Assembly (NCBI RefSeq): GCF_900100605.1
Contig: NZ_FNCN01000018.1
Span: forward strand, 1-64,000
Reading direction: 5' to 3'
DNA length: 64,000 nucleotides
Origin: Sinosporangium album
GTDB taxonomy: Bacteria > Actinomycetota > Actinomycetes > Streptosporangiales > Streptosporangiaceae
Part shown: one piece after another, positions 1 to 64,000 of the stretch
Position numbering within the stretch: position 1 is the first letter of the stretch
Layout of the letters: every line of letters begins with the position of its first letter
Notes under the pieces: model-generated
Told to the model about the DNA's origin: nothing
Databases searched by the model: none
What the model saw: the letters and a program-made list of their open reading frames with translations, nothing else
Position numbers and translations under genes: made by a program

Positions 1-211
1 TGGTGTCCCATTCACGTGGCCGGTAGCCGTTGCGGTGGTTGACGCGGTCGTCGCTGCGCTCGCCGTAGCCGGCGCCGCACAGGGTGTCGGCCTCGGCCGA
101 CATCAACGCGTCGGCCATGGTCTTCACCATGGATCGCAACATGTCGGGGTCGCCGGTCTCGATCTGCTTCGCCAGCCAGGCGGCAGGGTTCACACTGTTG
201 TTCGCGGCCAT
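1..211 (-). CDS. IS256-family (mutator-type) transposase, N-terminal part only
   Basis: The minus-strand frame gives the typical start of an IS256-type transposase: after about 25 residues it reads MLRSMVKTMADALMSAEAD, then CGAGYGERSDDRVNHRNGYR and PREWDT at the window edge. The start chosen is the ATG at 211 because GGAGAA lies just upstream; an in-frame ATG at 232 lacks such a site. The family is a DDE cut-and-paste or copy-out transposase acting on its own terminal repeats. Only about 70 residues are visible, so whether the element is complete cannot be judged. The catalytic residues lie beyond the window. Confidence 0.85.
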   Translation of the reverse strand, partial: MAANNSVNPAAWLAKQIETGDPDMLRSMVKTMADALMSAEADTLCGAGYGERSDDRVNHRNGYRPREWDT

Positions 212-335
212 CGCCTGTTCTCCTTCGATCATGGTTTCAGCAACCTGAAGGATCACGCGATGGCCGTGTTCATTTCACGGTCGCCACGCTTGTGGCCAGG
301 TCAAACTCGTACACCACTTCCGTGGACGCAACCGC
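1..335 (-). mobile_element. End of an IS256-type insertion sequence
   Basis: The non-coding stretch between the transposase start (211) and the end of the DMT transporter gene (347) reads, on the minus strand, GTCCACGGAAGTGGTG followed by TACGAGTTTGACC (about 303-332). It sits where the terminal repeat of such an element would be. The outer boundary and target duplication are not proven because the other end is outside the window. Confidence 0.4.
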
Positions 336-346
336 AAGGCCTCTTA

Positions 347-1192
347 TCAGTGGTTGCAGGTCGCGGGCTCGGCCGCCGGCGTGGCGTCGGCGGCGCGGGA
401 CTGCGAGGCCAGGCCGATGACCCCGCCGGCGGTGATGAGCGCCGCCGCGATCGTGAGGACGGCTCCGGCCGCGCCGAAGCGGATGCCGTCACCGAGCAGC
501 GTCAGTCCGATGGCCCCGGCGATGACGGGGTTGATGACACTGATCATGGCCAACGGGGCGGCCAGGCCGGTGCCGCGGTAGGAGAGCTGGCCGAGGACCT
601 GGCCGAGCGCGGACAACCCCACGATGACGCCGCCGGCCAGCAGCCACATGCCCTCGAACGCGCGCTCGGCGGCATCGGCCATGAAGTCCTTGGTCAGGAT
701 GGACGCCACGCCGAACGCGCTTCCCGCGGCCGCCGCGAGCAGAAGGCCGCGGGAGATCGGCGCGGTGGCGTGCCGCGCGGTGAGCACCAGCGTGGCGACC
801 ACGGCGATCACGCCCGCGGCCAGCCACAGCGCCGACGAGTCGGACAGGGCCGTCGTGCCGCCGGTGCTGAGCACGAGCAAGCCGGTCAGGCCAATGACGG
901 TGAGCCATGCCTGGCCCCACGCCGCGCGCGTGATGCGGCCCCGGCCCCGCACCGCGGCGATCGGCAGGGCGAAGACGAGCGTGAGCGTGCCCAGCGCCTG
1001 CACCAGGCCGATGGGCCCGAACGGCAGCGCCGCCACGTGCAGCCCGGCCCCGGCGCCGGAGAACAGCAATGGAACGATCCAACCACGCGCCCCACGCCCC
1101 GCCCCGGCGTAGTGCTCCTGGGCCACCGCGCCCCCGGCGTACCCGGTCGCGGACAGTACGGACAGCACGACCAGCCACGTCAAGTCAGTCAC
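347..1192 (-). CDS. DMT-superfamily (EamA-like) membrane transporter
   Basis: The 281-residue protein is almost entirely hydrophobic and forms about ten transmembrane helices in two repeated halves, the architecture of the drug/metabolite transporter superfamily. Segments such as GPIGLVQALGTLTLVFALP (first half) and SVINPVIAGAIGLTLLGD (second half) are typical of the family, including the Pro/Gly-rich kinks. The substrate cannot be predicted. It would act in the cytoplasmic membrane as an exporter or permease. It lies downstream of, and in the same direction as, the TetR-type regulator at 1534-2379, which may control it, though 341 bases separate them. The C-terminal tail is polar. An IS256-type element ends right after its stop codon. 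Confidence 0.85.
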   Translation of the reverse strand: MTDLTWLVVLSVLSATGYAGGAVAQEHYAGAGRGARGWIVPLLFSGAGAGLHVAALPFGPIGLVQALGTLTLVFALPIAAVRGRGRITRAAWGQAWLTVIGLTGLLVLSTGGTTALSDSSALWLAAGVIAVVATLVLTARHATAPISRGLLLAAAAGSAFGVASILTKDFMADAAERAFEGMWLLAGGVIVGLSALGQVLGQLSYRGTGLAAPLAMISVINPVIAGAIGLTLLGDGIRFGAAGAVLTIAAALITAGGVIGLASQSRAADATPAAEPATCNH

Positions 1193-1533
1193 CGCAGGCC
1201 TCGCCTCGCCGCGGCCCCGCGGACCCGGGCTTCCGCCCGTGGGCCGTCCAAGGACAGAGGGAAGGCCCGGAGCGGCCCGACGGGGACGAACGCCGAGGTG
1301 AAGGCCGCCGGGTTCGCTGAGTGGTGTGCAGGGTACGCACCGCGTCGGCGGCGGGCCGATCGGCGGCGGTGCGGGCCTTGTGTGGTGGGGGCATCCGAGG
1401 GATTCCTCTGTATCGGCTGGTGGGAGAAAGCATGGCCAGGGGGGTGGCTTTCACGGGTGCGGCCGGACAGCCGGGCCGGCGCGGCCCCGGTAATGCGGCT
1501 GGGTCGGGAGATGGGCGGTCGGCGGGCGAACGG
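1193..1533. other. 341-base gap between transporter and TetR regulator
   Basis: No convincing gene is seen. The stretch is GC-rich with open frames on both strands that are only codon shadows. It presumably holds the transporter's promoter. No clear terminator or palindrome stands out. Confidence 0.4.
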
Positions 1534-2379
1534 TCAGTCGCGGTCCGGTCGCGGTTCGGCGACCGCGCGCAGGAACGCCTCGGCGAACACCGCGCACGTC
1601 TCCTCCACACCGGGCAGCTCCATGCCGGGGGCGCACGTGGCGGCCGGGCGGAGCAGGAAGTGCACCAGGACCGGGGTGACCATCTGCTGCATCAGCAGCG
1701 GCAGCGGCACGTCGCGGAGGCGGCCTGCGGCCACCTCGGAGGCCAGCCACCGTCCCAACCCGGTCAGCATGCGCGGGCAGAAGTGTTGCAGCAGGGCCCG
1801 CAGGACCGGGTCGGTGGGGCGGGCCAGCGCCTCGGCGAACATCGCCGGCGCCACCCTCGGCTCGCGGCTGAGCGCCTCGGCCATCAGGCAGTAGATCCTG
1901 GTGACCGTCTCACCCATGTCGGGGGGCGAAGCGGCGACCACCGCCTCAACGTCCAGAATCGGGAAGTAGCGCTCGAAGATCGCGCGCAGCAGCGCGTCCC
2001 GGCAGCCGAAGGCCGCGTACAGGCTGTGCACCGAGCACTGCGCGGCGGTGGCGACCGCCTCCAGGGTGGCCGCGGCCAGCCCGTGCTCGCTGATCAGCCG
2101 GGCTCCGGCCGCGACCGCCCGGTCGTGTACCGGCCGCTGCCCCCCGGGGTCCACCCCGGCCGCGCGCACCGCCTCGTCCAGAGCGCGGCGGGAGCCCCCC
2201 AGGCGGCGCACCAGCGTGCTGCGCGAGATCCCGGCCTCGTGCGCGATCGCCAGCATCGGCACGTCGGCCACGTCCTTGCCCAGCCGGTCGGCGACCCGCA
2301 GCGCCGCCTCCACCAGTTCGGCGGCGCGTTCCGGTCCGGGGCCGCCAAGCACACCACAGAATTCATCAACCTCTGACAC
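1534..2379 (-). CDS. TetR/AcrR-family regulator with two helix-turn-helix units
   Basis: The product (about 281 residues from the GTG at 2379) carries two N-terminal DNA-binding-like units: one around ADVPMLAIAHEAGISRSTLV and a second, classical TetR unit around GLAAATLEAVATAAQCSVHS with LYAAFGCRDALL. The remaining two thirds is the helical ligand-binding half. The first unit resembles the HTH-plus-insert seen in some actinobacterial TetR proteins that recognise longer sites. Several in-frame GTG codons exist upstream (to 2439); the start at 2379 is chosen because it begins next to the AT-rich stretch (2375-2400) that looks like a promoter. It probably regulates itself and perhaps the DMT transporter downstream; the effector is unknown. 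Confidence 0.8.
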   Translation of the reverse strand: MSEVDEFCGVLGGPGPERAAELVEAALRVADRLGKDVADVPMLAIAHEAGISRSTLVRRLGGSRRALDEAVRAAGVDPGGQRPVHDRAVAAGARLISEHGLAAATLEAVATAAQCSVHSLYAAFGCRDALLRAIFERYFPILDVEAVVAASPPDMGETVTRIYCLMAEALSREPRVAPAMFAEALARPTDPVLRALLQHFCPRMLTGLGRWLASEVAAGRLRDVPLPLLMQQMVTPVLVHFLLRPAATCAPGMELPGVEETCAVFAEAFLRAVAEPRPDRD

Positions 2380-2486
2380 ACCAATAAATGTAGTTCGTAA
2401 TCGTGAATCAGAGCAATCGACCCCCACCACTCCCACCACCCACGCCGCTTGCAGCGCTCACACCCGTCACCGAAATGCGGACGCGG

Positions 2487-2870
2487 TCGCCGCCCCCGCC
2501 ATCCGGTACGGCGCCACGCCTCCTCGGGGATCGGCTCGGTCGCGACCACGCGCGACCACAGCGGCAGCAGGCGCCGGCGCTGCCCGGCCAGCAGCCCGGC
2601 CAGCAGCCCGGTGTAGGCCTCGGCGGCCCGCACGACCGTGTGCGCCCGTACCCGGCCGCGGTCGGTGAGCACCTCGCCGGGCCGCAGCTCGCTCGCCCGG
2701 GTGCCCGCCGCGATGCGTGCACCGTGCCGTTCGGCCGCCGCCGCGAGACCGGCGGCCAGCTTCGCGGGGTGGAGCGCGGCGCAGTGTGCGGCGGCGAGCA
2801 GGCCGGGGACGGAGAGGCGGGGGATCGGATCGGGCTCTTCGCCGCCGAGCTGCTTTGCCGTACCCGCGTA
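2487..2870 (-). pseudogene. Remnant of a FAD-dependent (glycine/D-amino-acid oxidase-like) oxidoreductase
   Basis: One minus-strand frame between stops reads like the middle of a DAO-family flavoprotein. It has AAHCAALHPAKLAAGLAAAA, then ERHGARIAAGTRASEL, a short VLTDRGRVRAHTVVRAAEAYT and finally RLLPLWSRVVATEPIPEEAW. Family members have the same order (substrate-domain His, A-x-GL, a strand pair, VVRATEGYT, MVATEPL). The FAD-binding GxGxxG start and the C-terminal third are missing, and a stop precedes the frame at 2871, so it cannot encode a working enzyme. Upstream scraps to about 3000 may belong to the same gene in other frames. Confidence 0.55.
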
Positions 2871-3002
2871 TCACGGAGGCGATGCCGGAGGGGAGTTCGG
2901 CCGAGCACCAGCTTGAGCTGCTCCAGCCGGCCGACCCCGTCCGGCGTCCGCCGAACCGGCTCTCGCCGCCCTCGTCGACCTGCTCCCAGAAGGCCCCTGA
3001 CG

Positions 3003-3039
3003 CGTTCCGGTCGCGGGGTCGTTCCCCGCGACCGGAACG
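3003..3039 (-). terminator. Strong hairpin terminator
   Basis: A perfect 16-bp stem (3003-3018 with 3024-3039, arm CGTTCCGGTCGCGGGG) with a 5-base loop lies 7 bases past the stop codon of the secreted-protein gene. A diverged copy of this hairpin occurs at 14743-14788, again behind a copy of the same gene end. Confidence 0.85.
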
Positions 3040-3046
3040 GTATCGA

Positions 3047-3382
3047 TCAGGCGGAGTAGGTGCAGATCAGAGCGCCGCTGACCCCCTGGCCGACGCTAAC
3101 GACGGGGTGGGGGCGGAAGTAGGCGCACACGCTGTGCGGGGATGCCGATCCCGCGTAGGTGAGGCCGTTTTGCGTCCTGTAGCACCGCACGCTGCCGTAT
3201 TCGTAGAAGCCGATGGTGGCCTGCGGGCTGAGGTGTGCCATGCAGTACTCGCCGAGGGACAGCGGACTGTAGACGATGTCGACATTGGCGGCGGCGTGGG
3301 CGGCGGCGTGGGCGGGGGAGGTGGCGGCGAGCGCGCCGGCGCAGGCGAGGGCTGCGGCGGCGGTGAGGACGCGGCGAAGCAT
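3047..3382 (-). CDS. Small secreted protein of unknown function
   Basis: The 111-residue product starts at the ATG at 3382, preceded by GGAGG at a good distance. A signal peptide is clear: MLRRVLTAAAALACAGAL followed by ATSPAHA, an Ala-x-Ala cleavage site. The mature part has four cysteines (in EYCMAHLS, VRCYRTQNG, HSVCAYFR and the terminal ICTYSA) that could form two disulfides, and otherwise no recognised domain. It ends in a strong terminator. Its last 18 codons and terminator have a diverged, truncated copy at 14743-14850, and a 22-base scrap recurs at 7029-7050, so this gene family has taken part in local rearrangements. Confidence 0.75.
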   Translation of the reverse strand: MLRRVLTAAAALACAGALAATSPAHAAAHAAANVDIVYSPLSLGEYCMAHLSPQATIGFYEYGSVRCYRTQNGLTYAGSASPHSVCAYFRPHPVVSVGQGVSGALICTYSA

Positions 3383-3659
3383 GGGAGCCTCCGGAGGCAG
3401 CGAAGGGGATGTCGGCGGGATGCACCGAGGTGGACGGTTCCGGCGGCTCAGCGGTGCGCCGCCGGCGATCGCTGGTGCTCCTCGCAGTATTAAATAGGAA
3501 ACCTTCCTATGCAATGCCGTTCCGAGGCTTTTCCCGGACCGCCACTCCCCAGGCGAAACCCCTAGTCAATACGTCGAAGCCCGAACGGACGACGAAGGGG
3601 CACGTGGGGCGATTACGTATGGACCGAGAGCTTCACCAGGATGATCCCGGGATCAATAG

Positions 3660-4178
3660 GACTTCGCCGAGCGCCGCGAGGAGAACTACCGCGAGCTGCG
3701 CAAGCCACTGGACCCGCAGGTCTTCGTCGAGGAGCTGCGCGAGCAGATGACCACCGAACTGGGCCTGCTGAACGACAGGATGCCGAAGATGGGCTGGCTG
3801 GACATCGCCGAGCGGAAGTCCGGGGCGATCCGGCTGACCCCGGCCGAGGCTCAGCCCGAGCCGCAGAACCTGCGCAGGATCAAGGGTGAGGTACAGCGCC
3901 GGTGGGGCGTCGTGCCGCTCATCGACATGCTCAAAGAGGCCGTTCTGCGCACGGGCTGCCTGGATGCGCTTCAGGACATCCTCGGCGAACCGGAGTGGGC
4001 CCGGCTTCTCACGTCCGCCGACCGGCGCGGCCTGACCCCGCTGTTCTGGTCGCATGTGCGTCCGTACGGGGAGGTGAACCTCGATATGGGCGCCCGCCTG
4101 GACCTTGCCGCGGTTGCCGCGCCAGGCCCTCGGGCACCGGCGGACGTCGACGAGCACCGGTCGGCCGAGCGCACGTGA
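3660..4178 (+). pseudogene. Tn3-family transposase, internally deleted
   Basis: The frame opens directly after a TAG stop with DFAERREENYRELRKPLDPQ and continues through ELGLLNDRMPKMGWLDI to VVPLIDMLKEAVLRTGCLDAL, a classic stretch of the Tn3 transposase middle part. It then jumps to EWARLLTSADRRGLTPLFWS and VNLDMGARLDL, which is the extreme C terminus of the same family. Several hundred residues, including catalytic ones, are missing between the two. The remaining codons to 4178 have no family match. This is a relic of a Tn3-type transposon and cannot be active. No terminal repeats were recognised. Confidence 0.8.
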
Positions 4179-4313
4179 GCCGAGCAGCATGGTGTCTGGT
4201 CCGAGAATCGGACCGGAAGCGAACAACAGGCAAGCGGTACGACCACGGTCCGATCCGAAAGTGTGGTCCATGCTCCGACGACGCGGTACGTGCGGCGGCA
4301 GCATCGTTGCCCC

Positions 4314-5048
4314 ATGACCGTCACGACTGCGTCAATCGTTGCTCCTCCCCCTGTCTTTCCGGGACGCTGGGTGGGCGGCGCCTCCCTCGTCCTCGGCCCC
4401 TTGCTGCTGCTCACCGGCATGCTGCTGCGCCTGCGCTTCGACTTCTTCTTCCCTGCGCAGCTGAGCGCGTACGGGCACCATCCGGACCTCATGACGGCCG
4501 CATACAGCTTTGTGTCCGCCGGGTGGGTGCTGCTCTGGCCGGGAGTTGGGCTTCTCGCCGCCAGGATCGGCGAGAGGTTCCGGGAACTCGCTCTGTGGGG
4601 CGGCGCACTCACGGTCCTCGGCCTCTTCGCCCGCGCGTTTCACGCCGGTGTGGACCACCTGGCCTTCCAGCTGGTGGCCGTCCAGGGGGCGGCATCGGCG
4701 ACGCGAACGGTGAGCGAGACCTACGACGCGTTCCACATCTTCAGCACACTGAACGCAGCCATCATGGGCGGCTGGCTCCTGCTGGCCATCGGCGCCTACC
4801 GCTCCCGAGTGCTAGGACCGCTGCGTGCGGCGGCCCTGGCTTTGGCATCGGCGATGCCGCTGGGGGTGCTCAAGGGAACGGCCCCTCTATCGGTCGCCGC
4901 CGCTGCGGGACTGTGCGTCGCGCTCGTTCCCTTGGGCGTGGCCGCATTGTGCAACGGGAGGACCCCACGGGCGGCCACGGTCGCCGGAAGGCTTCTCCTG
5001 TTGGTTGCCGTGGGTATCGCGATGTTTCTCTTCGGGCAGGCTGGATGA
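4314..5048 (+). CDS. Integral membrane protein, first gene of a two-component operon
   Basis: The 244-residue protein has about seven hydrophobic segments (for example GGASLVLGPLLLLTGMLLRL, AAYSFVSAGWVLLWPGVGLL and GGALTVLGLFARAF). It has no recognised domain. The ATG at 4314 is chosen as the start; an earlier in-frame ATG at 4263 would add a charged tail unlike the rest. The stop overlaps the ATG of the histidine kinase gene (ATGA at 5045-5048), so the two are probably translated together. By position it may be the sensed transporter, an accessory sensor or the target of the kinase/regulator pair. A function cannot be assigned from sequence. Confidence 0.75.
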   Translation: MTVTTASIVAPPPVFPGRWVGGASLVLGPLLLLTGMLLRLRFDFFFPAQLSAYGHHPDLMTAAYSFVSAGWVLLWPGVGLLAARIGERFRELALWGGALTVLGLFARAFHAGVDHLAFQLVAVQGAASATRTVSETYDAFHIFSTLNAAIMGGWLLLAIGAYRSRVLGPLRAAALALASAMPLGVLKGTAPLSVAAAAGLCVALVPLGVAALCNGRTPRAATVAGRLLLLVAVGIAMFLFGQAG

Positions 5049-6310
5049 GCGGCCATCGGTATCGTCGAGCGATGCACAGAATGAGGCGGCGCCTGCGGAG
5101 CGGCGCGCATCTGCTGGCGATCGACGCCTGCGTGGCGGCCGTCGTGACAGCCGGTTACGTGGCACTGGCCGACGAGGGTGCCTCAGACGGTCTGCCTCGG
5201 TTCTCCGGTCCGTGGTGGCTGGGCTGGCTGGTGGCCGTCTGTGTGGGAGTGCCGCTGGCCGTTCGGCGCCTGTGGCCCCTGCCGGCCCTGGCCGTAGTTG
5301 TGGGTGCTTCGGCGACGGCGACACTGCTCGACATCACTCGTGACCCTTACATCTCTGCGGCCCTGGCCGTCTACGCGGTGGCGCTCATCGAGCCGACACG
5401 CCGGGCTTCGGCGGCGCTCGCCCTGACCATGGTTGTCTCGGCAGCCGCGGTCATCACTGGTGAAGCGGTCCTGACGCCCTCCGGTCCGTGGACGGAAGCC
5501 GCCGGCACTGCCGCCCTCGTCTGGCTGATCATCGGGGCCGCGTGGGTCGCAGGCCGTGTCGTGCGAGAACGGAGATCCCGAGCGGCCCGAAGGGACCGTC
5601 GCCTTGCGGAGGAGGCATTGACCGAAGAACGCCTGCGCATCGCCAGAGAACTGCACGACATCGTCTCGCACAGCCTCAGCGTGATCGTCGTCAAGGCAGC
5701 GGTAGCCAACCATGTGGCCGAGGCACGCCCCCAGGAGACGCGCGATGCCGTCCAGACGATCGAGCAGACCGGCCGGGAGGCGCTCACCGAGATGCGCCGT
5801 GCCCTGGGAGTGCTGCGCGGCGACACTGCTGGACGGCGCACGCGAGAGCCAGGCTCGGCGGAGACGGCTCCCCCTCCCGGGCTGGACGACCTGCCGGCCC
5901 TCATCCAGCGTGCCGAGCGGGCGGGAGTCCGTACCGAACTCCGTACCCGACTGGCCATCAGCCTCCCAGCGGGGACGGCGCTGGCCGTCTACCGGATCGT
6001 GCAGGAGGCGCTGACGAACGTGGTCAAGCACGCAGGCCACGGAACACATTGCCAGGTGACGATCACAGTCGACTCGCGAGGAGATGCGCACATAGAAGTG
6101 GCAGATGACGGTGCCGGGAACGCGGCCGCGTCCGACCGGGCGGAACTCAGGGGTGGTCACGGACTCGTGGGGATGCGCGAACGCGTGATGGTGTATGGCG
6201 GGACGTTGGCCGCCGGGCCACGGCCCGGCGGCGGGTTCGCTGTGTCGGCTCGTCTCCCGCCCGAACCCGCTCACGGCATGACTCAGAGCCGGAAGGAGAG
6301 GACCGCGTGA
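5045..6310 (+). CDS. NarL/DesK-type sensor histidine kinase
   Basis: The 421-residue protein starts at an ATG overlapping the previous stop. Residues to about 165 hold several membrane segments (VCVGVPLAVRRLWPLPALAV and others). These are followed by the HisKA_3 dimerisation region RIARELHDIVSHSLSVIVVK with the phosphoacceptor His near residue 204. The C-terminal HATPase domain shows the N box EALTNVVKHAG and the G box GGHGLVGMRERV. The family autophosphorylates on His and passes phosphate to a NarL-type regulator, here encoded next with a GTGA overlap (6307-6310). The signal is unknown; the sensing region is membrane-embedded with short loops. Confidence 0.93.
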   Translation: MSGHRYRRAMHRMRRRLRSGAHLLAIDACVAAVVTAGYVALADEGASDGLPRFSGPWWLGWLVAVCVGVPLAVRRLWPLPALAVVVGASATATLLDITRDPYISAALAVYAVALIEPTRRASAALALTMVVSAAAVITGEAVLTPSGPWTEAAGTAALVWLIIGAAWVAGRVVRERRSRAARRDRRLAEEALTEERLRIARELHDIVSHSLSVIVVKAAVANHVAEARPQETRDAVQTIEQTGREALTEMRRALGVLRGDTAGRRTREPGSAETAPPPGLDDLPALIQRAERAGVRTELRTRLAISLPAGTALAVYRIVQEALTNVVKHAGHGTHCQVTITVDSRGDAHIEVADDGAGNAAASDRAELRGGHGLVGMRERVMVYGGTLAAGPRPGGGFAVSARLPPEPAHGMTQSRKERTA

Positions 6311-6990
6311 CCGAACCGATCCGGGTACTTGTCGCCGATGACCAGTCCCTGCTCCGAGGCAGCTTCCGGGTGCTCATCGACACCGCTCCCGGGCTGACAG
6401 CGGTGGGCGAGGCCAGCACCGGGGCCGAAGCTGTCGAGGGTGCACAGCGGCTCTGCCCGGACGTGGTGCTGATGGACATCAGGATGCCCGGCATGGACGG
6501 CATCGAAGCGACACGGCACATAGCCGGATCCCCCGAAACAGCCAGGACACGCGTTCTCATCCTCACCACCTTCGACCTCGACGAGTACGTGTACGGCGCG
6601 TTGCGTGCCGGGGCAGCGGGATTCCTCCTCAAGGACACATCTCCCGAGGTGCTGCTGGCAGGCATCCGCACTGTCGCCGTCGGAGAGTCCCTTCTCGCCC
6701 CTTCTGTGACCCGACGCCTGATCGCCGAGTTCGCCCGTCTTCCCCATGCGCACCATGCGCCGGGCTCCTCGCTTGAGGACCTCACGGAGCGCGAGCGTGA
6801 GGTCCTGCTGCTCGTGGCACGTGGCCTCTCCAACGCCGACATCTCCGAATACCTCCACCTCAGCAACGGCACCGTCAAGACCTACATCGGTCGGCTGCTG
6901 AGCAAGCTGCGCGCACGGGACCGCGCGCAGCTGGTGATCAGCGCCTACGAGTCAGGGCTCGTCAGCGCCGCTCATCAATCGACCGATTGA
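6307..6990 (+). CDS. NarL/LuxR-family response regulator
   Basis: The 227-residue protein has a receiver domain at the N terminus with the acidic pair in VLVADDQSLLRG, the phosphoacceptor Asp57 in VVLMDIRMPGMDG and the Lys in FLLKDTSP. It ends in a LuxR-type helix-turn-helix (LTEREREVLLLVARGLSNAD, then LSNGTVKTYIGRLLSKL). It is the partner of the histidine kinase upstream, with which it overlaps by four bases at a GTG start. It likely controls its own three-gene operon or other membrane-stress genes. Nothing unusual is seen in the key residues. Confidence 0.93.
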   Translation: MTEPIRVLVADDQSLLRGSFRVLIDTAPGLTAVGEASTGAEAVEGAQRLCPDVVLMDIRMPGMDGIEATRHIAGSPETARTRVLILTTFDLDEYVYGALRAGAAGFLLKDTSPEVLLAGIRTVAVGESLLAPSVTRRLIAEFARLPHAHHAPGSSLEDLTEREREVLLLVARGLSNADISEYLHLSNGTVKTYIGRLLSKLRARDRAQLVISAYESGLVSAAHQSTD

Positions 6991-7028
6991 TGAGCAAGAT
7001 CGATAAGCAGCGATGCGCGGCCGGATCA

Positions 7029-7050
7029 TCAGGCGGAGTAGGTTCAGATC
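7029..7050 (-). repeat. 22-base scrap of the secreted-protein gene end
   Basis: On the minus strand these bases match the last codons of the secreted-protein gene (the ICTYSA-stop end at 3047) with one mismatch that turns the Cys codon into a stop. The same string recurs a third time near 14795. No coding function remains here. Confidence 0.5.
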
Positions 7051-7067
7051 CGGTCGGCTCGCGGCGG

Positions 7068-7095
7068 CGCCGTCCCCGGCCGGCCGGGGACGGCG
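7068..7095 (-). terminator. GC-rich palindrome, terminator of the CotH operon
   Basis: A 28-base perfect inverted repeat (arm CGCCGTCCCCGGCC, no spacer) lies 9 bases beyond the stop codon of the CotH gene. It probably acts as the terminator for that minus-strand operon and may also stop the converging response regulator transcript. Confidence 0.7.
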
Positions 7096-7103
7096 ACCTG
7101 GGG

Positions 7104-8816
7104 TCAGGGGGCCTTCTTCCCGGCGAACGCCTCGCCCAGGGCCTTGGTGCGGGTCGCGAGCGTGGTGCGCAGAGAGGTGGCCTCCTTCTGGGCTTCGGCG
7201 GCGTCGGCGCGCTGGTTCGACTGGTACGACGCGAGCGCCTGCTCCAGGAGGGTGTCCGCCTTGCCGGTGACCAGAAGGTCCTGGTAGAGCCTCTGGTACT
7301 GCTCCTGGTAGATCGCCGTGAAGGCGGGCGTCTTGAGGAAGCGCTCCTTCAGCGCATGCCCCATCCGCATGCCGCCTCCGGCACGCTCCCGGGCCTGGCC
7401 CTGGCCCTGGGGCTGGGGCTGGGGCTGGTTCTGACCTTGGGTCTGCCCCTGCCGGCCTTGCTCTCCTTGCTGTCCTTGCTGGCCTTGGCCCTGCCCTCCC
7501 GGTCGCTGCGGGCGGTCGCCTCCGGCCTGGCCGCCCGGGCCGCCCCTGCCGATGGTGTCGTCCGGTCCCGCGGTCGCGTCACCGCCGAAGGCGAGGTTGA
7601 GGTCCCAGGTGATCACTTTGAACCTCTTGGCGCCCAGGTCGTACCACAGGTAGTAGTTGCGCCCCGGCCCCGCCATGTCGTCGAAGTTCAGCAGCATGTT
7701 CTGCAGCGCGAGATAGCGGGCGAAGGACTCCACATCCAGTCTGGACGCCAGACCGGAGGCGAACTCCGCGTCCGAGGACTGCTCCACCCACTTGACCAGG
7801 TCGATCACCGGTTGAAGGTCCTGCTCGCCCTTGCGGTTGATCTGCTTGAAGTCGGTGGTGTACTGGGTCTGGTCCTCGCCCTTGTAGGAGAAGGTGGAGG
7901 AGGCCAACGACTTGTACAGCACACCGTCGCCGAGCCGTTCGGCGTAACCCTCGTCGAGATACTCCACCAGCAGGCGCGGCGCCGAAGGCCGGCCGTTGAC
8001 GCTGAAGGAACTGTAGGCATAGCCCTGGGACGGCTCGCCGGAGGCGTCGACCATGGAGATCGCCAGTGACTCCTTGAGCAGCGTCGCGGAGCCCATGGTG
8101 ACCGGGCGCACGGCGATCTGGCTGTGGCCCTGGTAGCGGCGGCCCTCCACGAACTCGTCGAAGCTGATCAGCCAGGGCAGGTTCTCGGGCTCCTCGGCCT
8201 TCAGCGGCGTACGGCCGGCCCCGCCGAACCCGGCGCCGGGGCCACCTCCTTGGCCGCCCCCGGGGCGCGCGGTGTTCTGCTGCTGGGGCGGGGTCTGGCC
8301 CTGCTGCGCGCCCTCCGGAGGCCGGGCCCCCTCAGGCGGTTGGAACCCCTCGGGAGCCCCCTCGGGAGCCCCTTCGGGACGCTGTCCGCCGCCGGGCCCG
8401 CCAAGGCCGCCGCGGCCCTGCGTGCGCGCCTGGCCCTTCCAGGTCAGCCCCATCAGCGTGGAGTTGCCCTTGAGCCTGATGCCCACGCTCGGGATCGTGG
8501 TGCCGTCGATGACGAGGTCGGCCTCGACGTAGTTCTTCTCGCCGCTCTTGAAGTACTCGGCCAGCATGTCCTCGTACGACGCGTCCGTGAAAGTGATCTT
8601 CACCTCGTGGGCGGCGGAGGCGCCGAACAGGTCCTTGCCGCCGGCCAGGTCGGTGACGACCGTCTCGCCGGAGGCGGCGCGGACACCGGTGACGTACGGG
8701 CGGATCGTGCCGCTGCCGAACACCCCCGCGCAGACCGCGAGGAACACTCCGCACGCGGCGACCACTTTCCAGTTCTGCCGGAGTGAGACCGGGATGCGAT
8801 GCTTCAGGCGTGCCAT
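7104..8816 (-). CDS. CotH kinase-family protein (extracytoplasmic)
   Basis: The 570-residue protein has an N-terminal membrane anchor (VVAACGVFLAVCAGVFGSG). The CotH fold follows: VKITFTDASYEDMLAEYF, the strand GVRLKGNS-like GIRLKGNSTLMG, DEFVEGRRYQGHSQIAVR, then MAGPGRNYYLWYDLGAKRFK and ITWDLNLAFGGD. The asparagine and WDLN motifs match the atypical kinase active site of spore-coat CotH, which phosphorylates Ser residues of coat proteins. Two long Gly/Gln/Pro-rich linkers, near residues 125-205 and 405-475, are inserts typical of secreted actinobacterial versions. It is the last gene of a three-gene operon with DUF4956 and VTC-domain proteins, 6 bases from its neighbour. Its substrate here is unknown. 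Confidence 0.85.
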   Translation of the reverse strand: MARLKHRIPVSLRQNWKVVAACGVFLAVCAGVFGSGTIRPYVTGVRAASGETVVTDLAGGKDLFGASAAHEVKITFTDASYEDMLAEYFKSGEKNYVEADLVIDGTTIPSVGIRLKGNSTLMGLTWKGQARTQGRGGLGGPGGGQRPEGAPEGAPEGFQPPEGARPPEGAQQGQTPPQQQNTARPGGGQGGGPGAGFGGAGRTPLKAEEPENLPWLISFDEFVEGRRYQGHSQIAVRPVTMGSATLLKESLAISMVDASGEPSQGYAYSSFSVNGRPSAPRLLVEYLDEGYAERLGDGVLYKSLASSTFSYKGEDQTQYTTDFKQINRKGEQDLQPVIDLVKWVEQSSDAEFASGLASRLDVESFARYLALQNMLLNFDDMAGPGRNYYLWYDLGAKRFKVITWDLNLAFGGDATAGPDDTIGRGGPGGQAGGDRPQRPGGQGQGQQGQQGEQGRQGQTQGQNQPQPQPQGQGQARERAGGGMRMGHALKERFLKTPAFTAIYQEQYQRLYQDLLVTGKADTLLEQALASYQSNQRADAAEAQKEATSLRTTLATRTKALGEAFAGKKAP

Positions 8817-8822
8817 GGCCGG

Positions 8823-9500
8823 TCAGAGGTCGGTCTGGTCGTATCCGGTCAGGACCGTGACCGACTGGCCGTGATTGCGCTCGCGCAGCGCGGCGATCAC
8901 GTCCGCCGGCTCGCGCCCCTTCTTGATCTTCACGGTGTACATCAGCTCCAGCAGCGCGCCCGCCCGGATGGACTCCATGCTCACCAGCTCGAACTCGTCG
9001 GTGTGCCGTACCAGCACGTCCTGGATGGCGTGGGTGTAGTCCTCGTCCGAGGGCACCTGCACCTTGACCACCTGGCGGCGCACATTGAGCTGGAACCAGT
9101 TGAAGCGGTGCATGATCATGATGATCAGCGAGATGGCCACGGCCGCGACCACGGCCAGCACGTAGAACCGGGTGCCGACGGCCATGCCGATGCCCATCAC
9201 CAGGAAGACGAACCCGACGTCGCGGGTCTCCTTGATGGCGTTGCGGAAGCGGACCACCGACAGCGCCCCGACCAGGGCGAACGCGCGGGCGATGTTCGAG
9301 CCGACCACGAGCATGATCAGCGAGATGAGCATGCCCAGGATGACCAGGGTCTGCACATACGACTGGCTGTAGGAGACGTTGCGGTGTGTCGCCCGGTAGA
9401 CCCAGCCGATCATCGCGCTCAACACGAACGACAGCGCCATGGCGATGGCGATGTCCGCCACGCTGAACGTGCCGGACAGGTCCTGGAAGGAGAAGTCCAT
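8823..9500 (-). CDS. DUF4956 membrane protein
   Basis: The 225-residue protein has three to four membrane helices in its first half (AIAMALSFVLSAMIGWVY, VILGMLISLIMLVVGSNIA, FVFLVMGIGMAVGTRFYVLA) with the conserved SVVRFRNAIKETRDVGF loop. A soluble C-terminal domain with a ferredoxin-like pattern follows. This is the DUF4956 family, which is regularly found between a VTC-type polyphosphate polymerase-like gene and a CotH gene. The loop and the gene order suggest a shared envelope-associated role, possibly linked to polyphosphate or to phosphorylated surface proteins. The exact role is not established. GGAGG lies about 11 bases before the ATG. Confidence 0.85.
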   Translation of the reverse strand: MDFSFQDLSGTFSVADIAIAMALSFVLSAMIGWVYRATHRNVSYSQSYVQTLVILGMLISLIMLVVGSNIARAFALVGALSVVRFRNAIKETRDVGFVFLVMGIGMAVGTRFYVLAVVAAVAISLIIMIMHRFNWFQLNVRRQVVKVQVPSDEDYTHAIQDVLVRHTDEFELVSMESIRAGALLELMYTVKIKKGREPADVIAALRERNHGQSVTVLTGYDQTDL

Positions 9501-9505
9501 GGGGG

Positions 9506-10417
9506 TCAGGCCTCCGTGCGGGCCGACGACCGGTCACGGCCGAGGGCGTGGTCATCGGAAAGGTCGGAAAGGTCGGAAATGTGGAAGATCGAGCGGGGCG
9601 CCAGTCCGTAGGCCTCCACGCTCTGGCAGTACTTGGACACCCGCACCACCTGCAGGTTCCTGGCCGCGGCCAGGTCGGTGAACCAGTACGGCACACGCTC
9701 GTTGGCCTTCACCTCCATGATCGCCTTGCGGGCCGGGACGATCAGCCGGTTCTCGGCGTCGGCGCTCAGGTGGAAATCGCGGTCGCGCCCCCGGACGCGC
9801 CGGTCGAAGGTGACGCGCAGGCCGGCATCGGCGTCGCGCCCCACATAGGCGTGGCGGGTGTAGCCGGTCATCGCCGTACTGTGAAGTTCCAGCCGCGACA
9901 CCAGGTCGAGGACCTCCTCCAGGAAGCCCCGCTGGCCCGGCTCGTATTCGACCATCTGGCGCCCGTCGCACAGGCGCAGCGCGTCGGCGTAGGGCAGCCG
10001 CACCCGGCGCTTCTGGGTGACCCGGTTGACGCGCTGCTTGATCTCGACGAAGACCGGAGTCTCACCGGTGGCGGCGAACCGGTCACCGTAGTGGCGGATG
10101 CGGAGCTTGCGGCGGAACTTCAGACCCTCGATCTTCTCCCAGTAGAAGCGCAGCCGGCGGGTGTCGTAGTAGACGCTCCAGATCTTGTAGCCCTCGTCCG
10201 GGCAGTACCGGTCGCGCTCCATCCGCCGTTCCATCTCCTCGCGCAGCTCGTCGACCTGCCCGACGTCGATCAGGTATTTGATCTCGTAGCGGTTGAAGGC
10301 GTGCAGCTTGCTCGGAGCGCGCAGCCGGTGACCGGCATCACCGTCCAGCGGCGGCGACGCCGCCGAGGTCTCGGCGCTCCGCGATTCGACGGGCCGCCTG
10401 CGGAGTCTTCTCAGCAT
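9506..10417 (-). CDS. VTC-domain (polyphosphate polymerase-like) protein
   Basis: The 303-residue product starts at the ATG at 10417, preceded by GGAGGG. It has the VTC domain pattern: RYEIKYLIDVGQVDELREE, IWSVYYDTRRLRFYWEKIEG, FRRKLRIRHYG, PVFVEIKQRVNRVTQKRR, VTFDRRVRGRD and AIMEVKANERVPYW. These strands supply the basic and acidic residues that line the triphosphate tunnel, so nucleotide or polyphosphate chemistry is likely. In yeast the homologous Vtc4 makes polyphosphate from ATP. It is first in a minus-strand operon with DUF4956 and CotH, 5 bases from the next gene. There is no membrane segment, so it would sit on the cytoplasmic side beside DUF4956. Confidence 0.85.
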   Translation of the reverse strand: MLRRLRRRPVESRSAETSAASPPLDGDAGHRLRAPSKLHAFNRYEIKYLIDVGQVDELREEMERRMERDRYCPDEGYKIWSVYYDTRRLRFYWEKIEGLKFRRKLRIRHYGDRFAATGETPVFVEIKQRVNRVTQKRRVRLPYADALRLCDGRQMVEYEPGQRGFLEEVLDLVSRLELHSTAMTGYTRHAYVGRDADAGLRVTFDRRVRGRDRDFHLSADAENRLIVPARKAIMEVKANERVPYWFTDLAAARNLQVVRVSKYCQSVEAYGLAPRSIFHISDLSDLSDDHALGRDRSSARTEA

Positions 10418-10946
10418 GTCCCTCCTTCCGTGGCCTTTCGTGACTGCGCACATCTGACAGCAGGAACCTGGGAGTTGTGTGTGAGCTTCTCCCGACTCAG
10501 GGGGACCACCGAGATACGGCGGAAACCAGCCATAGCGATCTTGGTCCGATGAGAGTCGCCTATCTGGGCGGCCGAATCTGCACTGTGCAACACAGTGACT
10601 TGTTCGCGGCGATGCCCGGTGCCTGGTACACCCGGATGGTGAACGATGCCCGATCTCGCCGGCGATGCGTGGGCGGAAGGACGCCCGGCCGCTCAGCAGG
10701 CCCAGTATGAGGGCCGGTGGCGGGTATGAGGCTCGGATTCGGGCGCTTGGTATGCCAGTTGACCACCGCGACCGGCCCTCGCCGACACCCTAGCCACGCC
10801 GACGGCAGATCCAGCGCCTCCCACGCGGGGTTCTCCGGCCCGACATACCAGCTCCGCCGACGTCGACCCCTTCGGGGCCGGCGTCGAACACAATGTGACC
10901 GACGTCGCCGGAAGCACAGCAGGCGCTGAACAGGGAGAGGGACCTG
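10418..10946. other. 529-base divergent intergenic region
   Basis: This separates the VTC operon (minus) from the FxLD-type methyltransferase (plus). No gene could be supported. One minus-strand frame (about 10710-10860) reads plausibly (WYVGPENPAWEALDLPSAW) but has no start, no continuation and no family I recognise. The plus side should hold the promoter of the methyltransferase. A RiPP precursor was looked for and not found here. Confidence 0.4.
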
Positions 10947-12185
10947 ATGTTGAACACCACCACCGCCCAGGAGTTGCGGGAGGCGATGGTCGACCGGATC
11001 GCCGCGAACCGGCAGGCCCTCGGCCTGAGGCTGCCGGAAGAGGTGGCGCATGCGCTGCGGACCGTACCCCGGCATCTGTTCACCGGTGACGTCCCGCTGG
11101 AGGAAACCTACGGAGACGGCGCGATCGTCACCGTGCGCGGCGAGGACGGACTGAACCTCAGCTCGGTGTCGGCGGCGTGGCTGCAGGCCGCGATGCTCTG
11201 CCAGGCCGCCCTGAGGCCCGGCGAGCACATCCTGGAAATCGGCAGCGGCGGCTACAACGCGGCCCTCATCGCTGAGCTGGTCGGGCCGCGCGGCTCGGTG
11301 ACCACCGTCGACATCGACCCTGCCGTCACCCAGCGCGCCCGCACCTGCCTGGACAAGGCCGGATACACCGATGTCGAGGTCGTCTGCGCCGACGCCGAAT
11401 TCGAGCTCGAACCGGGCCGCACCTTCGACGCCATCATCGTGACGGTCGGCGTACCCGACATATCACCGGCGTGGTGGTCCCAGCTCGCCGCCGGTGGACG
11501 CCTGATCGTCCCGCTCCGCACCCTGGGCCTGACCCGCTCCTGGCTGCTTGGGCGCGATGGCGGAACGCTGGTCTCCGGCGACCACTTCCCCTGCGGGTTC
11601 GTGCCCCTGCGGGGCGCGGGCGCCCGGCAGGGCCTGAGCATCCCGCTACGTGATGACCCGTCGGTGAGCCTGTGGCTGGGCGAGGACGCCTCCGCCGGCC
11701 AAGCCGACAAGGTGCGGGATCTGACGGGAGTCCTGGATCTGCCACGCGCCAGCGCGCGGTCGGGTGTCACCTTCAGCTCGGGAGAGTCCGCCTCCGGCCA
11801 GGACATGTGGCTGGCCACGACCGTGCCCGGGTTCTGCCAGGTCATCGCCGACCAAGAGGCGATCGACACCGACATCGTGCGCCTGACCTGGAGGTGGGGA
11901 AGCCCCGCCCGCGTCGACGCGGCGACACTGGCCTACAGGGGCACGCCGCGGCTCGCAGCCGACGGCCGGCACGAGTTCGTGACCTACGCCCACGGACCCG
12001 ACGCCGAGGCCGCCGCCGCATTCCTCGCCGAACAGATCGGCGCCTGGGACCGCGCGGGCCGACCCAAGCCCCGCCTGCGCGTCTACCCGGCCGCGACCCC
12101 CGACGGCGAGCTGGCGGAGGGGTTCCGGCTGGACAAATGGCGCAGCCGCCTCGTCATCGACTTCCCGGCGGACATCGCCGGGTAA
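10947..12185 (+). CDS. PIMT-like methyltransferase, FxLD-system type
   Basis: The 412-residue protein begins at an ATG behind GGGAGAGGG. The N-terminal half is a protein-isoaspartate-type methyltransferase: PRHLFTGDVPLEETYGDGAI, SAM-binding HILEIGSGGYNAALIAELVG at residues 94-113, VTTVDIDPAVTQRARTCL, and the hallmark RTFDAIIVTVGVPDISPAWW. The C-terminal 200 residues (ending KWRSRLVIDFPADIAG) form the extra domain of RiPP-associated versions, where it binds the precursor. Family members occur with FxLD lanthipeptides and methylate an Asp of the peptide. No dehydratase, cyclase or full precursor is present; the next gene is broken after 14 codons. It may be an orphan of a lost cluster. Confidence 0.75.
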   Translation: MLNTTTAQELREAMVDRIAANRQALGLRLPEEVAHALRTVPRHLFTGDVPLEETYGDGAIVTVRGEDGLNLSSVSAAWLQAAMLCQAALRPGEHILEIGSGGYNAALIAELVGPRGSVTTVDIDPAVTQRARTCLDKAGYTDVEVVCADAEFELEPGRTFDAIIVTVGVPDISPAWWSQLAAGGRLIVPLRTLGLTRSWLLGRDGGTLVSGDHFPCGFVPLRGAGARQGLSIPLRDDPSVSLWLGEDASAGQADKVRDLTGVLDLPRASARSGVTFSSGESASGQDMWLATTVPGFCQVIADQEAIDTDIVRLTWRWGSPARVDAATLAYRGTPRLAADGRHEFVTYAHGPDAEAAAAFLAEQIGAWDRAGRPKPRLRVYPAATPDGELAEGFRLDKWRSRLVIDFPADIAG

Positions 12186-12218
12186 GCACCCCACCCCCGA
12201 CAACCGAAAGGACCGTCG

Positions 12219-12263
12219 ATGAACGACATCGAAGACCCCGAAGGTTCCGCCGCATCTCGGTGA
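12219..12263 (+). pseudogene. Truncated ORF start following the FxLD-type methyltransferase
   Basis: GAAAGGACC stands 4 bases before an ATG that opens MNDIEDPEGSAASR and then stops. The good ribosome site and the 33-base distance from the methyltransferase mark the start of a former operon partner, perhaps the peptide precursor, whose remainder was lost when the convergent histidine kinase gene (ending at 12294) came to lie here. The product identity is inference only. Confidence 0.4.
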
Positions 12264-12293
12264 ACCCCGAATCGGAGGTGAACAGCCCGCGGC

Positions 12294-13754
12294 TCAGTCG
12301 CCCGGGGACCGCTCGCAGGGCAGCAGGACCTGAAAGGTGGTCCCCCGGCCGGGAGCGCTCGCCACCTCGATCCGGCCCCGGTGCGCCTCGACCAGGGCGG
12401 CGGCGATGGCCAGCCCCAGGCCCGTGCCGCCGTGGGCGCGCGAGCGGCTGGGATCGGCCCGGTAGAAGCGGTCGAAGATGTACGGCAGATGCCCGGCGTC
12501 GATTCCCTCGCCCTCGTCGCGGACCTCCACCACGGCCGCCACCGCCCCGCCCGCCACCTGCCCGCCCGGCGACTGCCCGTCCGGCACGGCCTCGCCCGTG
12601 GCGGGCCGATGCGCGACACGCACATGAACCGGTGTCCCGCGATCGGTGTGCGTGATGGCGTTGCCGACCAGGTTGGCCATCACCTGGTGCAGCCGGTGCT
12701 CGTCGCCGAGCACGAGCACCGCCTCGGCCGGAACCTCCAGCGTGATCGGCCGCCCGGAGTCGCGGGCACGCGCGGCGTGCACCACGTCGCCCGCCAGCAC
12801 ACGCAGGTCGACCGTGCTGCGCTCCAGCATCGGCTCCTCGTCCAGCCGGGCCAGCAGCAGCATGTCCTCCACGAGCACGCCCATGCGTCCGGCCTCGTTC
12901 TCGATCCGGCGAAGCAGCCGCTCGGCCAGCGGATCCCGGGCCTCCTGCCCGTGGTGGTACAGCTCGGCGAAGCCCCGGATCGAGGTCAGCGGGGTGCGCA
13001 GCTCGTGGGAGGCGTCGGCCACGAAGTGCCGTAGCCGCCGTTCCGACTGCTCCCGGGCGCGCAAGGCCGCGGCCAGGCGCTCCAGCATCATGTTCAGCGC
13101 CTGCCCGAGCCGCCCGGTCTCGGTGCGCGGGTCGGCGTCGGCGACCCGGCGGTCGATGTCGCCGGCCGCGATGGCCTCGGCCGTACGCTCCATCCTGGTG
13201 AGCGGGCGGAGCCCCAGCCGCACGACCGCCCAGGCCAGCGCGCCGAGCAGCGTCAGCACCACCGCGCCGACCGCCACCTCGATGACCAGCAGCTGCCGCA
13301 CGGTCGCCTGGTTGGACTCCAGCGACATCGACACCGCCACCCGTTCACCGCTGGGCAGGCTCTCCAGCAGCACCCGCCATTCCCGCTCGCCCGTACGGCC
13401 GGCCACCGTGAACGGCCGGCGCGACACCGTGGAGACGGCCTCGGCGGTGAGGTCCGGCCCATCGGGGGAGCCGGTGGGCAGCCGGCGCGCCAAGGACCCG
13501 GTGGGGGAGTAGAAGGCCACCTGGAACTGGCTCGGCAGCTCCAGGTTCCCCGGTGGCCTGGCCGGCGCGGCGGGCGGCGGACGCAGGCCGATGGTCCTGG
13601 CGAAGTCGCGAAGCTGGGTGTCCACCCGTTTCAGCAGCGACCGCTCCAGCACCAGCACGCCGGACACGGCGAAGACCGCCAGCCCCAGCGCGGACAGGCC
13701 CAGCAGAGCCGCCAGCAGCCGCAGCCGCAGCGGCCGGGGGCGGCCGGTCCGCAT
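12294..13754 (-). CDS. OmpR-class sensor histidine kinase
   Basis: The 486-residue protein starts at the ATG at 13754, overlapping the regulator's stop. It has a first membrane helix (residues 13-33), an external sensor region of about 120 residues and a second helix (residues 155-180). A HAMP domain follows, then the HisKA motif ADASHELRTPLTSIRGFAEL with the phosphorylated His near residue 250. The HATPase motifs are VMANLVGNAITHTDRGT, VVEVRDEGEGID and GTGLGLAIAAALVEAHRG. All catalytic residues look intact. A Gly/Pro-rich insert (GQSPGGQVAGG) interrupts the ATPase domain, which is common in actinobacterial members. The signal is unknown. It is the second gene of a regulator-kinase operon. 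Confidence 0.93.
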   Translation of the reverse strand: MRTGRPRPLRLRLLAALLGLSALGLAVFAVSGVLVLERSLLKRVDTQLRDFARTIGLRPPPAAPARPPGNLELPSQFQVAFYSPTGSLARRLPTGSPDGPDLTAEAVSTVSRRPFTVAGRTGEREWRVLLESLPSGERVAVSMSLESNQATVRQLLVIEVAVGAVVLTLLGALAWAVVRLGLRPLTRMERTAEAIAAGDIDRRVADADPRTETGRLGQALNMMLERLAAALRAREQSERRLRHFVADASHELRTPLTSIRGFAELYHHGQEARDPLAERLLRRIENEAGRMGVLVEDMLLLARLDEEPMLERSTVDLRVLAGDVVHAARARDSGRPITLEVPAEAVLVLGDEHRLHQVMANLVGNAITHTDRGTPVHVRVAHRPATGEAVPDGQSPGGQVAGGAVAAVVEVRDEGEGIDAGHLPYIFDRFYRADPSRSRAHGGTGLGLAIAAALVEAHRGRIEVASAPGRGTTFQVLLPCERSPGD

Positions 13755-14458
13755 CACGACGGCAGGGACAGGCGGTAGCCGACACCGCGCACGGTGTGGA
13801 TCAGCGGCCGGCCCTCGGTGTCGATCTTGCGCCGGAGGTAGCTGATGTAGGACTCGACGATCCGGCTGTCGCTCCCGAAGCCGTGGTCCCACACCCGCTC
13901 CAGGATCTGCGTCTTGCTGACCACGCACTCGGCGTTGATCATCAGATAGCGCAGCAGGGCGAACTCCGTCGGGGACAGGTGGATCGGCCGCCCCGCCCGC
14001 CGTACGGCGTGGGCCTGCTCGTCCAGTTCCAGGTCCGCGTACCGCACCACCCCGTCATCGCCGGCCTGCTCCTCCGGCGGCCGGGTGCGCCGCAGGATCG
14101 CCCGCAGCCGCAGCACCACCTCCTCCAGGCTGAAGGGCTTGGTGACGTAGTCATCGCCCCCGGCCGTGAGGCCGGCGATCCGGTCGCCCACCGCGTCCTT
14201 GGCGGTCAGGAACAGCACCGGCGGGTTGCCGGGTGCGTCGCGCAGCCTGCGCACCACCGAGAATCCGTCGATGTCGGGCAGCATCACGTCCAGCACGACG
14301 ATGTCGGGCCGCGCCCGCTCGATCTCCTTCAGCGCCGTGCGTCCGCACGAGGTGGTCCGCACGCTGAAGCCGCTCAGGCTCAGCGCCTCCGACAGCAGGT
14401 CGCGGATGCTCGGCTCGTCGTCGACGACCAGCACGGTCGAGGGGAGGGATTCGTCCAT
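13754..14458 (-). CDS. OmpR-family response regulator
   Basis: The 234-residue protein starts at the ATG at 14458. It has the receiver motifs LVVDDEPSIRDLLSEALS, phosphoacceptor Asp57 in DIVVLDVMLPDIDGFS, and the Thr/Lys pair in VLFLTAKDA and DDYVTKPFSLEE. The C-terminal winged helix shows LSPTEFALLRYLMINAECVV, ILERVWDHGFGSDSRIVESY and IHTVRGVGYRL. It is co-transcribed with its kinase (overlapping TGATG at 13754). It binds DNA as a dimer when phosphorylated; its targets are not visible here. An alternative upstream start would add 24 residues with no family support. Confidence 0.93.
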   Translation of the reverse strand: MDESLPSTVLVVDDEPSIRDLLSEALSLSGFSVRTTSCGRTALKEIERARPDIVVLDVMLPDIDGFSVVRRLRDAPGNPPVLFLTAKDAVGDRIAGLTAGGDDYVTKPFSLEEVVLRLRAILRRTRPPEEQAGDDGVVRYADLELDEQAHAVRRAGRPIHLSPTEFALLRYLMINAECVVSKTQILERVWDHGFGSDSRIVESYISYLRRKIDTEGRPLIHTVRGVGYRLSLPS

Positions 14459-14561
14459 GTCAGGGTTATAGGGGGCCCGGCATAAGCCCAGCCTCAGAGA
14501 ACGCCGCACGGACGGCGCCTCCCCGGTCAAGGCCGGCCGGTCGGAGATCCGGATTCAGGGT

Positions 14562-14715
14562 TCAGGGTTCGATGAGGCCGGCGCGGATGGCGTAGCGGGT
14601 GAGTTCGAGGCGGTCGCGCATGCCGAGCTTCTGGAGGATGTCGGCCCGGTGGCGGTCGACGGTCTTGACGCTGATGACGAGGGTCTCGGCGATCTCCTTG
14701 GCGGAGTTGCCCTCG
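14562..14715 (-). pseudogene. Truncated copy of a LuxR-type response regulator tail
   Basis: These bases encode only the last 51 residues of a NarL-type regulator, including IAETLVISVKTVDRHRADIL and LELTRYAIRAGLIEP with the stop codon. The match to 16332-16485 is 157 of 158 bases over 14558-14715. The receiver domain and the front of the HTH are missing; just upstream (14716 onwards) the sequence switches to a different gene scrap. It cannot encode a regulator and is best explained by a recent partial duplication of the gene at 16332-16988. Confidence 0.85.
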
Positions 14716-14742
14716 TCGCCCTGCTTTCCGAGCGCCCCTGAC

Positions 14743-14788
14743 CCGTTCCGGTCGCGTGGCCGCGGCCGTGGCTCCGCGACCGGAACGG
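14743..14788 (-). terminator. Hairpin terminator, diverged copy of the one at 3003
   Basis: A 14-bp stem (arm CCGTTCCGGTCGCG) encloses an 18-base loop that itself contains the palindrome GGCCGCGGCC. It lies just past the stop of the secreted-protein gene fragment and may now serve as terminator for the PQQ-repeat protein gene. Confidence 0.65.
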
Positions 14789-14794
14789 TGCCGG

Positions 14795-14850
14795 TCAGGC
14801 GGAGTAGGTGCAGATCAAGGCGCCGCCCACGCCCTGGCCCACCCTCGTGC
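14795..14850 (-). pseudogene. C-terminal scrap of a secreted-protein paralogue
   Basis: On the minus strand, 18 codons read GTRVGQGVGGALICTYSA and stop, matching VVSVGQGVSGALICTYSA at the end of the gene at 3047-3382. The rest of the gene is absent because the PQQ-repeat gene ends at 14852. Together with the hairpin behind it, this is the tail of a paralogue left after a rearrangement. Confidence 0.7.
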
Positions 14851-14851
14851 C

Positions 14852-16159
14852 TTATCGCAGCGCGAAGATACCTGCACGGGTGCGCACATAGACCGTTCCG
14901 TCTGCGGGCAGGACGGCAAGGCTCTCCTCCTCGTAGTCCTCCCCGTAGTGCTCCGCGCCGAGCTCGTATTGACTGCCGACGATCTTCTCGTCGATGTCCA
15001 GCGACCAGGCGAGCTCGCCGGTAGCCGCATGATAGGTGGCTACCGTGCCGTTTCGCATCGCGACGTAGAGCAGCCCACCGGAAAGCACAGGCGACCCCAC
15101 AGGAGATCCGGGCAAACGAGCAGTCCATGCCGGCCGGGCAGTCGCGATGTCCACGGCATACAACATGACGTCACCAGCCGGCTGTTCCTGAACTTCGGGA
15201 TCACCGCCCTGCAGTGCGGTGAAGAAGACAGAACCGTCGGCAACGGCGACCGCCCCGTACACCTCCGACCACAGGCCAGGGTCGAGCTGGAACAACCACC
15301 GGCGTTGACCCGTCGCCGGGTCAAGGCCGACCACTTCGGCGCTGATGTATGGCGCTGGGTGGAAGCCGTCGTCATGGTGTTCTCGACGGACCGGCATCCA
15401 GACCAGGCCTTCGGCCACCACAGGGTGCGCTTGGCCGAACAACACCCAATCGCTCGGGCCCTCATCGTCGAAGTCGTCTTCCTCTGGAGAAAGAACTTCG
15501 GTCTCTACCGGGCACCGTCCGCCCTGGTCGTCACCAACCTGGAAGACTTCGGTTCCAGAGGACACATCGAAGGCCACCACACCGCTGTGCGTGTGATGCC
15601 CTTCAAAGCCCAACGCCGCGAACGCCACTCCGGATTCTGAAATGGCCGGGCCCGCCTCGAGTAGACCAGTCCGGGTTTCGTTGTGCCAGCGCAGCGTGAG
15701 CCCCGGCAGATCCAGCGCCCGGACGCCATCACTCACGTCGGTGAGCAGCAGGATGTCGCCGACAATCGTGCAGCACCCGGCACCACCCTCAAGGCGATGG
15801 AGCAACTCTCCGGTCGACCGATCGTGCACGAAGACGCAGCCCTCATACTCTTGATCCGGGAGGAACAGCAGATCACCCCAGACTGCGAGCGCCGTAGTGA
15901 TCAATGGGTCGAGTTGATCCCACTCCGCATCGACACCGTCGGACCGCCACTGCGAGGTGCCGTCCGCCGCGTCGAAAGCGTGCACGACACCTCGGACATC
16001 GACGGCGTAGAGCATGTCATCAACGAGCACCGGCGTGGACAGGACCGCAGCCCCGGTGTCGGCGCGCCACGCCACAGAAGGCCGTCTGGTCACCCCGCCG
16101 GTTCGGTAGACACCGCTGCGTCCTGGATCTCCGAATCCAGACACCACGTCTGAGACCAT
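14852..16159 (-). CDS. PQQ-binding-like beta-propeller repeat protein
   Basis: The 435-residue protein consists of repeated blades of the PQQ/WD type. Examples are VLVDDMLYAVDVRGVVHAFD with AADGTSQWR, VVGLDPATGQRRWLFQLDPG, DIATARPAWTARLPGSPVGS and YVAMRNGTVATYHAATGELA, each ending in the A-x-D/T-G-x-x-x-W pattern. There is no signal peptide or membrane helix at the chosen start, so it would be cytoplasmic unless a different start is used. Such propellers are usually protein-interaction or sensing modules rather than quinoproteins, and no PQQ ligands are evident. It is enclosed by two copies of a response-regulator tail (14558-14715 and 16328-16485), which suggests insertion by recombination. 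Its GC content is slightly lower than that of its neighbours. Confidence 0.8.
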   Translation of the reverse strand: MVSDVVSGFGDPGRSGVYRTGGVTRRPSVAWRADTGAAVLSTPVLVDDMLYAVDVRGVVHAFDAADGTSQWRSDGVDAEWDQLDPLITTALAVWGDLLFLPDQEYEGCVFVHDRSTGELLHRLEGGAGCCTIVGDILLLTDVSDGVRALDLPGLTLRWHNETRTGLLEAGPAISESGVAFAALGFEGHHTHSGVVAFDVSSGTEVFQVGDDQGGRCPVETEVLSPEEDDFDDEGPSDWVLFGQAHPVVAEGLVWMPVRREHHDDGFHPAPYISAEVVGLDPATGQRRWLFQLDPGLWSEVYGAVAVADGSVFFTALQGGDPEVQEQPAGDVMLYAVDIATARPAWTARLPGSPVGSPVLSGGLLYVAMRNGTVATYHAATGELAWSLDIDEKIVGSQYELGAEHYGEDYEEESLAVLPADGTVYVRTRAGIFALR

Positions 16160-16327
16160 CGCCTCTTCTCACCTCTCCGTTCGCGGAGCCGACTGCATCT
16201 CACCCGGCTTCTCTCGTTCACCAGACAAACGATCTCCCGATTCTTGCAGAACCCGATGCTCACCAGGGTCGGGCCGCATGACAGGCCCTCCTCACCTCAT
16301 CAATGTCGAACTTTCTGCGCCGCATCC

Positions 16328-16485
16328 GGGTTCAGGGTTCGATGAGGCCGGCGCGGATGGCGTAGCGGGTGAGTTCGAGGCGGTCGCGCATGCCGAGCTT
16401 CTGGAGGATGTTGGCCCGGTGGCGGTCGACGGTCTTGACGCTGATGACGAGGGTCTCGGCGATCTCCTTGGCGGAGTTGCCCTCG
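16328..16485 (-). repeat. Parent copy of the 158-bp duplicated regulator tail
   Basis: This stretch, the 3' end of the response regulator gene, is repeated in the same orientation at 14558-14715 with a single difference (position 16412 versus 14642). The repeats are 1770 bases apart and bracket the PQQ-repeat gene. Confidence 0.9.
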
Positions 16486-16988
16486 GCGATGAGTTTGACG
16501 ATCTCCTCTTCGCGGGGGGTGAGGATGCTGTCGGGGACGCGTTCGCCGCGGGCCTCGCGCTGGAGGTAGTCGCGGATGAGGGCGGTGACCGCGCCGGGGT
16601 AGAGGAACGGCTCGCCGCGCATGGCGGCCCGGCACGCCTCCAGCAGGTCCTGGTCGGCGACCGATTTCAGGACGTATCCCGAGGCGCCCGCCTTGAGGGA
16701 CTCGAAGAAGTACTGCTCGTTGTCGTACATCGACAGGATGAGGATGCGCACCTCCGGCGCGCGCCGGGAGATCTCCCTGGCCGCCTGGATGCCGGTCATC
16801 CGGGGCATCGCCACGTCGAGCACGGCCAGGTCGATCCCGCCCGACGCCACCGCCTCGACCGCCTCGGCGCCGTCGGACGCCTCGGCCACCACGACGAGGT
16901 CGGGCTCAGCGTCGAGGATGAGCCGCAGGCCCCGGCGCACCAAGGCGTGGTCGTCGGCCAGCAGGATCCGGGTCTTAGAGGTGTTCAT
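16332..16988 (-). CDS. NarL/LuxR-family response regulator
   Basis: The 218-residue protein has the receiver motifs RILLADDHALVRRGLRLIL, Asp58 in IDLAVLDVAMPRMTGIQAA and the Lys in ASGYVLKSVADQ. The C-terminal HTH reads LTPREEEIVKLIAEGNSAKE and ISVKTVDRHRANILQKLGMR. It overlaps the histidine kinase gene by 14 bases, so kinase and regulator form one operon read on the minus strand. It resembles the regulators that, with GAF-less DesK-like kinases, control respiration or stress genes, but no target is visible. The adjacent CBS-domain and transporter genes transcribed away from it are candidates by position. Confidence 0.93.
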   Translation of the reverse strand: MNTSKTRILLADDHALVRRGLRLILDAEPDLVVVAEASDGAEAVEAVASGGIDLAVLDVAMPRMTGIQAAREISRRAPEVRILILSMYDNEQYFFESLKAGASGYVLKSVADQDLLEACRAAMRGEPFLYPGAVTALIRDYLQREARGERVPDSILTPREEEIVKLIAEGNSAKEIAETLVISVKTVDRHRANILQKLGMRDRLELTRYAIRAGLIEP

Positions 16989-18006
16989 CGAGCCTCCGCT
17001 CTGCCGTACCGGGAATGACGAGGCGCACGTCGGTGCCCCCGCCCGGGGGTGAGTCCACGGTGAGCCTGGCGCCGATCAGCAGGGCCCGCTCGCGCATGCC
17101 GCGGATGCCGGCGCCGTCCGGTTTGACCCCGCCGCGGCCGTTGTCCTTGATGCGCAGGGTGAGTGCGCCTCCCGTCCTGGTCAGCGACAGCTCCACGGTG
17201 TCGGCCTGCGCATGCCGGGCGACATTGGTGAGGCCCTCTTGGGCGATCCGGTAGACGACGAGCTCGGTCTCCGAGCTCAGCTCGGGCAGCGCGTGGTCCA
17301 CCCGCTTGACCACCGGAACCCCGCTCATCTGCGAGAAGTCGCTGCTCAGCGCGCTGAGGGCGCTCTGCAGCCCGAGGTCTTCCAAGACTCCCGGACGCAG
17401 CCGGCGTGCGACCTGCCGTACCTCGTCCAGGCTGGTCCGCACCGTCTCCTGCACGGCCCGCAGCTCCTCGGCGAGGTCGGCGGGGGCGCGGTCGACCGTG
17501 CGTTTGAGGCCGAGCAGCACCACGGTCAGGCTCTGCCCGATCTCGTCGTGCAATTCGCGCGCGATGCGCTGCCGCTCGGCCTCCTGGGCGGCGAGCGCGT
17601 GAGCGCTGTCCGAACTGCGTTCGGCCTCCAGCCGGTCGAGCATGGCGTTGAAGGTCTCGATCACCTGGGTGAGGTCCCCGTTGCCGCGGTCGAGGACGCG
17701 GTCGTCCATGTCCAGCAGGTCGACCCGCTGCATCAGCGCGGTGAGGGCCGCCAGCGGGGCGAGACTCGCACGCAGCACCAGCGCGTTGACGGCCAGGATC
17801 ACCGCCAGTCCCACGGTCAGCACGGGCACCTCGGCCAGCAGGACCGGCGAGGAGACGGTGGCGGGCGACACGGCGAGCACCAGGGTGCCCAGGGTGAACA
17901 CCAGCCCGTTCATCATGAACAGCCGCCGGTACAGCCGCTGGGCCGGCGTTCCGGGGCCGGGCATGCCGAAGCGCCGCCTCAGGTGTCCTGAAATGCGCTC
18001 GCTCAT
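16975..18006 (-). CDS. NarL-type sensor histidine kinase with HAMP-like linker
   Basis: The 343-residue protein starts at the ATG at 18006. It has two membrane helices (LVFTLGTLVLAVSPATV and VLTVGLAVILAVNALVL) with almost no external loop between them. A HAMP-like linker follows, then the HisKA_3 motif QRIARELHDEIGQSLTVVLL with His near residue 153. The ATPase domain has YRIAQEGLTNVARHAQAD, LRIKDNGRGG and GIRGMRERALLIGARL. With such a small sensor part, the input may be membrane-derived or come through a partner. The gene is followed by its regulator and is divergent from the CBS/transporter operon. Confidence 0.92.
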   Translation of the reverse strand: MSERISGHLRRRFGMPGPGTPAQRLYRRLFMMNGLVFTLGTLVLAVSPATVSSPVLLAEVPVLTVGLAVILAVNALVLRASLAPLAALTALMQRVDLLDMDDRVLDRGNGDLTQVIETFNAMLDRLEAERSSDSAHALAAQEAERQRIARELHDEIGQSLTVVLLGLKRTVDRAPADLAEELRAVQETVRTSLDEVRQVARRLRPGVLEDLGLQSALSALSSDFSQMSGVPVVKRVDHALPELSSETELVVYRIAQEGLTNVARHAQADTVELSLTRTGGALTLRIKDNGRGGVKPDGAGIRGMRERALLIGARLTVDSPPGGGTDVRLVIPGTAERRLDEHL

Positions 18007-18185
18007 AGGTCGAGCTTTGCCACCGGCGGGGCGTTCTGTCCATCCGCATCGCCACCCATCCCCGCAAGCCTTCTGCATATCGGACCCCACCGGAAATGGG
18101 TGTCACGCCCGATACCGATCGACACATGAATCCTTGAATACTCAAACAAAGCGGTGAGTCCCTCAAGAAACCGGAGGTCAGAGCC

Positions 18186-18305
18186 GTGATCACGACAATC
18201 CTGCCCCACGCACTGCGCGGCCCGGCAACCGCCCACGCCACGCCCATGCCGTACGGCGGAGCCACCCCCGCGGGCTCCCCGCGGCACACGGGAGGTGCGC
18301 CGTGA
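18186..18305 (+). CDS. 39-codon leader ORF coupled to the CBS-domain gene
   Basis: A GTG at 18186 follows GGAGGTCAGAGCC and opens a 39-residue frame (starting [12 protein letters not shown], rich in Pro, Ala, Thr and His). Its TGA overlaps the GTG start of the CBS gene (GTGA, 18302-18305). The good ribosome site and exact stop/start overlap suggest translational coupling. No family is known to me; it may be a regulatory leader rather than a functional peptide. A second leader ORF of the same design precedes the next gene. Confidence 0.5.
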
Positions 18306-18808
18306 CCGCGCCCACGACCACCACTCACCCCTTCCCTCGGGATGGTGCCATGCAAGCACGTGACATCGCCGTCAACCTCCCCACGGTGACCGCCGACGAC
18401 CCCGTGACCAAAGCGGTACGGGTCATGGCGGTCGGCCGCCTCCCCGGACTGATCGTCGTCGACGACGCCGGGCGCCCCCGCACGGTGCTCCCCGGCACCC
18501 AGGTGCTGCGCCTGGCGATCCCCGAGTCCTACCAGGCCGACCCCGCCCTGTGCCGCGCCGTCGACGAGAGCCACGCCGACCTGTTCTGGCAGGAACTCGG
18601 CAACCTCACCGTCGGCGACTGCCTGCCCAGCCAGCCCGCCAGGCCCGTGCTGGTGCAGCCGGACGCGAACCTCCTGGAGGTGGCCGCGCTCATGGCGCGG
18701 CTGCGCAGCCCGCTGGTCGCCGTGATCGACCGCGACGGCACCCTCATCGGCGCGATCACGCTGGCCAGACTGCTGACCAGCCTCGCCGTGGTCGGCCCCG
18801 GCGACTGA
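18302..18808 (+). CDS. CBS-domain protein
   Basis: The 168-residue protein has two CBS motifs. The first is at about residues 20-70 ([40 protein letters not shown]), the second at about 105-162 ([40 protein letters not shown]). A pair of CBS motifs makes a Bateman module that binds adenine nucleotides and senses energy status. The GTG start is preceded by GGAGG. It stands in the same direction as, and 180 bases before, an ion/anion transporter gene, so it may gate that transporter. There is no membrane segment. Confidence 0.85.
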
Positions 18809-18905
18809 GCCCCCGCGCCGCTGCCCCGCGCCGGGCGTGTGCCGCTGACCACCGTCCCGTTCCATTCCCGACGCCGCAGTGCGCACAACGCTCGGAGGTA
18901 GTCCC

Positions 18906-18989
18906 ATGCATGCCGCAACCCGATTGACCATACGCTGCGACCTGGCCAAAGGCCGTATCCGCACGGGTCCGCCGGGGCGCGGCCGATGA
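18906..18989 (+). CDS. 27-codon leader ORF coupled to the transporter gene
   Basis: An ATG at 18906 behind CGGAGGTAG opens a 27-residue basic peptide (starting MHAATRLTIRCDLAKGR). Its TGA overlaps the transporter's ATG (ATGA, 18986-18989). The transporter itself has no strong ribosome site, so its translation probably depends on this leader. The function of the peptide is unknown; attenuation or coupling is the simplest reading. Confidence 0.55.
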   Translation: MHAATRLTIRCDLAKGRIRTGPPGRGR

Positions 18990-20272
18990 GCGCTGCCCTC
19001 GCCCTCGCCATCTTCGTGGCGGCCTACTTCTTCATCGCCACGGAGAAGGTCAACAAGGTCAAGGTGACCCTGGTCGCCGCGGGCGCCATGGCGGTGTTCG
19101 CGCTGATCCCCGGCTCGGACGTCTTCTTCTCCGAGCACGAGGGCATCGACTGGAACGTCATCTTCCTGCTGCTCGGCATGATGATCATCGTCGGGATCAT
19201 CAAGCAGACCGGACTGTTCGACTACCTGGCCATCTGGGCCGCCAAGAAGTCCAAAGGCCGACCATATCGGCTCATGGTCATGCTGATGGCCATCACCGCC
19301 GTCGCCTCACCGTTCCTCGACAACGTCACCACCATCATGCTGGTGGTGCCCGTGACGGTGGTCATCTGCGACCGGCTGAACATCCCCGCCCAGCCGTACA
19401 TCATCGCCGAGATCCTCGCCTCCAACATCGGCGGCGCCGCCACCCTCATCGGAGACCCGCCCAACATCATCATCGGCAGCCGGGCGGGCCTCAGCTTCAA
19501 CGACTTCCTCATCCACATGGCGCCCATCGTGGTCGTCGTGTTCGCCCTGTTCGTGGTCTTCACCAGGGTGCTGTTCCGCAAATCCTTCGAATACCACCCC
19601 GAGCGCGTCGCCGCCGTCATGGCCCTCAACGAACGCCGGGCCATCACCGACCCCGCGCTCCTGCGGCGCTGCCTCATCGTGCTCGGCCTCGTCGTCGTCG
19701 CCTTCTCCCTGCACACGGTCCTCCACATCGAGCCGTCCATCGTCGCCCTCGTCGGCGCGGGCGTCATGATGCTGGTCTCCCGCGCCAACACCTCCGACGT
19801 CCTCGAAGAGGTCGAGTGGCCGACCCTGGTGTTCTTCATGGCGCTGTTCGTCATGGTCGCCGGGCTGATGCACACAGGCGTCATCGCCGCCATCGGCACC
19901 TGGGCGATCGACACCTTCGGCAACGACTACTTCAGCGCCGCCACCGCGCTCCTGTTCGGCTCCGGCGTCCTCGGCGCGTTCTTCGACAACATCCCCTACG
20001 TCGCCACCATGGCGCCCATCGTCGAAGGACTCGTCGCCCAGGCCCCCGACCCCGCGACCGGCCAGGCCCTGTGGTGGGCCTTCGCCCTCGGCGCCGACTT
20101 CGGCGGCAACGGCACCGCCGTCGCCGCCAGCGCCAACGTCGTCGCCATCGGCATCGCCGCGCGCTCCGGGCACCGGGTCAGCTTCTGGCAGTTCACCAAG
20201 TACGGCATCGTCGTCACCGTGCTCAGCATGATCCTCGCCTGGATCTACGTATGGCTGCGCTACTTCATGTGA
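18986..20272 (+). CDS. ArsB/NhaD-type ion transporter (IT superfamily)
   Basis: The 428-residue membrane protein has about eleven helices and the signature motifs of the ion-transporter superfamily. GMMIIVGIIKQTGLFDYLAI is in the first half, SPFLDNVTTIMLVVPVTVVI follows and IGGAATLIGDPPNIIIGSRA carries the N-x-G/P-P-N loop. These recur in the second half as GVLGAFFDNIPYVATMAPI and ALGADFGGNGTAVAASANVV. The family includes arsenite, sodium/proton, citrate and sulfate carriers. The Asp-Asn pairs in both halves favour an NhaD-like cation or ArsB-like anion carrier, but the substrate is open. It is coupled to a 27-codon leader and follows a CBS-domain gene that may regulate it. Confidence 0.88.
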   Translation: MSAALALAIFVAAYFFIATEKVNKVKVTLVAAGAMAVFALIPGSDVFFSEHEGIDWNVIFLLLGMMIIVGIIKQTGLFDYLAIWAAKKSKGRPYRLMVMLMAITAVASPFLDNVTTIMLVVPVTVVICDRLNIPAQPYIIAEILASNIGGAATLIGDPPNIIIGSRAGLSFNDFLIHMAPIVVVVFALFVVFTRVLFRKSFEYHPERVAAVMALNERRAITDPALLRRCLIVLGLVVVAFSLHTVLHIEPSIVALVGAGVMMLVSRANTSDVLEEVEWPTLVFFMALFVMVAGLMHTGVIAAIGTWAIDTFGNDYFSAATALLFGSGVLGAFFDNIPYVATMAPIVEGLVAQAPDPATGQALWWAFALGADFGGNGTAVAASANVVAIGIAARSGHRVSFWQFTKYGIVVTVLSMILAWIYVWLRYFM

Positions 20273-20898
20273 TCCGCCCTATCCCCTGAACCGATCTTCC
20301 GGGGCGCACGTCTCATCCACGTGAAACGCCTTCATGTGATCGGCATCGTCTCCACCTGCTCCAAGCGGACCTCACCCCCGCCCTCCGCGACCACGTCGTA
20401 CGGCTCGCGCCCCCAGCCAGCAAAGGCCGCGGCGGGAACGGGGGTTGAGGAACATCGGAACGATCCGCGTACCGCCGCTCCGCGCCGGGCGGCGGCCTTC
20501 GCGGCGCGGTAGCCGGCTTCGCCGTCGCCATACCGGCGCACGGTGCCCTCGTCCCGGTCGACCTCGAGGATCGTGGTGGCGATGCACTCCAGGAAACATC
20601 CGGCTACCCGCGATCTACTTTGCGGCTGGTGTCTGAGCTAGGACACCGAGACCCATGCGCTGGTTTGCCTGCGGAGGAACGGTTGTGCGACCCTCTTACG
20701 TCGTCTCTCTGAAAGGGCTGGTCGTGACGCTCGGCATGGTTCTCGGCGATTTCTCCTCTCGCGCTTCGACGCGGGAGCGGTAGCCCTACCTGCCCTGACA
20801 TGCGCGCCCGTGCTGCAGCACGGGCCGTTTGCGGCCGTTTGCCCTGCTCCTCGTTGAAGCGCTCTTCGTGCCCCTGCACGTTCGATCACGAGGAGTAC
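20273..20898. other. 626-base stretch with scraps only
   Basis: No complete gene is supported. A minus-strand frame (about 20500-20600, ATTILEVDRDEGTVRRYGDG) reads like the end of a coding region but breaks up into other frames. Between 20653 and 20749 lies a copy of an inverted repeat shared with 52409-52505. The last 50 bases hold the ribosome site (AGGAG at 20891) of the methyltransferase gene. Confidence 0.4.
20653..20749 (-). repeat. Copy 1 of a dispersed inverted repeat (50-bp identical core)
   Basis: Bases 20700-20749, read on the minus strand, are identical over 50 bases to 52409-52458 on the plus strand (core begins TCGCCGAGAACCATGCC). Similarity continues for about 45 more bases with many changes. 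It is not part of any gene recognised here. Confidence 0.8.
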
Positions 20899-22035
20899 AT
20901 GGTGTCCACCATCCACTGGACCGAGACAGGCATCCTCCGTTCCGCTCACTGGCATTCCGAGAGTGCGACCCCGCCTCCCAGCCGGGTCATCGACGCGGAC
21001 GACCGTATGAAAGCCGACACTGCTTTCCGTCTGGCCTGCGAAGGCACCGCCTTGCTGTGGCGAGGCGACTTCTACAACGCACGTCAGCTACTGCATGCGA
21101 TGAGCCGCCGCATCGACCGGAAACCTTCCCGGCAAGGCGGCAGCCCGGCAGAGTCCTTCCACCTGCACCGCCGGGCCCGCAGCCACCGCGCCCACGTGCT
21201 GGGCAGGCTCCTCGTTCTACTGGAAGACGACCACTGCCTGAACCTGCGCAGAGCCCCCGATGTGCGTCAAGCATGCGCTGAGGCGTACGGTCCGCCGTCC
21301 GAGCCGATGGCCGTCTCGCTCACAGAACTGCTGGGCGTGATCGGAGCGCATCAGTGGCGCATCAAGGGCGTGGAGGTACCGGCTCTCGAAGCTCGTATTC
21401 ACCCGCACTACGGCGTGTTCTCCCCAGTCAGGGGCGAATACGTCGACCTCATTGCACATGCACCGCTTCCCACTCCGGCGGACCATCGCGCGGGTCGCCG
21501 CACCGCGTTTGACCTCGGGACGGGGACGGGAGTGCTCGCAGCCGTCCTGGCTCACCGGGGGATCGACCACATCGTGGCCACAGACATCAGCCCGCGTGCC
21601 TTGTACTGCGCACGCGAGAACGTCCGCCGACTGCACTTCACCGGGCGCATCGACGTCGTGGGCCCCGGCCACTTTCCCGACGGGCGCGCAGACCTCGTCG
21701 TCTGCAACCCGCCCTGGATTCCGGCCCGGCCCACCTCCGCCGTGGAGCAAGGCGTCTACGATCCGGGCAGCAGCATGCTCCGCAACTTCCTGGACGGACT
21801 CTCCACGCATCTTGAACCCGGAGGTGAAGGATGGCTCATCCTGTCGGACTTGGCCGAGCACCTCGGACTCAGGACGCGGAGTGAACTGCTGGCCGGTATT
21901 AAGGCAGCCGGCCTGCACGTGGTGGACAAAATCGACACCAGGCCGCGGCATCCACGAGCGAGGGACAGCGCTGATTTCCTCCACGCCGCCCGCGCTGCGG
22001 AAGTCACATCGCTTTGGCGGGTCGGCGCGGGGTGA
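20899..22035 (+). CDS. PrmC/HemK-like class I methyltransferase
   Basis: The 378-residue protein starts at the ATG at 20899 behind AGGAG. Residues 1-190 are of unknown type. The C-terminal half is a class I methyltransferase with motif I FDLGTGTGVLAAVLAHRG, motif II IVATDISPRALYCARENV and the N-P-P-W motif in DLVVCNPPWIPARP. The last is characteristic of enzymes that methylate the amide or amine nitrogen of Gln, adenine or guanine in proteins or nucleic acids. The closest type is the PrmC family and rRNA guanine methyltransferases, so the exact substrate is open. It converges with, and overlaps by 32 bases, the shortened WYL regulator gene. Confidence 0.8.
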   Translation: MVSTIHWTETGILRSAHWHSESATPPPSRVIDADDRMKADTAFRLACEGTALLWRGDFYNARQLLHAMSRRIDRKPSRQGGSPAESFHLHRRARSHRAHVLGRLLVLLEDDHCLNLRRAPDVRQACAEAYGPPSEPMAVSLTELLGVIGAHQWRIKGVEVPALEARIHPHYGVFSPVRGEYVDLIAHAPLPTPADHRAGRRTAFDLGTGTGVLAAVLAHRGIDHIVATDISPRALYCARENVRRLHFTGRIDVVGPGHFPDGRADLVVCNPPWIPARPTSAVEQGVYDPGSSMLRNFLDGLSTHLEPGGEGWLILSDLAEHLGLRTRSELLAGIKAAGLHVVDKIDTRPRHPRARDSADFLHAARAAEVTSLWRVGAG

Positions 22036-22546
22036 AGCGCCGCCCGGTGGGGCGCGGGTCGGCCAGCCGGTCGGCCCTGAAGGTGCGCCAGTCAGACCGG
22101 TCCGGGTCGTAGGCCACCAGATACCAGAGACCATGCGACACCACCAGGCCGTAGGGCTCGACCCTGCGGGACGTGGCGGCGCCCGCCCGGCCGCGCAGCC
22201 GGGAGGGGAGTACCTGCCGGAGCTTGGCCAAAGCCCGCACCGACGCCTCGGCGACGTCGGCCACCGTGCCGTCCGCCGCCGTGGCCAGACCGGCCGCGAC
22301 GGCCACGGCCTCGTCGTCCGACAGCAGCAGCGGAGGCAGGTCACGCCCCGAGGCCAGCCGGTATCCCCCCGCGGTGCCCGTCGTCCCGTCCACCCGATAG
22401 CCCAGCTCGCGCAGCCGTTCGACGTCACGGCGGACGGTTCGGCCGCTCACGCCGAGCCGTTCGGCCAACTCACCCCCACCCCACTCGCGCCCCGTCTGCA
22501 GGAGCGACAGCAGGCGGAGAATCCGCGCCGGCAGGTCTCTGCTCAC
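22004..22546 (-). CDS. HTH/WYL-type transcriptional regulator, C-terminally shortened
   Basis: From the GTG at 22546 the 180-residue product begins with a winged HTH of the YafY type: ARILRLLSLLQTGREWGGGE, LAERLGVSGRTVRRDVERLR and GTAGGYRLASGRDLPPLLLS. A WYL domain follows (VEPYGLVVSHGLWYLVAYDP, SDWRTFRADRLADPRPTGRR). Family members normally continue for 60-130 residues with a WCX domain; here the frame ends right after the WYL strand at RPAKAM, where it runs into the methyltransferase gene. The loss looks like a junction of a past rearrangement. It may still bind DNA. Confidence 0.75.
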   Translation of the reverse strand: MSRDLPARILRLLSLLQTGREWGGGELAERLGVSGRTVRRDVERLRELGYRVDGTTGTAGGYRLASGRDLPPLLLSDDEAVAVAAGLATAADGTVADVAEASVRALAKLRQVLPSRLRGRAGAATSRRVEPYGLVVSHGLWYLVAYDPDRSDWRTFRADRLADPRPTGRRFTPRRPAKAM

Positions 22547-22643
22547 ACCCTCACGGTGCCAGACGTTGAGGACGTTTGCTGTCCTCAAAGGCCCCGATCC
22601 GGGAGAGTCTCTGCACAAGGCAACCGCCCCGACCGCTCAGACG

Positions 22644-23066
22644 TCAGTGATCAGGCGGGTCGGCGATTTCGATGATGTGGAGCGGTTCGTCGAAGGCACG
22701 CGCAGCCTGGGTCCACTGGGAGCCGTCGAGGGTGAGAATCGGGCAGACCGATGTGTCCGCGAGCGCGGCCACGTGGGCGTCGCCCCAGTCGAGGCCGGTC
22801 TGATTGAGCGCCGATGCCAGGACGACGCCGTGCTCGGCTTCACGTAGCCCGGCGACCGTGATCTGGTCCATGGTCGTGATGCCGAGGAGCAGGTCGGCGG
22901 AGTCCTTGGAGCCGTAGTCGCGTGACGCGGCGGCGATGGCCACGGCGGAGATGACCATGGGCTGGCCCTGCTCGTCCCAGCGGGCGATCATCTCCATCAG
23001 ATTGAGGTCGCCGCGTCCCAGCTCGGTCAGGATGCCGGTGTCGAGGATGAGTGGGGGCAGGGTCAC
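22644..23066 (-). CDS. vapC: PIN-domain toxin (VapC family)
   Basis: The 140-residue protein shows the PIN fold: LILDTGILTELGRGD gives the first catalytic Asp near residue 9, VISAVAIAAASRDYGSKDSA the central acidic part and LDWGDAHVAALADTSVCPIL the C-terminal Asp cluster, ending with DGSQWTQAARAF. PIN toxins are Mg-dependent ribonucleases that cleave tRNA or rRNA. The gene overlaps its antitoxin by four bases (23063-23066), the usual TA operon layout. Its target cannot be told from sequence. The first Asp is followed by TG rather than the commoner TS/SN, a tolerated change. Confidence 0.85.
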   Translation of the reverse strand: MTLPPLILDTGILTELGRGDLNLMEMIARWDEQGQPMVISAVAIAAASRDYGSKDSADLLLGITTMDQITVAGLREAEHGVVLASALNQTGLDWGDAHVAALADTSVCPILTLDGSQWTQAARAFDEPLHIIEIADPPDH

Positions 23067-23335
23067 TGAGCGTCCTCGTCGGCCTGAGGGCGGCGGTCGG
23101 CGAGCTGCCTGGCGACGTGCGCCATGCGACGCTCCACCAGCGCGGTGTCGGCCTCGGTGTGCGCCCGCTGGACCTGGTTGTGCAGGAGAGCTCGTCGGCG
23201 TCGGTCTTCAAGCACCTTGGCGGCGAGGGCGTCGTTGACATAGGCGGAGAAGGAGCGGGTGTCGGCGGCGTGGGACTTGGCGTACTCCACGAGCTCGGGG
23301 TCAAGGGTGACGGTGATGGTCTCTTTTGCTGCCAT
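23063..23335 (-). CDS. vapB: Antitoxin of a VapBC module
   Basis: The 90-residue protein opens with a ribbon-helix-helix-like segment (ETITVTLDPELVEYAKSHAA, SFSAYVNDALAAKVLEDRRR) that should bind the operator. A charged helical tail (QVQRAHTEADTALVERRMAH) should wrap the toxin. It is first in the operon and shares ATGA with vapC. The promoter lies in the AT-rich stretch at 23345-23370 (TAATACTGCAATAAGATC), where autoregulation by the VapBC complex is expected. Confidence 0.83.
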   Translation of the reverse strand: MAAKETITVTLDPELVEYAKSHAADTRSFSAYVNDALAAKVLEDRRRRALLHNQVQRAHTEADTALVERRMAHVARQLADRRPQADEDAQ

Positions 23336-23410
23336 GCCCGCAATCCTAATACTGCAATAAGATCATTTACGCCCGGCGTGCCGCCGCGCACGAAACGAGG
23401 TTGAGGATCC

Positions 23411-23740
23411 CAGTGCATCGTGAAGGTGCGCCATCTCGGCGGCGCCCTCGCCAAGCCCTCAGACGCCCTGGTCGGCCACCGGTCGGCGGCCTTCGCGCTG
23501 CAGGTGCTGTCCGGCCTGGACAGGGACAACGGGGACGCGGTCGGCGAGACCCACCGGCGGGTGCTGGACACCCAGCGGAGCAGGGGGACGTTCCTCAACA
23601 ACCACTACGGCCCCGCCACCGCGGAGCAGGTGCGCGCGGCCTACGAACCGGAGGTGTACCGCCGCCTCACCGAGCTCAAGCGGCGCTACGACCCCGCCAA
23701 CATGTTCAGGTTCAACCACAAAATCCCCCCGGCGGGATAA
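23411..23740 (+). pseudogene. C-terminal remnant of a BBE-type FAD-linked oxidase
   Basis: The frame encodes about 107 residues: KVRHLGGALAKPSDALVGHR, a weaker middle and then GPATAEQVRAAYEPEVYRRL with RYDPANMFRFNHKIPPAG. The end is the berberine-bridge-like C terminus of FAD-linked oxidases. The FAD-binding domain and most of the substrate domain are missing, and the upstream bases belong to the vapBC promoter. It is a 5'-truncated relic. A strong hairpin follows at 23761. Confidence 0.8.
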
Positions 23741-23760
23741 GCCTCCGGACGCGGGAGACG

Positions 23761-23795
23761 GCGTTCGTGCGGGCGCGGTGCGCCCGCACGAACGC
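23761..23795. terminator. Perfect 16-bp hairpin
   Basis: GCGTTCGTGCGGGCGC (23761-23776) pairs perfectly with 23780-23795 around a GGT loop. It lies 20 bases after the oxidase remnant and can also end the convergent sulfotransferase transcript. Confidence 0.85.
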
Positions 23796-23882
23796 GTCGG
23801 CATGCATACCCGGGCAACCGCCCCGGCCCGCCCGGGTCACTACGTGTGCAGGATCGGGGCGGACTCCGCCCCCGTCCTCAGA

Positions 23883-24605
23883 TCAGCGGTCGGCGAGGTG
23901 GAAGGGGAACGCCGACGCGTCCCCCGCCCTCGCCCGCTCAAGCGCCTGCCGCATCGACTCGGCGTCGTTCAGGTGCGGGAACGGCTCCTCGGCGGGCACG
24001 TCCACGCCGAGGAAGGCGCACAGCGGCTCCCACCCCTCGCGGACGTCGAACACCAGCAGCCGCTCGGCCGGAATGCTGTCCCGGACCGTCGCCACGTGCC
24101 GGTGGAATGCCGCCACGGCCAGTTCCGCGTCCTTCATGTCCTCGCCGAAATGCCATTCCGGACCGAAGTAGGTCTGACCGATCGTGTTCAGGGACGGCCG
24201 GAGCCGGTCCATCGAGGAGAACGCCTGCCTGATCGGCTCGGGCAGCCCCTCCGGGGAGTCCGAGTGGTTCGTGGCGGACACCAGCATCCGCATGCTCCGA
24301 TACCACGCCTGCGGGTCGCGTACGGTGAGCACGACCTTGGCCTCGGGGTAGACCTCGGCCAGCTCGCGCCAGTAGTGGCTGGCGGGCCAGTCCTGCGTGG
24401 CCTGGTAGCCGCCCGTCCACACGCGATCCCAGTCTTCGCGCGTTGCGATCTTTCCGGCGGCCACGTCCAGCCACCGGTCGACGTGGTCGGGGTGGGTCAG
24501 CACTTCGATCATGTGATAGCAGGGGGAGAACCCCAGCCGCTCCAGTGCCGCTTTCATCGAGGTGGTGCCTGTGCGCGGGAATCCCGCGCCGATCACTTTA
24601 ACCAT
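23883..24605 (-). CDS. Sulfotransferase-family protein
   Basis: The 240-residue product starts at the ATG at 24605. The 5'-phosphosulfate-binding loop GAGFPRTGTTSMKAALERLG lies at residues 6-25. CYHMIEVLTHPDHVDRWLDV, ASHYWRELAEVYPEAKVVLT and VRDPQAWYRSMRML (3'-phosphate site) follow, then ERLLVFDVREGWEPLCAFLG near the end. This is the Sulfotransfer_4-like family in which PAPS-dependent transfer is assumed but often unproven. The acceptor is unknown. It stands alone, with a 1.1-kb gene-poor region upstream. Confidence 0.85.
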   Translation of the reverse strand: MVKVIGAGFPRTGTTSMKAALERLGFSPCYHMIEVLTHPDHVDRWLDVAAGKIATREDWDRVWTGGYQATQDWPASHYWRELAEVYPEAKVVLTVRDPQAWYRSMRMLVSATNHSDSPEGLPEPIRQAFSSMDRLRPSLNTIGQTYFGPEWHFGEDMKDAELAVAAFHRHVATVRDSIPAERLLVFDVREGWEPLCAFLGVDVPAEEPFPHLNDAESMRQALERARAGDASAFPFHLADR

Positions 24606-24818
24606 GGCGAGCACCCTTACCGTCGGATGACGTGTCGTGATCCAGGATAAAAGAACTGCGGCCGGGTCTATTTTCCGACATTTCAAGCCGGAAATACCTG
24701 CTGGCGTCCCGAATTCGGCAGCCCAGAAGGAGAAGACGCCCCGTCGCGGCCTGCCGGCAAGGAGCCGGCGCGGGTGCGGACCACACTGCCGGACGAGGAC
24801 GTTCACCTGTGTCCGATC

Positions 24819-25124
24819 TCACCATGTATCGGTCCTGCGGCTCAGCCGGGGTATCGAGGCGCTCGACCAGGTGCGACAATCCGCCATTCGATTCATATGG
24901 TGTGCGCGGCCTCTCGCCGGAGGCCGCGCACACCATATGAGGCGACATGCGCCGGGCTGGTGGTCGATTCGATCGCCGGCGCTGCTGTAGAGGCGAATGA
25001 AGAACGCTTCGCCGTCCAGCATGCGGTCATTGGCATAAGCAATGCGGGATTCCGCCTTGTCCAACGCCGAGATTTCGCGCCGAGCGGCTAGCCGTTGCTT
25101 TTCAGCAAAGCGCAGTGGCGACAT
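24819..25124 (-). CDS. Possible small ORF, disrupted by a hairpin
   Basis: Translation from 25124 gives about 53 residues that look protein-like (MSPLRFAEKQRLAARREISA, then AESRIAYANDRMLDGEAFFI), with lower GC than the surroundings. The frame then runs through the 21-bp perfect hairpin at 24893-24940 and loses character. No family is recognised. It may be the start of a gene interrupted by an inserted element, or a chance frame. Confidence 0.3.
   Translation of the reverse strand: MSPLRFAEKQRLAARREISALDKAESRIAYANDRMLDGEAFFIRLYSSAGDRIDHQPGACRLIWCARPPARGRAHHMNRMADCRTWSSASIPRLSRRTDTW
24893..24940. repeat. 21-bp perfect inverted repeat with a 6-base loop
   Basis: TCATATGGTGTGCGCGGCCT plus one base (24893-24913) pairs perfectly with 24920-24940 around TCGCCG. 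It lies in a gene-poor stretch, far from the end of any supported gene. It could be a bidirectional terminator, a miniature inverted-repeat element or a protein-binding or replication structure; the sequence does not decide. Confidence 0.85.
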
Positions 25125-25737
25125 ATGCGCCCTTATGGTTATCGGATGGTCTTGGTCGACGGCCGGGGAAGTCGCGGAGGAGTCGGCGGTGCCCGCGCGG
25201 AGCGCCGCCGCCGCCGAGTCATTCCAGGTGGGAGCGCTTCCTGAATCAACGTTGAGGCGGAAATCCCGAGGACGATCTCACCAAATGTGCTCGTTTAGCA
25301 GCCGACCCTGCCCGGGTAGCCCCCTTCGGCAGGTGACCCTGAGCAAGCGGGAACGCGCCAAGGGCGGGCAGGCGCCGTACGGCAGGCGGCAATCCACAAC
25401 GCTGAAACACAGGAGGCGCCGGGGCGATGCCGCCGATCGCGCCGGGGATGAGGATCCCAGCCAAGGTGGGAAAAAACAGACCTTGCCGAAGCCCCCGACT
25501 TCTGCGGAAATCAGGCGTATCCCTCCGAGGCCCCGACCCGGATGACTACACACGGAATAACGACATTTCACGACCCCCCGCCGGAGCGTCGTCACCGCGG
25601 GGATGCGATTCATCGCCTTCCCGCACGGCACGACTTTGAGCAACCGGGCGACTACGCAAAGCGGCGTCCGGGTATGTGCGTGGCGTCCACGCCGACCGCG
25701 ACCGGTCGGCCCCGCCGCGCGAGAAAGGCCTCACGAC
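25125..25737. other. 613-base stretch without a supported gene
   Basis: GC content drops and several short mixed-frame openings appear on both strands, none with a recognisable protein. A structured-RNA class was considered but no riboswitch consensus was recognised. The last part should carry the promoter of the secreted-protein gene at 25738. Confidence 0.4.
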
Positions 25738-26076
25738 GTGACCCGACGCAGGACGACCACCGCGCTCGCCGCCGCCCTCTCCTCGGCGGCGCTCGGCGCA
25801 GCCGTACACGCCGCGCCCGCCCGGGCCGCCGCCGGTGCGCTGCCCGGGTATACCTGCGTCACCGCCCTGCCGGTCTCGCTGATCGGCAGGGCTCTGGTGG
25901 TGGGCCTGGGCTGCCAGGCCAAGAACGGCGCCAGGACCTCCACGGGCATCCAGAACGGCCCACTGGAGGTCTACCGGATGCTCGGGATCGAACGCTGGCG
26001 CTGCTCGTCGGCGGTGGTCCAGGCGAGCGCCGGACACGGCCTGCAGATCGTGAGCCTCAACTGCGCACCCGCCTGA
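25738..26076 (+). CDS. Small secreted cysteine-containing protein
   Basis: From the GTG at 25738 the product is 112 residues with a signal peptide (TRRRTTTALAAALSSAALGA, AVHAAPARA-A cleavage). The mature domain has four cysteines (GYTCVTAL, GLGCQAKN, RWRCSSAV and the terminal LNCAPA), enough for two disulfides. No family is recognised. AAAGG lies about 11 bases before the GTG; an earlier ATG at 25603 would place a long basic tail before the signal peptide and is less likely. It stands alone on the plus strand and converges with the serine hydrolase gene. Confidence 0.65.
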   Translation: MTRRRTTTALAAALSSAALGAAVHAAPARAAAGALPGYTCVTALPVSLIGRALVVGLGCQAKNGARTSTGIQNGPLEVYRMLGIERWRCSSAVVQASAGHGLQIVSLNCAPA

Positions 26077-26103
26077 CCCCGCCGACGTGCCCGCGGCGCG
26101 GCG

Positions 26104-27456
26104 TCAGCGCCAGCCGTCCGGGTCGACGCCGCCCGGGACCGGCGCGCCCGGGTCGTAAGGACGGCGCGTGAAGACGAACGTGTTGACGTCGAGGTGGGTG
26201 ACGCCGTCCCCGCCCTTGACGACACGCAGGGTTTCACCCGCGTAGTAGCCGTCGAGGCCGAGCCAGGTGTCCGGCCCGTCGGGCACGAAGCGCGACGCGC
26301 GGCCGACCCCGCCGATGGGCGTCAGCGACAGCGCGCGGTCCGGCAGCACCCGCATCACGTAGGCGGTCGGCCCCCAGTACCACGGGCCCGTCAGCGCGAG
26401 CAGGTCCGGATCGGCAGGGACGGGCCTCCAGGGCTCGGGAAGCCTCGGCTCGTGCTCGTCCATGACGGCCAGCATGTCCGTCGGCAGGGAGCGTCCCACG
26501 CCCGCCGTGGTGTTGGCCAGGAACAGCACCCCGGTGGCGTCCGAGGAGTCCACCCACACCGTCGCCAGGAACCCCGGCATCGACCCGGTGTGGCCGGCCA
26601 GCCGCCTGCCGCGCACCCGGGCCAGCTGCAGGCCCAGGCCGTACCCCGACGTCCAGGCGTCGCCGTCCTCCACCACGATCGGCTCGCGCATCTCGGCGAG
26701 CGTCGCCCGCGCCAGCACGCCGCCGGTGTCCCCGGCGAGGAACGCGGCGAACTTCGCCAGGTCGGCCGAGGTCGACCACATCTGCCCTGCGGGCGCCATC
26801 GCCGCCGCGTCGTGCTCGGGCTCGGGCAGCAGCACGTCGGCCCACGGGTGTACGGCGTAGCCGGTCGCGTGCGGCGGCCTCGGCCTCGTCGTGGTGTCGG
26901 ACATGCCGAGCGGCGCCAGCAGTTCGGCATGCAGCGCCCGCTCCCACGGCATGCCGCGGTGGCGGGCGACGAGTTCGCCGAGCAGCCCGAACCCCAGGTT
27001 GGAGTAGTGGAAGCGGCGGCCGGGGCGGTGCCGCACGGTGTCGTCGCCGAGGCCGGCCAGCAGCGCCTCGGGCGCCACCCCCGGGGTGCGCTCCCACCAC
27101 TCGGTGGGCGGCTCTGCCGTCAGCCCGCCGCTGTGGGAGAGCAGTTGGCCGACGGTGACCTCGCCGGCCGCCGGGAGCCCGGGAAGATGCTTGGCGATCG
27201 GGTCGAGCAGGTCGAGCAGGCCCTCGTCGCGCAGCCGCATCACCACGACCGCCACCAGGCTCTTGGTGATCGACCCGATGCGGTACTGCGTGGCGGGCGT
27301 GGGCTCGGCGCCGTCGACGAAGCCGCGCGCGCCCGACCACACGGTGGCCCCGTCTCTGACGACCGCGGCCACCACCGAGGGAATCCGCGCGCGTGCCTGC
27401 TCCACCGCCAGCCGCCGCGTCAGCGCCCGCGCCGCGCCCTCCCCGACACCCGTCAT
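26104..27456 (-). CDS. Serine hydrolase, class C beta-lactamase / DD-peptidase fold
   Basis: The 450-residue product starts at the ATG at 27456 behind AAGGGG. It has the active-site S-x-x-K in YRIGSITKSLVAVVVMRL (Ser62, Lys65), the Tyr of the Y-x-N motif in FHYSNLGFGLLGELVARH (Tyr151) and a H-x-G motif in LAGHTGSMPGFLATVWV. A lipocalin-like C-terminal domain follows (TGPWYWGPTAYVMRVLPDRA, GLDGYYAGETLRVVKGGDGV). Such proteins hydrolyse esters or D-amino-acid peptides; there is no signal peptide, so it is probably cytoplasmic. Upstream, AATCGATCG and CGATCGAT stand 7 bases apart (27470-27494) and may be an operator. Confidence 0.9.
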   Translation of the reverse strand: MTGVGEGAARALTRRLAVEQARARIPSVVAAVVRDGATVWSGARGFVDGAEPTPATQYRIGSITKSLVAVVVMRLRDEGLLDLLDPIAKHLPGLPAAGEVTVGQLLSHSGGLTAEPPTEWWERTPGVAPEALLAGLGDDTVRHRPGRRFHYSNLGFGLLGELVARHRGMPWERALHAELLAPLGMSDTTTRPRPPHATGYAVHPWADVLLPEPEHDAAAMAPAGQMWSTSADLAKFAAFLAGDTGGVLARATLAEMREPIVVEDGDAWTSGYGLGLQLARVRGRRLAGHTGSMPGFLATVWVDSSDATGVLFLANTTAGVGRSLPTDMLAVMDEHEPRLPEPWRPVPADPDLLALTGPWYWGPTAYVMRVLPDRALSLTPIGGVGRASRFVPDGPDTWLGLDGYYAGETLRVVKGGDGVTHLDVNTFVFTRRPYDPGAPVPGGVDPDGWR

Positions 27457-27737
27457 GCCCGACCCCTTCGAAATCGATCGTTGCGTCATCGATCGTGCCG
27501 TCGCGTAACCGCTTCCAGCGAGACACAGGCTACCCGGCAACGCCCGCGGTGCTCCGGCCTTCAGCCGGAAGGTGAAATCGGCCCTCGTTCCCCGTGGCGA
27601 CGTGGCGATCGGCCCGGCCGCCCCGCGGGGAGCGCCACGTCACGACGAGTCGTCCCGCCTCGGTGCCCTGACCGCCCGGCGGGCGGCCCGCGCGTTCGCC
27701 GCCTGCCCGGCAAGTCATCGCCGGTAAAACCCTGTTG

Positions 27738-28247
27738 TCACGACACCCGCTTTTTCGGCGGGCGCCCTCCCTTGCGCTCCCACTTGGAAAGGAACTCCTG
27801 AACACTTTCCAATGTGAAGACCGGCCCTGTCGCCAACCGCGCCACCGGGGCGGGGAAAAGGCCGTGCTTTTCGGCGAGTTCGCGCGCTCGCTGCCTGGAT
27901 ACGCCGAGAAGTGTGGAGATCTCGATGTATCCGACGAGGCTCGGCGCCAACTCCGAAGCCGTGCCTCCGTCCCGTCCCGCACTGATGCCGAGGAACGGGA
28001 GAATGTCGCCGAGCGTTTGGCGCGCGGCGTCCGTGAGCGCCGAGGAGGCTTCGAAGACCGCCCGGTCACGGCTCTCGGCGCGGACTCTGAACGTTATGCT
28101 CATCGTGCCGTTCCGATTGTCGTCGGCAATTATTACAGGGCCGGAGAGTGCGGTCGTGATCCGATCGCGGTGCTCCTCGGCGAGGGGTGCTCTGGAAATC
28201 AGGGTGACCTCAACCTGCCAGGTCTGCACGATGCTGTCCCTTCGCAT
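27738..28247 (-). CDS. HTH-domain protein of unknown function
   Basis: From the ATG at 28247 the product is 169 residues. The first 105 residues (QTWQVEVTLISRAPLAEEHR, ITTALSGPVIIADDNRNGTM, SITFRVRAESRDRAVF) form an alpha/beta unit of unknown role. The end has a helix-turn-helix of the excisionase/MerR-like type (GYIEISTLLGVSRQRARELA, EKHGLFPAPVARLATGPVFT, LESVQEFLSKWERKGGR). It is likely a small DNA-binding regulator found in actinobacterial accessory regions. An ATG at 28265 would add six residues. No partner gene is adjacent. Confidence 0.6.
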   Translation of the reverse strand: MRRDSIVQTWQVEVTLISRAPLAEEHRDRITTALSGPVIIADDNRNGTMSITFRVRAESRDRAVFEASSALTDAARQTLGDILPFLGISAGRDGGTASELAPSLVGYIEISTLLGVSRQRARELAEKHGLFPAPVARLATGPVFTLESVQEFLSKWERKGGRPPKKRVS

Positions 28248-28670
28248 TAATCCGGTCCGGACCATTGAACCAACGGCGGACGTACCGCCACGCAAAGAAG
28301 CACCCGTCCGTGAGAACAGACGGGCTACTTCAAGTGCGTTTCTTAAGCATGCATGGTGAAGATCAACCTTCGCCACTGAGTCCGCTATAAATGGACATGC
28401 ACCCAACCGGAGGCGATACCCGCGAAGAGCGCCTCCAGAGGGAGAGAAAGACCCGACATGAGGGTCTTCTCCGGCAGCTCGCCACCTCCGCCCGGAAGGC
28501 CGGACCACACCGTCGAATGCCACGATGCTTGCAGTTCTTACCGCGGCTCCAGACCGAGGCCACGATCAGGCGTGCTCACAAGTTCTCCAAGAAGCCGGCC
28601 GGGATCGGCGCCGGGAGCCGTCGCCGGACGGACCGGGACGGCTCATGGACGGTCGGTGAGACGGGCCTCA
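28248..28670. other. 423-base gap before the regulator remnants
   Basis: AT-rich pockets near 28365-28400 (CGCTATAAATGGACATG) look like a promoter, probably of the HTH gene read leftwards or of lost genes. No frame with a recognisable protein is seen. Confidence 0.35.
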
Positions 28671-28985
28671 GCACGTGGGGTCGTCGACGCGGTGCGACCG
28701 GTGCACGGCCCGCAGCGCCTCCAACCGCGCCTCCAGCTTCGCGGTGTCGGGGTGGCGCAGCCCGCGGTGGACGCCCACAGCCCCCTCCAGGTGACGCGCT
28801 TGCGCGTCGTGGTGGCCTCTGACCTCGGCGACGTCGGCGAGCGGGACCAAGGCACGCGCCCGCATCGGCGTGTGCCCGACCGACTCGGCGATCTCCAACG
28901 CCCGCACAAGCTCGGCTTCGGCCGCCCGCGCCTTCGGCACCGGGAGCGCGCTGCGGACGGCGGCCATGCAGATGAACACCCATCC
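28671..28985 (-). pseudogene. TPR tail of an AfsR/SARP-type regulator
   Basis: The minus-strand frame reads AEAELVRALEIAESVGHTPM, RARALVPLADVAEVRGHHDA and QARHLEGAVGVHRGLRHPDT, the last TPR repeats found in AfsR-type and related large regulators. The frame has no proper start and stops soon after. It stands downstream of an NB-ARC piece in the same direction, so both are probably parts of one regulator gene from which the centre has been lost. Confidence 0.65.
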
Positions 28986-29054
28986 CTCACCGGCGCGAGC
29001 GCGACCGCGTCACGCTGGACAAGCGGCCCCACCTCAACGTAGAGGGGGTCTTGC

Positions 29055-29440
29055 CCGATGAGCCCGCCGAGTCCGCAGCCTGGCGGTGGCCACCACCAGG
29101 CTGCGGGCCGAAGCCGGCATCAGCGGCAGCACCTGGCGGGGCGACGCCACATCGTCCAGGACGATCAGGAGTCGGCTGCGGGCGGTGAGGGTGCGGTACA
29201 GCGCTGCGCGGCCGTCCGAATCCGGCGGGATCTGCTCCGGGGAGGCTCCGAGGGCACGCACGAACCGGTGCATCACCTCGCCGGTGGCCGGGGTGGGGCC
29301 GGGAGCCCCGCCGCGCAGGTCCGCATACAGGTGGCCGTCGGCGTACCGGTCGCTGACCTGGTGGGCCCACCGCAGCGCCAGCGACGTTTTTCCCGCGCCT
29401 CCGGACGCGGCGTGTACCGGTGGCGGGATGCGAGGTGCGT
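29055..29440 (-). pseudogene. NB-ARC remnant of an AfsR/SARP-type regulator
   Basis: The minus-strand frame contains the P-loop SGGAGKTSLALRWAHQVSDR, then YADGHLYADLRGGAPGPTP and a helix region (VMHRFVRALGASPEQIP). Next comes the Walker B strand SRLLIVLDDVASPRQVLPL and the sensor strand ARSLVVATAR. This is the NTPase core of STAND-type regulators such as AfsR. The N-terminal DNA-binding domain is missing and the rest of the ATPase is lost; only a TPR tail survives at 28671-28985. No working protein can be made. Confidence 0.75.
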
Positions 29441-29500
29441 GTGAAGGGAGGACATACCGGAGTACTCATAGGTGGAGGGGGACGGGTGGCGGAGGCGGCG

Positions 29501-29728
29501 TCAGACACGGCGGCGGCTGGTTGTCTGCTTGCGTGAGGGCGAGCGGAACAGGCTGTCGTAGTAGTCGGCGAGGTCGGCGAAGACGGCCTGCTCGTAGTCG
29601 TCCACGCATGGCATGCGGTGCTCCGGAGGGGAGAACCACCACACGTAGCGGGGGTCGATTCGCAGGACCGGCATCTCGATACGCCCATCGCGGTTGACAG
29701 CGGCGTAGGAGTTCTCCCTGACGCGCAA
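29501..29728 (-). CDS. Hypothetical 75-residue protein
   Basis: The frame reads VRENSYAAVNRDGRIEMPVL, then RIDPRYVWWFSPPEHRMPCV and DDYEQAVFADLADYYDSLFR, a hydrophilic protein-like composition with many aromatic residues, ending RKQTTSRRRV. No family is recognised. No ATG starts it; TTG or GTG codons near 29728 are possible, and a stop precedes them. It may be a complete small gene of an accessory element or the tail of a lost one. Confidence 0.4.
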   Translation of the reverse strand: MRVRENSYAAVNRDGRIEMPVLRIDPRYVWWFSPPEHRMPCVDDYEQAVFADLADYYDSLFRSPSRKQTTSRRRV

Positions 29729-30411
29729 TCTGGCGGTGCGTATCTGGGCGCGTTGTCACGCCAAGCCAGTGGCGGGGGCGGGGTCCATGTGGTTGTGAGG
29801 GTCACCCTGCGCCTCTGTCGGGCTCGACTGCGACGGCGAGAAGTAGTTCTCTCAGCTCCTCGGGGCTGTCGGCTCGCAATTCCGCCGCCGACTCCCCCTC
29901 CGGGGGAGAGGCGATCCAGGTCGCTGCCTCTTGGCCCGGCTTGTGGTCACACCAGATAACCCACCGGGGGAACTCCCCCCTGGAGCACCTCCGACTCGCA
30001 TGGCCCGCGATATATCGGAGCGCTCTCGTTTGTGTCGCTCACGCGGCTAAAACTACGGAGCGGGAGTGGCCCAGTACAGCCACGTAACCGCCCTATTTCC
30101 CGATGCACGGTGGTAGAGGGCGCAATCGACAAGTGGCGGCAGGCGGGCGAACCTGGCCAGAACGAGTTCACGCTGCGCGTTACCCCGCACTCCCAATCCG
30201 TACGGCTCACCGTGGCAGACCTCCACAGCGAATGGCATCTACCGAGCCTGGCGGATCAGCTGAGGGTGACGCACTGATGTGGGTTGAATGTCCTTCTTCC
30301 GCTATCAGACCGTGGACGTCCTGGCGGCCGATGCCGGGCGACCTCAAAAGCCGGTTCTCTACGATTTGGTGATCCCCGGCTCCGACATCAGTTCATCCAC
30401 CGAGATCGACG
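29729..30411. other. 683-base gap with two weak short frames
   Basis: Two plus-strand frames look mildly protein-like. The first is a GTG-started 81-codon frame (30032-30277, with EGAIDKWRQAGEPGQNEFTL). The second is a 65-codon frame (30288-30485, with QTVDVLAADAGRPQKPVLYD). Neither has a ribosome site or known relatives. The second runs into the IS3 remnant. No promoter or terminator is obvious. Confidence 0.35.
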
Positions 30412-30954
30412 TCATCGCAGCGCCTCGACCGGAATGGATCGCATCGGAGCGATACCGCCGTTACCTCGGATCGCGTTCTCGATGAACGCCCTCGCGAGCA
30501 GTCCGGATTCGCGGGTGTGCACCTCCCAGTGCACCGCGTAGCGCGAATAGATGTCGAGCATCACGTGCAAGTCGAGGAATTGGCCCCGGACCGGGCCGCG
30601 CAGCCTGGTGATGTCCCAGGACCACACCCGGTTAGGGCGGTCGGCGATGAGCTGCGACTTCTTCTTGGCCTCGTGGCGGGCCAGGGCGCGCCGCTCGCGG
30701 ACCTGGCCGCGTCTGCGCAGCTCGCGGTACATGGTCGACGGCGAGGCCAGGTAGAGGCCGCGGTCCAGCAGAGCGGCCCGGACCTGGCGTACGGATTTGT
30801 CCCTGAACTCCTGGGAGTTGAGGACGGAGACCAAGTGGTCCCGTTCCTCCCGGGAGAGAGCGTTGGGCGGTGCCGTTCTGATCGGCTGCCGGTGTTCGGT
30901 CCGGGGTGTGCGGTTCCGGTAGAGGGTGGAGCGGCCGACTCCGTCCGCCAACAC
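30412..30954 (-). pseudogene. IS3-family transposase (orfB/integrase core), truncated at both ends
   Basis: The frame gives RTPRTEHRQPIRTAPPNALS, LVSVLNSQEFRDKSVRQVRA, YLASPSTMYRELRRRGQVRE, then the rve integrase start RPNRVWSWDITRLRGPVRGQ and LHVMLDIYSRYAVHWEVHTR. The catalytic Asp in WSWDIT and the region around MLDIYSR are present. The family continues with NGGIAP-x-x-x-H-x-D (second Asp) and a C-terminal Glu, but here it ends shortly after GNGGIAP. The HTH-bearing first ORF is absent too. It is inactive. Confidence 0.85.
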
Positions 30955-31000
30955 CGACCTGTTCTACGGCAGCGCCGGCACCCTTCCTGGCAGCTCCAGG

Positions 31001-31357
31001 TCAACTGTCGAGCTCCACGGTGACGGTAACCCGGCCCTTGTCATCACGCCGGGCGAGCGCGTGCCCGGCGCGCTCGGCCCCGTCGAGCTCCAGCGTTATC
31101 GGACCTCCCGTGTCGAGGAAGTTGCGCCACCAGGCCTTGGCCTCGGGGAAGCGGACGCCGATCGTGACGACGTGGGCCTTACGCCGGAAGGCGACAGGGG
31201 TGCTGAAGGTGCGGCCTGACCGTCGCCCGGTGTAGGTGATCAGCGTGAGGCGCCGCCGTACCAGATCTCCGCAGCCTCCCGGAGCCGAGCGCAGTGTGCC
31301 CACGCAGGCGTTGAACCGGCCGATTGCCTGCTTCGGGAGTGCTCCTTTGTACCTCAT
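31001..31357 (-). CDS. Deazaflavin (F420)-type nitroreductase-family protein
   Basis: The 118-residue protein matches the short DUF385 / deazaflavin-dependent nitroreductase fold: LITYTGRRSGRTFSTPVAFR, VTIGVRFPEAKAWWRNFLDT and GPITLELDGAERAGHALARR. Family members bind F420 or related flavins and reduce quinones or nitro compounds, though many are uncharacterised. It is complete, with a start near a polar N terminus (MRYKGALPKQAIGRFN). It sits between an IS3 remnant and an SDR tail, with no operon partner. Confidence 0.75.
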   Translation of the reverse strand: MRYKGALPKQAIGRFNACVGTLRSAPGGCGDLVRRRLTLITYTGRRSGRTFSTPVAFRRKAHVVTIGVRFPEAKAWWRNFLDTGGPITLELDGAERAGHALARRDDKGRVTVTVELDS

Positions 31358-31429
31358 CGCCCCAACCTACCCACAGAGGGCGGCGCCCGCGGCGGCCTTC
31401 TCATCCTCACCGGTACGTGGCCCGGCCGG

Positions 31430-31532
31430 AGGCAGGTTGGCCGAGACTGCCATCACCTTCCTTGCCGGCCCACGCGCAAGCCGCATCACCGGGGCGACCA
31501 TTCCCGTCGAAGGCGGAAGGACCGTGATCTGA
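31430..31532 (+). pseudogene. C-terminal scrap of a short-chain dehydrogenase
   Basis: The plus-strand frame ends with RLAETAITFLAGPRASRITG and ATIPVEGGRTVI then a stop, the standard C terminus of an SDR enzyme (I-A-x-x-I-x-F-L, G-x-x-x-x-V-D-G-G). Nothing of the Rossmann fold or the Tyr-x-x-x-Lys site is present upstream. It is a leftover of a lost gene. Confidence 0.7.
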
Positions 31533-31712
31533 AGAGAGGCGGGACGATCACGAACCGCAATCGTGATCACTCACACGGCTACTTTGGGGCTGGGGACAGC
31601 TTCGGGAGCGGAGGGCCGACAACCGGATGTTCATCGTGGAGCAGCGGGTGCCCGCAGAAGAGGTCGGCCCCCTGGATGGCCAGGACTACGGCCGCGTGCC
31701 CCGCCGCCACGC

Positions 31713-32189
31713 CTAACCGATCGCGCCGCCCCCGCGTAGATGTTCGTAGTGGGCTTCCAGATACCACCGATAATGCTCGTCGATCGGCAGTGTGAAATCC
31801 GCCGACCACGGCACCGGGCACGCACCGGCATGGTCGAGCTCGGGGCAGGCGAGTCGGCTCAGCTCGTCCAGCAGCTCCTGTACGCCGTCTCCGTACGCGC
31901 CGATGCGCAACTCAGTCACGCGCCGGTCGCTGGGATCGGCGCCAGGGTGTTCCTGTCGCCACTGCTCCGGTAGCTCCTCATAAAGCTCGTCGACCGACAG
32001 CTCTTCTTCGCTGCCCGGCTCGGCCGGCTGATCGCCCGGGACTGAGGAGAGCGCCCACGCTCTGACTGCGGGCGCTCTCCGGGAGTGCTCATCCAGGAGC
32101 GATCTCGCTTTGTCCGCGAGCTCGTTCGTCACCGATTCGGCGGCGTAGACGCCAAGCCGCAGTTCGAATAGGTCCATCGCTCCGGTCAT
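31713..32189 (-). CDS. Hypothetical acidic protein
   Basis: From the ATG at 32189 the product is 158 residues, strongly acidic and mainly helical. Segments include LFELRLGVYAAESVTNELAD, EELSVDELYEELPEQWRQEH, VTELRIGAYGDGVQELLDEL and DFTLPIDEHYRWYLEAHYEH. The strand LRxGxYx recurs twice (LRLGVYAAES, LRIGAYGDG), suggesting a duplicated small domain. No family is recognised and no signal peptide is present. An alternative ATG at 32177 is possible. There are no operon partners. Confidence 0.55.
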   Translation of the reverse strand: MTGAMDLFELRLGVYAAESVTNELADKARSLLDEHSRRAPAVRAWALSSVPGDQPAEPGSEEELSVDELYEELPEQWRQEHPGADPSDRRVTELRIGAYGDGVQELLDELSRLACPELDHAGACPVPWSADFTLPIDEHYRWYLEAHYEHLRGGGAIG

Positions 32190-32300
32190 CTTCGCGGGGT
32201 TCAGGGGGGGGTGAGGAACATCCATATCAGATCGTGCGCTAGGCCCCTCCCGTTCAGCGCACGCTGACCGTGCGGCAGTGTTTGGCACGGTACCCGTCGC

Positions 32301-32537
32301 CTACTTTGTCTTCGCGTCTTTCTTGGCAGCGGTGACTGCTGCGGGCTTGGTTTTAGCTCGCCCGTACCCGTCGACGAAGCCGGCGCCGTTGTTGTCCTTG
32401 ATATGCACTCTGGTGCATTTGACGTGCGCGGAGTAGGTCTTGGCGATCAACATGCTCGCATCTGCCTGCGCGAGGGGGCTTGCCACAGTGGCCGTGATGG
32501 CGGCGGCCAAGGCTGAGAAGACTAGGCGGCTAAGCAC
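32301..32537 (-). CDS. Small secreted basic protein
   Basis: A GTG at 32537 preceded by AAAGGAGAAGCG opens a 78-residue protein with a signal peptide (LSRLVFSALAAAITATVASP, LAQADA). The mature part is short and basic (TYSAHVKCTRVHIKDNNGAG, YGRAKTKPAAVTAAKKDAKT) with one Cys. The pattern H-V-K-C-T-R-V resembles small secreted actinobacterial proteins of unknown role. It is read in the same direction as the peptide-methyltransferase locus and lies 106 bases downstream of it; a connection is possible but unproven. Confidence 0.6.
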   Translation of the reverse strand: MLSRLVFSALAAAITATVASPLAQADASMLIAKTYSAHVKCTRVHIKDNNGAGFVDGYGRAKTKPAAVTAAKKDAKTK

Positions 32538-32643
32538 ACCGCTTCTCCTTTCGCGGGTGAACCTGGATCTGGGAAAATTAACCCGTTGCGGAGTTGCCGA
32601 GCCGCGAATCCCGCCTTCCCAGGGGTGTCCCTAGTGCCACTGT

Positions 32644-33771
32644 TCAGCCGATCACATGATCCGGGCTGTCCAGCCAGATCGACTGGCCTTCGGGCACGAT
32701 GGTCACGCCGAACCGGCGTCGTTCCGGTTCACCCCATGTCACCCATGCGAAGTAGGCGTTGACCACCTCATCCCAGACTGGCCGTGGACCGACCTGGTAG
32801 ACCTCGTAATCGTCGGCACCGGGCTCATAGGTGACCAGCGCCCACTGGCCGGGGTCGGCAGGGTCGACCAGCCACAGCAGCACCCGACCGTCGTCCTCGG
32901 TGCGCGTGCTGGTCCGCAGCCCCGTCGACGCTGCCATGGCCAGGGCCGCGCCGGGAGGTGCTCCGGCGATGGTCCTTGGGTCGACACGCGTCCGCCCGGT
33001 GCTGTCCTCGCCATGCTGCGCGTCGAAACCGCCTCGCTGACTGCGCATCACCATGTAGTCCGCGAAGCGGCGGAACCGGCCGACCGCCGTACCATCCGGC
33101 CGCACGACCGCGCGCAATGCATGGCCGGCACCGAACCCGGTATGCCACGGCGCGACGATCACCCCGCCCGGGCGGGTCTGCTCCACCCACGCGTACGGCA
33201 CCTCGGTCACCGCACATGTCGCATGGACCCGGTCGTACGGCGCGCCTTCAGGAACGACAAGGGCTCCGTCGCCGACGATCAATCTCGGCGAGATCCCCGC
33301 CTCGCCCAGGTGCTTGGCCGCCTGCTCCGCCACGGCCTGGTCGACCTCGATGCTGGTGACGAGTGCCGCGTCGCCCACCAGATGGGCCAGCAGGGCCGCG
33401 GTCCACCCGGTGCCCGTTCCGATCTCCAACACGCGGTGACGCGGCCCGACATCGAGCAGCTCCAGCAGATCCACGACGGTGGACGGCGCAGAACTTGAGG
33501 ACGAGTAGTCGCCGGCCTTGGCCTGGAGCGGGGTGCGGCCGTCGTCGAGCTGCGTGACCAGCGGCATTCGTGAATAGACGGCATCCCACCAGGCGTTGGG
33601 ATCGGTGTCCCGGTCCACGAGCTGTAGGGCACCGTCGGGACCCGCCAGCACCACGGGCGGGACGAACATGTGGCGGGGCACCGCCCGCAGCGCCTCCTCG
33701 ACGGGCGCCTCGATTTCACCCACAGCCTCGATCAGCCGGTCGATGCGAGCTGTGCTGTCCAAGGCTGTCAT
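32644..33771 (-). CDS. PIMT-like peptide O-methyltransferase (RiPP-associated type)
   Basis: The 375-residue protein has the protein-isoaspartate methyltransferase fold. It shows VEEALRAVPRHMFVPPVVLA, SSSAPSTVVDLLELLDVGPR, SAM motif HRVLEIGTGTGWTAALLAHL at residues 112-131, VTSIEVDQAVAEQAAKHLGE and VHATCAVTEVPYAWVEQTRP. Unlike repair PIMTs (about 220 residues) it has a C-terminal extension ending VTIVPEGQSIWLDSPDHVIG. Such a C-terminal motif marks PIMT homologues that work in RiPP pathways (graspetides, lasso peptides, lanthipeptides, imiditides). The gene overlaps a 37-codon peptide gene by ATGA, so that peptide is its probable substrate. No ATP-grasp, cyclase or protease lies nearby, which argues for a stand-alone aspartimide-forming enzyme. 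Confidence 0.85.
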   Translation of the reverse strand: MTALDSTARIDRLIEAVGEIEAPVEEALRAVPRHMFVPPVVLAGPDGALQLVDRDTDPNAWWDAVYSRMPLVTQLDDGRTPLQAKAGDYSSSSSAPSTVVDLLELLDVGPRHRVLEIGTGTGWTAALLAHLVGDAALVTSIEVDQAVAEQAAKHLGEAGISPRLIVGDGALVVPEGAPYDRVHATCAVTEVPYAWVEQTRPGGVIVAPWHTGFGAGHALRAVVRPDGTAVGRFRRFADYMVMRSQRGGFDAQHGEDSTGRTRVDPRTIAGAPPGAALAMAASTGLRTSTRTEDDGRVLLWLVDPADPGQWALVTYEPGADDYEVYQVGPRPVWDEVVNAYFAWVTWGEPERRRFGVTIVPEGQSIWLDSPDHVIG

Positions 33772-33881
33772 TTGTCCTTCGGCTCTTCGTGCCTGCCGGG
33801 CGGCGGTCCGGTGTCGCGGCTGGGGGGTGGCGGGTCGGGAAGCGGTTGCGGCTTCTTGGGCTGACCTTCATGTTTGCCCAT
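33768..33881 (-). CDS. Candidate precursor peptide of a PIMT-modified RiPP (imiditide-like)
   Basis: A 37-codon gene starts at the ATG at 33881 behind GAGGGAGCCCC. Its stop overlaps the methyltransferase start (ATGA, 33768-33771). The peptide starts MGKHEGQPKKPQPLPD, is rich in Pro, Lys, Arg, Glu and Asp, and has no cysteine. The Asp in the SRDTG segment (residues 21-25) is followed by Thr-Gly and is the best aspartimide candidate; Asp16 and Asp36 are alternatives. Highly charged linear precursors next to a lone PIMT homologue are the published pattern of imiditides (founding case from Nonomuraea). Assignment rests on context and composition, not on a sequence match. Confidence 0.6.
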   Translation of the reverse strand: MGKHEGQPKKPQPLPDPPPPSRDTGPPPGRHEEPKDK

Positions 33882-34041
33882 GGGGCTCCCTCGCTCGATG
33901 TGGCCGATAGGGCTGCGACGGTACGACCGCGCCGAAGATGAAGCAAGAAGCACGAGAGGAGGTTTGGCCTTACCCCGGCGTGTGGCGGGCCATAGTGCGA
34001 TTTGAGCCCGCCTATCGAGGTGATTCGGGTTCGCGCATACC

Positions 34042-35007
34042 TCAGCTCAACGCTGCTGCGAGCTGCCGCGCGCCAGACACGCGGGGGTGGTGGCGGGTGA
34101 GCTCGTCGGCGATCTTCCGGACGGACGGCCGGTCCTTCACCTCGCTCGGCGCCTGCTCGCAGGCGGCGAGCAGCGCGTGGGCGGTCTCTTCCGGTTTGCC
34201 CCACCGCCACCATGCCCGCGCCAGATCGGTGTGCAGCCGTCCCCGCCGTTCCGACGTGGCGTACATTTCTGGCCGCAGGGTCCGGCCGACATGCAGCGCT
34301 GTCCCTGCGTCGCCGAGCGCGTAGTGGATGCCCACCCGGTACAAGGTGACGAACGGCATGGCGATGCCTGACTTGCCGACGATTCCCGCGAGGCGGTCGG
34401 CGGCACGCTCGGCATCAGCGATCCGCTCCAGGGCTGTGGCCCGGTCACCTGCCCAGCTCGCTGTGTAGGCGGACGCGCACAGCAGCCGCACATAGGTGGA
34501 TGCCTGCGCCGGAGTGCGCAGCCCCGTCGGGTCGAGTCGACTGATCGCCCGCTCCATGACCTGCGCTGCGGTCTGGTGGCGTCCCTCGGTACGCAGCACC
34601 ATGCCCAACGCCCGAGCCGAGGCTCCCATCGCCACCGCGTCGCTGGAGCGGTCCGCGTGCTGCACCGACCGGTCCGCGGTGAGCCGGGCCGTGTCTTTCC
34701 GGCCGACTTTGTTCAGCGTGTCGGTGGCCAGGTCGTAGCAGGACGCCAGCAGCGCCCACCCGCCCGGTGTGCCTGACCGCTCCGCCATGTCCCGCGCTGC
34801 GGCGAGCATGCCCGGCAGCGTCGCCATCAGCTCGGCCAGCGCGCTGGCGTCGAATTGGCGGCGCGCCAGAAGAAGCCGCTGCTGGATCTGCGCCGGTCCT
34901 TGCGGAGGGCCTGACGCCGACGGCACCACGAGCATGTCATCGAACCGCTGGAGAAGCTGAACCGGGATACTCAGCCCCACCGCGGCCAGCACTGTTCGTC
35001 GCCGCAT
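34042..35007 (-). CDS. TPR protein like the C-terminal part of XRE-family regulators
   Basis: From the ATG at 35007 (AGGGG upstream) the product is about 321 residues. It begins MRRRTVLAAVGLSIPVQLLQ and continues with TPR-like helices: LAELMATLPGMLAAARDMAE, WALLASCYDLATDTLNKVGR, QVMERAISRLDPTGLRTPAQ and SERRGRLHTDLARAWWRWGK with PEETAHALLAACEQAPSEVK. This is the C-terminal half of a common actinobacterial XRE regulator, whose N-terminal HTH is missing here. A GTG at 35046 would add 13 residues but no HTH. The regulator half lies 160 bases upstream of the peptide gene in the same direction, so it may sense or regulate the RiPP pathway. Confidence 0.75.
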   Translation of the reverse strand: MRRRTVLAAVGLSIPVQLLQRFDDMLVVPSASGPPQGPAQIQQRLLLARRQFDASALAELMATLPGMLAAARDMAERSGTPGGWALLASCYDLATDTLNKVGRKDTARLTADRSVQHADRSSDAVAMGASARALGMVLRTEGRHQTAAQVMERAISRLDPTGLRTPAQASTYVRLLCASAYTASWAGDRATALERIADAERAADRLAGIVGKSGIAMPFVTLYRVGIHYALGDAGTALHVGRTLRPEMYATSERRGRLHTDLARAWWRWGKPEETAHALLAACEQAPSEVKDRPSVRKIADELTRHHPRVSGARQLAAALS

Positions 35008-35443
35008 CGGATCGGTCCCCTCATCTCCACCATCGCGACTACTCACTGTAACCGTACGGTTGCGGAGGGGGGGGTCGGGTGATGTCCCCCATCCGCCACA
35101 CCGAAGCCCCAGTCGCTCAGCTCGACGCCGCGCAGCCGGTTGCCAGCCGACCAGTCCACTGCGGCGTGCAGCACGTCGTCCTCGTCCTCGATGCGGGACT
35201 GGTGGGCGATGCCTCCCGGTGTCCGCTCGGAGGTGAATGCGATGTAACCGACATCGACGTGGGGCTGGTGGGCGATGCCTTGCGCGGCCTGCGCGGCTGC
35301 GGTAGCGGGGAGAGCGCCACGCCGGGCGCGTGCTTGGGCGGGGACGCGCCCTGCACGGGTCAAATGCGCCATCGGCGGTGATCTCTCCAACGGAGTCGAA
35401 CTGCTTTACCCTTGGCGGAAGCGCTCGAAGAGAGGGGGGTTCG
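35008..35443. other. 436-base region between TPR gene and recD2
   Basis: The palindrome AACCGTACGGTT (35050-35061) lies just upstream of the TPR gene and could be an operator. A minus-strand frame at 35100-35390 (with DVGYIAFTSERTPGG) may be the decayed HTH part of the same regulator, but it is not convincing. The last 45 bases carry the ribosome site AGAGGGGGG for recD2. Confidence 0.4.
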
Positions 35444-37657
35444 ATGACAACCGGATCAGATGGTCCCCCTGGTGTGAGTCTTCACGGAGTCCTGGAGCGC
35501 ATCACCTACGCCAACGAGGAGACGGGCTACACGATCGCCAGGGTCGCGACCGAGCGGTCGGGCACCGAGCTCCTCACCGTCGTCGGGCCGCTGCTCGGCG
35601 CCCAGGTGGGGGAGTCGCTGCGGCTGACGGGCCGGTGGACCACGCACCAGCGCTTCGGGCGGCAGTTCGAGGTGTGGTCCTACGCGACGGTCCTGCCGGC
35701 GACGGTGACGGGCATCCAGCGCTACCTCGGGTCGGGGCTGATCAAGGGGATCGGCCCGAAGATGGCCGAGCGGATCACCGACCACTTCGGCGTCGACACG
35801 CTGCGCGTCATCGAGGAGGAGCCGAAGCGGCTGGTCGAGGTGCCCGGGCTCGGCCCCAAGCGCACCAAGATGATCGCCGCCGCCTGGGAGGAGCAGAAGA
35901 TCATCAAAGAGGTGATGATCTTCCTCCAGGGCGTCGGGGTCTCGACCTCGATCGCGGTCCGCATCTTCAAGCAGTACGGCGAGGGCTCGATCGGCGTCGT
36001 GCGCTCCGAGCCCTACCGGCTGGCCGCCGACGTGTGGGGCATCGGCTTCAAGACCGCCGACACCATCGCCAAGGCGATCGGCATCCCCGAGGACAGCCCC
36101 GAACGGGTCAAGGCCGGCCTGCGCCACACCCTGTCGGAGGCCGCCGACGACGGGCACTGCTACCTTCCGGTCCCCAACCTCGTCGGCGACGCCGCCAAGA
36201 TCCTGGAGGTCGACCCCGCCCTCGTGTCCGCCTGCCTCGACGAGCTGGCGGCCGAGGAGGGCGTGGTGCGCGAGGAGGTCCCCGCGGGCGACAGCACCGT
36301 CCCCGCGGTCTACCTGGTGCCGTTCCACCGGGCCGAGCTCTCCCTGGCCGGTTCGCTGCTGGGGCTCCTCAACGCCAGGGCCGACCGGCTGCCGGCGTTC
36401 GCGTCGGTCGACTGGGGCAAGGCCATGGCGTGGCTGCGCGAGCGCACCGGCGCCGAACTGGCCGACGAGCAGGCCCAGGCCGTACGGCTCGCGCTCACCA
36501 CCCGGGTCGCGGTGCTGACGGGCGGGCCGGGCTGCGGCAAGAGCTTCACGGTGCGCTCGATCGTGACGCTGGCCCGGGCCAAGGGCGCGAAGGTCATCCT
36601 GGCCGCCCCCACCGGCCGGGCCGCCAAGCGGCTGTCGGAGCTGACCGGCCACGAGGCCGTCACCGTGCACCGCCTGCTGCAGCTGCGCCCCGGCGGCGAC
36701 GCGGCCTTCGACCGCGACAATCCGCTCGACGCCGACCTGGTGGTCGTCGACGAGTCCTCCATGCTGGACCTGCTGCTCGCCAACCGCCTGGTCAAGGCGG
36801 TCGCGCCGGGCGCGCACCTGCTGTTCGTGGGCGACGTGGACCAGCTTCCCTCGGTCGGCGCGGGCGAGGTCCTGCGCGACGTGCTGGCCGCAGAGCGCAT
36901 CCCGCGCGTACGGCTCACGCAGATCTTCCGCCAGGCGCAGCAGTCCGGCGTCGTCGTCAACGCGCACCGCGTCAACTCCGGCCTGTCGCCGCACACCAGC
37001 GGCTTCCCCGACTTCTTCCTGTTCCCCTGCGAGGAGCCCGAGGAGATCGCCGCGCTCACCGTGGACGTGGTGGCCCGGCGCATCCCGCGCAGGTTCGGAC
37101 TGGATCCGCGGCGCGACGTGCAGGTGCTCGCCCCGATGCACCGGGGCGCGGCGGGGGCGGGCAACCTCAACCTCGCGCTGCAGGAGGCGCTCACCCCGGC
37201 CCGCGAGGGCCTGCCCGAGCGGCGCTACGGCGGCCGGGTGTTCCGGATCGGCGACAAGGTCACCCAGCTCCGCAACAACTACGACAAGGGCGCGGCCGGG
37301 GTGTTCAACGGCACCGTCGGCGTGGTCGTCGACCTGCGGCCCGACGACCACGCGCTCACCGTGCGCACCGACGAGGACGAGCTGGTCGACTACGCCTTCG
37401 ACGAGCTGGACGAGCTGGCGCACGCCTACGCTGTGTCGATCCACCGCTCGCAGGGCAGCGAGTACCCCGCCGTGGTCGTCCCGCTGGCCACCAGCGCCTG
37501 GATGATGCTCCAGCGCAACCTGCTCTACACCGCGATCACGCGCGCCAAGAAGCTCGTCGTGATCGTCGGGTCCCGCCGGGCCCTCGGCCAGGCCGTGCGC
37601 ACCAAGGGCGCCGGCCGCCGCCACACCGGCCTCACCCACCGCCTCGGCCCGGCGTAG
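35444..37657 (+). CDS. recD2: RecD-like DNA helicase (RecD2 type)
   Basis: The 737-residue protein starts at the ATG at 35444. The first 90 residues form an OB-like domain. Helix-hairpin-helix repeats follow (GSGLIKGIGPKMAERITDHF, LVEVPGLGPKRTKMIAAAWE, ADVWGIGFKTADTIAKAIGI). The SF1 helicase core follows: Walker A LTGGPGCGKSFTVRSIVTLA near residue 360, Walker B VVVDESSMLDLLLANRL, motif III HLLFVGDVDQLPSVGAGEVL, LTQIFRQAQQSGVVVNAHRV and the C-terminal YAVSIHRSQGSEYPAVVVPL. RecD2 helicases occur without RecBC and act in repair and replication restart. The length matches the family. It is monocistronic. Confidence 0.95.
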   Translation: MTTGSDGPPGVSLHGVLERITYANEETGYTIARVATERSGTELLTVVGPLLGAQVGESLRLTGRWTTHQRFGRQFEVWSYATVLPATVTGIQRYLGSGLIKGIGPKMAERITDHFGVDTLRVIEEEPKRLVEVPGLGPKRTKMIAAAWEEQKIIKEVMIFLQGVGVSTSIAVRIFKQYGEGSIGVVRSEPYRLAADVWGIGFKTADTIAKAIGIPEDSPERVKAGLRHTLSEAADDGHCYLPVPNLVGDAAKILEVDPALVSACLDELAAEEGVVREEVPAGDSTVPAVYLVPFHRAELSLAGSLLGLLNARADRLPAFASVDWGKAMAWLRERTGAELADEQAQAVRLALTTRVAVLTGGPGCGKSFTVRSIVTLARAKGAKVILAAPTGRAAKRLSELTGHEAVTVHRLLQLRPGGDAAFDRDNPLDADLVVVDESSMLDLLLANRLVKAVAPGAHLLFVGDVDQLPSVGAGEVLRDVLAAERIPRVRLTQIFRQAQQSGVVVNAHRVNSGLSPHTSGFPDFFLFPCEEPEEIAALTVDVVARRIPRRFGLDPRRDVQVLAPMHRGAAGAGNLNLALQEALTPAREGLPERRYGGRVFRIGDKVTQLRNNYDKGAAGVFNGTVGVVVDLRPDDHALTVRTDEDELVDYAFDELDELAHAYAVSIHRSQGSEYPAVVVPLATSAWMMLQRNLLYTAITRAKKLVVIVGSRRALGQAVRTKGAGRRHTGLTHRLGPA

Positions 37658-37866
37658 GTCCCCGCCCGCGCCGTAGGCGGGTGCCGTACGGCGAGGCCGT
37701 ACGAATGCGATCTCCGTCCTGTTTTGACGGTTCCAGGCGTCGTTTTCCTGAGAGACACCCCTTGTCAGCAGGGGCAATGTGCCCCAACTCACCCAATTAA
37801 TGTGCACTTCACTTACCACTCCTATTAAGGTTTTTGGATGCACTTGCTGTTATGGGGGAGTGAAAC

Positions 37867-39057
37867 ATGCCAACGCGCGACCGGCGCTTGAAAGTGCCGA
37901 TGGCCGGGCTGGCAGTCGCCACCGCCGTGGCGCTGACAGCCGGCTGCTCCGAGGGGACGGCCACGCGGAACGCCGCGGCCGAAACGAAGACCACGACCCC
38001 GCCCGCCCCGACCATCGCCATCAGCCCGGCGCAGGGCAGCGACAAGGTGCGGCCCGACAAGCCGGTCGTGGTCACCGCCGAAGGCGGGGCTCTGGACGAG
38101 GTCGTCGTCAAGGCCGGCGGCAAGCAGCTCGACGGCGAGTTCGACGAGAACCGCACCCGCTGGGAGTCCAAGGAGCGCATGCGCCCCTCCACGGGCTACA
38201 CCGTGGCCGCCAAGGCGACCGGCGAAGGCGGCCCCGCCACCGCGACCAGCGACTTCACCACCCTGAAGCCGAAATCCGAACTCGCGATCGCCGACGTCAC
38301 ACCCACCTTGAAGGGGGAGAAGGTCGGTGTGGGGGCACCGATCATCGTCACCTTCAACATCCCGGTGAAAAACCGCGCCGCCGTGGAGAAATCCCTGAAG
38401 GTGAAGGCGCAGAAGCCGGTGAAGGGCGCCTGGCGCTGGATTGACGACACCAAGGTCATTTACCGTACGGCGAAATACTGGCCCGCCCACCAGAAGGTCC
38501 GCTTCACCGCGGACCTCGTGGGACTGCACGCCGGCGACGGCTCCTTCGGCGTCAAGAACCACGCGGCCACGATCCGGATCGGCGCCCGGCAGATCAGCAC
38601 CGTCGACACCCGGCGCAAGACCATGACGGTCAAGCGCGACGGCAAAACGGTGCAGAACATGCTGATCAGCGCTGGCCGCGCCACGACCAGGGAGTACACC
38701 ACCACCAGCGGTGTCCACCTCACCATGGACAAACGCAACCCCGAGCGCATGATCTCGCCCAACAGGGAGAAGGGCGACCCCGGCTACTACGACCTGATGA
38801 TCGACCACGCCGTGCGCATCTCCAATTCCGGAGAATACGTGCACGCCAAGAACAACGTCGCCGACCAGGGGCGCAGGAACGTCAGCCACGGCTGCATCAA
38901 CGCCCGCCCCGACCAGGCCCGCTGGTTCTACAACAACTCCCAGCGGGGCGACGTCGTCAACATCACCGGCACCAACCGCGCCCTGGAGTGGAACAACGGC
39001 TGGGGCTTCTGGCAGATGTCCTTCAAGGAATGGAAGAAGGGCAGCGCCCTGCGCTAA
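37867..39057 (+). CDS. L,D-transpeptidase lipoprotein (LdtMt2 type)
   Basis: The 396-residue protein begins with a lipoprotein signal (AGLAVATAVALTAGC, lipid-modified Cys27) and GGGGGAG before the ATG. Two Ig-like domains (residues 47-240, with VRPDKPVVVTAEGGALDEVV and EKVGVGAPIIVTFNIPVKNR) precede the YkuD catalytic domain. That domain has STVDTRRKTMTVKRDGKTV, GEYVHAKNN (His326) and the SHGCIN motif with the nucleophile Cys343. LdtMt2-type enzymes make 3-3 cross-links in peptidoglycan outside the membrane and are inhibited by carbapenems. A 70-base piece of a paralogous gene lies at 40909-40977. The terminator follows at 39066. Confidence 0.95.
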   Translation: MPTRDRRLKVPMAGLAVATAVALTAGCSEGTATRNAAAETKTTTPPAPTIAISPAQGSDKVRPDKPVVVTAEGGALDEVVVKAGGKQLDGEFDENRTRWESKERMRPSTGYTVAAKATGEGGPATATSDFTTLKPKSELAIADVTPTLKGEKVGVGAPIIVTFNIPVKNRAAVEKSLKVKAQKPVKGAWRWIDDTKVIYRTAKYWPAHQKVRFTADLVGLHAGDGSFGVKNHAATIRIGARQISTVDTRRKTMTVKRDGKTVQNMLISAGRATTREYTTTSGVHLTMDKRNPERMISPNREKGDPGYYDLMIDHAVRISNSGEYVHAKNNVADQGRRNVSHGCINARPDQARWFYNNSQRGDVVNITGTNRALEWNNGWGFWQMSFKEWKKGSALR

Positions 39058-39065
39058 CCCGCCCC

Positions 39066-39089
39066 CCGGGTCCCCCCACGGGGACCCGG
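39066..39089 (+). terminator. Terminator of the L,D-transpeptidase gene
   Basis: CCGGGTCCCC (39066-39075) pairs perfectly with 39080-39089 around a 4-base loop, 8 bases after the stop codon. Confidence 0.8.
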
Positions 39090-39245
39090 CCATTGACCGG
39101 CTGCCAGGCGGGCGCGCGGTCACCGACCTGCCGTCACGACCTCCTGCTCTCGACCCTCTTCACCAAGGGCCCGGCGTAGGCCCTCGGAGGAGAGGTCCAC
39201 GCCCGACCGGTCCGGAGACACCGGCCGCGATCCGCAGGGGGTGCG

Positions 39246-39740
39246 TCACCCGGCAGAGCCGGGCCGTACGATCATCAACACGACGACCACCGCCCACAGC
39301 ACGTTGTAGACGCCGACGAGCATGTGCAGAGGGCGAAGCCGGTCGCGGTCGCCGGGCTCGGCGAGCGCGACGCGCTGGCGCGGATAGATCTCTAGCGCCA
39401 GCAGGGCTCCCGCGACGGCGGTGAGGACGAGGGCCAGGATGATCCAGATCTCGCCGGTGCGGCCTTGGACGACGGCCAGGACGATCCCGGTGGCGGGCAC
39501 GATCAGTCCCAGCGCGCTGTATCCGCGGGTGATCCGGTGCATCGCGACGGCCACGGCGCGATCGCGCCCTCCCGTCGCCTCCGGCGTTTCAGGCGGCGCG
39601 GCACCCGGGCCGTCGGGGACGGCCGCAGGAACGACGGCGGCGACCGGGACGTAGCGGGGGAACAGGCTCGCCGCGACCGCCGAACCTCCGATGAACACGA
39701 TGCCGGCCACGACATGCGCCGACAGCAACAGCAGTTCCAC
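39246..39740 (-). CDS. DUF2269-like membrane protein
   Basis: The 164-residue protein has four helices: LLLSAHVVAGIVFIGGSAVA, a second near GYSALGLIVPATGIVLAVVQ, WIILALVLTAVAGALLALEI and MLVGVYNVLWAVVVVLMIVR. A short His near the start (SAHVVAGIVF) and the conserved IGGS resemble the DUF2269/YkoI-type integral membrane family of unknown function. A Pro/Ala-rich loop (residues 34-60) separates helix 1 from helix 2. It has no assigned role and lies alone on the minus strand, 36 bases from the GlxA-type regulator gene, with which it may be co-transcribed. Confidence 0.65.
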   Translation of the reverse strand: MELLLLSAHVVAGIVFIGGSAVAASLFPRYVPVAAVVPAAVPDGPGAAPPETPEATGGRDRAVAVAMHRITRGYSALGLIVPATGIVLAVVQGRTGEIWIILALVLTAVAGALLALEIYPRQRVALAEPGDRDRLRPLHMLVGVYNVLWAVVVVLMIVRPGSAG

Positions 39741-39776
39741 AGGCTCTCTCCTTCTTACGTTCAGGGTGCCCGCGGC

Positions 39777-40802
39777 TCAGCACGTGAGCGTCAGGCCTTC
39801 CGGTTGCTCTGGGACGGCATCGCCCTGCGCACCTCCTACGGTGTCCACGACTCCCCGGTGGGATCGGGAGGTGCGGAAGCTCCGGCGGTAGGCGGTCGGT
39901 GTGGTGCGCAGCACCTTCAGGAACGTCCTGCGCATCGTTTCGTCGGATCCGAGGCCGCACCTGCGGGCGATCGAGGCCACGCCGTCGGTGGTGGTCTCCA
40001 GGAGGGCCTGCGCGGCCTCCACCCGGATACGCTCGACGTACCGGCCGGGGGTGAGCCCGACCTCACGGCGGAACAACCGGGTCAGATGGCGTTCGCTGAC
40101 GGCGACCTGGGCCGCCATCGCGGCCAGGGTGTGGTCGGCCGCCGGCTCGGCGGCGATCGCGTCCAGGAGGCGGCGCAGTCCCGGATGGCGCGTCGCGGGT
40201 ACGGCTCCGCGCACGCTGAACTGCGACTGGCCGCCCGGCCGCTGCAGGAACACGACCATGTATTTGGCCACCGTACGCGCGAGGTCCGGTCCGTGGTCGT
40301 CCTCGACGAGAGCCAGCGCCAGATCGATGCCGGCGGTGACGCCCGCCGAGGTCATGACCGGTCCGTCGCGGACGAAGATGGCGTCGGGCTCCAGGGCGAC
40401 CCGCGGGAACCGGCTCTCCAGTTCGGCGCCCGCGGCCCAGTGGGTGGTGGCCCGCCGTCCGTCGAGCAGGCCGGCCTCGGCCAGCAGGAGCGCACCCGTG
40501 CACACCGACACCACGCGCCGCGCGCGACCGCCGATGTCGCGCACCAGGTTCGAGAACGCCTCTCCGGGGCGGTCGCCGTACGGCGGCGCGCAGCCCGGCA
40601 CCAGCAGCGTGTCGATCGGCCCTTCGAGCTCGTCCAGAGCCAGGTCGGCCCCCAGTAGCACACCGACATCGGTGCGCACCGGCCGCCCGTCGATGGACGC
40701 GCGCCGGATGCGGTAGCCGCCGGATCCGTGCAGGACCTGCATCGGCCCCGCCACGTCCAGCAGCACGACGCCGTCGCAGAGGGCGACCACCACTTCTTTC
40801 AC
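39777..40802 (-). CDS. GlxA-type transcriptional regulator (DJ-1/PfpI plus AraC HTH)
   Basis: From the GTG at 40802 the product is 341 residues. The first 180 form a DJ-1/PfpI-like amidotransferase domain (EVVVALCDGVVLLDVAGPMQ, DTLLVPGCAPPYGDRPGEAF, RRVVSVCTGALLLAEAGLLD with the Cys elbow). The C terminus is an AraC double HTH (HTLAAMAAQVAVSERHLTRL, FRREVGLTPGRYVERIRVEA, DGVASIARRCGLGSDETMRR, TFLKVLRTTPTAYRRSFR). Such regulators bind small metabolites through the DJ-1 part and activate catabolic or redox genes. The neighbouring membrane protein gene is a possible target. The start is not certain; an earlier frame to 40883 has no support. Confidence 0.92.
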   Translation of the reverse strand: MKEVVVALCDGVVLLDVAGPMQVLHGSGGYRIRRASIDGRPVRTDVGVLLGADLALDELEGPIDTLLVPGCAPPYGDRPGEAFSNLVRDIGGRARRVVSVCTGALLLAEAGLLDGRRATTHWAAGAELESRFPRVALEPDAIFVRDGPVMTSAGVTAGIDLALALVEDDHGPDLARTVAKYMVVFLQRPGGQSQFSVRGAVPATRHPGLRRLLDAIAAEPAADHTLAAMAAQVAVSERHLTRLFRREVGLTPGRYVERIRVEAAQALLETTTDGVASIARRCGLGSDETMRRTFLKVLRTTPTAYRRSFRTSRSHRGVVDTVGGAQGDAVPEQPEGLTLTC

Positions 40803-40908
40803 GGTATCCAGCCTGGCGGCCTCGGCGAGATGTCCACAAGGACCGCTGTCCCACAGATCCGGACATGCGGCCGTCCTCCTCACCCGCCGCGCACGCGCAG
40901 GTCAGCTC

Positions 40909-40977
40909 GACGGCAAGGCGGTGCAGAACATGCTTGATCAGCGCCGGGCGCGCCACGACCAGGGAGTACACCACCAC
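40909..40977 (+). pseudogene. Frameshifted fragment of an L,D-transpeptidase paralogue
   Basis: These 69 bases match 38637-38704 of the L,D-transpeptidase gene closely (DGKAVQNML versus DGKTVQNML), with one inserted base that breaks the frame after the ML codons. No Ig or catalytic SHGCxN part is nearby. It is a remnant of another copy or of a partial duplication. Confidence 0.7.
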
Positions 40978-41159
40978 GCGGGCTGTCTCTCTGGGCCTCG
41001 CCACCCGCACCCCGTGCCGCCTGAGCGAGATCCTCGACCGCGACATCGACGGCGGATCCCTCTGGGGGCCGAGGCCGGAGGCCGGACCGGCATCGTGCCT
41101 GCGCGTTCGGGCGACGGGTTCTGTGACCCCGTCCGGCTTTGCGGTGCCCCCGCGGCAGG

Positions 41160-41479
41160 CCCTGTCCCGGCGAGGACGGTCGTCGGGCGGGCAGCGTCAG
41201 CGGGTCGCCGTCGCCCGCGCGCTGGCCAACGACCCGCTGGTCGTCCTGGCCGACGAGCCGACCGGCAACCTCGACACCGCCGCGACCCTCGACGTGCTGA
41301 GGATCTTCGAGGACCTGAGTTCCGCGGGGCAGACCCTCGTGATCGTCACGCATGACGAGCGGGTCGCGGCCATGGCGGATCGGCTGGTCTCGATGCGCGA
41401 CGGGATGCTCGTTGACGACACCTGGCTGGCCGGATCCCGCACCCGCGGGCTCGGCGGTCTGATCGGGCTGGGGGAGTGA
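41160..41479 (+). pseudogene. 3' half of a MacB/LolD-type ABC ATPase
   Basis: The frame holds GGQRQRVAVARALANDPLVV, LADEPTGNLDTAATLDVLRI and GQTLVIVTHDERVAAMADRL with VSMRDGMLVDDTWLAG. That is, it has the ABC signature, Walker B and H-loop of the FtsX-linked ATPases that work with MacB-type permeases. Walker A and the Q-loop are absent upstream, where an L,D-transpeptidase scrap and unassignable sequence lie. It cannot hydrolyse ATP. It stands just before the FtsX remnant, so the former operon order is kept. Confidence 0.8.
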
Positions 41480-41484
41480 ACGTC

Positions 41485-41977
41485 ATGGGCTCCACCATGC
41501 TCGTCGTGCGCCTGGTGCTGGTCGACGTGCGCCGGCACAAGGTCCAGGCCGCGATGCTCCTGCCATACCTGGCAGTTCACCGCCGGACAGGACATGGTCA
41601 TTCTCAAGGACAGTCAGCCGATCCTGGTCATCGGTAGCTGGCTGCTCGGCTTCCTGGCCATCACCGGAGTGGCGGCGCTGGCCGCGGGACGCGCCGCCGA
41701 GCAGGCGCGCCGGGCCGGGCTGCTCAAGGCCGTCGGCGCCACCCCGGGCCTGATCGCAGCCGTCCTGCTCACCGAGTACCTGGCGCTGGCGCTGGCCGGC
41801 GACGCGCTGGGGCTGGTGATCGCCCGTCTGGCCGTGCCCGCCGTCGCCAGCCCCACCGCCAGCCGGATCGGCGCCGCCGGGCTGACCGGCGGCGCCGTCG
41901 CCACAGCGACCGCCCTGCCCGCACGCCTGGCGGCCCGCCGACCCGTGGCGCAGACCCTCAGCGCCGAAACGGCCTGA
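41485..41977 (+). pseudogene. FtsX/MacB-type permease with internal deletion and frameshift
   Basis: An ATG at 41485 opens MGSTMLVVRLVLVDVRRHKV, the usual N terminus, then the frame shifts at about 41570. From 41594 another frame gives ILVIGSWLLGFLAITGVAAL, AAGRAAEQARRAGLLKAVGA, TPGLIAAVLLTEYLALALAG and LAARRPVAQTLSAETA, the last helices and end of an FtsX permease. The extracytoplasmic region and most of the permease are gone. Both halves follow the ATPase remnant, so this is one decayed ABC exporter operon. Confidence 0.8.
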
Positions 41978-42041
41978 CCGACCCGGCCCGGGAGGAGTCA
42001 GCGGGCCTGACCCGTATCCGGGCCACCGTCCTGGCCGCCGG

Positions 42042-42326
42042 TCAGCTCGACGGCACGAGAGCCGTCCGCGCCAGGCCGTCGAGCGTCGCGGCGAGCTCGG
42101 CGAGGGACTCGGGGGCGAGCGAGTAGCAGATGGTGGTGCCTTCGCGGCGGGTAGTGACGAGCCCGGCCTCGCGGAGGACCTTGAGGTGGGCGGAGATCGT
42201 CGGCTGGCTGACCGCGAAGTGGTCGGTGAAGTCGCAGGCGCATATGTGCGGCCTGGTGGAGAGCTGCTGCACCATGCCCAGCCGTACGGGGTGGGCGAGG
42301 GCCCGGAGCAGTGCGACCGTGTCCAT
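42042..42326 (-). CDS. ArsR/SmtB-family metal or ligand-sensing repressor
   Basis: From the ATG at 42326 the product is 94 residues: a winged HTH of the ArsR type (MDTVALLRALAHPVRLGMVQ, FAVSQPTISAHLKVLREAGL, VTTRREGTTICYSLAPESLA). A Cys-Ala-Cys motif (HICACDFTDHF) stands at the start of the recognition helix pair, at the position of the metal-binding Cys pair of ArsR-like sensors. The gene is divergent from a questin-oxidase-like gene, with two palindromes (42352-42361 and 42390-42415) in between. It probably represses both and is released by a thiophilic ion or a thiol-reactive ligand. Confidence 0.88.
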   Translation of the reverse strand: MDTVALLRALAHPVRLGMVQQLSTRPHICACDFTDHFAVSQPTISAHLKVLREAGLVTTRREGTTICYSLAPESLAELAATLDGLARTALVPSS

Positions 42327-42351
42327 GGGCACAGCGTATCGCCCGCCATCT

Positions 42352-42361
42352 ATATCGATAT
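42352..42361. promoter_or_regulatory. Palindrome near the ArsR start
   Basis: ATATCGATAT is a perfect 10-base palindrome about 26 bases upstream of the ArsR ATG, inside the divergent promoter region. It could be an ArsR half-site pair or part of the -10 region. ArsR-type operators are usually AT-rich dyads of this kind. Confidence 0.45.
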
Positions 42362-42389
42362 CCGCCTATGGACATGGGATCAGCGCGTC

Positions 42390-42415
42390 TCTATATTGGC
42401 CGATGCCAATATAGA
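42390..42415. promoter_or_regulatory. 26-bp inverted repeat operator before the questin-oxidase-like gene
   Basis: TCTATATTGGC and GCCAATATAGA form 11-bp arms around CGAT, ending 12 bases before the GTG at 42427. It is AT-rich and dyad-symmetric, as ArsR/SmtB operators are. Its position over the start site would allow repression of the plus-strand gene. Confidence 0.75.
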
Positions 42416-42426
42416 TGGGAGACGAT

Positions 42427-43440
42427 GTGGATCACCTGGACGAGGCCCTGGTACGACTCGCGCCCACCGGCCCCGAATTCCGCGGCGGACTGTCCAACCA
42501 CGGCCCGATGGTGGCCGAGGCCCTCCTGCGCCTCGGGGCCGAGGACCTCGTGCCGGACTGGGTGACCGGCTACCTGCCCGACCTCGACGCGCAGCCCCCG
42601 GCCCAGGGCCGGATCACGCACTGGCGCGAGGCGCTCGGCGACATGCGCCGCCTCGGAGCCTGGACACGCCACTTCCAGGAGCGCCTCGCCGAAGCGGCGT
42701 GGCGCGACGTGCTGGCCGAGTGGTGGCCCCGCCTGACCCCGGGCCTGGCGGCCGGGGCCACCCACGGCGTCATCCGTACGGCTCACGCCGTACGGTCCCT
42801 CGCCGACCGGGAGACGGCCCCGCGCAGGACCGAACTGGGGCACGCCCTGGCCTACTGGGCGGCCGGCTACGCGGAGCTGCCGGGTCGGCCGCGCACCTGC
42901 GGCAGCCGTACCCTGCGCGAGGCGGTGGAGCGGATGCCGCTGCTCGACCGCCCGCCGTCCGGACTCATCGTCCGGCACCTCGGCAGCCTCGGGGACCTGC
43001 CGGACTTCCCCGGCGCCGTCTCAGCCCTGCGCCCGCCCCGCGACGTGCCCGCCGACCTGTCCGACCTCATCGCCGCCTTCACCGGGCTCTTCCTCACCCA
43101 CGGCCGCCACGCCCCGATCGGCTTCATCCACGCCGTCACCGCCCCCGCCGCGGTCTCCTCGATCCTCACCGAACTCCCGCCCGCCACCTGGCGCCCCACC
43201 TACGACGCGCTGTGGCAGGTCGGCGCCGCCCTCTACAGCGGCTACTGCCACGGCGGCACCGTCGAACCCCTCCCGCACGGCGACCCGCCCGCCCCCGGCG
43301 ACCTCGCCGGCCTGGCCGCCGAGACCGGCGAAGCGCACGCCATCAAGATGACCGAGGCCGTCCTGCGCCGCCACGCCGCCGACCCCGACCCCGTCTACCT
43401 CCACGCCGCCCACCGCGCCGTCGAACTCCTGCGCCCCTGA
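42427..43440 (+). CDS. Questin-oxidase-like protein (DUF4243 family)
   Basis: The product is about 337 residues from the GTG at 42427, for which GGGAG lies 8 bases upstream; an ATG at 42415 would overlap the operator. It matches the questin oxidase-like family: FRGGLSNHGPMVAEALLRLG, EDLVPDWVTGYLPDLDAQPP, AAGATHGVIRTAHAVRSLAD, ELGHALAYWAAGYAELPGRP and AFTGLFLTHGRHAPIGFIHA with the final HAIKMTEAVLRRHAADPDPV. The conserved His residues in these segments are typical. Fungal members cleave anthraquinone rings in a Baeyer-Villiger-like reaction. Here the divergent ArsR gene and the palindromes suggest inducible control. The substrate is unknown. Confidence 0.8.
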   Translation: MDHLDEALVRLAPTGPEFRGGLSNHGPMVAEALLRLGAEDLVPDWVTGYLPDLDAQPPAQGRITHWREALGDMRRLGAWTRHFQERLAEAAWRDVLAEWWPRLTPGLAAGATHGVIRTAHAVRSLADRETAPRRTELGHALAYWAAGYAELPGRPRTCGSRTLREAVERMPLLDRPPSGLIVRHLGSLGDLPDFPGAVSALRPPRDVPADLSDLIAAFTGLFLTHGRHAPIGFIHAVTAPAAVSSILTELPPATWRPTYDALWQVGAALYSGYCHGGTVEPLPHGDPPAPGDLAGLAAETGEAHAIKMTEAVLRRHAADPDPVYLHAAHRAVELLRP

Positions 43441-43594
43441 ACCGCCCCACACCGCACCGGCGACCCGCCGGACGAGGAGCTGTTCACCGGCCGCTGGGAG
43501 CCGGCCTGACCGGCCCCCTCCCGCGTCCGCCGCACCGCGCGTCCGCCGGCTGCGCCATCGCGCAGGCCGCCCAGGCGCGCCGGGGGAGTCGCGG

Positions 43595-44080
43595 CTACCC
43601 GGCCGACGCGCCGCCGGTCCCGGCGGTGTACTGCTCGCGCCACCGGTCGATCAGCGGGACGAGCTCCTCCAGCATGTAGGTGTAGAAGTCCTGCATCTCG
43701 TGGAGCCGGCGCCCGGTGACGCCGTCGGCTCCGGCCGCGTCGATGCCTTCCCGGGCGGCGTCGCACATGACGGTCAGCAGGGCGTTCTGCTGGGACATCA
43801 GGTTGGACCAGGCGCCCTGGCGCAGGCGGTAGTGGTCGCGGCGGCTGCCGGGGGCGGGCACACGTTCGACCAGGCCGAGCGGCGCGAGCTGCTTGATCGC
43901 CGTGGACACCGCACCCGAGCTGATGGACAGCTCCTCGCGAAGGTCGGCGGCGGTCATCGACTCCTTGCCGGTGTAGAGCAGGGCGGTCATCACCCGGGCG
44001 GTCGCCCTCTGCATGCCCCCCTGGGCCAGGGTCAGCGCCAGCTTCTCGGCGGCTGCGCGCAGCCGCTGGTTGGTATCCAT
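43595..44080 (-). CDS. MarR/GbsR-type transcriptional regulator
   Basis: The 161-residue protein has a winged HTH: MQRATARVMTALLYTGKESM, TAADLREELSISSGAVSTAI and KQLAPLGLVERVPAPGSRRD with the wing HYRLRQGAW. Dimerisation helices lie at both ends (ARMDTNQRL side and LHEMQDFYTYMLEELVPLID). It resembles the PadR-like/GbsR branch of MarR. It is divergent from an ABC-2 exporter operon, with 109 bases in between that contain ACAGATCTCTGA and GGTACCAAACCC dyads. It probably represses that operon and itself until a ligand binds. Confidence 0.85.
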   Translation of the reverse strand: MDTNQRLRAAAEKLALTLAQGGMQRATARVMTALLYTGKESMTAADLREELSISSGAVSTAIKQLAPLGLVERVPAPGSRRDHYRLRQGAWSNLMSQQNALLTVMCDAAREGIDAAGADGVTGRRLHEMQDFYTYMLEELVPLIDRWREQYTAGTGGASAG

Positions 44081-44189
44081 ACGCCAGAGGGTACCAAACC
44101 CTCCAAAAACTCTGAATGTTTACAGATCTCTGAAATGTCTATATGTTCGGGGGTGGATCACCTGCCTCGCTCGGAAAGAGAGCACCGCC

Positions 44190-44945
44190 ATGACCCCCGC
44201 CATCGACATCCGGGGCTTGACCAAGCAATACAAGGACGTCCGCGCCGTCGACGACGTCACCTTCAGCGTCGCGCCCGGCGAAGTGTTCGGCTTCGTCGGC
44301 CACAACGGCGCCGGCAAGACCACCACCATCCAGATGCTGCTCGGCCTGCTGCGGCCCACCGCCGGCAGCGCCCGCGTCCTGGGCCGCGACGTCGTCGCCG
44401 ACTCGCTCGCCGTACGGCGGATCTCCGGCTTCCTGCCCGCCTCCTACGCCCTGCCCAGGGACATGACCCCCGTCACGTTCCTCGCCTACGTGGCGTCCAT
44501 GTTCGGACTGAGCGGCAAACCGGTGCGCAACAAGATCGACGAACTGCTCACCATGTTCGACCTGGGCAAGGTCGCCAAGAAGAAGCTCGGCGGGTTCTCC
44601 AGCGGCATGACGCAGAAAGTCGGCCTGGCCCAGGCGCTCATCAACGACCCGCAGGTGCTGTTCCTCGACGAGCCCAGCACCGCGCTGGACCCGATCGGCC
44701 GCGCCGACCTCATGCGGCATCTGGCCACCCTGGCCCGCGACAAAGGCGTCACCGTGCTGTTCTCCACCCACATCCTGTCCGACATCGAGGACGCCTCCCA
44801 GCGCGTGGCCATCCTGCACCACGGCAGGCTGCTGGCCGCCGGCGACCTGGCCGAGCTCAAGGCCGCCCACGGCACCCCTCGCATGGACGACCTCTACCTG
44901 ACCCTGGTCCGCGGCGCCATGGCGCGTGAAGGGATCACGCCGTGA
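44190..44945 (+). CDS. ABC-2 type exporter ATPase
   Basis: The 251-residue ATPase has Walker A FGFVGHNGAGKTTTIQMLLG near residue 40, the Q loop around SGFLPASYALPRD, the signature LGGFSSGMTQKVGLAQALIN, Walker B VLFLDEPSTALDPIGRADLM and the H-loop VLFSTHILSDIEDASQRVAI. It is of the CcmA/DrrA-like branch that powers exporters. It is first in an operon with two permease genes that overlap it and each other by ATGA (44942-44945, 45703-45706). The divergent MarR regulator probably controls it. The cargo may be a drug or a peptide. Confidence 0.93.
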   Translation: MTPAIDIRGLTKQYKDVRAVDDVTFSVAPGEVFGFVGHNGAGKTTTIQMLLGLLRPTAGSARVLGRDVVADSLAVRRISGFLPASYALPRDMTPVTFLAYVASMFGLSGKPVRNKIDELLTMFDLGKVAKKKLGGFSSGMTQKVGLAQALINDPQVLFLDEPSTALDPIGRADLMRHLATLARDKGVTVLFSTHILSDIEDASQRVAILHHGRLLAAGDLAELKAAHGTPRMDDLYLTLVRGAMAREGITP

Positions 44946-45706
44946 CCGCCTTCCTCCGGCAGGAAGTGCGCACGCTGCTGCGCACCCGCCGAACCAAGAT
45001 CATCGCAGTCGTCATCTGCTACGCGCTGCTGGTCTTCCCCATCGCGATGAAACGCCCCCCGCAGAGCATGGTGGACCTGGCCGGCGAGTGGTTCGACGGC
45101 GACGGCTCCTTCACCCTGTTCATGTTCGCCTACCTCGACCTCAGCATGAACAAGGTCTCGATGTTCGCCGGCATCATCCTGGTCGGCGGGATCGTCGCCG
45201 ACGAACGCGCACGCGGCGAACTGCCGCTGCTGTGGAGCAAGCCGATCACCCGCAGCCGCTACTTCCTGGTACGGCTGACCGGCGCGGTCGGCGTGTTCGC
45301 CGGGATCTACATCACCGCCACACTCATCGGCACCGTCTACTACCCCAGCCAGGTGAGCGGCTTCGACCCGGCCATCTACCTGGGCATGGCCACAGTCCAC
45401 CTGTTCGCCGCCGGCTACGCCGTCACCCTGGCCGGCACCATGGGCGTCCTGCTCGGCCGCAAGATCCCCGCCATGCTGGTCAGCCTGCTGCTGCTCGGCA
45501 CGTTCGTCGGCGTCGCCTTCCTGCCCTTCTACACCGACTCGCCCTGGCTCGGCTGGCTCAACCCCTTCTACCATGGCGTCTCCCTCATCGGGCAGATGAC
45601 CACCTTCACCCCGGCGGACATGCTCGCACCCATCGCCGCCCTGCTCGCCTTCCACATCGCCACCGCCGCCCTCGGCGCCTGGAAGGTCTCCCGGGAGGAG
45701 CAATGA
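44942..45706 (+). CDS. ABC-2 type exporter permease 1
   Basis: The 254-residue protein has six helices: KIIAVVICYALLVFPIAMK, FMFAYLDLSMNKVSMFAGII, LVGGIVADERARGELPLLWS, KPITRSRYFLVRLTGAVGVF, AGIYITATLIGTVYYP and AGYAVTLAGTMGVLLGRKIP, with more near the end. The D-E-R-x-R-G-E-L-P-L-L-W-S-K-P-I segment on the cytoplasmic side is the ATPase-coupling region of ABC-2 permeases. It pairs with the second permease to form a heterodimer with two copies of the ATPase. Confidence 0.88.
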   Translation: MTAFLRQEVRTLLRTRRTKIIAVVICYALLVFPIAMKRPPQSMVDLAGEWFDGDGSFTLFMFAYLDLSMNKVSMFAGIILVGGIVADERARGELPLLWSKPITRSRYFLVRLTGAVGVFAGIYITATLIGTVYYPSQVSGFDPAIYLGMATVHLFAAGYAVTLAGTMGVLLGRKIPAMLVSLLLLGTFVGVAFLPFYTDSPWLGWLNPFYHGVSLIGQMTTFTPADMLAPIAALLAFHIATAALGAWKVSREEQ

Positions 45707-46488
45707 CCACCCCCACGGCGTACGCCGCCTACACCCGGCTCGAAGCCCGTGCGGCCCTGCGCCCCCACCACCCGTGGGCATGCGCCCTGCTCGTCGTCAT
45801 CGGCATCGGCGACGGCCTCCTGCCCGGCATCCCCTCGATCCAGCACTTCTTCGAGGCCGTCTTCGGCGCCCGCAACGGCGTGCACACCATCCTGATCAAC
45901 GACTACACCGGACTGCTCTGCGTGATCTACTGGGTGGGTGTCTTCGACCTGCTGCGCGTCTACGTGACACCGGCCGAAGAGCGCCGACTCGCCCTGTACC
46001 TCACCAAACCGATCAGCCGCACACGGTACTTCGTCAGCAAGCTCGCCCCGACGATGCTCATCCTCACCCTGGTCAACGTGGTGGGCATGCTGGCCGCCGC
46101 CGGCGGTGTGCTGGCGTTCGCCGGCCCGGCCGACTTCCGGCCGGGGGCGTTCATCGCCACCAGCCTCATGGTCTTCGCGCTGGCCGTCGTCATGCTGGCG
46201 ATCGCCAACCTGGCGTTCCTGTTCGTGCGCGACACCTACAACGCGATCCTGGTGGCGGCCGCCGTCTTCATCGCGGCGGTACTGCCCGGCGGCATGTACA
46301 TGTACCGGCCCGATCTCTTCAGCCCCGCCCTCAAGGACCTGCTCGTCTTCCCCGCCAACCTGCTCTGGCACGAAGACGACGCACCCGCCATCGCCGCGAT
46401 CGGCGTCCCCCTGATGCTCGCCGCGGCGGCAGTGCTCACCGCCCTAGCCGCATGGCGGCTGAACAGGACCGACACCATCAAGGCGTGA
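45703..46488 (+). CDS. ABC-2 type exporter permease 2
   Basis: The 261-residue protein starts at the ATG at 45703 overlapping the preceding stop. It has six helices and the coupling segment EERRLALYLTKPISRTRYFV, similar to permease 1. Other helices are PTMLILTLVNVVGMLAAAGG, VLAFAGPADFRPGAFIATSL, MVFALAVVMLAIANLAFLFV and AILVAAAVFIAAVLPGGMYM. The two permeases share the K-P-I-S/T-R-x-R-Y-F motif, indicating an ancient duplication. It completes the exporter operon. No terminator is obvious after the stop. Confidence 0.88.
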   Translation: MTTPTAYAAYTRLEARAALRPHHPWACALLVVIGIGDGLLPGIPSIQHFFEAVFGARNGVHTILINDYTGLLCVIYWVGVFDLLRVYVTPAEERRLALYLTKPISRTRYFVSKLAPTMLILTLVNVVGMLAAAGGVLAFAGPADFRPGAFIATSLMVFALAVVMLAIANLAFLFVRDTYNAILVAAAVFIAAVLPGGMYMYRPDLFSPALKDLLVFPANLLWHEDDAPAIAAIGVPLMLAAAAVLTALAAWRLNRTDTIKA

Positions 46489-46571
46489 ACAGATCGCGGC
46501 CCGGCCGTGCCCGGGAGTCGGCCCCGAACGCCGAAACCGGTCGCCGTCCCCGTCCCGCGCGCCCGGCCCGT

Positions 46572-46808
46572 TCAGTGCTGGCGGCGCAGGGTCCAGAACA
46601 GCCAGTTCCCGTTCGCGGCGGTCGAGGCCACGTCCCAGCCCTGCCCGCCGAGATCGGACAGTATGGCGACGACCTCGTTGAAGCTGCCGGAGTACATCCG
46701 CTCGATCCCGCCGGGGAGATTGAGGCGGATGGAACCGTGATCCCAGATCCATTCCATGGTGGCGAATTCGTAGGTGAAGATCGCTGCCTCCGCTTCATCG
46801 ATCGTCAC
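46572..46808 (-). CDS. Hypothetical 78-residue protein
   Basis: From the GTG at 46808 the product reads TIDEAEAAIFTYEFATMEWI, then WDHGSIRLNLPGGIERMYSG and SFNEVVAILSDLGGQGWDVA, ending NGNWLFWTLRRQH. The composition (Trp, Gly, hydrophobic strands) is that of a small folded domain. Similar DUF4177-like short proteins with G-W-x-V at the end exist, and the closing GGQGWDVASTAANGNWLFW resembles that pattern. The function is unknown. No ribosome site is clear, so it may be leaderless or start elsewhere. Confidence 0.55.
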   Translation of the reverse strand: MTIDEAEAAIFTYEFATMEWIWDHGSIRLNLPGGIERMYSGSFNEVVAILSDLGGQGWDVASTAANGNWLFWTLRRQH

Positions 46809-47103
46809 AGAGGCTAACAGGGCTCACGCGGCTGTTCAGGTGTTCTTCAGCGGGTCGGCCCGACGGCGGGGCGGCGGCCGGCACGCGGCCCGGTGAGGGG
46901 GTCTCACCGGGCGGGGTCCCGGCAGGCCCGGTCGCCGCGGATCGCCCGCCCCCGCACGGCGAGCTCGCGGGCGACCGAGGCCCCGGCGCGGCTCTTTTCG
47001 ACGGTAACGGGGGCGCGGGAACTGAAGCGAACGGTTTTCGGGCGGTTTCAGCGGTGGGCGATATCGGGTCGCGCGACCGGCACGCGATGCTTAGCCTGGC
47101 CAG

Positions 47104-47259
47104 ATGCTGAAACCTGACTTCCCACTGCACAGCAAACGGCTCACCCCGCGGCTGGGGATGCGCCGCGAGGCATACCTCGGCGAGAACGAGTCCGTGAAGG
47201 GCGAGTGGACCGACGGGGTGGTCTACGCGATGCCCGACCGCCGGTGGCGGGCCCGGTGA
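47104..47259 (+). pseudogene. GNAT acetyltransferase reduced by an in-frame internal deletion
   Basis: An ATG at 47104 opens a 51-codon frame. The first 16 residues (MLKPDFPLHSKRLTPR) match the N terminus of RimJ/RimL-type GNAT enzymes (x-x-F-P-L-x-T-x-R-L-x-L-R). The rest (LGMRREAYLGENESVKGEWT and DGVVYAMPDRRW) matches their C terminus (L-G-M-R-R-E-A-x-x-x-E-N-E-x-x-K-G-E-W-x-D-E-L-x-Y). About 110 residues with the acetyl-CoA-binding core are absent. The stop overlaps the DUF952 start (GTGA), so the reading frame may now serve only to deliver ribosomes to that gene. Confidence 0.75.
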
Positions 47260-47609
47260 GCGGCGCCGCCGGTGAGGCGGCCGAGGCGGCCGAGGTGGTG
47301 TGGCACCTGGCGCTCGCCGACGAGTGGGATCGGGCGCTGCGCGCCGGCGAATACCGGCAGTCGACACTGGGCCGCACGCTGGAGCAGGAGGGGTTCATCC
47401 ACGCGAGCCGCGACCACGCCCAGGTCCGCGGCGTGGCCGACCGCTTCTACCGCGGAGTGACCGACCCGCTGGTGCTGCTGGAGATCGACACCGGTCTGCT
47501 CGGCTGCCCGGTGGTGCACGAGCCGGCGGAGGCGGGGGAGACCTTCCCCCACATCTACGGGCCGATCCCGGCCCGCGCCGTCATCTCCGCCGCGCCGTAC
47601 ACCCTGTGA
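47256..47609 (+). CDS. DUF952 family protein
   Basis: From the GTG at 47256 the product is 117 residues: VVWHLALADEWDRALRAGEY, RQSTLGRTLEQEGFIHASRD, QVRGVADRFYRGVTDPLVLL, EIDTGLLGCPVVHEPAEAGE and TFPHIYGPIPARAVISA. This is the glutathione-S-transferase-fold-like DUF952 domain, a widespread single-domain protein of unknown function that shares the fold of ADP-ribosyl-acting enzymes. The GFIHASxD and FPHIYGPI segments are its hallmark. Its start overlaps the stop of the GNAT remnant. Confidence 0.85.
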   Translation: MSGAAGEAAEAAEVVWHLALADEWDRALRAGEYRQSTLGRTLEQEGFIHASRDHAQVRGVADRFYRGVTDPLVLLEIDTGLLGCPVVHEPAEAGETFPHIYGPIPARAVISAAPYTL

Positions 47610-47616
47610 GAAAGGG

Positions 47617-47733
47617 GCCCCGTCCAGCGGGCCCCCGGCAGTGACCTCCCGACAGTGAGCCCCGTCCAGCGGGCCCCCGTCCAGCGGGCCCCCTGACGGT
47701 TGGCCCCTGACGGTTGGCCCCTGACAGTGAGCC
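47617..47733. repeat. Short GC-rich tandem repeats
   Basis: Between the DUF952 and P450 genes the unit GCCCCGTCCAGCGGGCCCCC occurs two to three times (47617-47693, interrupted once). Next, CCTGACGGTTGGCCC occurs twice, with a third variant (CCTGACAGTGAGCC) ending at about 47733. The first unit is palindromic at its GGGCCC end. They may be terminators, slippage products or a protein-binding array. Confidence 0.7.
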
Positions 47734-47893
47734 GCGGGCGGCCCGCCCGTCACCACGCCGTCGTCAACGCCGGTCGGGTCCCCTCGCCAGTCGGGTTCAC
47801 CGGTGAGCGTAGAGCTGGAACTCCACCCTGGGGTGCGCGGATCACGCGGGAGATCATGGGCCCACGGACCCCCTCACCCCAAGGAGAGACGCC

Positions 47894-49126
47894 GTGGCCC
47901 GAACCGTCCCCCCCATCGTCCTCGACCCCACCGGAACCGACATCCAGGCCGAGGCCCGGCGCGTCCGCGACGCCGGCGCCGCACCGGCCGTGGAACTGCC
48001 CGGCGGGATCCCGGCCAGAGCGGTGACCGACTACACGCTGATCCGGGAACTCGCCTCCGACCCCCGCGTGTCCAAAGACGCGCGCAGACACTGGCCCCCC
48101 TACGTCGCGGGCGAGATCCCCCACGACTGGCCGCTGCACATGTGGGTGTCGGTCAACAACATGTTCACCGCCTACGGCGACGACCACCGGCGGCTGCGCC
48201 GACTCGTCGCCGGCGCCTTCACCGCCCGCCGCACCGAGGCGATGCGGCCCCGCGTGCAGGCCATCGCCGACGCCCTGCTCGGCGACCTCGCGGCGGCGCC
48301 GTACGGCCACGCCGTCGACCTGCGCGAACGCTACGCCGTCGCGCTGCCGGCGAACGTGATCAGCGACCTGATCGGCCTGCCCGAATCCGCGCGGGCCGAT
48401 GTGCGGCGCGTGGTGGACAGCGTCTTCCACACCGCCGCCTCACCGCAGGAGGTGGAGGCCACCACGATCGCCGGCTACGCCCTCCTGCACGAGCTGGTGG
48501 CCGCCAAACGGGCCCGGCCGGGAGACGACCTGGCCAGCGACCTGATCGCCGCCCGCGACCGGGACGGCTCGCGCCTGTCGGAGCAGGAGCTCGTCGACAC
48601 CCTGTTCCTGATGCTGGCCGCCGGCCACGAGACCACCGTCAACCTCATCGACCAGGCGACCTACGCGCTGCTGACCCACCCCGCCCAGCTCGCCCTGCTC
48701 CGCTCCGGGCAGGCGTCGTGGGCGGACGCCGTGGAGGAGGCGCTGCGCTGGCAGGCCCCCGTGGCGAACCTGCCGCTGCGCTACGCCGTCGAGGACATCA
48801 CCGTCGGCGGCACCGTGATCCGCCGGGGAGAGGCCATCGTCCTCGGCCTCGCCGCGGCGGGCCGCGACCCCGCCCACCACGGCCCCGACCCCGACGCCTT
48901 CGACATCACCCGCGCCACCCGCGACAGGCACCTGGCGTTCGGCCACGGCGTCCACCACTGCCTGGGCGCGCCCCTGGCCAGGATGGAGGGCCGCACCGCG
49001 CTGGAGGCGCTGTTCGCGCGCTTCCCCGACCTGGCCCTGGCCGGAGACGGCGAACCGGCGCCGCTGGCGTCGTTCATCGCCAACGGCCACCACGCCCTGC
49101 CGGTCCGCCTCACCGGCCCCCGATGA
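47894..49126 (+). CDS. Cytochrome P450
   Basis: The 410-residue protein starts at the GTG at 47894 behind AAGGAGAG. The I-helix motif LMLAAGHETTVNLIDQAT lies around residue 245, the K-helix E-x-x-R is in AVEEALRWQAPVANLPLRY, and the haem loop LAFGHGVHHCLGAPLARMEG carries the axial Cys356. The region near YGDDHRRLRRLVAGAFTARR is the C-helix W/R-R segment. The length and motifs fit soluble class I bacterial P450s of the CYP105/107 type, which need ferredoxin and reductase from elsewhere. The substrate is unknown. It is convergent with the small ATPase gene; their stops overlap by 17 bases. Confidence 0.93.
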   Translation: MARTVPPIVLDPTGTDIQAEARRVRDAGAAPAVELPGGIPARAVTDYTLIRELASDPRVSKDARRHWPPYVAGEIPHDWPLHMWVSVNNMFTAYGDDHRRLRRLVAGAFTARRTEAMRPRVQAIADALLGDLAAAPYGHAVDLRERYAVALPANVISDLIGLPESARADVRRVVDSVFHTAASPQEVEATTIAGYALLHELVAAKRARPGDDLASDLIAARDRDGSRLSEQELVDTLFLMLAAGHETTVNLIDQATYALLTHPAQLALLRSGQASWADAVEEALRWQAPVANLPLRYAVEDITVGGTVIRRGEAIVLGLAAAGRDPAHHGPDPDAFDITRATRDRHLAFGHGVHHCLGAPLARMEGRTALEALFARFPDLALAGDGEPAPLASFIANGHHALPVRLTGPR

Positions 49127-49655
49127 GCCCCGCCACGAACCCGGCGCGCTCGGCGACACCTCCCCGGGGGATCTCCACCGGCTCGTACCCGTAGTCGGCG
49201 TAGGCCGCCAGGCACGCCAGATACGTGCGCTCGGCCTCGGCCGCGCTCTGCCTGCGCTCGGTGTCCCTGCGGTAGATCTCCGGCCAGTGCGGCGCCACGA
49301 ACACCCGCCGGTTGTACCGGAACGCGTCCGCGGCCCGGTGCAGGTGCTCCGGCACCGGCCTGCCGGACAGGCGCAGGTAGGCGATGGTGTCGACCACACC
49401 CCGGTCGAACACCGCGGGGCCGTCGCCCTCCCGCGCCTCCCGGTGGGAGCGCAGGTCCCAGCTCAGCATCAGCTCGGCGAACAGGCCGGCGTCGCCCGAG
49501 GGCAGCCCGGCGCCGCCGATCGCCGCCTGGTCGCGGATGACGCCGCGGCCCGCCTCGGGCAGACACGTGAACCCCTGGCCGCGCAGGTGGTCGATCAGAG
49601 TGCTCTTGCCCGATCCGGGCCCTCCGGTGATGACGTGGAAACGGTCGGTGAACAT
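49110..49655 (-). CDS. Small AAA/P-loop ATPase (AAA_28 type)
   Basis: The 181-residue protein opens with MFTDRFHVITGGPGSGKST (P-loop at 11-19). It continues with TCLPEAGRGVIRDQAAIGGA, MLSWDLRSHREAREGDGPAV, FDRGVVDTIAYLRLSGRPVP and VFVAPHWPEIYRRDTERRQS. The D-R-G motif after the Walker B-like FDRG is typical of AAA_28 / predicted kinases that phosphorylate small molecules or nucleotides. The function is not known. The 3' end overlaps the P450 gene by 17 bases. It stands alone on the minus strand. Confidence 0.85.
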   Translation of the reverse strand: MFTDRFHVITGGPGSGKSTLIDHLRGQGFTCLPEAGRGVIRDQAAIGGAGLPSGDAGLFAELMLSWDLRSHREAREGDGPAVFDRGVVDTIAYLRLSGRPVPEHLHRAADAFRYNRRVFVAPHWPEIYRRDTERRQSAAEAERTYLACLAAYADYGYEPVEIPRGGVAERAGFVAGLIGGR

Positions 49656-49924
49656 AGGTCGGTCGGCTCCTTGCGACGGGGCAGTGCGGATGCAGTGCGG
49701 ATGCAGTGGGGATCAGGCCGGCTTCCGGGGCCCGGGCCGTACGGCTTGCGCGGTACGGCCCGCCGGAGCAGGAACTCCAGTGCCCGCTCGGCCACGGCCG
49801 GGGCGGTCCTGCCCTCGGGCCCGAAGTAGCCGGGCCCGGCCAGGGTGTGCGGCTCCCCGCGGTGAACGGCCGGGCCGGGGCCGCCGTGCGCGGCCCCGGT
49901 CCGGCGGGTTCCCGGCCGCGGCGG
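49656..49924 (-). other. Gap with a possible hydrolase-tail remnant
   Basis: A minus-strand frame (about 49745-49870) reads HRGEPHTLAGPGYFGPEGRT, then AVAERALEFLLRRAVPRKP, resembling the end of an alpha/beta hydrolase or dienelactone-hydrolase-like protein. It has no start and no catalytic part. The identification is weak; otherwise this is the gap between the ATPase gene and the RidA gene. Confidence 0.25.
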
Positions 49925-50332
49925 TCAGTCGATGACCGCCGCGGCCTCGACCTCCACCAGGAGGTCGGGCTCGGCCAGGGCCGCCACGCCGATGCCCGTG
50001 AGCGGAGCGGCCGGCGTGACGCCCAGCTTCGCGGCGGCCCGCGCGACCCCCTCGGCGAACAAGGGCAGCTTGTCGGGGGTCCAGTCGACGAAGTAGACGG
50101 TCAGCTTCGTCACGTCGTCGAAGGAGGCGCCGACCTCGGCCAGGGCCAAGCCGACGTTGAGGTAGCACTGCTCGACCTGGGCGGCGAGGTCGCCTTCCCC
50201 GACCTTGCCGCCGTGGGCGTCGCGGGCGACCTGGCCCGCGATGAAGACCAGCTTCGATCCGGTCGCGACGGAGACCTGCCGGTAGACGCCGGCCTTCGGC
50301 AGTCCTTGAGGGTCCACCAGGGTGATGGCCAT
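49925..50332 (-). CDS. RidA (YjgF/YER057c/UK114) family protein
   Basis: The 135-residue product starts at the ATG at 50332, preceded by AAAGGAGC. It has the RidA pattern: GVYRQVSVATGSKLVFIAGQ, VEQCYLNVGLALAEVGASFD, DVTKLTVYFVDWTPDKLPLF and PAAPLTGIGVAALAEPDLLV with EVEAAAVID. RidA proteins are trimeric enamine/imine deaminases. The canonical Arg of the active site (T-R-x-x-V, here APLTGIGV) is replaced, so this member may bind other ligands, as in the Rid2-7 groups. It is divergent from a TetR regulator, and their shared dyad (50381-50398) suggests that the regulator controls it. Confidence 0.85.
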   Translation of the reverse strand: MAITLVDPQGLPKAGVYRQVSVATGSKLVFIAGQVARDAHGGKVGEGDLAAQVEQCYLNVGLALAEVGASFDDVTKLTVYFVDWTPDKLPLFAEGVARAAAKLGVTPAAPLTGIGVAALAEPDLLVEVEAAAVID

Positions 50333-50380
50333 GCTCGCTCCTTTACGGCGGGAGCCCGTGGGGCTCGGGGGTCCGAAACT

Positions 50381-50398
50381 ATAGCAGTGCAATGCTAT
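50381..50398. promoter_or_regulatory. Operator dyad between RidA and TetR genes
   Basis: ATAGCA and TGCTAT form 6-bp arms around a 6-base centre within the AT-rich divergent promoter (50375-50405). The TetR start lies 14 bases beyond it. It is the likely binding site of that regulator. Confidence 0.55.
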
Positions 50399-50411
50399 GT
50401 ATTCTGGTGCC

Positions 50412-51041
50412 GTGGCGAGGACGAAGGACCCCGCGGTCCGCACCCTGCTCATCGAGCGGGCCGCACGCATGCTCCGCATCCGCGAACCCATCACCCTGCG
50501 CTCCCTGGTGGCCGGGACCGGAGTGTCGACGATGGCCGTCTACACCCACTTCGGCGGCATGGAGGGCATGTGGAAGGCCCTGCGGCAAGAGGGCTTCACC
50601 CGCCTGGAGGCCAGGTTCGCGGCGATGCCCGCCTCCGACGACCCGGTCCAGGACCTGACCGCCCTGGTCGCCGCCTACCTCGGCAACGCCCTTGAGCACA
50701 CCGACCTGTACCGGGTCATGTTCGACGCGAACTTCGACCTCGAAGACCTCAAGGCCGCCGAGGCGACCCTGGAATACCTGGTCCGCGCCGCCGGCCGCTC
50801 CAGGGACGCGGGCCGCTTCCGCGCCGACACCGACCCGCTCCAACTGGCGGTCCAGAGCTGGACCGTCGCCCACGGCCTGGTCTCGCTGGTCGCCAACGGG
50901 CCCCTGCCGCGCCGCAGCCTCACCAACGGCGTCCCCCTGCTGACCGCGCTGTTCACCGGCAGCGGAGACGACCCCGACCGGTGCCGCCTGTCCGTCGAGA
51001 GCGGCTGGAAGCACCTGCACTTCACCGGCGCATGCGGTTGA
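50412..51041 (+). CDS. TetR-family transcriptional regulator
   Basis: From the GTG at 50412 the product is 209 residues. The N-terminal HTH is VRTLLIERAARMLRIREPIT, LRSLVAGTGVSTMAVYTHFG and GMEGMWKALRQEGFTRLEAR. The rest is helical with a TetR_C-type fold (DPVQDLTALVAAYLGNALEH, DLYRVMFDANFDLEDLKAAE, WTVAHGLVSLVANGPLPRRS). The divergent RidA gene and the dyad between them are its probable targets. An ATG at 50397 would place the start inside the operator. A hairpin at 51055-51076 ends the transcript. Confidence 0.88.
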   Translation: MARTKDPAVRTLLIERAARMLRIREPITLRSLVAGTGVSTMAVYTHFGGMEGMWKALRQEGFTRLEARFAAMPASDDPVQDLTALVAAYLGNALEHTDLYRVMFDANFDLEDLKAAEATLEYLVRAAGRSRDAGRFRADTDPLQLAVQSWTVAHGLVSLVANGPLPRRSLTNGVPLLTALFTGSGDDPDRCRLSVESGWKHLHFTGACG

Positions 51042-51054
51042 CCACACCACCGGT

Positions 51055-51076
51055 CGCCCGGGGCCGCACCCGGGCG
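51055..51076 (+). terminator. Terminator of the TetR gene
   Basis: CGCCCGGG (51055-51062) pairs with CCCGGGCG (51069-51076) around a 6-base loop, 13 bases after the stop codon. Confidence 0.6.
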
Positions 51077-51159
51077 CCGTACCGGAAAACGCCCCCGCAG
51101 ACCCCCACCGCCCCTCGGCCGGCCCCTCCCGCCGCCCGCCCGCACGAAGGACCACGCCC

Positions 51160-51480
51160 ATGACGGTCAGCCGACCCCACCGCGACCGGATCACCCCCGG
51201 CGGCCCGGGCGAACCCGTAGTCCTGGACGGCGGCGACCGCCGCTGCATCCAACTCCTGATCGAACTGCGCCACCTGGTCGACACGCTGGCCGCCGGGCGG
51301 ATCGTCCACCTCATCGCCGCCGACCCCGCAGCACCCATCGACCTGCCCGCCTGGTGCCACCTCACCGGGCACCGCTACCTCGGTCCCGTCCCCGGCGAGC
51401 GGCCGACGTACGCGATCGAGACCGCCGCCGGAGCCCGCACCACACGCACCGACAGACCCTGGCACGCCGCAGAGCAGTGA
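51160..51480 (+). CDS. TusA-like (SirA) small protein
   Basis: From the ATG at 51160 (GAAGGA upstream) the product is 106 residues. The middle part has the TusA pattern: DRRCIQLLIELRHLVDTLAA, GRIVHLIAADPAAPIDLPAW and CHLTGHRYLGPVPGERPTYA. TusA/SirA proteins relay sulfur through a Cys-Pro site near the N terminus; here the equivalent Cys (DRRC-IQL) is not followed by Pro, so a canonical sulfur relay is doubtful. Such variants are common next to molybdenum or sulfur genes, none of which is present. It stands alone. Confidence 0.7.
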   Translation: MTVSRPHRDRITPGGPGEPVVLDGGDRRCIQLLIELRHLVDTLAAGRIVHLIAADPAAPIDLPAWCHLTGHRYLGPVPGERPTYAIETAAGARTTRTDRPWHAAEQ

Positions 51481-51685
51481 CCCCCGGGCCTACGGCCCCG
51501 ACACCCGCCCCAAGTGCACCGGCCAGGCCTGAGCTTTGAGTTCTTTGCCGCCATCCCGCAACGGATTCCGGCGTCCCCGCATGAGGGCGTCTGTGACCCG
51601 CGCATCCTGTACGGGCTCCAGGTCCCGCTGATCTCCTTCATCGACCAGGGCCAGGGGTCTTCGAGTCCGCTGATAGATTCCTGCG

Positions 51686-52354
51686 GTGAGCCGGCAACTG
51701 CCCAGCGGCGGCATCGAGCTGTCACCCGACGAGATCGAAGCCCTCCACGCCAGGTGGTCATCCTGCTGGACCCCGACCAAGGTCGCGCAGCAGTTGGCCG
51801 GGATCGGCACCCCCTGGTACGTGGCTGCGGGCTGGGCGCTGGATCTGTTCCGCGGCAGGCAGACACGCGCTCACGGGGACATCGAGATCGCGATTCCGGC
51901 CGCGAGCTTCGCCGAGGTCCGCTACCGCTTCCCCGGATACGTCTTCGACGCGGCAGGCAACGGCCGGATCTGGGAGAACGCCACACCGGAAGTGCTGGCC
52001 GCCGTACATCAGACATGGCTCCGCGACCCGGGCACCGGCAACTACCTGCTGGACGTGTTCCGCGAACCGCACGACGGCGACACTTGGATCTGCCGACGCG
52101 ATGAGAGGATCCGGCTTCCTTACAGCGGCATCATCCACCACACCCAAGACGGAATCCCGTATCTGGCACCCGAATTGGTCCTGTTGTTCAAGGCCAAGCA
52201 CGCCCGCCGAAAGGATCAAACAGACTTCGACGCGACCGTCCCGCACATGACCCCGGCTCAGCGTGAAATTCTGGCCGAGCTACTCGCCCGCGTACACCCG
52301 GGGCATCCCTGGCTCACGGACCTGCAGTCCTCGCTTCAGTCGGTTTCTGATTGA
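51686..52354 (+). CDS. Nucleotidyltransferase, aminoglycoside 2''-adenylyltransferase-like
   Basis: The 222-residue protein starts at the GTG at 51686. The core is GTPWYVAAGWALDLFRGRQT and RAHGDIEIAIPAASFAEVRY. The G-W-x-L-D-x-x-x-G/R-x-x-x-R-x-H-x-D-I-E-x-x-I pattern gives the acidic pair (His-x-Asp-Ile-Glu) of the ANT(2'')-like NTP transferase fold. TGNYLLDVFREPHDGDTWIC, IRLPYSGIIHHTQDGIPYLA and LFKAKHARRKDQTDFDATVP follow. Similar proteins include the family of acquired aminoglycoside-modifying enzymes and other housekeeping adenylyltransferases. The substrate is not known. GATAGATT at about 51670 and the lack of a ribosome site suggest a leaderless transcript. Confidence 0.8.
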   Translation: MSRQLPSGGIELSPDEIEALHARWSSCWTPTKVAQQLAGIGTPWYVAAGWALDLFRGRQTRAHGDIEIAIPAASFAEVRYRFPGYVFDAAGNGRIWENATPEVLAAVHQTWLRDPGTGNYLLDVFREPHDGDTWICRRDERIRLPYSGIIHHTQDGIPYLAPELVLLFKAKHARRKDQTDFDATVPHMTPAQREILAELLARVHPGHPWLTDLQSSLQSVSD

Positions 52355-52408
52355 AGCGAACAGGTTCGAAGAGACCCCTCGGCACCGGATACCGGCGAGC
52401 TCTCGTCT

Positions 52409-52505
52409 TCGCCGAGAACCATGCCGAGCGTCACGACCAGCCCTTTCAGAGAGACGACACAAGACCCTCGCGCAATCCTCTCTCCGCACGCAAACCAACC
52501 CGTCG
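52409..52505 (+). repeat. Copy 2 of a dispersed inverted repeat (50-bp identical core)
   Basis: Bases 52409-52458 are identical, in opposite orientation, to 20700-20749. Similarity continues with changes to about 52505. It lies just after the nucleotidyltransferase gene and before a gene fragment. Confidence 0.8.
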
Positions 52506-52549
52506 ATCGAGCGGGGAGAGCTCAGCACCCTGCCCGCCGCTTGGCCGGC

Positions 52550-52710
52550 ACCTCGCGGTCGACACCGCCACCTACCGGCGCGCGCAGGTCTGGGACCGGA
52601 CGTTCGGCGTCACACATCTCGTCGCGGCGCTCGACGGCCGGCCCATCGCGCACATCGACGGCTACGTGCGGCACATCGTCGCCTGGCTGGGACACCACAC
52701 CGACCGGTGA
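52550..52710 (+). pseudogene. C-terminal fragment of an unidentified gene
   Basis: A frame ends with LAVDTATYRRAQVWDRTFGV, then THLVAALDGRPIAHIDGYVR and HIVAWLGHHTDR followed by a stop. It reads like the end of a real protein with hydrophobic strands and aromatic residues. There is no start, and upstream lies the dispersed repeat. I do not recognise the family. It is probably the tail of a gene lost by rearrangement. Confidence 0.45.
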
Positions 52711-52848
52711 CCGCCCCGGGGCCGCGTACGGCCGGGGGCCGCGGCAGCCGGGCGCACGCCGTACGCGGCCACGCACGGAGCCCGGCCACCCGCCGGCCGC
52801 CGCAGGTGAGGGAGGCGCCGGCGCCTCCCTCACCTGCGGATCGGCGCA

Positions 52849-55800
52849 TCAGCGCAGGCGCGACTCGATCGCCTCGATGATCCGCGGACGCAGCTCCGAC
52901 GCCCGGATGACGGCGTCGACCGACCCGACCTCGACCGCGCGGTGGATGTCGTGCACGCGGTCGAACTCCGCGGCCACCTCACCGAGCTTCTCCGCCCGCA
53001 CCGACGAGCGCAGCTCGTCGAGCTCCGCGGCCAGCGCGGCGCGGTCGGCGCCGGAGGCCGCCGCCACGCGGGCCTCCGCATCGCGCACCCGCGGGTCGGC
53101 CGCAGTGCGGGCGTTGACCTCGCCGGAGAACACCACCGCCGCGGCGGGCGCGCCGCCCAGCACCGACGCGAACGAACCCTCCAGCGCCAGCACCGTCATG
53201 TTCGGGTTCAGCGCCTTGGAGAACACCACGAACGCGCCGCCGTGGTAGCGCGAGATCACACAGAACACGATCGGCCCGCGGAAGTTCACCACGGCCCGGC
53301 CGATCTCGGCGCCGTACTCCAACTGCAGCTTGCGCATCGACTCCGGCGACCCGTCGAACCCCGACAGGTTCGCCAGCACCACCAGCGGCCGGTTGCCGCT
53401 CGCCGCGTTGATCGCCCGCGCCGCCTTCTTCGACGACCGGGGGAACAGCGTGCCCGCCGTGTAGGTGTCCGGCCCGTCGGTGGGCGGGAAACCGCGCCTG
53501 GGCACCGCCCGCGACTCGATGCCGAGCAGGCTCACCGGGATCCCGCCCAGATGCACCTCCTGCACCACCGCGGTCTCCGCATCGGCCATGCCCGCCCAGC
53601 GCTCCAGCACCGGATGGTCCTGGTCGGACACCGCCCGCATCACCGTGCGGATGTCGAACGGCTTCTTGCGGTCCGGGTTCGCCTCCGCCGAGAAGATCTC
53701 CCCGACGGTGGCGAAGTCGCTGCCCGCCACGACATGCGGGAAGTCCGACACGTCCCGGTCGACCGGGTCGGTCGTCGCCGCCCGCCGCGGCGCCGCCTCC
53801 CCAGGAGCGACATACGTATGGTCGTAGTACGACATCAGCACATCCCGCGCGGCCCCCAGGTTCGGCGCCCAGTAATGCGCCTGCCCGTTGGGACCCATCA
53901 CCCGGTCGTAGCCGCCGATACCGAAGTTGTCCTCCGCCGACACCCCGCCGGAGAAGTCCAGCGACTGCTTGCCGGTGAGCACCATCGCCGAATCCGGCGT
54001 CATCACCAGCACACCCTTGGTGTGCATCAGCATCGTCGCCTCGGCGTTCCAGTACGGCTGCGCCCCCACCGTGATGCCCGCCACCACGACGTTGACCTCG
54101 CCGCCGCCCTGGGTGAACTCCACGATCCGCTTGAGCGCCGCGGCCACCCAGTCCATGTTCTCGGTACCCGACTCCATGGAGATCCGGGCACCCGCCGACA
54201 GCGCATACCACTCCAGCGGCACCCGCATCCGCTCCGCCAGGTCCAGCGCCGCGATCACACGCCGGCACTCCGGCTCCGACAGCGCCCCCAGCGACTTCGT
54301 CGGATCGCCCAGCAGCACCACCCGCGTCACACCCCGCGGGTGCCGCTCGGTCGGCGTGCTCACCACCCCCGCCACCAGCGCCGCCGTGTTGAGCCCCTTC
54401 GGCCGGTCCACCGGCACCAGCACATGGTCCTCGTCCAGGTCGTGCTCGACGAAACGCCCCAGCAGACCCGTCAGCTCGTACGGATAGACCGTGTTGCGGC
54501 TGCTGGCCCGCAGCACCTTCTGCCGGTAGCCGTCCAGCGGCTCCACCGGCTCAGACGACGGCTCGCCCACGGTCAGCTCCGTGCCGCCGGCGGCGTCGAA
54601 CGCGATCCGCACCGCGATCTTCGCCAGCTCGCCGGTCTCCCGGTCGCGCTGCCGCGCGATGAACAGGATCTCCTCCAGCCCCGCCCCCGCCGCCGTCGGC
54701 ATCACCCGCCCGGCGATCATCTCCAGCTCCGCGCGGGTCAGGTCGCTCGGCGGCCACACGTAGATCACGATCCGGTTGGTGTTGAGCCGCCTGGCGGACG
54801 GCCGCCGCGACTGCGCGCGGCGGATCGAGTCCAGGCACGCCGCCACCGTGTCCTCGGCCGTCGGCAGCGCGACCAGCCTGCCGTCCTGCTCCCGCAGCTC
54901 GGTCAGGTCGCGCACCTGCGCGAACGCCACCAGCCGGTCGTCCGACGGGTTCTCCCGCGCCACGCACTGGAACAGGTACACCTCCTCGTCCGACGACGGC
55001 AGCCGCGTCAGGTCGAACCTGCCCAGCCGCTCCAGCTGCATCCGCTGCGCGATGAACGGGTGCAGGCCGCGGATCAGCCGCTCCTCGGCCATCCCCCCCG
55101 CGCCCTCCGTGCCCTCCGTACCCTCCGCGCCCTCGGCCGACGGGCGGAACGTGAAGTGGTGGTGCATCACCGCGCCGCCGCTGCCCGCGACCGTGGCCGT
55201 CAGCCTGCGCACCCCGCCCGGCAGCCGGTGCGCGCCCACCACCTCGTGCAGCGCGGCGGCCATCGCCTCGGAGTCCTCCGGCTGCCCCTCCCACGACAGG
55301 TAGATGTCGGCGTCGACGGCGTCCTCGCCGCCCGCCAGCTCCGCCAGCCCCCGCAGCACGGCGCCCAGCTCCTCAAAACCGACCGCCGACGACACCACGC
55401 ACGCCCCCGCACGCCTGGCGGCCACGAACGTGCAGCCCGCGACCCTCTCGGTGCGGACATCGGTCAATCCCTTGTTGCCGTAGTAGCGCCGGGTCAGCAC
55501 CTCAAGCATGACCGCGTTGTCCACATCGCCGCGGACGAGCCGCTGGCCGAGCAGCCGTACCAGCGGCTCGGTGGTGCGCACCATCTCGGCGATGCGCTCG
55601 GCGCGGTCCGCCGCGTCCGGGTGCGCGTCCAGATGCCGCAGGTGCCTGCGGACACTGGCGTAGACGCGGGCCCGGTTGCGGCGCAGCAGCGGCTGGCCGA
55701 ACCAGGCGAACACCACGCCGCGCGCCAGGTCGGACACCACCGGGAAGCGGACCTGCGTCGCGGCCACCAGCCGCTCCAGCGCCAGACCGGTGGGCTCGCG

Positions 55801-58347
55801 CAGCGTCGCGTCCGGCGGCGGCTCCTGCAGCCACGCACGCAGCAGCGTGGTGACGACCGCCGCGTCGGCGGCGGCCCGCTGCTGGGCCAGGAAGATCCGG
55901 AACACCGCGGCCTCGAGCTCGGGGGAGTGCTCCAACCCTGCGACGCCGTAGTGCCCGAGCGCCTTGGCCAGCTTGGCCTGGAACGCCTCCGGCAGCCCGG
56001 CCCGCTCCACGTCCAGGCTCTGCAGGTAGGTGTGGAAGTACTCGCGGGCGCTGTGCACATGGCCCTCGCCGCCGCCGTCCTCACCCGCCGGCCGGTTGCG
56101 GCTCAACTCGGCCAGATCGGCGAACACCTCGACCAGCCCGAGCTCCTCGGCGAGCGGCAGCCGCCCCTCCTCGACGGCCGCCCTGCGCGCCGCCAGGTAG
56201 CCGCCCAGCACCCGCCCCTCGTCGTGCGGGTCCACGTCGAACCCCAGCAGCAGACTGCGCAGGTCCTGCAGGCCGCGCACGGTGCGCTCCCGCACCGGCG
56301 CCTGCCCGCGCGCGGCCGGCAGGTCCAGCTCCACCACCCCGGCGGCCGACGCCTCCTGCTCCTCGGCGCCGCCGTCGGCGAGCGGCTCCAGCCGCAGCAG
56401 CGGCGCGCCCGCCTCCACCTGGCTGCCCACCGACACGACGCATTCCTTCAGCCGCGCCTTGAACGGCGCCCGCAGCACCGTCTCCATCTTCATGCTCTCC
56501 AGCACCAGCACCGGAGCGCCCGCCTCGACCTCCGCCCCGACCGCCAGCGGCGTCGCCACCACCAGCGCCGGCGCGGGGGAGCGGACCACACCGCCCTCAT
56601 CGCGGCTCACCCGGTGCGTCACACCGTCCACCTCCACCAGGTGGACCGGCCCGTGCGTGTGCGTGAGCAGGCGGTACCGGGCACCGTTCACCGTGATCTG
56701 CCCGGTGTGCCGGTCGAAACGCTCAAGATCCACGTCCGCCGTACGGGCGTCGCCACCCGCCTCGACCCCGACGCGGAACCGGTGCGCGCCGACCCGCGCG
56801 ACACGCACCCGGTAGCCGTCGCCGCGCAGCTTCAGATCCAGCGGCCTGCCGCTCTCATGCCGCACCTGCGGACGCCCGCCGAACGCCGTCGACAGCAGCC
56901 GCCGCCGCTCGGCACGCTCCTCCTCCTCATAGCCCTCGATGGCCGCCGCCGCCAGCGCCACCCCCGAATGCCGGTGCGACACGAGCCTGCCCTCGCCCCG
57001 CACACGGTCGATCCAGCCGGTGTCCGCACTCGCGTCGATCACCTCGGGCTGGTCGAGCAGGTCCAGCACGAAACTCTTGTTCGTCGCACCGCCCTCGATG
57101 ATCACCATCGTCTGCGCCATCGCCCGCCGCAGCCTGCCCAGCGCCTCATCCCGGTCACGCCCATAGGCGATGATCTTCGCGATCATCGAGTCGAAATCCG
57201 CCGGGATCACGTCGCCCTCGCTGACACCGGTGTCCACCCGGATGCCCGGCCCCGCCGGCAGATCCAGCCGCGCGATGCGCCCCGGCGAAGGAGCGAAGTC
57301 ACGGTCGGGGTCCTCGGCGTTCAACCGCGCCTCGACCGCATGCCCCCGCTCCGCCGGAGGCTCCCCATCCAGCCTGCCGCCCGACGCCACCAGCAGCTGC
57401 GCCTTCACCAGATCGAACCCGGTGACAGCCTCGGTGATCGGATGCTCCACCTGCAGACGCGTGTTCACCTCAAGGAACGCGAACATCCCATCGCCCGGAT
57501 GGTAGAGGAACTCGACCGTCGCCGCGCCGCGGTAGCCGACCGCCACCGCCAGCCGCTCGGCCGACGCCTTCAGCTCGGCCGCCTGCTCCGGGCTGAGCAC
57601 CGGCGACGCCGACTCCTCGATCACCTTCTGGTTGCGCCGCTGCACCGAGCAGTCGCGGACGCCCAGCGCCCACGCGGTCCGGCCGTCGGCGATCACCTGC
57701 ACCTCGACATGCCGGGCGCCGGTGACCATCCGCTCCAGGAACACGGTGCCGCTGCCGAACGCCCGCGCGGCCTCCTGGCTCGTACGCTCGTAGGCGTCGG
57801 CGAGCTCCTCCGCGTTCGCGATCACGCGGATGCCGCGACCGCCGCCGCCCGCCGTCGCCTTCAGCATCAGCGGATAGCCGATCCCGGCCGCCGCCGCCAA
57901 CGCCGCCTCGACGCTCTCCACCGCGCCGCGGCTCCACGGCGCGACCGGCACCCCGACCTCCTCGGCGATCAGCTTGGCACCGATCTTGTCGCCGAGCTTG
58001 CGCATGGCCTCCGCGCTCGGGCCGACGAACGCCACCCCGATCTCCTCGCACAGCTCCGCGAACGCCGGATCCTCCGCGACGAACCCCCAGCCGACCCACG
58101 CCGCGTCGGCCTCGGTCTCCAGCAGCGCACGCCGCAGCGCCTTCAAATCGAGGTACGGCCGCGCCGACGCCGGACCGAGCTCATAAGCGATGTCGGCCTC
58201 ACGCACGAACGTGGCCGCACGATCGACATCGGTGTGCAGGGCGACGGTCTCGATCCGTGTCCCGGTCTCGGCGGCGATGTCCCGTACAGCATGGATGAGC
58301 CGCATGGCGGCCTCACCACGGTTGACAATGGCGACACGACTGAACAC
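52849..58347 (-). CDS. Single-chain acyl-CoA carboxylase (BC-BCCP-CT fusion)
   Basis: The 1832-residue protein starts at the GTG at 58347 behind AGGAGGG. The biotin carboxylase part (to about residue 450) has FSRVAIVNRGEAAMRLIHAV, KATAGGGGRGIRVIANAEEL and LEVNTRLQVEHPITEAVTGF. The biotin carrier has ESMKMET with the biotinylated Lys620. After a 550-residue helical spacer, the carboxyltransferase (from about 1250) shows ALDLAERMRVPLEWYALSAG, FGIGGYDRVMGPNGQAHYWA, NLSGFDGSPESMRKLQLEYG and GGAFVVFSKALNPNMTVLAL. It resembles eukaryotic ACC or fused acetyl/propionyl-CoA carboxylases, makes malonyl-CoA or methylmalonyl-CoA and acts in the cytoplasm. It is monocistronic. Confidence 0.93.
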   Translation of the reverse strand: MFSRVAIVNRGEAAMRLIHAVRDIAAETGTRIETVALHTDVDRAATFVREADIAYELGPASARPYLDLKALRRALLETEADAAWVGWGFVAEDPAFAELCEEIGVAFVGPSAEAMRKLGDKIGAKLIAEEVGVPVAPWSRGAVESVEAALAAAAGIGYPLMLKATAGGGGRGIRVIANAEELADAYERTSQEAARAFGSGTVFLERMVTGARHVEVQVIADGRTAWALGVRDCSVQRRNQKVIEESASPVLSPEQAAELKASAERLAVAVGYRGAATVEFLYHPGDGMFAFLEVNTRLQVEHPITEAVTGFDLVKAQLLVASGGRLDGEPPAERGHAVEARLNAEDPDRDFAPSPGRIARLDLPAGPGIRVDTGVSEGDVIPADFDSMIAKIIAYGRDRDEALGRLRRAMAQTMVIIEGGATNKSFVLDLLDQPEVIDASADTGWIDRVRGEGRLVSHRHSGVALAAAAIEGYEEEERAERRRLLSTAFGGRPQVRHESGRPLDLKLRGDGYRVRVARVGAHRFRVGVEAGGDARTADVDLERFDRHTGQITVNGARYRLLTHTHGPVHLVEVDGVTHRVSRDEGGVVRSPAPALVVATPLAVGAEVEAGAPVLVLESMKMETVLRAPFKARLKECVVSVGSQVEAGAPLLRLEPLADGGAEEQEASAAGVVELDLPAARGQAPVRERTVRGLQDLRSLLLGFDVDPHDEGRVLGGYLAARRAAVEEGRLPLAEELGLVEVFADLAELSRNRPAGEDGGGEGHVHSAREYFHTYLQSLDVERAGLPEAFQAKLAKALGHYGVAGLEHSPELEAAVFRIFLAQQRAAADAAVVTTLLRAWLQEPPPDATLREPTGLALERLVAATQVRFPVVSDLARGVVFAWFGQPLLRRNRARVYASVRRHLRHLDAHPDAADRAERIAEMVRTTEPLVRLLGQRLVRGDVDNAVMLEVLTRRYYGNKGLTDVRTERVAGCTFVAARRAGACVVSSAVGFEELGAVLRGLAELAGGEDAVDADIYLSWEGQPEDSEAMAAALHEVVGAHRLPGGVRRLTATVAGSGGAVMHHHFTFRPSAEGAEGTEGTEGAGGMAEERLIRGLHPFIAQRMQLERLGRFDLTRLPSSDEEVYLFQCVARENPSDDRLVAFAQVRDLTELREQDGRLVALPTAEDTVAACLDSIRRAQSRRPSARRLNTNRIVIYVWPPSDLTRAELEMIAGRVMPTAAGAGLEEILFIARQRDRETGELAKIAVRIAFDAAGGTELTVGEPSSEPVEPLDGYRQKVLRASSRNTVYPYELTGLLGRFVEHDLDEDHVLVPVDRPKGLNTAALVAGVVSTPTERHPRGVTRVVLLGDPTKSLGALSEPECRRVIAALDLAERMRVPLEWYALSAGARISMESGTENMDWVAAALKRIVEFTQGGGEVNVVVAGITVGAQPYWNAEATMLMHTKGVLVMTPDSAMVLTGKQSLDFSGGVSAEDNFGIGGYDRVMGPNGQAHYWAPNLGAARDVLMSYYDHTYVAPGEAAPRRAATTDPVDRDVSDFPHVVAGSDFATVGEIFSAEANPDRKKPFDIRTVMRAVSDQDHPVLERWAGMADAETAVVQEVHLGGIPVSLLGIESRAVPRRGFPPTDGPDTYTAGTLFPRSSKKAARAINAASGNRPLVVLANLSGFDGSPESMRKLQLEYGAEIGRAVVNFRGPIVFCVISRYHGGAFVVFSKALNPNMTVLALEGSFASVLGGAPAAAVVFSGEVNARTAADPRVRDAEARVAAASGADRAALAAELDELRSSVRAEKLGEVAAEFDRVHDIHRAVEVGSVDAVIRASELRPRIIEAIESRLR

Positions 58348-58598
58348 CCGACCGAGCCCTCCTGTAGACCAACAATGAACGCTGCCGCGGCACAGCAGTC
58401 CGCGGCAGTGTTCACCTTTCCGTCTAGCGGCCGACGGCGCCATGTCGCAGACATCGCACACTGCGGGGCTCCAGTTGTGGGAAAACAACCAAAACCCGTC
58501 GGCAGGCCCCGCCCGCTGCTCACGAACCCCACACCGACCGACCACCGCGAACAGAAACCGGCCCGTTCACACGGAGGCCGCCGTGCGCCCATCCGCGG

Positions 58599-58623
58599 CA
58601 CCGCACCGCACCGCACCGCACCG
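58599..58623. repeat. Five CACCG units
   Basis: CACCG is repeated five times in a row within the 288-base gap between the carboxylase and the amidohydrolase genes. It is non-coding. The rest of the gap has no gene that could be supported. Confidence 0.9.
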
Positions 58624-58635
58624 GGAAGAAACAGC

Positions 58636-59883
58636 TCAGGCAGGCCGTACCGCAAGCCACGACAGCGCCGCCGCCGTCATCGCCTCGACACCCGCCGCCA
58701 GCGTTGGGTCGAGAACAGGAGCGAAATACGGCGAATGATTGTTCGGGATGTCCTGGGCCACCCGGCCCGCCTTCTCCGCCAGCGCGTACGCCTCCGGATC
58801 ACTGCCGCCGATCCACCAGAACACCGACGGGAACCCGCCCCGCCGCCCGAACACCCCGAAATCCTCGCTCCCGGTCACCGCCGGCACCTCCACCACCCGC
58901 TCCGGGCCGAACGCCTCCCGCAGCGCGGCAGCGACCCGCCCGGTCGCCTCCACGTCGTTCTCGACACGCTGGAAGCTGTACAGCGTGCTGATCTCGGGCC
59001 GTTCGGGAGCCCCGGCGGAGACCGCCTCACCCTCCAGCACCCGCTCCACCGCCGCCATGACCCGCTCCCGCACCGACGGCTCGAAGGTGCGGATGCTGAG
59101 CCGCAGCTCCGCCTCACCGGGGATGATGTTGGCCTTCGTCCCGGCCCGCATCGACCCGACCGTCACCACCGCCGTATCGGTGGGGGCGACCTCGCGCGAC
59201 ACGACCGTCTGCAGGCGCATGACGGCCGAGGCCGCCATCACCACCGGGTCGACGGTCGTCTCCGGCCGCGACCCGTGCCCGCCCCGGCCGATCAACCGCA
59301 CCTTCAGCGAATCGCTGGCCGCCATCGCCACGCCCGGCCGGTACAGCACCGTGCCCGCAGGACCGGCGATCACGTGCTGGCCCAGTGCCACCACCGGCGT
59401 GCCGAACCGCTCGAACAGGCCGTCGTCGACCATCGCGTCGGCTCCCGCGCCGACCTCCTCCGCCGGCTGGAACACCAGCAGCACCGTGCCCGACCACGCA
59501 TCCGGGTCGGCCGCCAGTACGGCGGTCGCCCCCAGCAGCCACACCACGTGCATGTCGTGGCCGCAGGCGTGCATCACCGGCACCGTCTGACCGTCGGCGT
59601 CGACCGCCGTCGCCACCGACCGGTACGGCAGGCCGGTGGCCTCGGCCACCGGCAGCGCGTCGAAGTCGGCCCGCAGCATCACCGTCGGCCCGTCCCCGTT
59701 GCGCAGCACACCGACCACCCCGGTGCGCCCCACACCCGTCGTCACCTCGCATCCGAGCGTGTCGAGCCACTCGGCGACCACCGCCGCGGTGCGGTGCTCG
59801 GCGAACGACAGCTCGGGATGCGCGTGCAGATCCTTGTAGAGCTCCACCAGCGCGGGCAGAAGCTCCGGCACATCGGGCAGCAT
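58636..59883 (-). CDS. M20-family amidohydrolase (hippurate/aminoacyl hydrolase type)
   Basis: From the ATG at 59883 the 415-residue protein has the M20D pattern. It shows ELYKDLHAHPELSFAEHRTA, the metal-binding HACGHDMHVVWLLGATAVLA (His-x-x-Gly-His-Asp), LVFQPAEEVGAGADAMVDDG with the Glu pair, PVVALGQHVIAGPAGTVLYR and GRGGHGSRPETTVDPVVMAA. The C terminus has EVPAVTGSEDFGVFGRRGGF. The family cleaves N-acyl amino acids, often in auxin-conjugate, indole or arginine catabolism; the substrate here is unknown. A run of G just before the ATG may be the ribosome site; in-frame codons at 59904 and 59919 are alternatives. Confidence 0.9.
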   Translation of the reverse strand: MLPDVPELLPALVELYKDLHAHPELSFAEHRTAAVVAEWLDTLGCEVTTGVGRTGVVGVLRNGDGPTVMLRADFDALPVAEATGLPYRSVATAVDADGQTVPVMHACGHDMHVVWLLGATAVLAADPDAWSGTVLLVFQPAEEVGAGADAMVDDGLFERFGTPVVALGQHVIAGPAGTVLYRPGVAMAASDSLKVRLIGRGGHGSRPETTVDPVVMAASAVMRLQTVVSREVAPTDTAVVTVGSMRAGTKANIIPGEAELRLSIRTFEPSVRERVMAAVERVLEGEAVSAGAPERPEISTLYSFQRVENDVEATGRVAAALREAFGPERVVEVPAVTGSEDFGVFGRRGGFPSVFWWIGGSDPEAYALAEKAGRVAQDIPNNHSPYFAPVLDPTLAAGVEAMTAAALSWLAVRPA

Positions 59884-60095
59884 GGCCCCCCCAATCGTGT
59901 ACATGGAACGACCGAACAACTACCACGCGTATGGCCGCGCCGTACGCCGCTTTCAGAACCAGGGAAGACGCCGTAGAGCAAGCGGAAAGCGACGCTCCGC
60001 GACATGGTCAGGGGAATCCCCGCGGATACCCCTGACCACCGTCATGGGGGGAGTGGTGGGCGCCCGCCGATGCCCGCCGGCGGGCGCCTCCCGGG

Positions 60096-61328
60096 TCAGC
60101 GGCGGGCGAACAGCGGCTCCCACGCGCCCGGATTCTCGCTGTTCTCCCGGAAACCGGTCAGCGGCACCGCGGCCCGGCCGTCGGCGTCCACCAGCAGCAG
60201 GCGGTTGCGGAACTCGCTCACCCGGCAGTTGGCCGCGCCCTGCTGCTCGCACGCCCACGTGACCAGCTTGCCGTCGCCCGACCAGGCGACGGCCTGCTCG
60301 ATCCAGTGGCCCGCCACCGGCTTGAGCGGCGTGACCGTACCCGAGGCGACGTCCTTCACCGCCACGACCGCGCCCCGGCCGGGGCTGTCGACCGCCAGCG
60401 ACCGGCGCCCCGGCGACAGGCCCGCCTCCTGGTAGGTCTCGCCCTCGTGCGGCGGAGCCCCGTGCGGCCGGCCCTGCAGGTCGTAGAACAGCTTCGTCTG
60501 CTCGCTTGTAGGGCCCGGCTCCCAGATCAGGGTGCCGTCGCCGCTCCACCCCAGCATCGTGACGCCCATCTGGCCGGGGGCGGACTCCAGGGCGCGGAAC
60601 CGCGCCTCACCGCTTCCCACGTCGACGACCGTGAAACCGGTCCGGACATGCTCCACGATCTCAGACGGCCCGCCCTCGTCCACCACACCCTGCTCGTAGG
60701 GGTTGGAGGCGAAACCCGTCAGCAGCAGCCTGCTCCCGTCGGGCGACCACTCGACCGTGGAGGCGGGGTGCTCCAGCTCGACCCACCTGACCCGCCCGGT
60801 CGGGCTCAGCACACCGACCCTGCTCGCCTGCTGCTCCTCCAGAACCGCCACGTGCCCGCCGGCTGCGACGTCGACCACCGCCCACGGCGTCTTCTCGTAG
60901 GCCGCCGCGGCCGGGTTGTACAGATACCAGGTGCGGCGGAACACCTGCCGGCTCTGCGAGACCTTCTCGTAGTCCCACACGGAGTACGCGTACATCGCCA
61001 CCTCCGGCGTCGCCACCAGCCGGCTCGGCGGGGACGCGTCCGGATCGGCCGACACCTCCGCCGACGGCGGCAGCGCCACCGCCGGGCCGTCGGTGGTCAG
61101 GCCCTCACCCGCCAGCACGATCGCGGTCTGCTCACCGCCTCCCCGCAGCGCGCCGGGAACCGCCAGCGCGCCCACCACGACGGCCGCGGCGGCCCCTGCA
61201 ATCACCGCGATCATCCTGGTACGGCGCCGCCGGCGCCCGCCGAGCGCCCGATCGGCCAGCCCCGACGGCGTGCGCGCCTCGTCGGCCCACCGATCGAGCT
61301 CCTCCCTCACCACGTCCTCAACGGTCAT
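60096..61328 (-). CDS. Membrane-anchored TolB/WD-like propeller protein, partner of a SigE-type sigma factor
   Basis: The 410-residue protein has an N-terminal cytoplasmic stretch (TVEDVVREELDRWADEARTP) and one membrane helix (IAVIAGAAAAVVVGALAVPG). The external part has TolB-like strands (VEWSPDGSRLLLTGFASNPY, MLGWSGDGTLIWEPGPTSEQ, RSLAVDSPGRGAVVAVKDVA, AVAWSGDGKLVTWACEQQGA). The 61325-61328 overlap (ATGA) with the sigma gene shows coupled expression. By position and topology it may act as an anti-sigma or sensor protein, though no canonical anti-sigma zinc motif is visible. It is therefore best called a candidate regulator. Confidence 0.8.
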   Translation of the reverse strand: MTVEDVVREELDRWADEARTPSGLADRALGGRRRRRTRMIAVIAGAAAAVVVGALAVPGALRGGGEQTAIVLAGEGLTTDGPAVALPPSAEVSADPDASPPSRLVATPEVAMYAYSVWDYEKVSQSRQVFRRTWYLYNPAAAAYEKTPWAVVDVAAGGHVAVLEEQQASRVGVLSPTGRVRWVELEHPASTVEWSPDGSRLLLTGFASNPYEQGVVDEGGPSEIVEHVRTGFTVVDVGSGEARFRALESAPGQMGVTMLGWSGDGTLIWEPGPTSEQTKLFYDLQGRPHGAPPHEGETYQEAGLSPGRRSLAVDSPGRGAVVAVKDVASGTVTPLKPVAGHWIEQAVAWSGDGKLVTWACEQQGAANCRVSEFRNRLLLVDADGRAAVPLTGFRENSENPGAWEPLFARR

Positions 61329-61858
61329 ACCGATGCCTCCCCGATCACGTCGTACGGCTCGGCCAACTCCGGCGCCAGCGCCCGCAGCTTGGCCAGCGAC
61401 CGGTGGGCCGTGCTGCGCACGGTCCCCACCGAGCAGCCCAGCACCGCCGCGGCCTCCGCCTCCGACAGGTCCTCGAAATAGCGCAGCACCAGCACGGCCC
61501 GCTGGCGCGGGGTCAACCTGGCCAGCGCCCGCCGTACAAGAAGCCGCACATCGACCGCATGCGTGCCGTCACCCACCGCCCCGTCCGGCAAGTGCGCCAC
61601 CGCGGTCTCCCGGCTGCCCGCCACTCTGCGCCACAGCGACACCTGCTGCCGGTACATCACCTGACGTACATACGCCTCCGGCTCCTCCACCGCGCGCCAC
61701 CTCGCCACCGTCCTGGCCAGCGCCGACTGCAGCAGATCCTCCGCCGCATGCTGGTCACCGCCGGTCAGCAGGAAGGCGAGGCGCATCAGCGCGGGGGAGC
61801 GCGCGGCCACGAAGTCGCGGAAACGTCGCTCTGCTGCGGCGTCCACGATCACCTCCAC
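61325..61858 (-). CDS. SigE-family ECF RNA polymerase sigma factor
   Basis: The 177-residue product shows region 2 (FRDFVAARSPALMRLAFLLT, GGDQHAAEDLLQSALARTVA, RWRAVEEPEAYVRQVMYRQQ) and region 4 (ALARLTPRQRAVLVLRYFED, LSEAEAAAVLGCSVGTVRST, AHRSLAKLRALAPEL). It belongs to the small ECF group found in streptomycetes and relatives, where each sigma factor is paired with a membrane protein encoded next. Here the propeller protein overlaps it. Autoregulation is expected, but the promoter sequence could not be read out with confidence. Confidence 0.92.
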   Translation of the reverse strand: MEVIVDAAAERRFRDFVAARSPALMRLAFLLTGGDQHAAEDLLQSALARTVARWRAVEEPEAYVRQVMYRQQVSLWRRVAGSRETAVAHLPDGAVGDGTHAVDVRLLVRRALARLTPRQRAVLVLRYFEDLSEAEAAAVLGCSVGTVRSTAHRSLAKLRALAPELAEPYDVIGEASV

Positions 61859-61972
61859 AGTTGGATTGTCCGCCCCTACAGACGCACCCGCCCCGCCCCC
61901 GCTATGCCGCCATTGCCACTGAACATGGGAACAGCCCGCCGCATATCATGTCTCCCGATATATAGTGGGCAC

Positions 61973-62311
61973 ATGAGCGAGCGAGCGATGACCGAACCCG
62001 CCTTCCTCGTCCTGACCGCCCTGGTCGACCGGCCCCGCCACGGCTACGGCATCGTCCAAGAGGTCGAACGCCTCTCCGAAGGCCGCGTCCACCTCAAAAT
62101 CGGCACCCTGTACGGCGTGCTCGACCGCCTCGCCGGCGACCGCCTCGTCCAGCTCGACCGCGAGGAAGCCACCCAAGGCCGCCTCCGCCGCTACTACCGC
62201 ATCACCGACGAAGGCGCCGAGGCGCTGCGCGCCGAAGCCGCACGCCTCGCCGACAACGCCCGACGCGCCACCGAAAGGCTCAGCGCCCGCCACGCCGGAG
62301 GCACCGCATGA
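61973..62311 (+). CDS. PadR-family transcriptional regulator
   Basis: From the ATG at 61973 the product is 112 residues: EPAFLVLTALVDRPRHGYGI, VQEVERLSEGRVHLKIGTLY, GVLDRLAGDRLVQLDREEAT and QGRLRRYYRITDEGAEALRA, a typical PadR winged HTH with a short C-terminal helix. GATATATAGTG just upstream may be the -10 region and the operator; no strong ribosome site is seen. The gene overlaps a membrane-protein gene by ATGA (62308-62311), which it probably regulates. An ATG at 61988 is a second possible start. Confidence 0.88.
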   Translation: MSERAMTEPAFLVLTALVDRPRHGYGIVQEVERLSEGRVHLKIGTLYGVLDRLAGDRLVQLDREEATQGRLRRYYRITDEGAEALRAEAARLADNARRATERLSARHAGGTA

Positions 62312-63378
62312 CCCTCCTCGAACAGCGCTACCGCCGCATCCTGCGCCTGCTCCCCGCCGCCTACCGCTCCGAACGCGAAGACGAGATGGTGGCCGCCTTC
62401 CTCGACGGCGCACACTCCACACACGACCGCGACAACCCCCGCCCCCGGCCCCGCGAAATCGCCTCCGTCGCAGCCCTCGCCGTACGGCTGCGCCTCGGCA
62501 CCGACACCACCCGCCCCCGCGCCCACACCTGGGGCCGCGCCGTACGCACCGCAGCCCTCATCGGCCTCGGCTTCCACGCCGCGACAGAACTCCGCACCAC
62601 CGCGGCCGTCCTCCTGGCCCCAGACCCGGCGGGGGAGACCCCGTGGCTGCCGCACCTCCTGCCCGGCCCGCTGTTCGCCGCCGCGTTCGCCCTGCTGTGC
62701 CTCGGCCGGATACGCGCCGCCAAGGCGGCGGCCCTCATCGGGCTCGTGCCGTACGGCGTGTGGGCCCTCCAGCACGCCTCCGCCCTCGTGCGGGCGCTCA
62801 CCGCGCCCGGCGACCTCCCCGGCGTGAACCTGCCCCTCGACCTCGCGCCGCTGCTCACCCAGACCGCAGGGTTCGCGCTCGTCGCCGCCCTCGTGGCGGC
62901 CTATCACCGCGACGCCGACCCGCCCCGCACACCCCACTGGGTCGCCGCCGTGCCCCTCGCGGCGGCTGCCGCCCTCACCGCGGCCGACCGCGCCCTCACC
63001 CGCGCCCTCACCCAGGGGCTCCCCGACGGCGGCCCCGTGCCCGATGCCGTCCACTGGGCGGCGCTGTGGACCGACACCCCCGGCCTGGCCTGTACGGCGA
63101 TCGCCGCCGCCGCAGCCGCCCACCTGCTCACCCGGCTCCGCACCCCGCACCCCGACGCCGCCCGGCCGCTCACCCTCGCCCTGCTGTCCCTGGCCGCCCT
63201 GCCCCTCGCCGCGGTCCGCATCGACCCCCACGCCGCCGACACCCTCGGCCAGGCCATGACCCTCACCGCCGCCGCCCAGACCGCGGCGCTCGCCCTCTGC
63301 GCCGCCGCCATGCTCACCGCCGGCCTGCGCTCCCTGCCCGCCGCCCCGCCCCACGCCCGGCCGCTCCCGGCGGCCTGA
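62308..63378 (+). CDS. Membrane protein of the PadR-linked operon
   Basis: The 356-residue protein starts with a cytoplasmic segment (LLEQRYRRILRLLPAAYRSE, REDEMVAAFLDGA) that resembles the N-terminal HTH-like or DUF1700-type domain of PadR partners. About eight hydrophobic helices follow (AALIGLGFHAATELRTTAAV, AAFALLCLGRIRAAKAAALI, GFALVAALVAAYHRDADPPR, AMTLTAAAQTAALALCAAAM). Such pairs, PadR plus a permease-like protein, are frequent in actinobacteria and often respond to cell-envelope stress. The function is unproven. It is very rich in Ala and Leu. Confidence 0.75.
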   Translation: MTLLEQRYRRILRLLPAAYRSEREDEMVAAFLDGAHSTHDRDNPRPRPREIASVAALAVRLRLGTDTTRPRAHTWGRAVRTAALIGLGFHAATELRTTAAVLLAPDPAGETPWLPHLLPGPLFAAAFALLCLGRIRAAKAAALIGLVPYGVWALQHASALVRALTAPGDLPGVNLPLDLAPLLTQTAGFALVAALVAAYHRDADPPRTPHWVAAVPLAAAAALTAADRALTRALTQGLPDGGPVPDAVHWAALWTDTPGLACTAIAAAAAAHLLTRLRTPHPDAARPLTLALLSLAALPLAAVRIDPHAADTLGQAMTLTAAAQTAALALCAAAMLTAGLRSLPAAPPHARPLPAA

Positions 63379-63399
63379 CACCCGGCGAGCCCCGGCGGG

Positions 63400-63954
63400 C
63401 TACGGGACGTACTCGTAACCCGACCAGACACCGCCGCCGCGCCACGCCGACCCGTCCCAGACGTAGGGGTAGGCCATCGTGCCGTAGAAACCAGCCCCGC
63501 ACGCCGCACCGCCGTAGTCGAAAACCTGGCTCGGGCCGTACGGCTCGCCCCCGCTCACACCGGTCGGGCCGTACGTCCACCCGGTGCTCCGGCACACCGC
63601 CCACGCCGACCCGTTCCACCGGTACACCTCCAGCCGCACCGCCGCCGAACCGTCCGGCTTCGTCACCCCGCCCCCGCACCCCCCGCTCAACGCATACGCG
63701 TTCGCATAAGCCAGATTGCCGGAGAAAGACCCCGGCCTGAAATGGTCGACACCCGCGTCACCGCGGACGCACAACCCCGCACCGCTGTAGACGGTGACCC
63801 CCCTGGCCCACGTCCACGCGTGCGCCGGATGCGACCACACCGCCGCCACCACCAGCGCGGCGCCCCCCGCCAGCACGAACCTCGCGGTGTTCTTCACCGT
63901 GGTGTTGGCGGGACCCGCCGCGGGATCCTCCACCATTCGACGTGACACGGCCAC
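63400..63954 (-). CDS. Secreted hypothetical protein
   Basis: From the GTG at 63954 (GGAGAGGGCAC upstream) the product is 184 residues with a long n-region and a signal peptide (FVLAGGAALVVAAVWSHPAH, AWTW). The exported part is Gly, Tyr and Trp-rich with four to five cysteines (GLCVRGDAG, GGCGGG, AVCRSTGWT, AACGAGFYG), typical of small secreted actinobacterial proteins. Segments such as GGVTKPDGSAAVRLEVYRWN and EPYGPSQVFDYGGA look like beta-sandwich strands. The function is unknown. A GTG at 63897 is a possible inner start. It is convergent with the membrane protein gene. Confidence 0.7.
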   Translation of the reverse strand: MAVSRRMVEDPAAGPANTTVKNTARFVLAGGAALVVAAVWSHPAHAWTWARGVTVYSGAGLCVRGDAGVDHFRPGSFSGNLAYANAYALSGGCGGGVTKPDGSAAVRLEVYRWNGSAWAVCRSTGWTYGPTGVSGGEPYGPSQVFDYGGAACGAGFYGTMAYPYVWDGSAWRGGGVWSGYEYVP

Positions 63955-64000
63955 GTGCCCTCTCCGTTCAGCAGACGCCTGAAGTTCTCGAACCGGGGAG

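Follow-up and report, generated by a model that had tools for sequence, protein, structure and literature searches.

A peptide gene and an overlapping PIMT-type methyltransferase gene of Sinosporangium album as a probable type I pamtide (imiditide) operon

The gene pair and its surroundings

We analysed the first 64,000 nucleotides of contig NZ_FNCN01000018.1 of Sinosporangium album (assembly GCF_900100605.1), a stretch that we refer to as the window, and in it a small peptide gene followed by the gene of a PIMT-type methyltransferase. The two genes lie on the minus strand, a point missing from the first-pass annotation of this DNA. That annotation had described a peptide gene of 37 codons with a ribosome site of its own and an ATGA overlap with a 375-residue methyltransferase, and both statements are borne out, by the translation and by a GAGGGAG found by eye in front of the peptide. 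In reading direction the features of the pair are:

33886..33892, minus strand: GAGGGAG, likely ribosome binding site of the peptide gene (by eye), with four bases between it and the ATG
33768..33881, minus strand: precursor peptide gene, 37 codons and TGA (translation, profile of its relatives, alignment with 52 others)
33870..33878, minus strand: GKH motif, peptide residues 2-4 (alignment and the GxH counts below)
33813..33815, minus strand: codon of Asp23, where methylation and aspartimide formation are predicted (conserved Asp column, below)
33789..33797, minus strand: GRH motif, peptide residues 29-31 (alignment and the GxH counts below)
33776..33780, minus strand: GAAGG, likely ribosome binding site of the methyltransferase, inside the peptide gene, with four bases between it and the enzyme ATG (both by eye)
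32644..33771, minus strand: PIMT-type methyltransferase (PAMT), 375 aa and stop, overlapping the peptide gene at ATGA
33403..33423, minus strand: motif IGTGTGW, enzyme residues 117-123 (position and conserved columns), which we take to be the SAM-binding motif
32887..32898, minus strand: acidic loop EDDG, enzyme residues 292-295, in the region where a related enzyme (L019) has DEDGD
32725..32745, minus strand: WxxxGxP motif (WVTWGEP), enzyme residues 343-349 (conserved columns)

The translation of the peptide gene, from 33881 to 33768 on the minus strand, is MGKHEGQPKKPQPLPDPPPPSRDTGPPPGRHEEPKDK (37 aa). It had been called cysteine-free, charged and proline-rich and is so, with no Cys, 12 Pro among the 37 residues, 13 charged residues (K5 R2 D3 E3) and four Gly. 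The Asp-Thr-Gly that had been singled out is found at residues 23-25 as stated, but the peptide has three Asp in all (16, 23 and 36). A GTG at 33953 is an alternative in-frame start upstream that gives a longer frame; in the alignment with the relatives, however, the conserved part starts at MGKH and not at this GTG. A promoter scan gave no promoter-like site, and one terminator-like site that is within chance expectation. Downstream of the enzyme, at 32301-32537 on the minus strand, there is a 78-codon ORF with a signal-peptide-like start by eye and no Pfam match.

Among the 13 neighbouring ORFs compared with Pfam (about 23.9 to 41.5 kb), no ATP-grasp, lanthionine, radical SAM, YcaO or protease family was found. 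Those with a match were a RecD2-type helicase, an L,D-transpeptidase, an AraC-type regulator with a DJ-1/PfpI domain, a beta-lactamase-family protein, a sulfotransferase, an integrase-core (rve) protein and a piece of an ABC transporter ATPase. The earlier statement that no other RiPP enzyme is present thus holds for the 13 ORFs scanned but not for the window, where a second RiPP-type PIMT homologue lies 21 kb away at 10947-12185 on the plus strand (TIGR04364, FxLD system, 412 bits for a cut-off of 320). No lanthionine enzyme was found among eight other ORFs scanned in the first 16 kb, and no FxLD peptide was seen by eye in the three frames just upstream of this gene.

The surroundings of 22 loci (the window, the related locus L001 and 20 further ones) were compared by clustering the neighbours within up to about 8 kb on each side. 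Beyond the enzyme, no family of at least 60 aa was common to more than seven of the 22 loci, and therefore the conserved unit is the pair. The families common to seven loci or fewer look by eye like common ones, and no transporter or protease stood out among these shared neighbours.

Conservation of the peptide beside the enzyme

A profile of the relatives' peptides, built without the window, was compared with all 1176 stop-to-stop frames of at least 20 residues in the window and matched the frame of the peptide with an E of 2.8e-6, the next best frame having an E of 1.3. As a reference, 1000 shuffles of the peptide's residues reached 17.0 bits at best, against 27.5 bits for the real sequence. 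An alignment of 16 precursors (A1), which contains the window peptide itself, was searched against the whole genome and found the locus of the pair with an E of 6.2e-10 and one other match with an E of 0.7. Since no second precursor was found by this search, the pair is, by precursor profile, the only type I pair of its genome.

The first-pass annotation had proposed that its reading would fall if the small ORF were not conserved beside homologous methyltransferases, and this comparison was carried out. In an enzyme search over 250 genomes of the same family, 112 had a match at 1e-60 or better (the own genome included). We took 71 loci: the window, L001 and 69 further ones (L012-L080), 29 of which were given by the search and 40 taken down the ranked list, so that they are high-scoring matches and not a random sample. 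Passed over in picking them were G028:C4:409865, G066:C37:238830 (which falls within L054) and two partial matches, G120:C25:101761 and G068:C280:3127. Two others, G155:C13:41338 and G138:C1:4392111, were skipped for no particular reason. The search for related loci confirmed two loci. With each locus in turn excluded from the profile, a related peptide was found at the start of the enzyme in 52 of the 71 loci at E 0.05 and in 47 at E 0.001 (window included), compared to 0/71 in the control regions downstream and 0/71 on the reverse strand, so the proposed reading withstood this test.

At E 0.05 there were 19 loci without a precursor. Five of them (L025, L043, L045, L072 and L073) have a visible small peptide that is divergent or degenerate, and two (L054 and L061) are second enzymes in tandem. 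The remaining 12 were bare at the sensitivity of the test, so that a recognisable precursor is not found beside every enzyme of the family. In the only other genome of the window's genus that was searched (G001), the single match at 1e-60 has no such peptide and adjoins a SPASM-domain gene.

Some loci showed arrangements of their own. In L054 and L061 two PAMT genes are found in tandem after one visible precursor. Upstream of 1480 in L030 the precursor is split between two frames, and upstream of 1477 in L027 there is a precursor of 22 residues without the core; in both the peptide has apparently decayed and the frame of the enzyme is still open.

The conserved Asp and the GxH motifs around it

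We aligned 53 precursors, that of the window included. They are the peptides that passed a filter on composition and ribosome site, plus that of L077, which has a TTG start and was found by eye and added. Excluded were the peptides of L025 (no Asp), L027 (22 aa, core missing), L030 (two frames) and L002 (distant), those of L036, L065 and L075 as near copies of those of L035, L060 and L070, and two small frames (L009/L086 and L054) that are not precursor-like. Upstream starts were trimmed in several rows before alignment. The consensus of the 53 starts with G-K-H. Further on there is a conserved P, mostly with F, L, V or I behind it, and after this come the core Asp and a G-[K or other]-[H or R] stretch.

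The core column is Asp in 51 of the 53 precursors, and Asp23 of the window falls in it. This is therefore support for the choice of Asp23, the candidate site already proposed, over Asp16 and Asp36. The other two precursors (L001 and L062) have Asn in this column; in L001 another Asp-Gly is nearby and the alignment may be off. The residue after the core Asp is most often Gly (23/53), and Thr, as in the window, in 8/53. The precursor of L062 (1855-1989, plus strand) has Asn-Gly at the core in place of Asp-Gly. Since Asn-Gly can close to an aspartimide unaided, the L062 peptide may do without methylation.

A second feature of the alignment is a GxH on both sides of the Asp, found in 24 of the 53 precursors, the window among them (GKH and GRH). 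When the residues were shuffled 200 times within each half, the count averaged 0.26 and never exceeded 2. In the other 29 precursors, i.e., more than half, GxH is not on both sides. A direct repeat between the two stretches that flank the Asp reached p 0.05 in only seven of the 53 (60 shuffles each), and the window gave a p of 0.42 with PPPSR/PPPGR as its best match, so it is as GxH that the paired motif is supported. We did not find a GxH pair flanking the target Asp in the text of PMC13001092 and PMC10787088; as this comparison covered text and not sequence logos, we do not claim the pair of motifs as unpublished.

The 53 aligned precursors point to a modified Asp and a paired motif flanking it. 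One tentative and rather unlikely reading of the pair is that the linear precursor carries two copies of a recognition handle, GxH, and that the enzyme may hold both at once, bending the peptide like a hairpin. By the same reading, and just as doubtfully, this loop would take the place of the ring or the zinc ion of other PAMTs. Such a clamp, if true, would explain how one Asp is selected in a linear peptide, and the GxH makes the question of how a PAMT picks one Asp of such a peptide testable.

Class of the enzyme and predicted modification of Asp23

The enzyme had been described as a PIMT-type methyltransferase of 375 residues with a C-terminal extension, and this is supported by a Pfam PCMT match (2.7e-29) and by structure comparison, although the confidence of the model is low at the C-terminus. 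The best solved structure found by Foldseek was 1DL5, the Thermotoga maritima PIMT with that C-terminal extension (381 columns, TM 0.56 by query, rmsd 8.2); by sequence only, the match to 1DL5 covers enzyme residues 87-233. The model was built on an alignment of four sequences and has a mean pLDDT of 58, with the C-terminal part under 50 over much of its length, and with low confidence it suggests that the C-terminal domain of the class is present. The WxxxGxP motif was found in 67 of the 71 enzymes, window included; according to the text of a 2026 review (PMC13001092) it is given for lasso, graspetide and imiditide PIMTs. At least two acidic residues are found in the loop stretch of 66 of the 71 enzymes and likewise in L085 and L086, so the acidic loop is no distinguishing mark of the class.

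An 80-row tree places the window enzyme in a group of 35 with a support of 100/99. Its nearest rows are L012, L013 and L041, whose precursors resemble that of the window in the alignment, the fork that joins them having only 90/30. Eleven rows of the tree were labelled by eye as being without precursor, and L031 is also without one and unlabelled; within the group of 35, those without precursor are L046, L051, L052 and this L031.

The pair combines the features by which type I pamtides can be recognised in sequence: a two-gene unit without another primary RiPP enzyme (13 neighbours scanned with Pfam), a PIMT homologue of more than 300 aa with a C-terminal domain (modelled with low confidence), WxxxGxP near the C-terminus (WVTWGEP, 343-349), a linear precursor without a tetracysteine motif and rich in Gly, Pro, Asp and Lys, and a highly conserved precursor Asp near Pro or Gly. 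The text of PMC10787088 describes type I precursors as being of about 45 aa, rich in Gly, Pro and Asp and with conserved charged ends.

Among known systems, NmaA/NmaM of Nonomuraea maritima shares with the window the two-gene unit, a linear precursor without Cys motif and one modified Asp (predicted here), and NmaM is likewise a PIMT homologue with the C-terminal domain and an acidic loop. The window differs in having Thr and not His after the Asp, EDDG instead of DEDGD in the loop, and a Pro-rich precursor of 37 residues with a net charge of +1. NmaA was compared by its description. The marks of NmaA/NmaM given in the text of PMC13001092 are Asp-His at the site and DEDGD in NmaM. Both are found in only one of the loci examined, L019, whose enzyme is 58% identical to that of the window and has DEDGD at 299-303, and whose precursor has Asp-His in the column of Asp23. 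Separately, DEDGD is also found in L052 (for which no precursor was found) and Asp-His in L053 (no DEDGD). With both marks present, we take L019 to be NmaA/NmaM itself or closely related to it, and this kinship anchors the class and the site by homology. SpaA/SpaM of Streptomyces sparsogenes, compared by its description in the text of PMC10787088, shares with the window two genes and no cyclase. Type II pamtides (cysimiditides) share with the window a lone PAMT and a small precursor, but need two CxxCxGxG motifs; the window peptide is without Cys, so there is no zinc hairpin, and the pair falls outside this class.

The pair is very probably a two-gene type I pamtide (imiditide) operon in which Asp23 would be methylated and then converted to aspartimide, by the mechanism that best explains the features above. 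The sequence shows the two genes and their overlap, the conservation of the pair and of Asp23, and the family and motifs of the enzyme; the coupling, reaction, site and binding mode we infer. Translation would first yield the Cys-free precursor of 37 residues, and coupling at the ATGA would then lead the ribosome on to the methyltransferase gene. The enzyme, which is acidic, would recognise the linear peptide in its unmodified form by charged residues and by the conserved peptide ends, and would methylate the Asp23 side chain with SAM as the methyl donor (+14). The amide of Thr24 would attack the ester, and by spontaneous closure with loss of methanol the aspartimide would be formed (-18 Da), which would hydrolyse to isoaspartate and aspartate (0). 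This course of methylation, aspartimide and hydrolysis, with the same mass steps, is taken from the text of PMC10787088 and PMC13001092. The net charges, -20 for the enzyme (family median -18) and +1 for the peptide (family median +2, range -5 to +6), fit charge recognition only loosely, and a simple charge rule is not general because the peptide is only +1 and the family spans this range. According to the text of PMC13001092, methyl ester built up and aspartimide was reduced in an NmaA variant with Thr after the Asp, and Thr directed hydrolysis towards Asp in lihuanodin, a lasso peptide; these effects are predictions for the window peptide.

The effect of Thr in NmaA, which raised the methylated form at the expense of aspartimide, bears on another outcome, that the end product is the Asp methyl ester and not the aspartimide; related to it is the reading that the peptide is a bound regulator or partner of the enzyme and not its substrate, with which the lack of a prominent transporter or protease among the shared neighbours is in line. 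We consider both improbable, as the conserved core position of the precursors is an Asp (51/53) and the text of PMC10787088 and PMC13001092 describes modification of SpaA and NmaA, which belong to the same type.

The best NCBIfam match of the enzyme is TIGR04188, the methyltransferase of ATP-grasp maturase systems, which spans residues 16-364, and graspetide-associated PAMTs are homologous enzymes. This raises the alternative of a graspetide tailoring methyltransferase that lost its ATP-grasp gene, with the small ORF being incidental. In the own genome, where the enzyme search found 19 places at E 0.001 (own included), two homologues are indeed directly behind matches of an ATP-grasp maturase model: that on C48, where the maturase gene is above the TIGR04187 cut-off, and that on C9, where the match is below the cut-off and the open frame scanned lacks the first part of the model. 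Others have different neighbours, a radical SAM/SPASM gene in front of the homologue on C62, a zinc alcohol dehydrogenase gene in front of that on C11 and a frame without family match before that on C45. The score of the window enzyme is 292 bits for a TIGR04188 cut-off of 380; however, L084 (342) and L085 (331) are below it too, so the cut-off alone does not decide. With no ATP-grasp among the 13 neighbours scanned, a small peptide conserved in 52 of the 71 loci and a linear substrate to be expected, this alternative is very improbable and the graspetide-associated class was rejected. A repair PIMT acting on isoaspartate in aged proteins, to which the PIMT catalytic domain would correspond, is more improbable still and was also rejected, with 88 bits for a cut-off of 159.05 in the repair model (TIGR00080 pimt), the long C-terminal extension with WxxxGxP, and a conserved peptide gene that overlaps the start of the enzyme.

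As a type I pamtide operon, the pair looks like one more case of a class that was described recently, and not like a new class. The first-pass annotation had presented it as a possibly new imiditide-like cluster; by its sequence features the type I pair stands, but 1414 type I pamtides are already reported in the text of PMC13001092, so that "new" has to be toned down. The pair adds a clean, testable member to the class.

Two further observations concern relatives of the enzyme. In the own genome, a stretch on C37 (G000:C37:1442-1708, minus strand, L083) matches enzyme residues 286-374 with 71% identity, the rest being absent, and is perhaps a decayed second imiditide locus. Enzyme homologues of less than 60% identity were found on 88 plasmid records, 71 of which are named Streptomyces.
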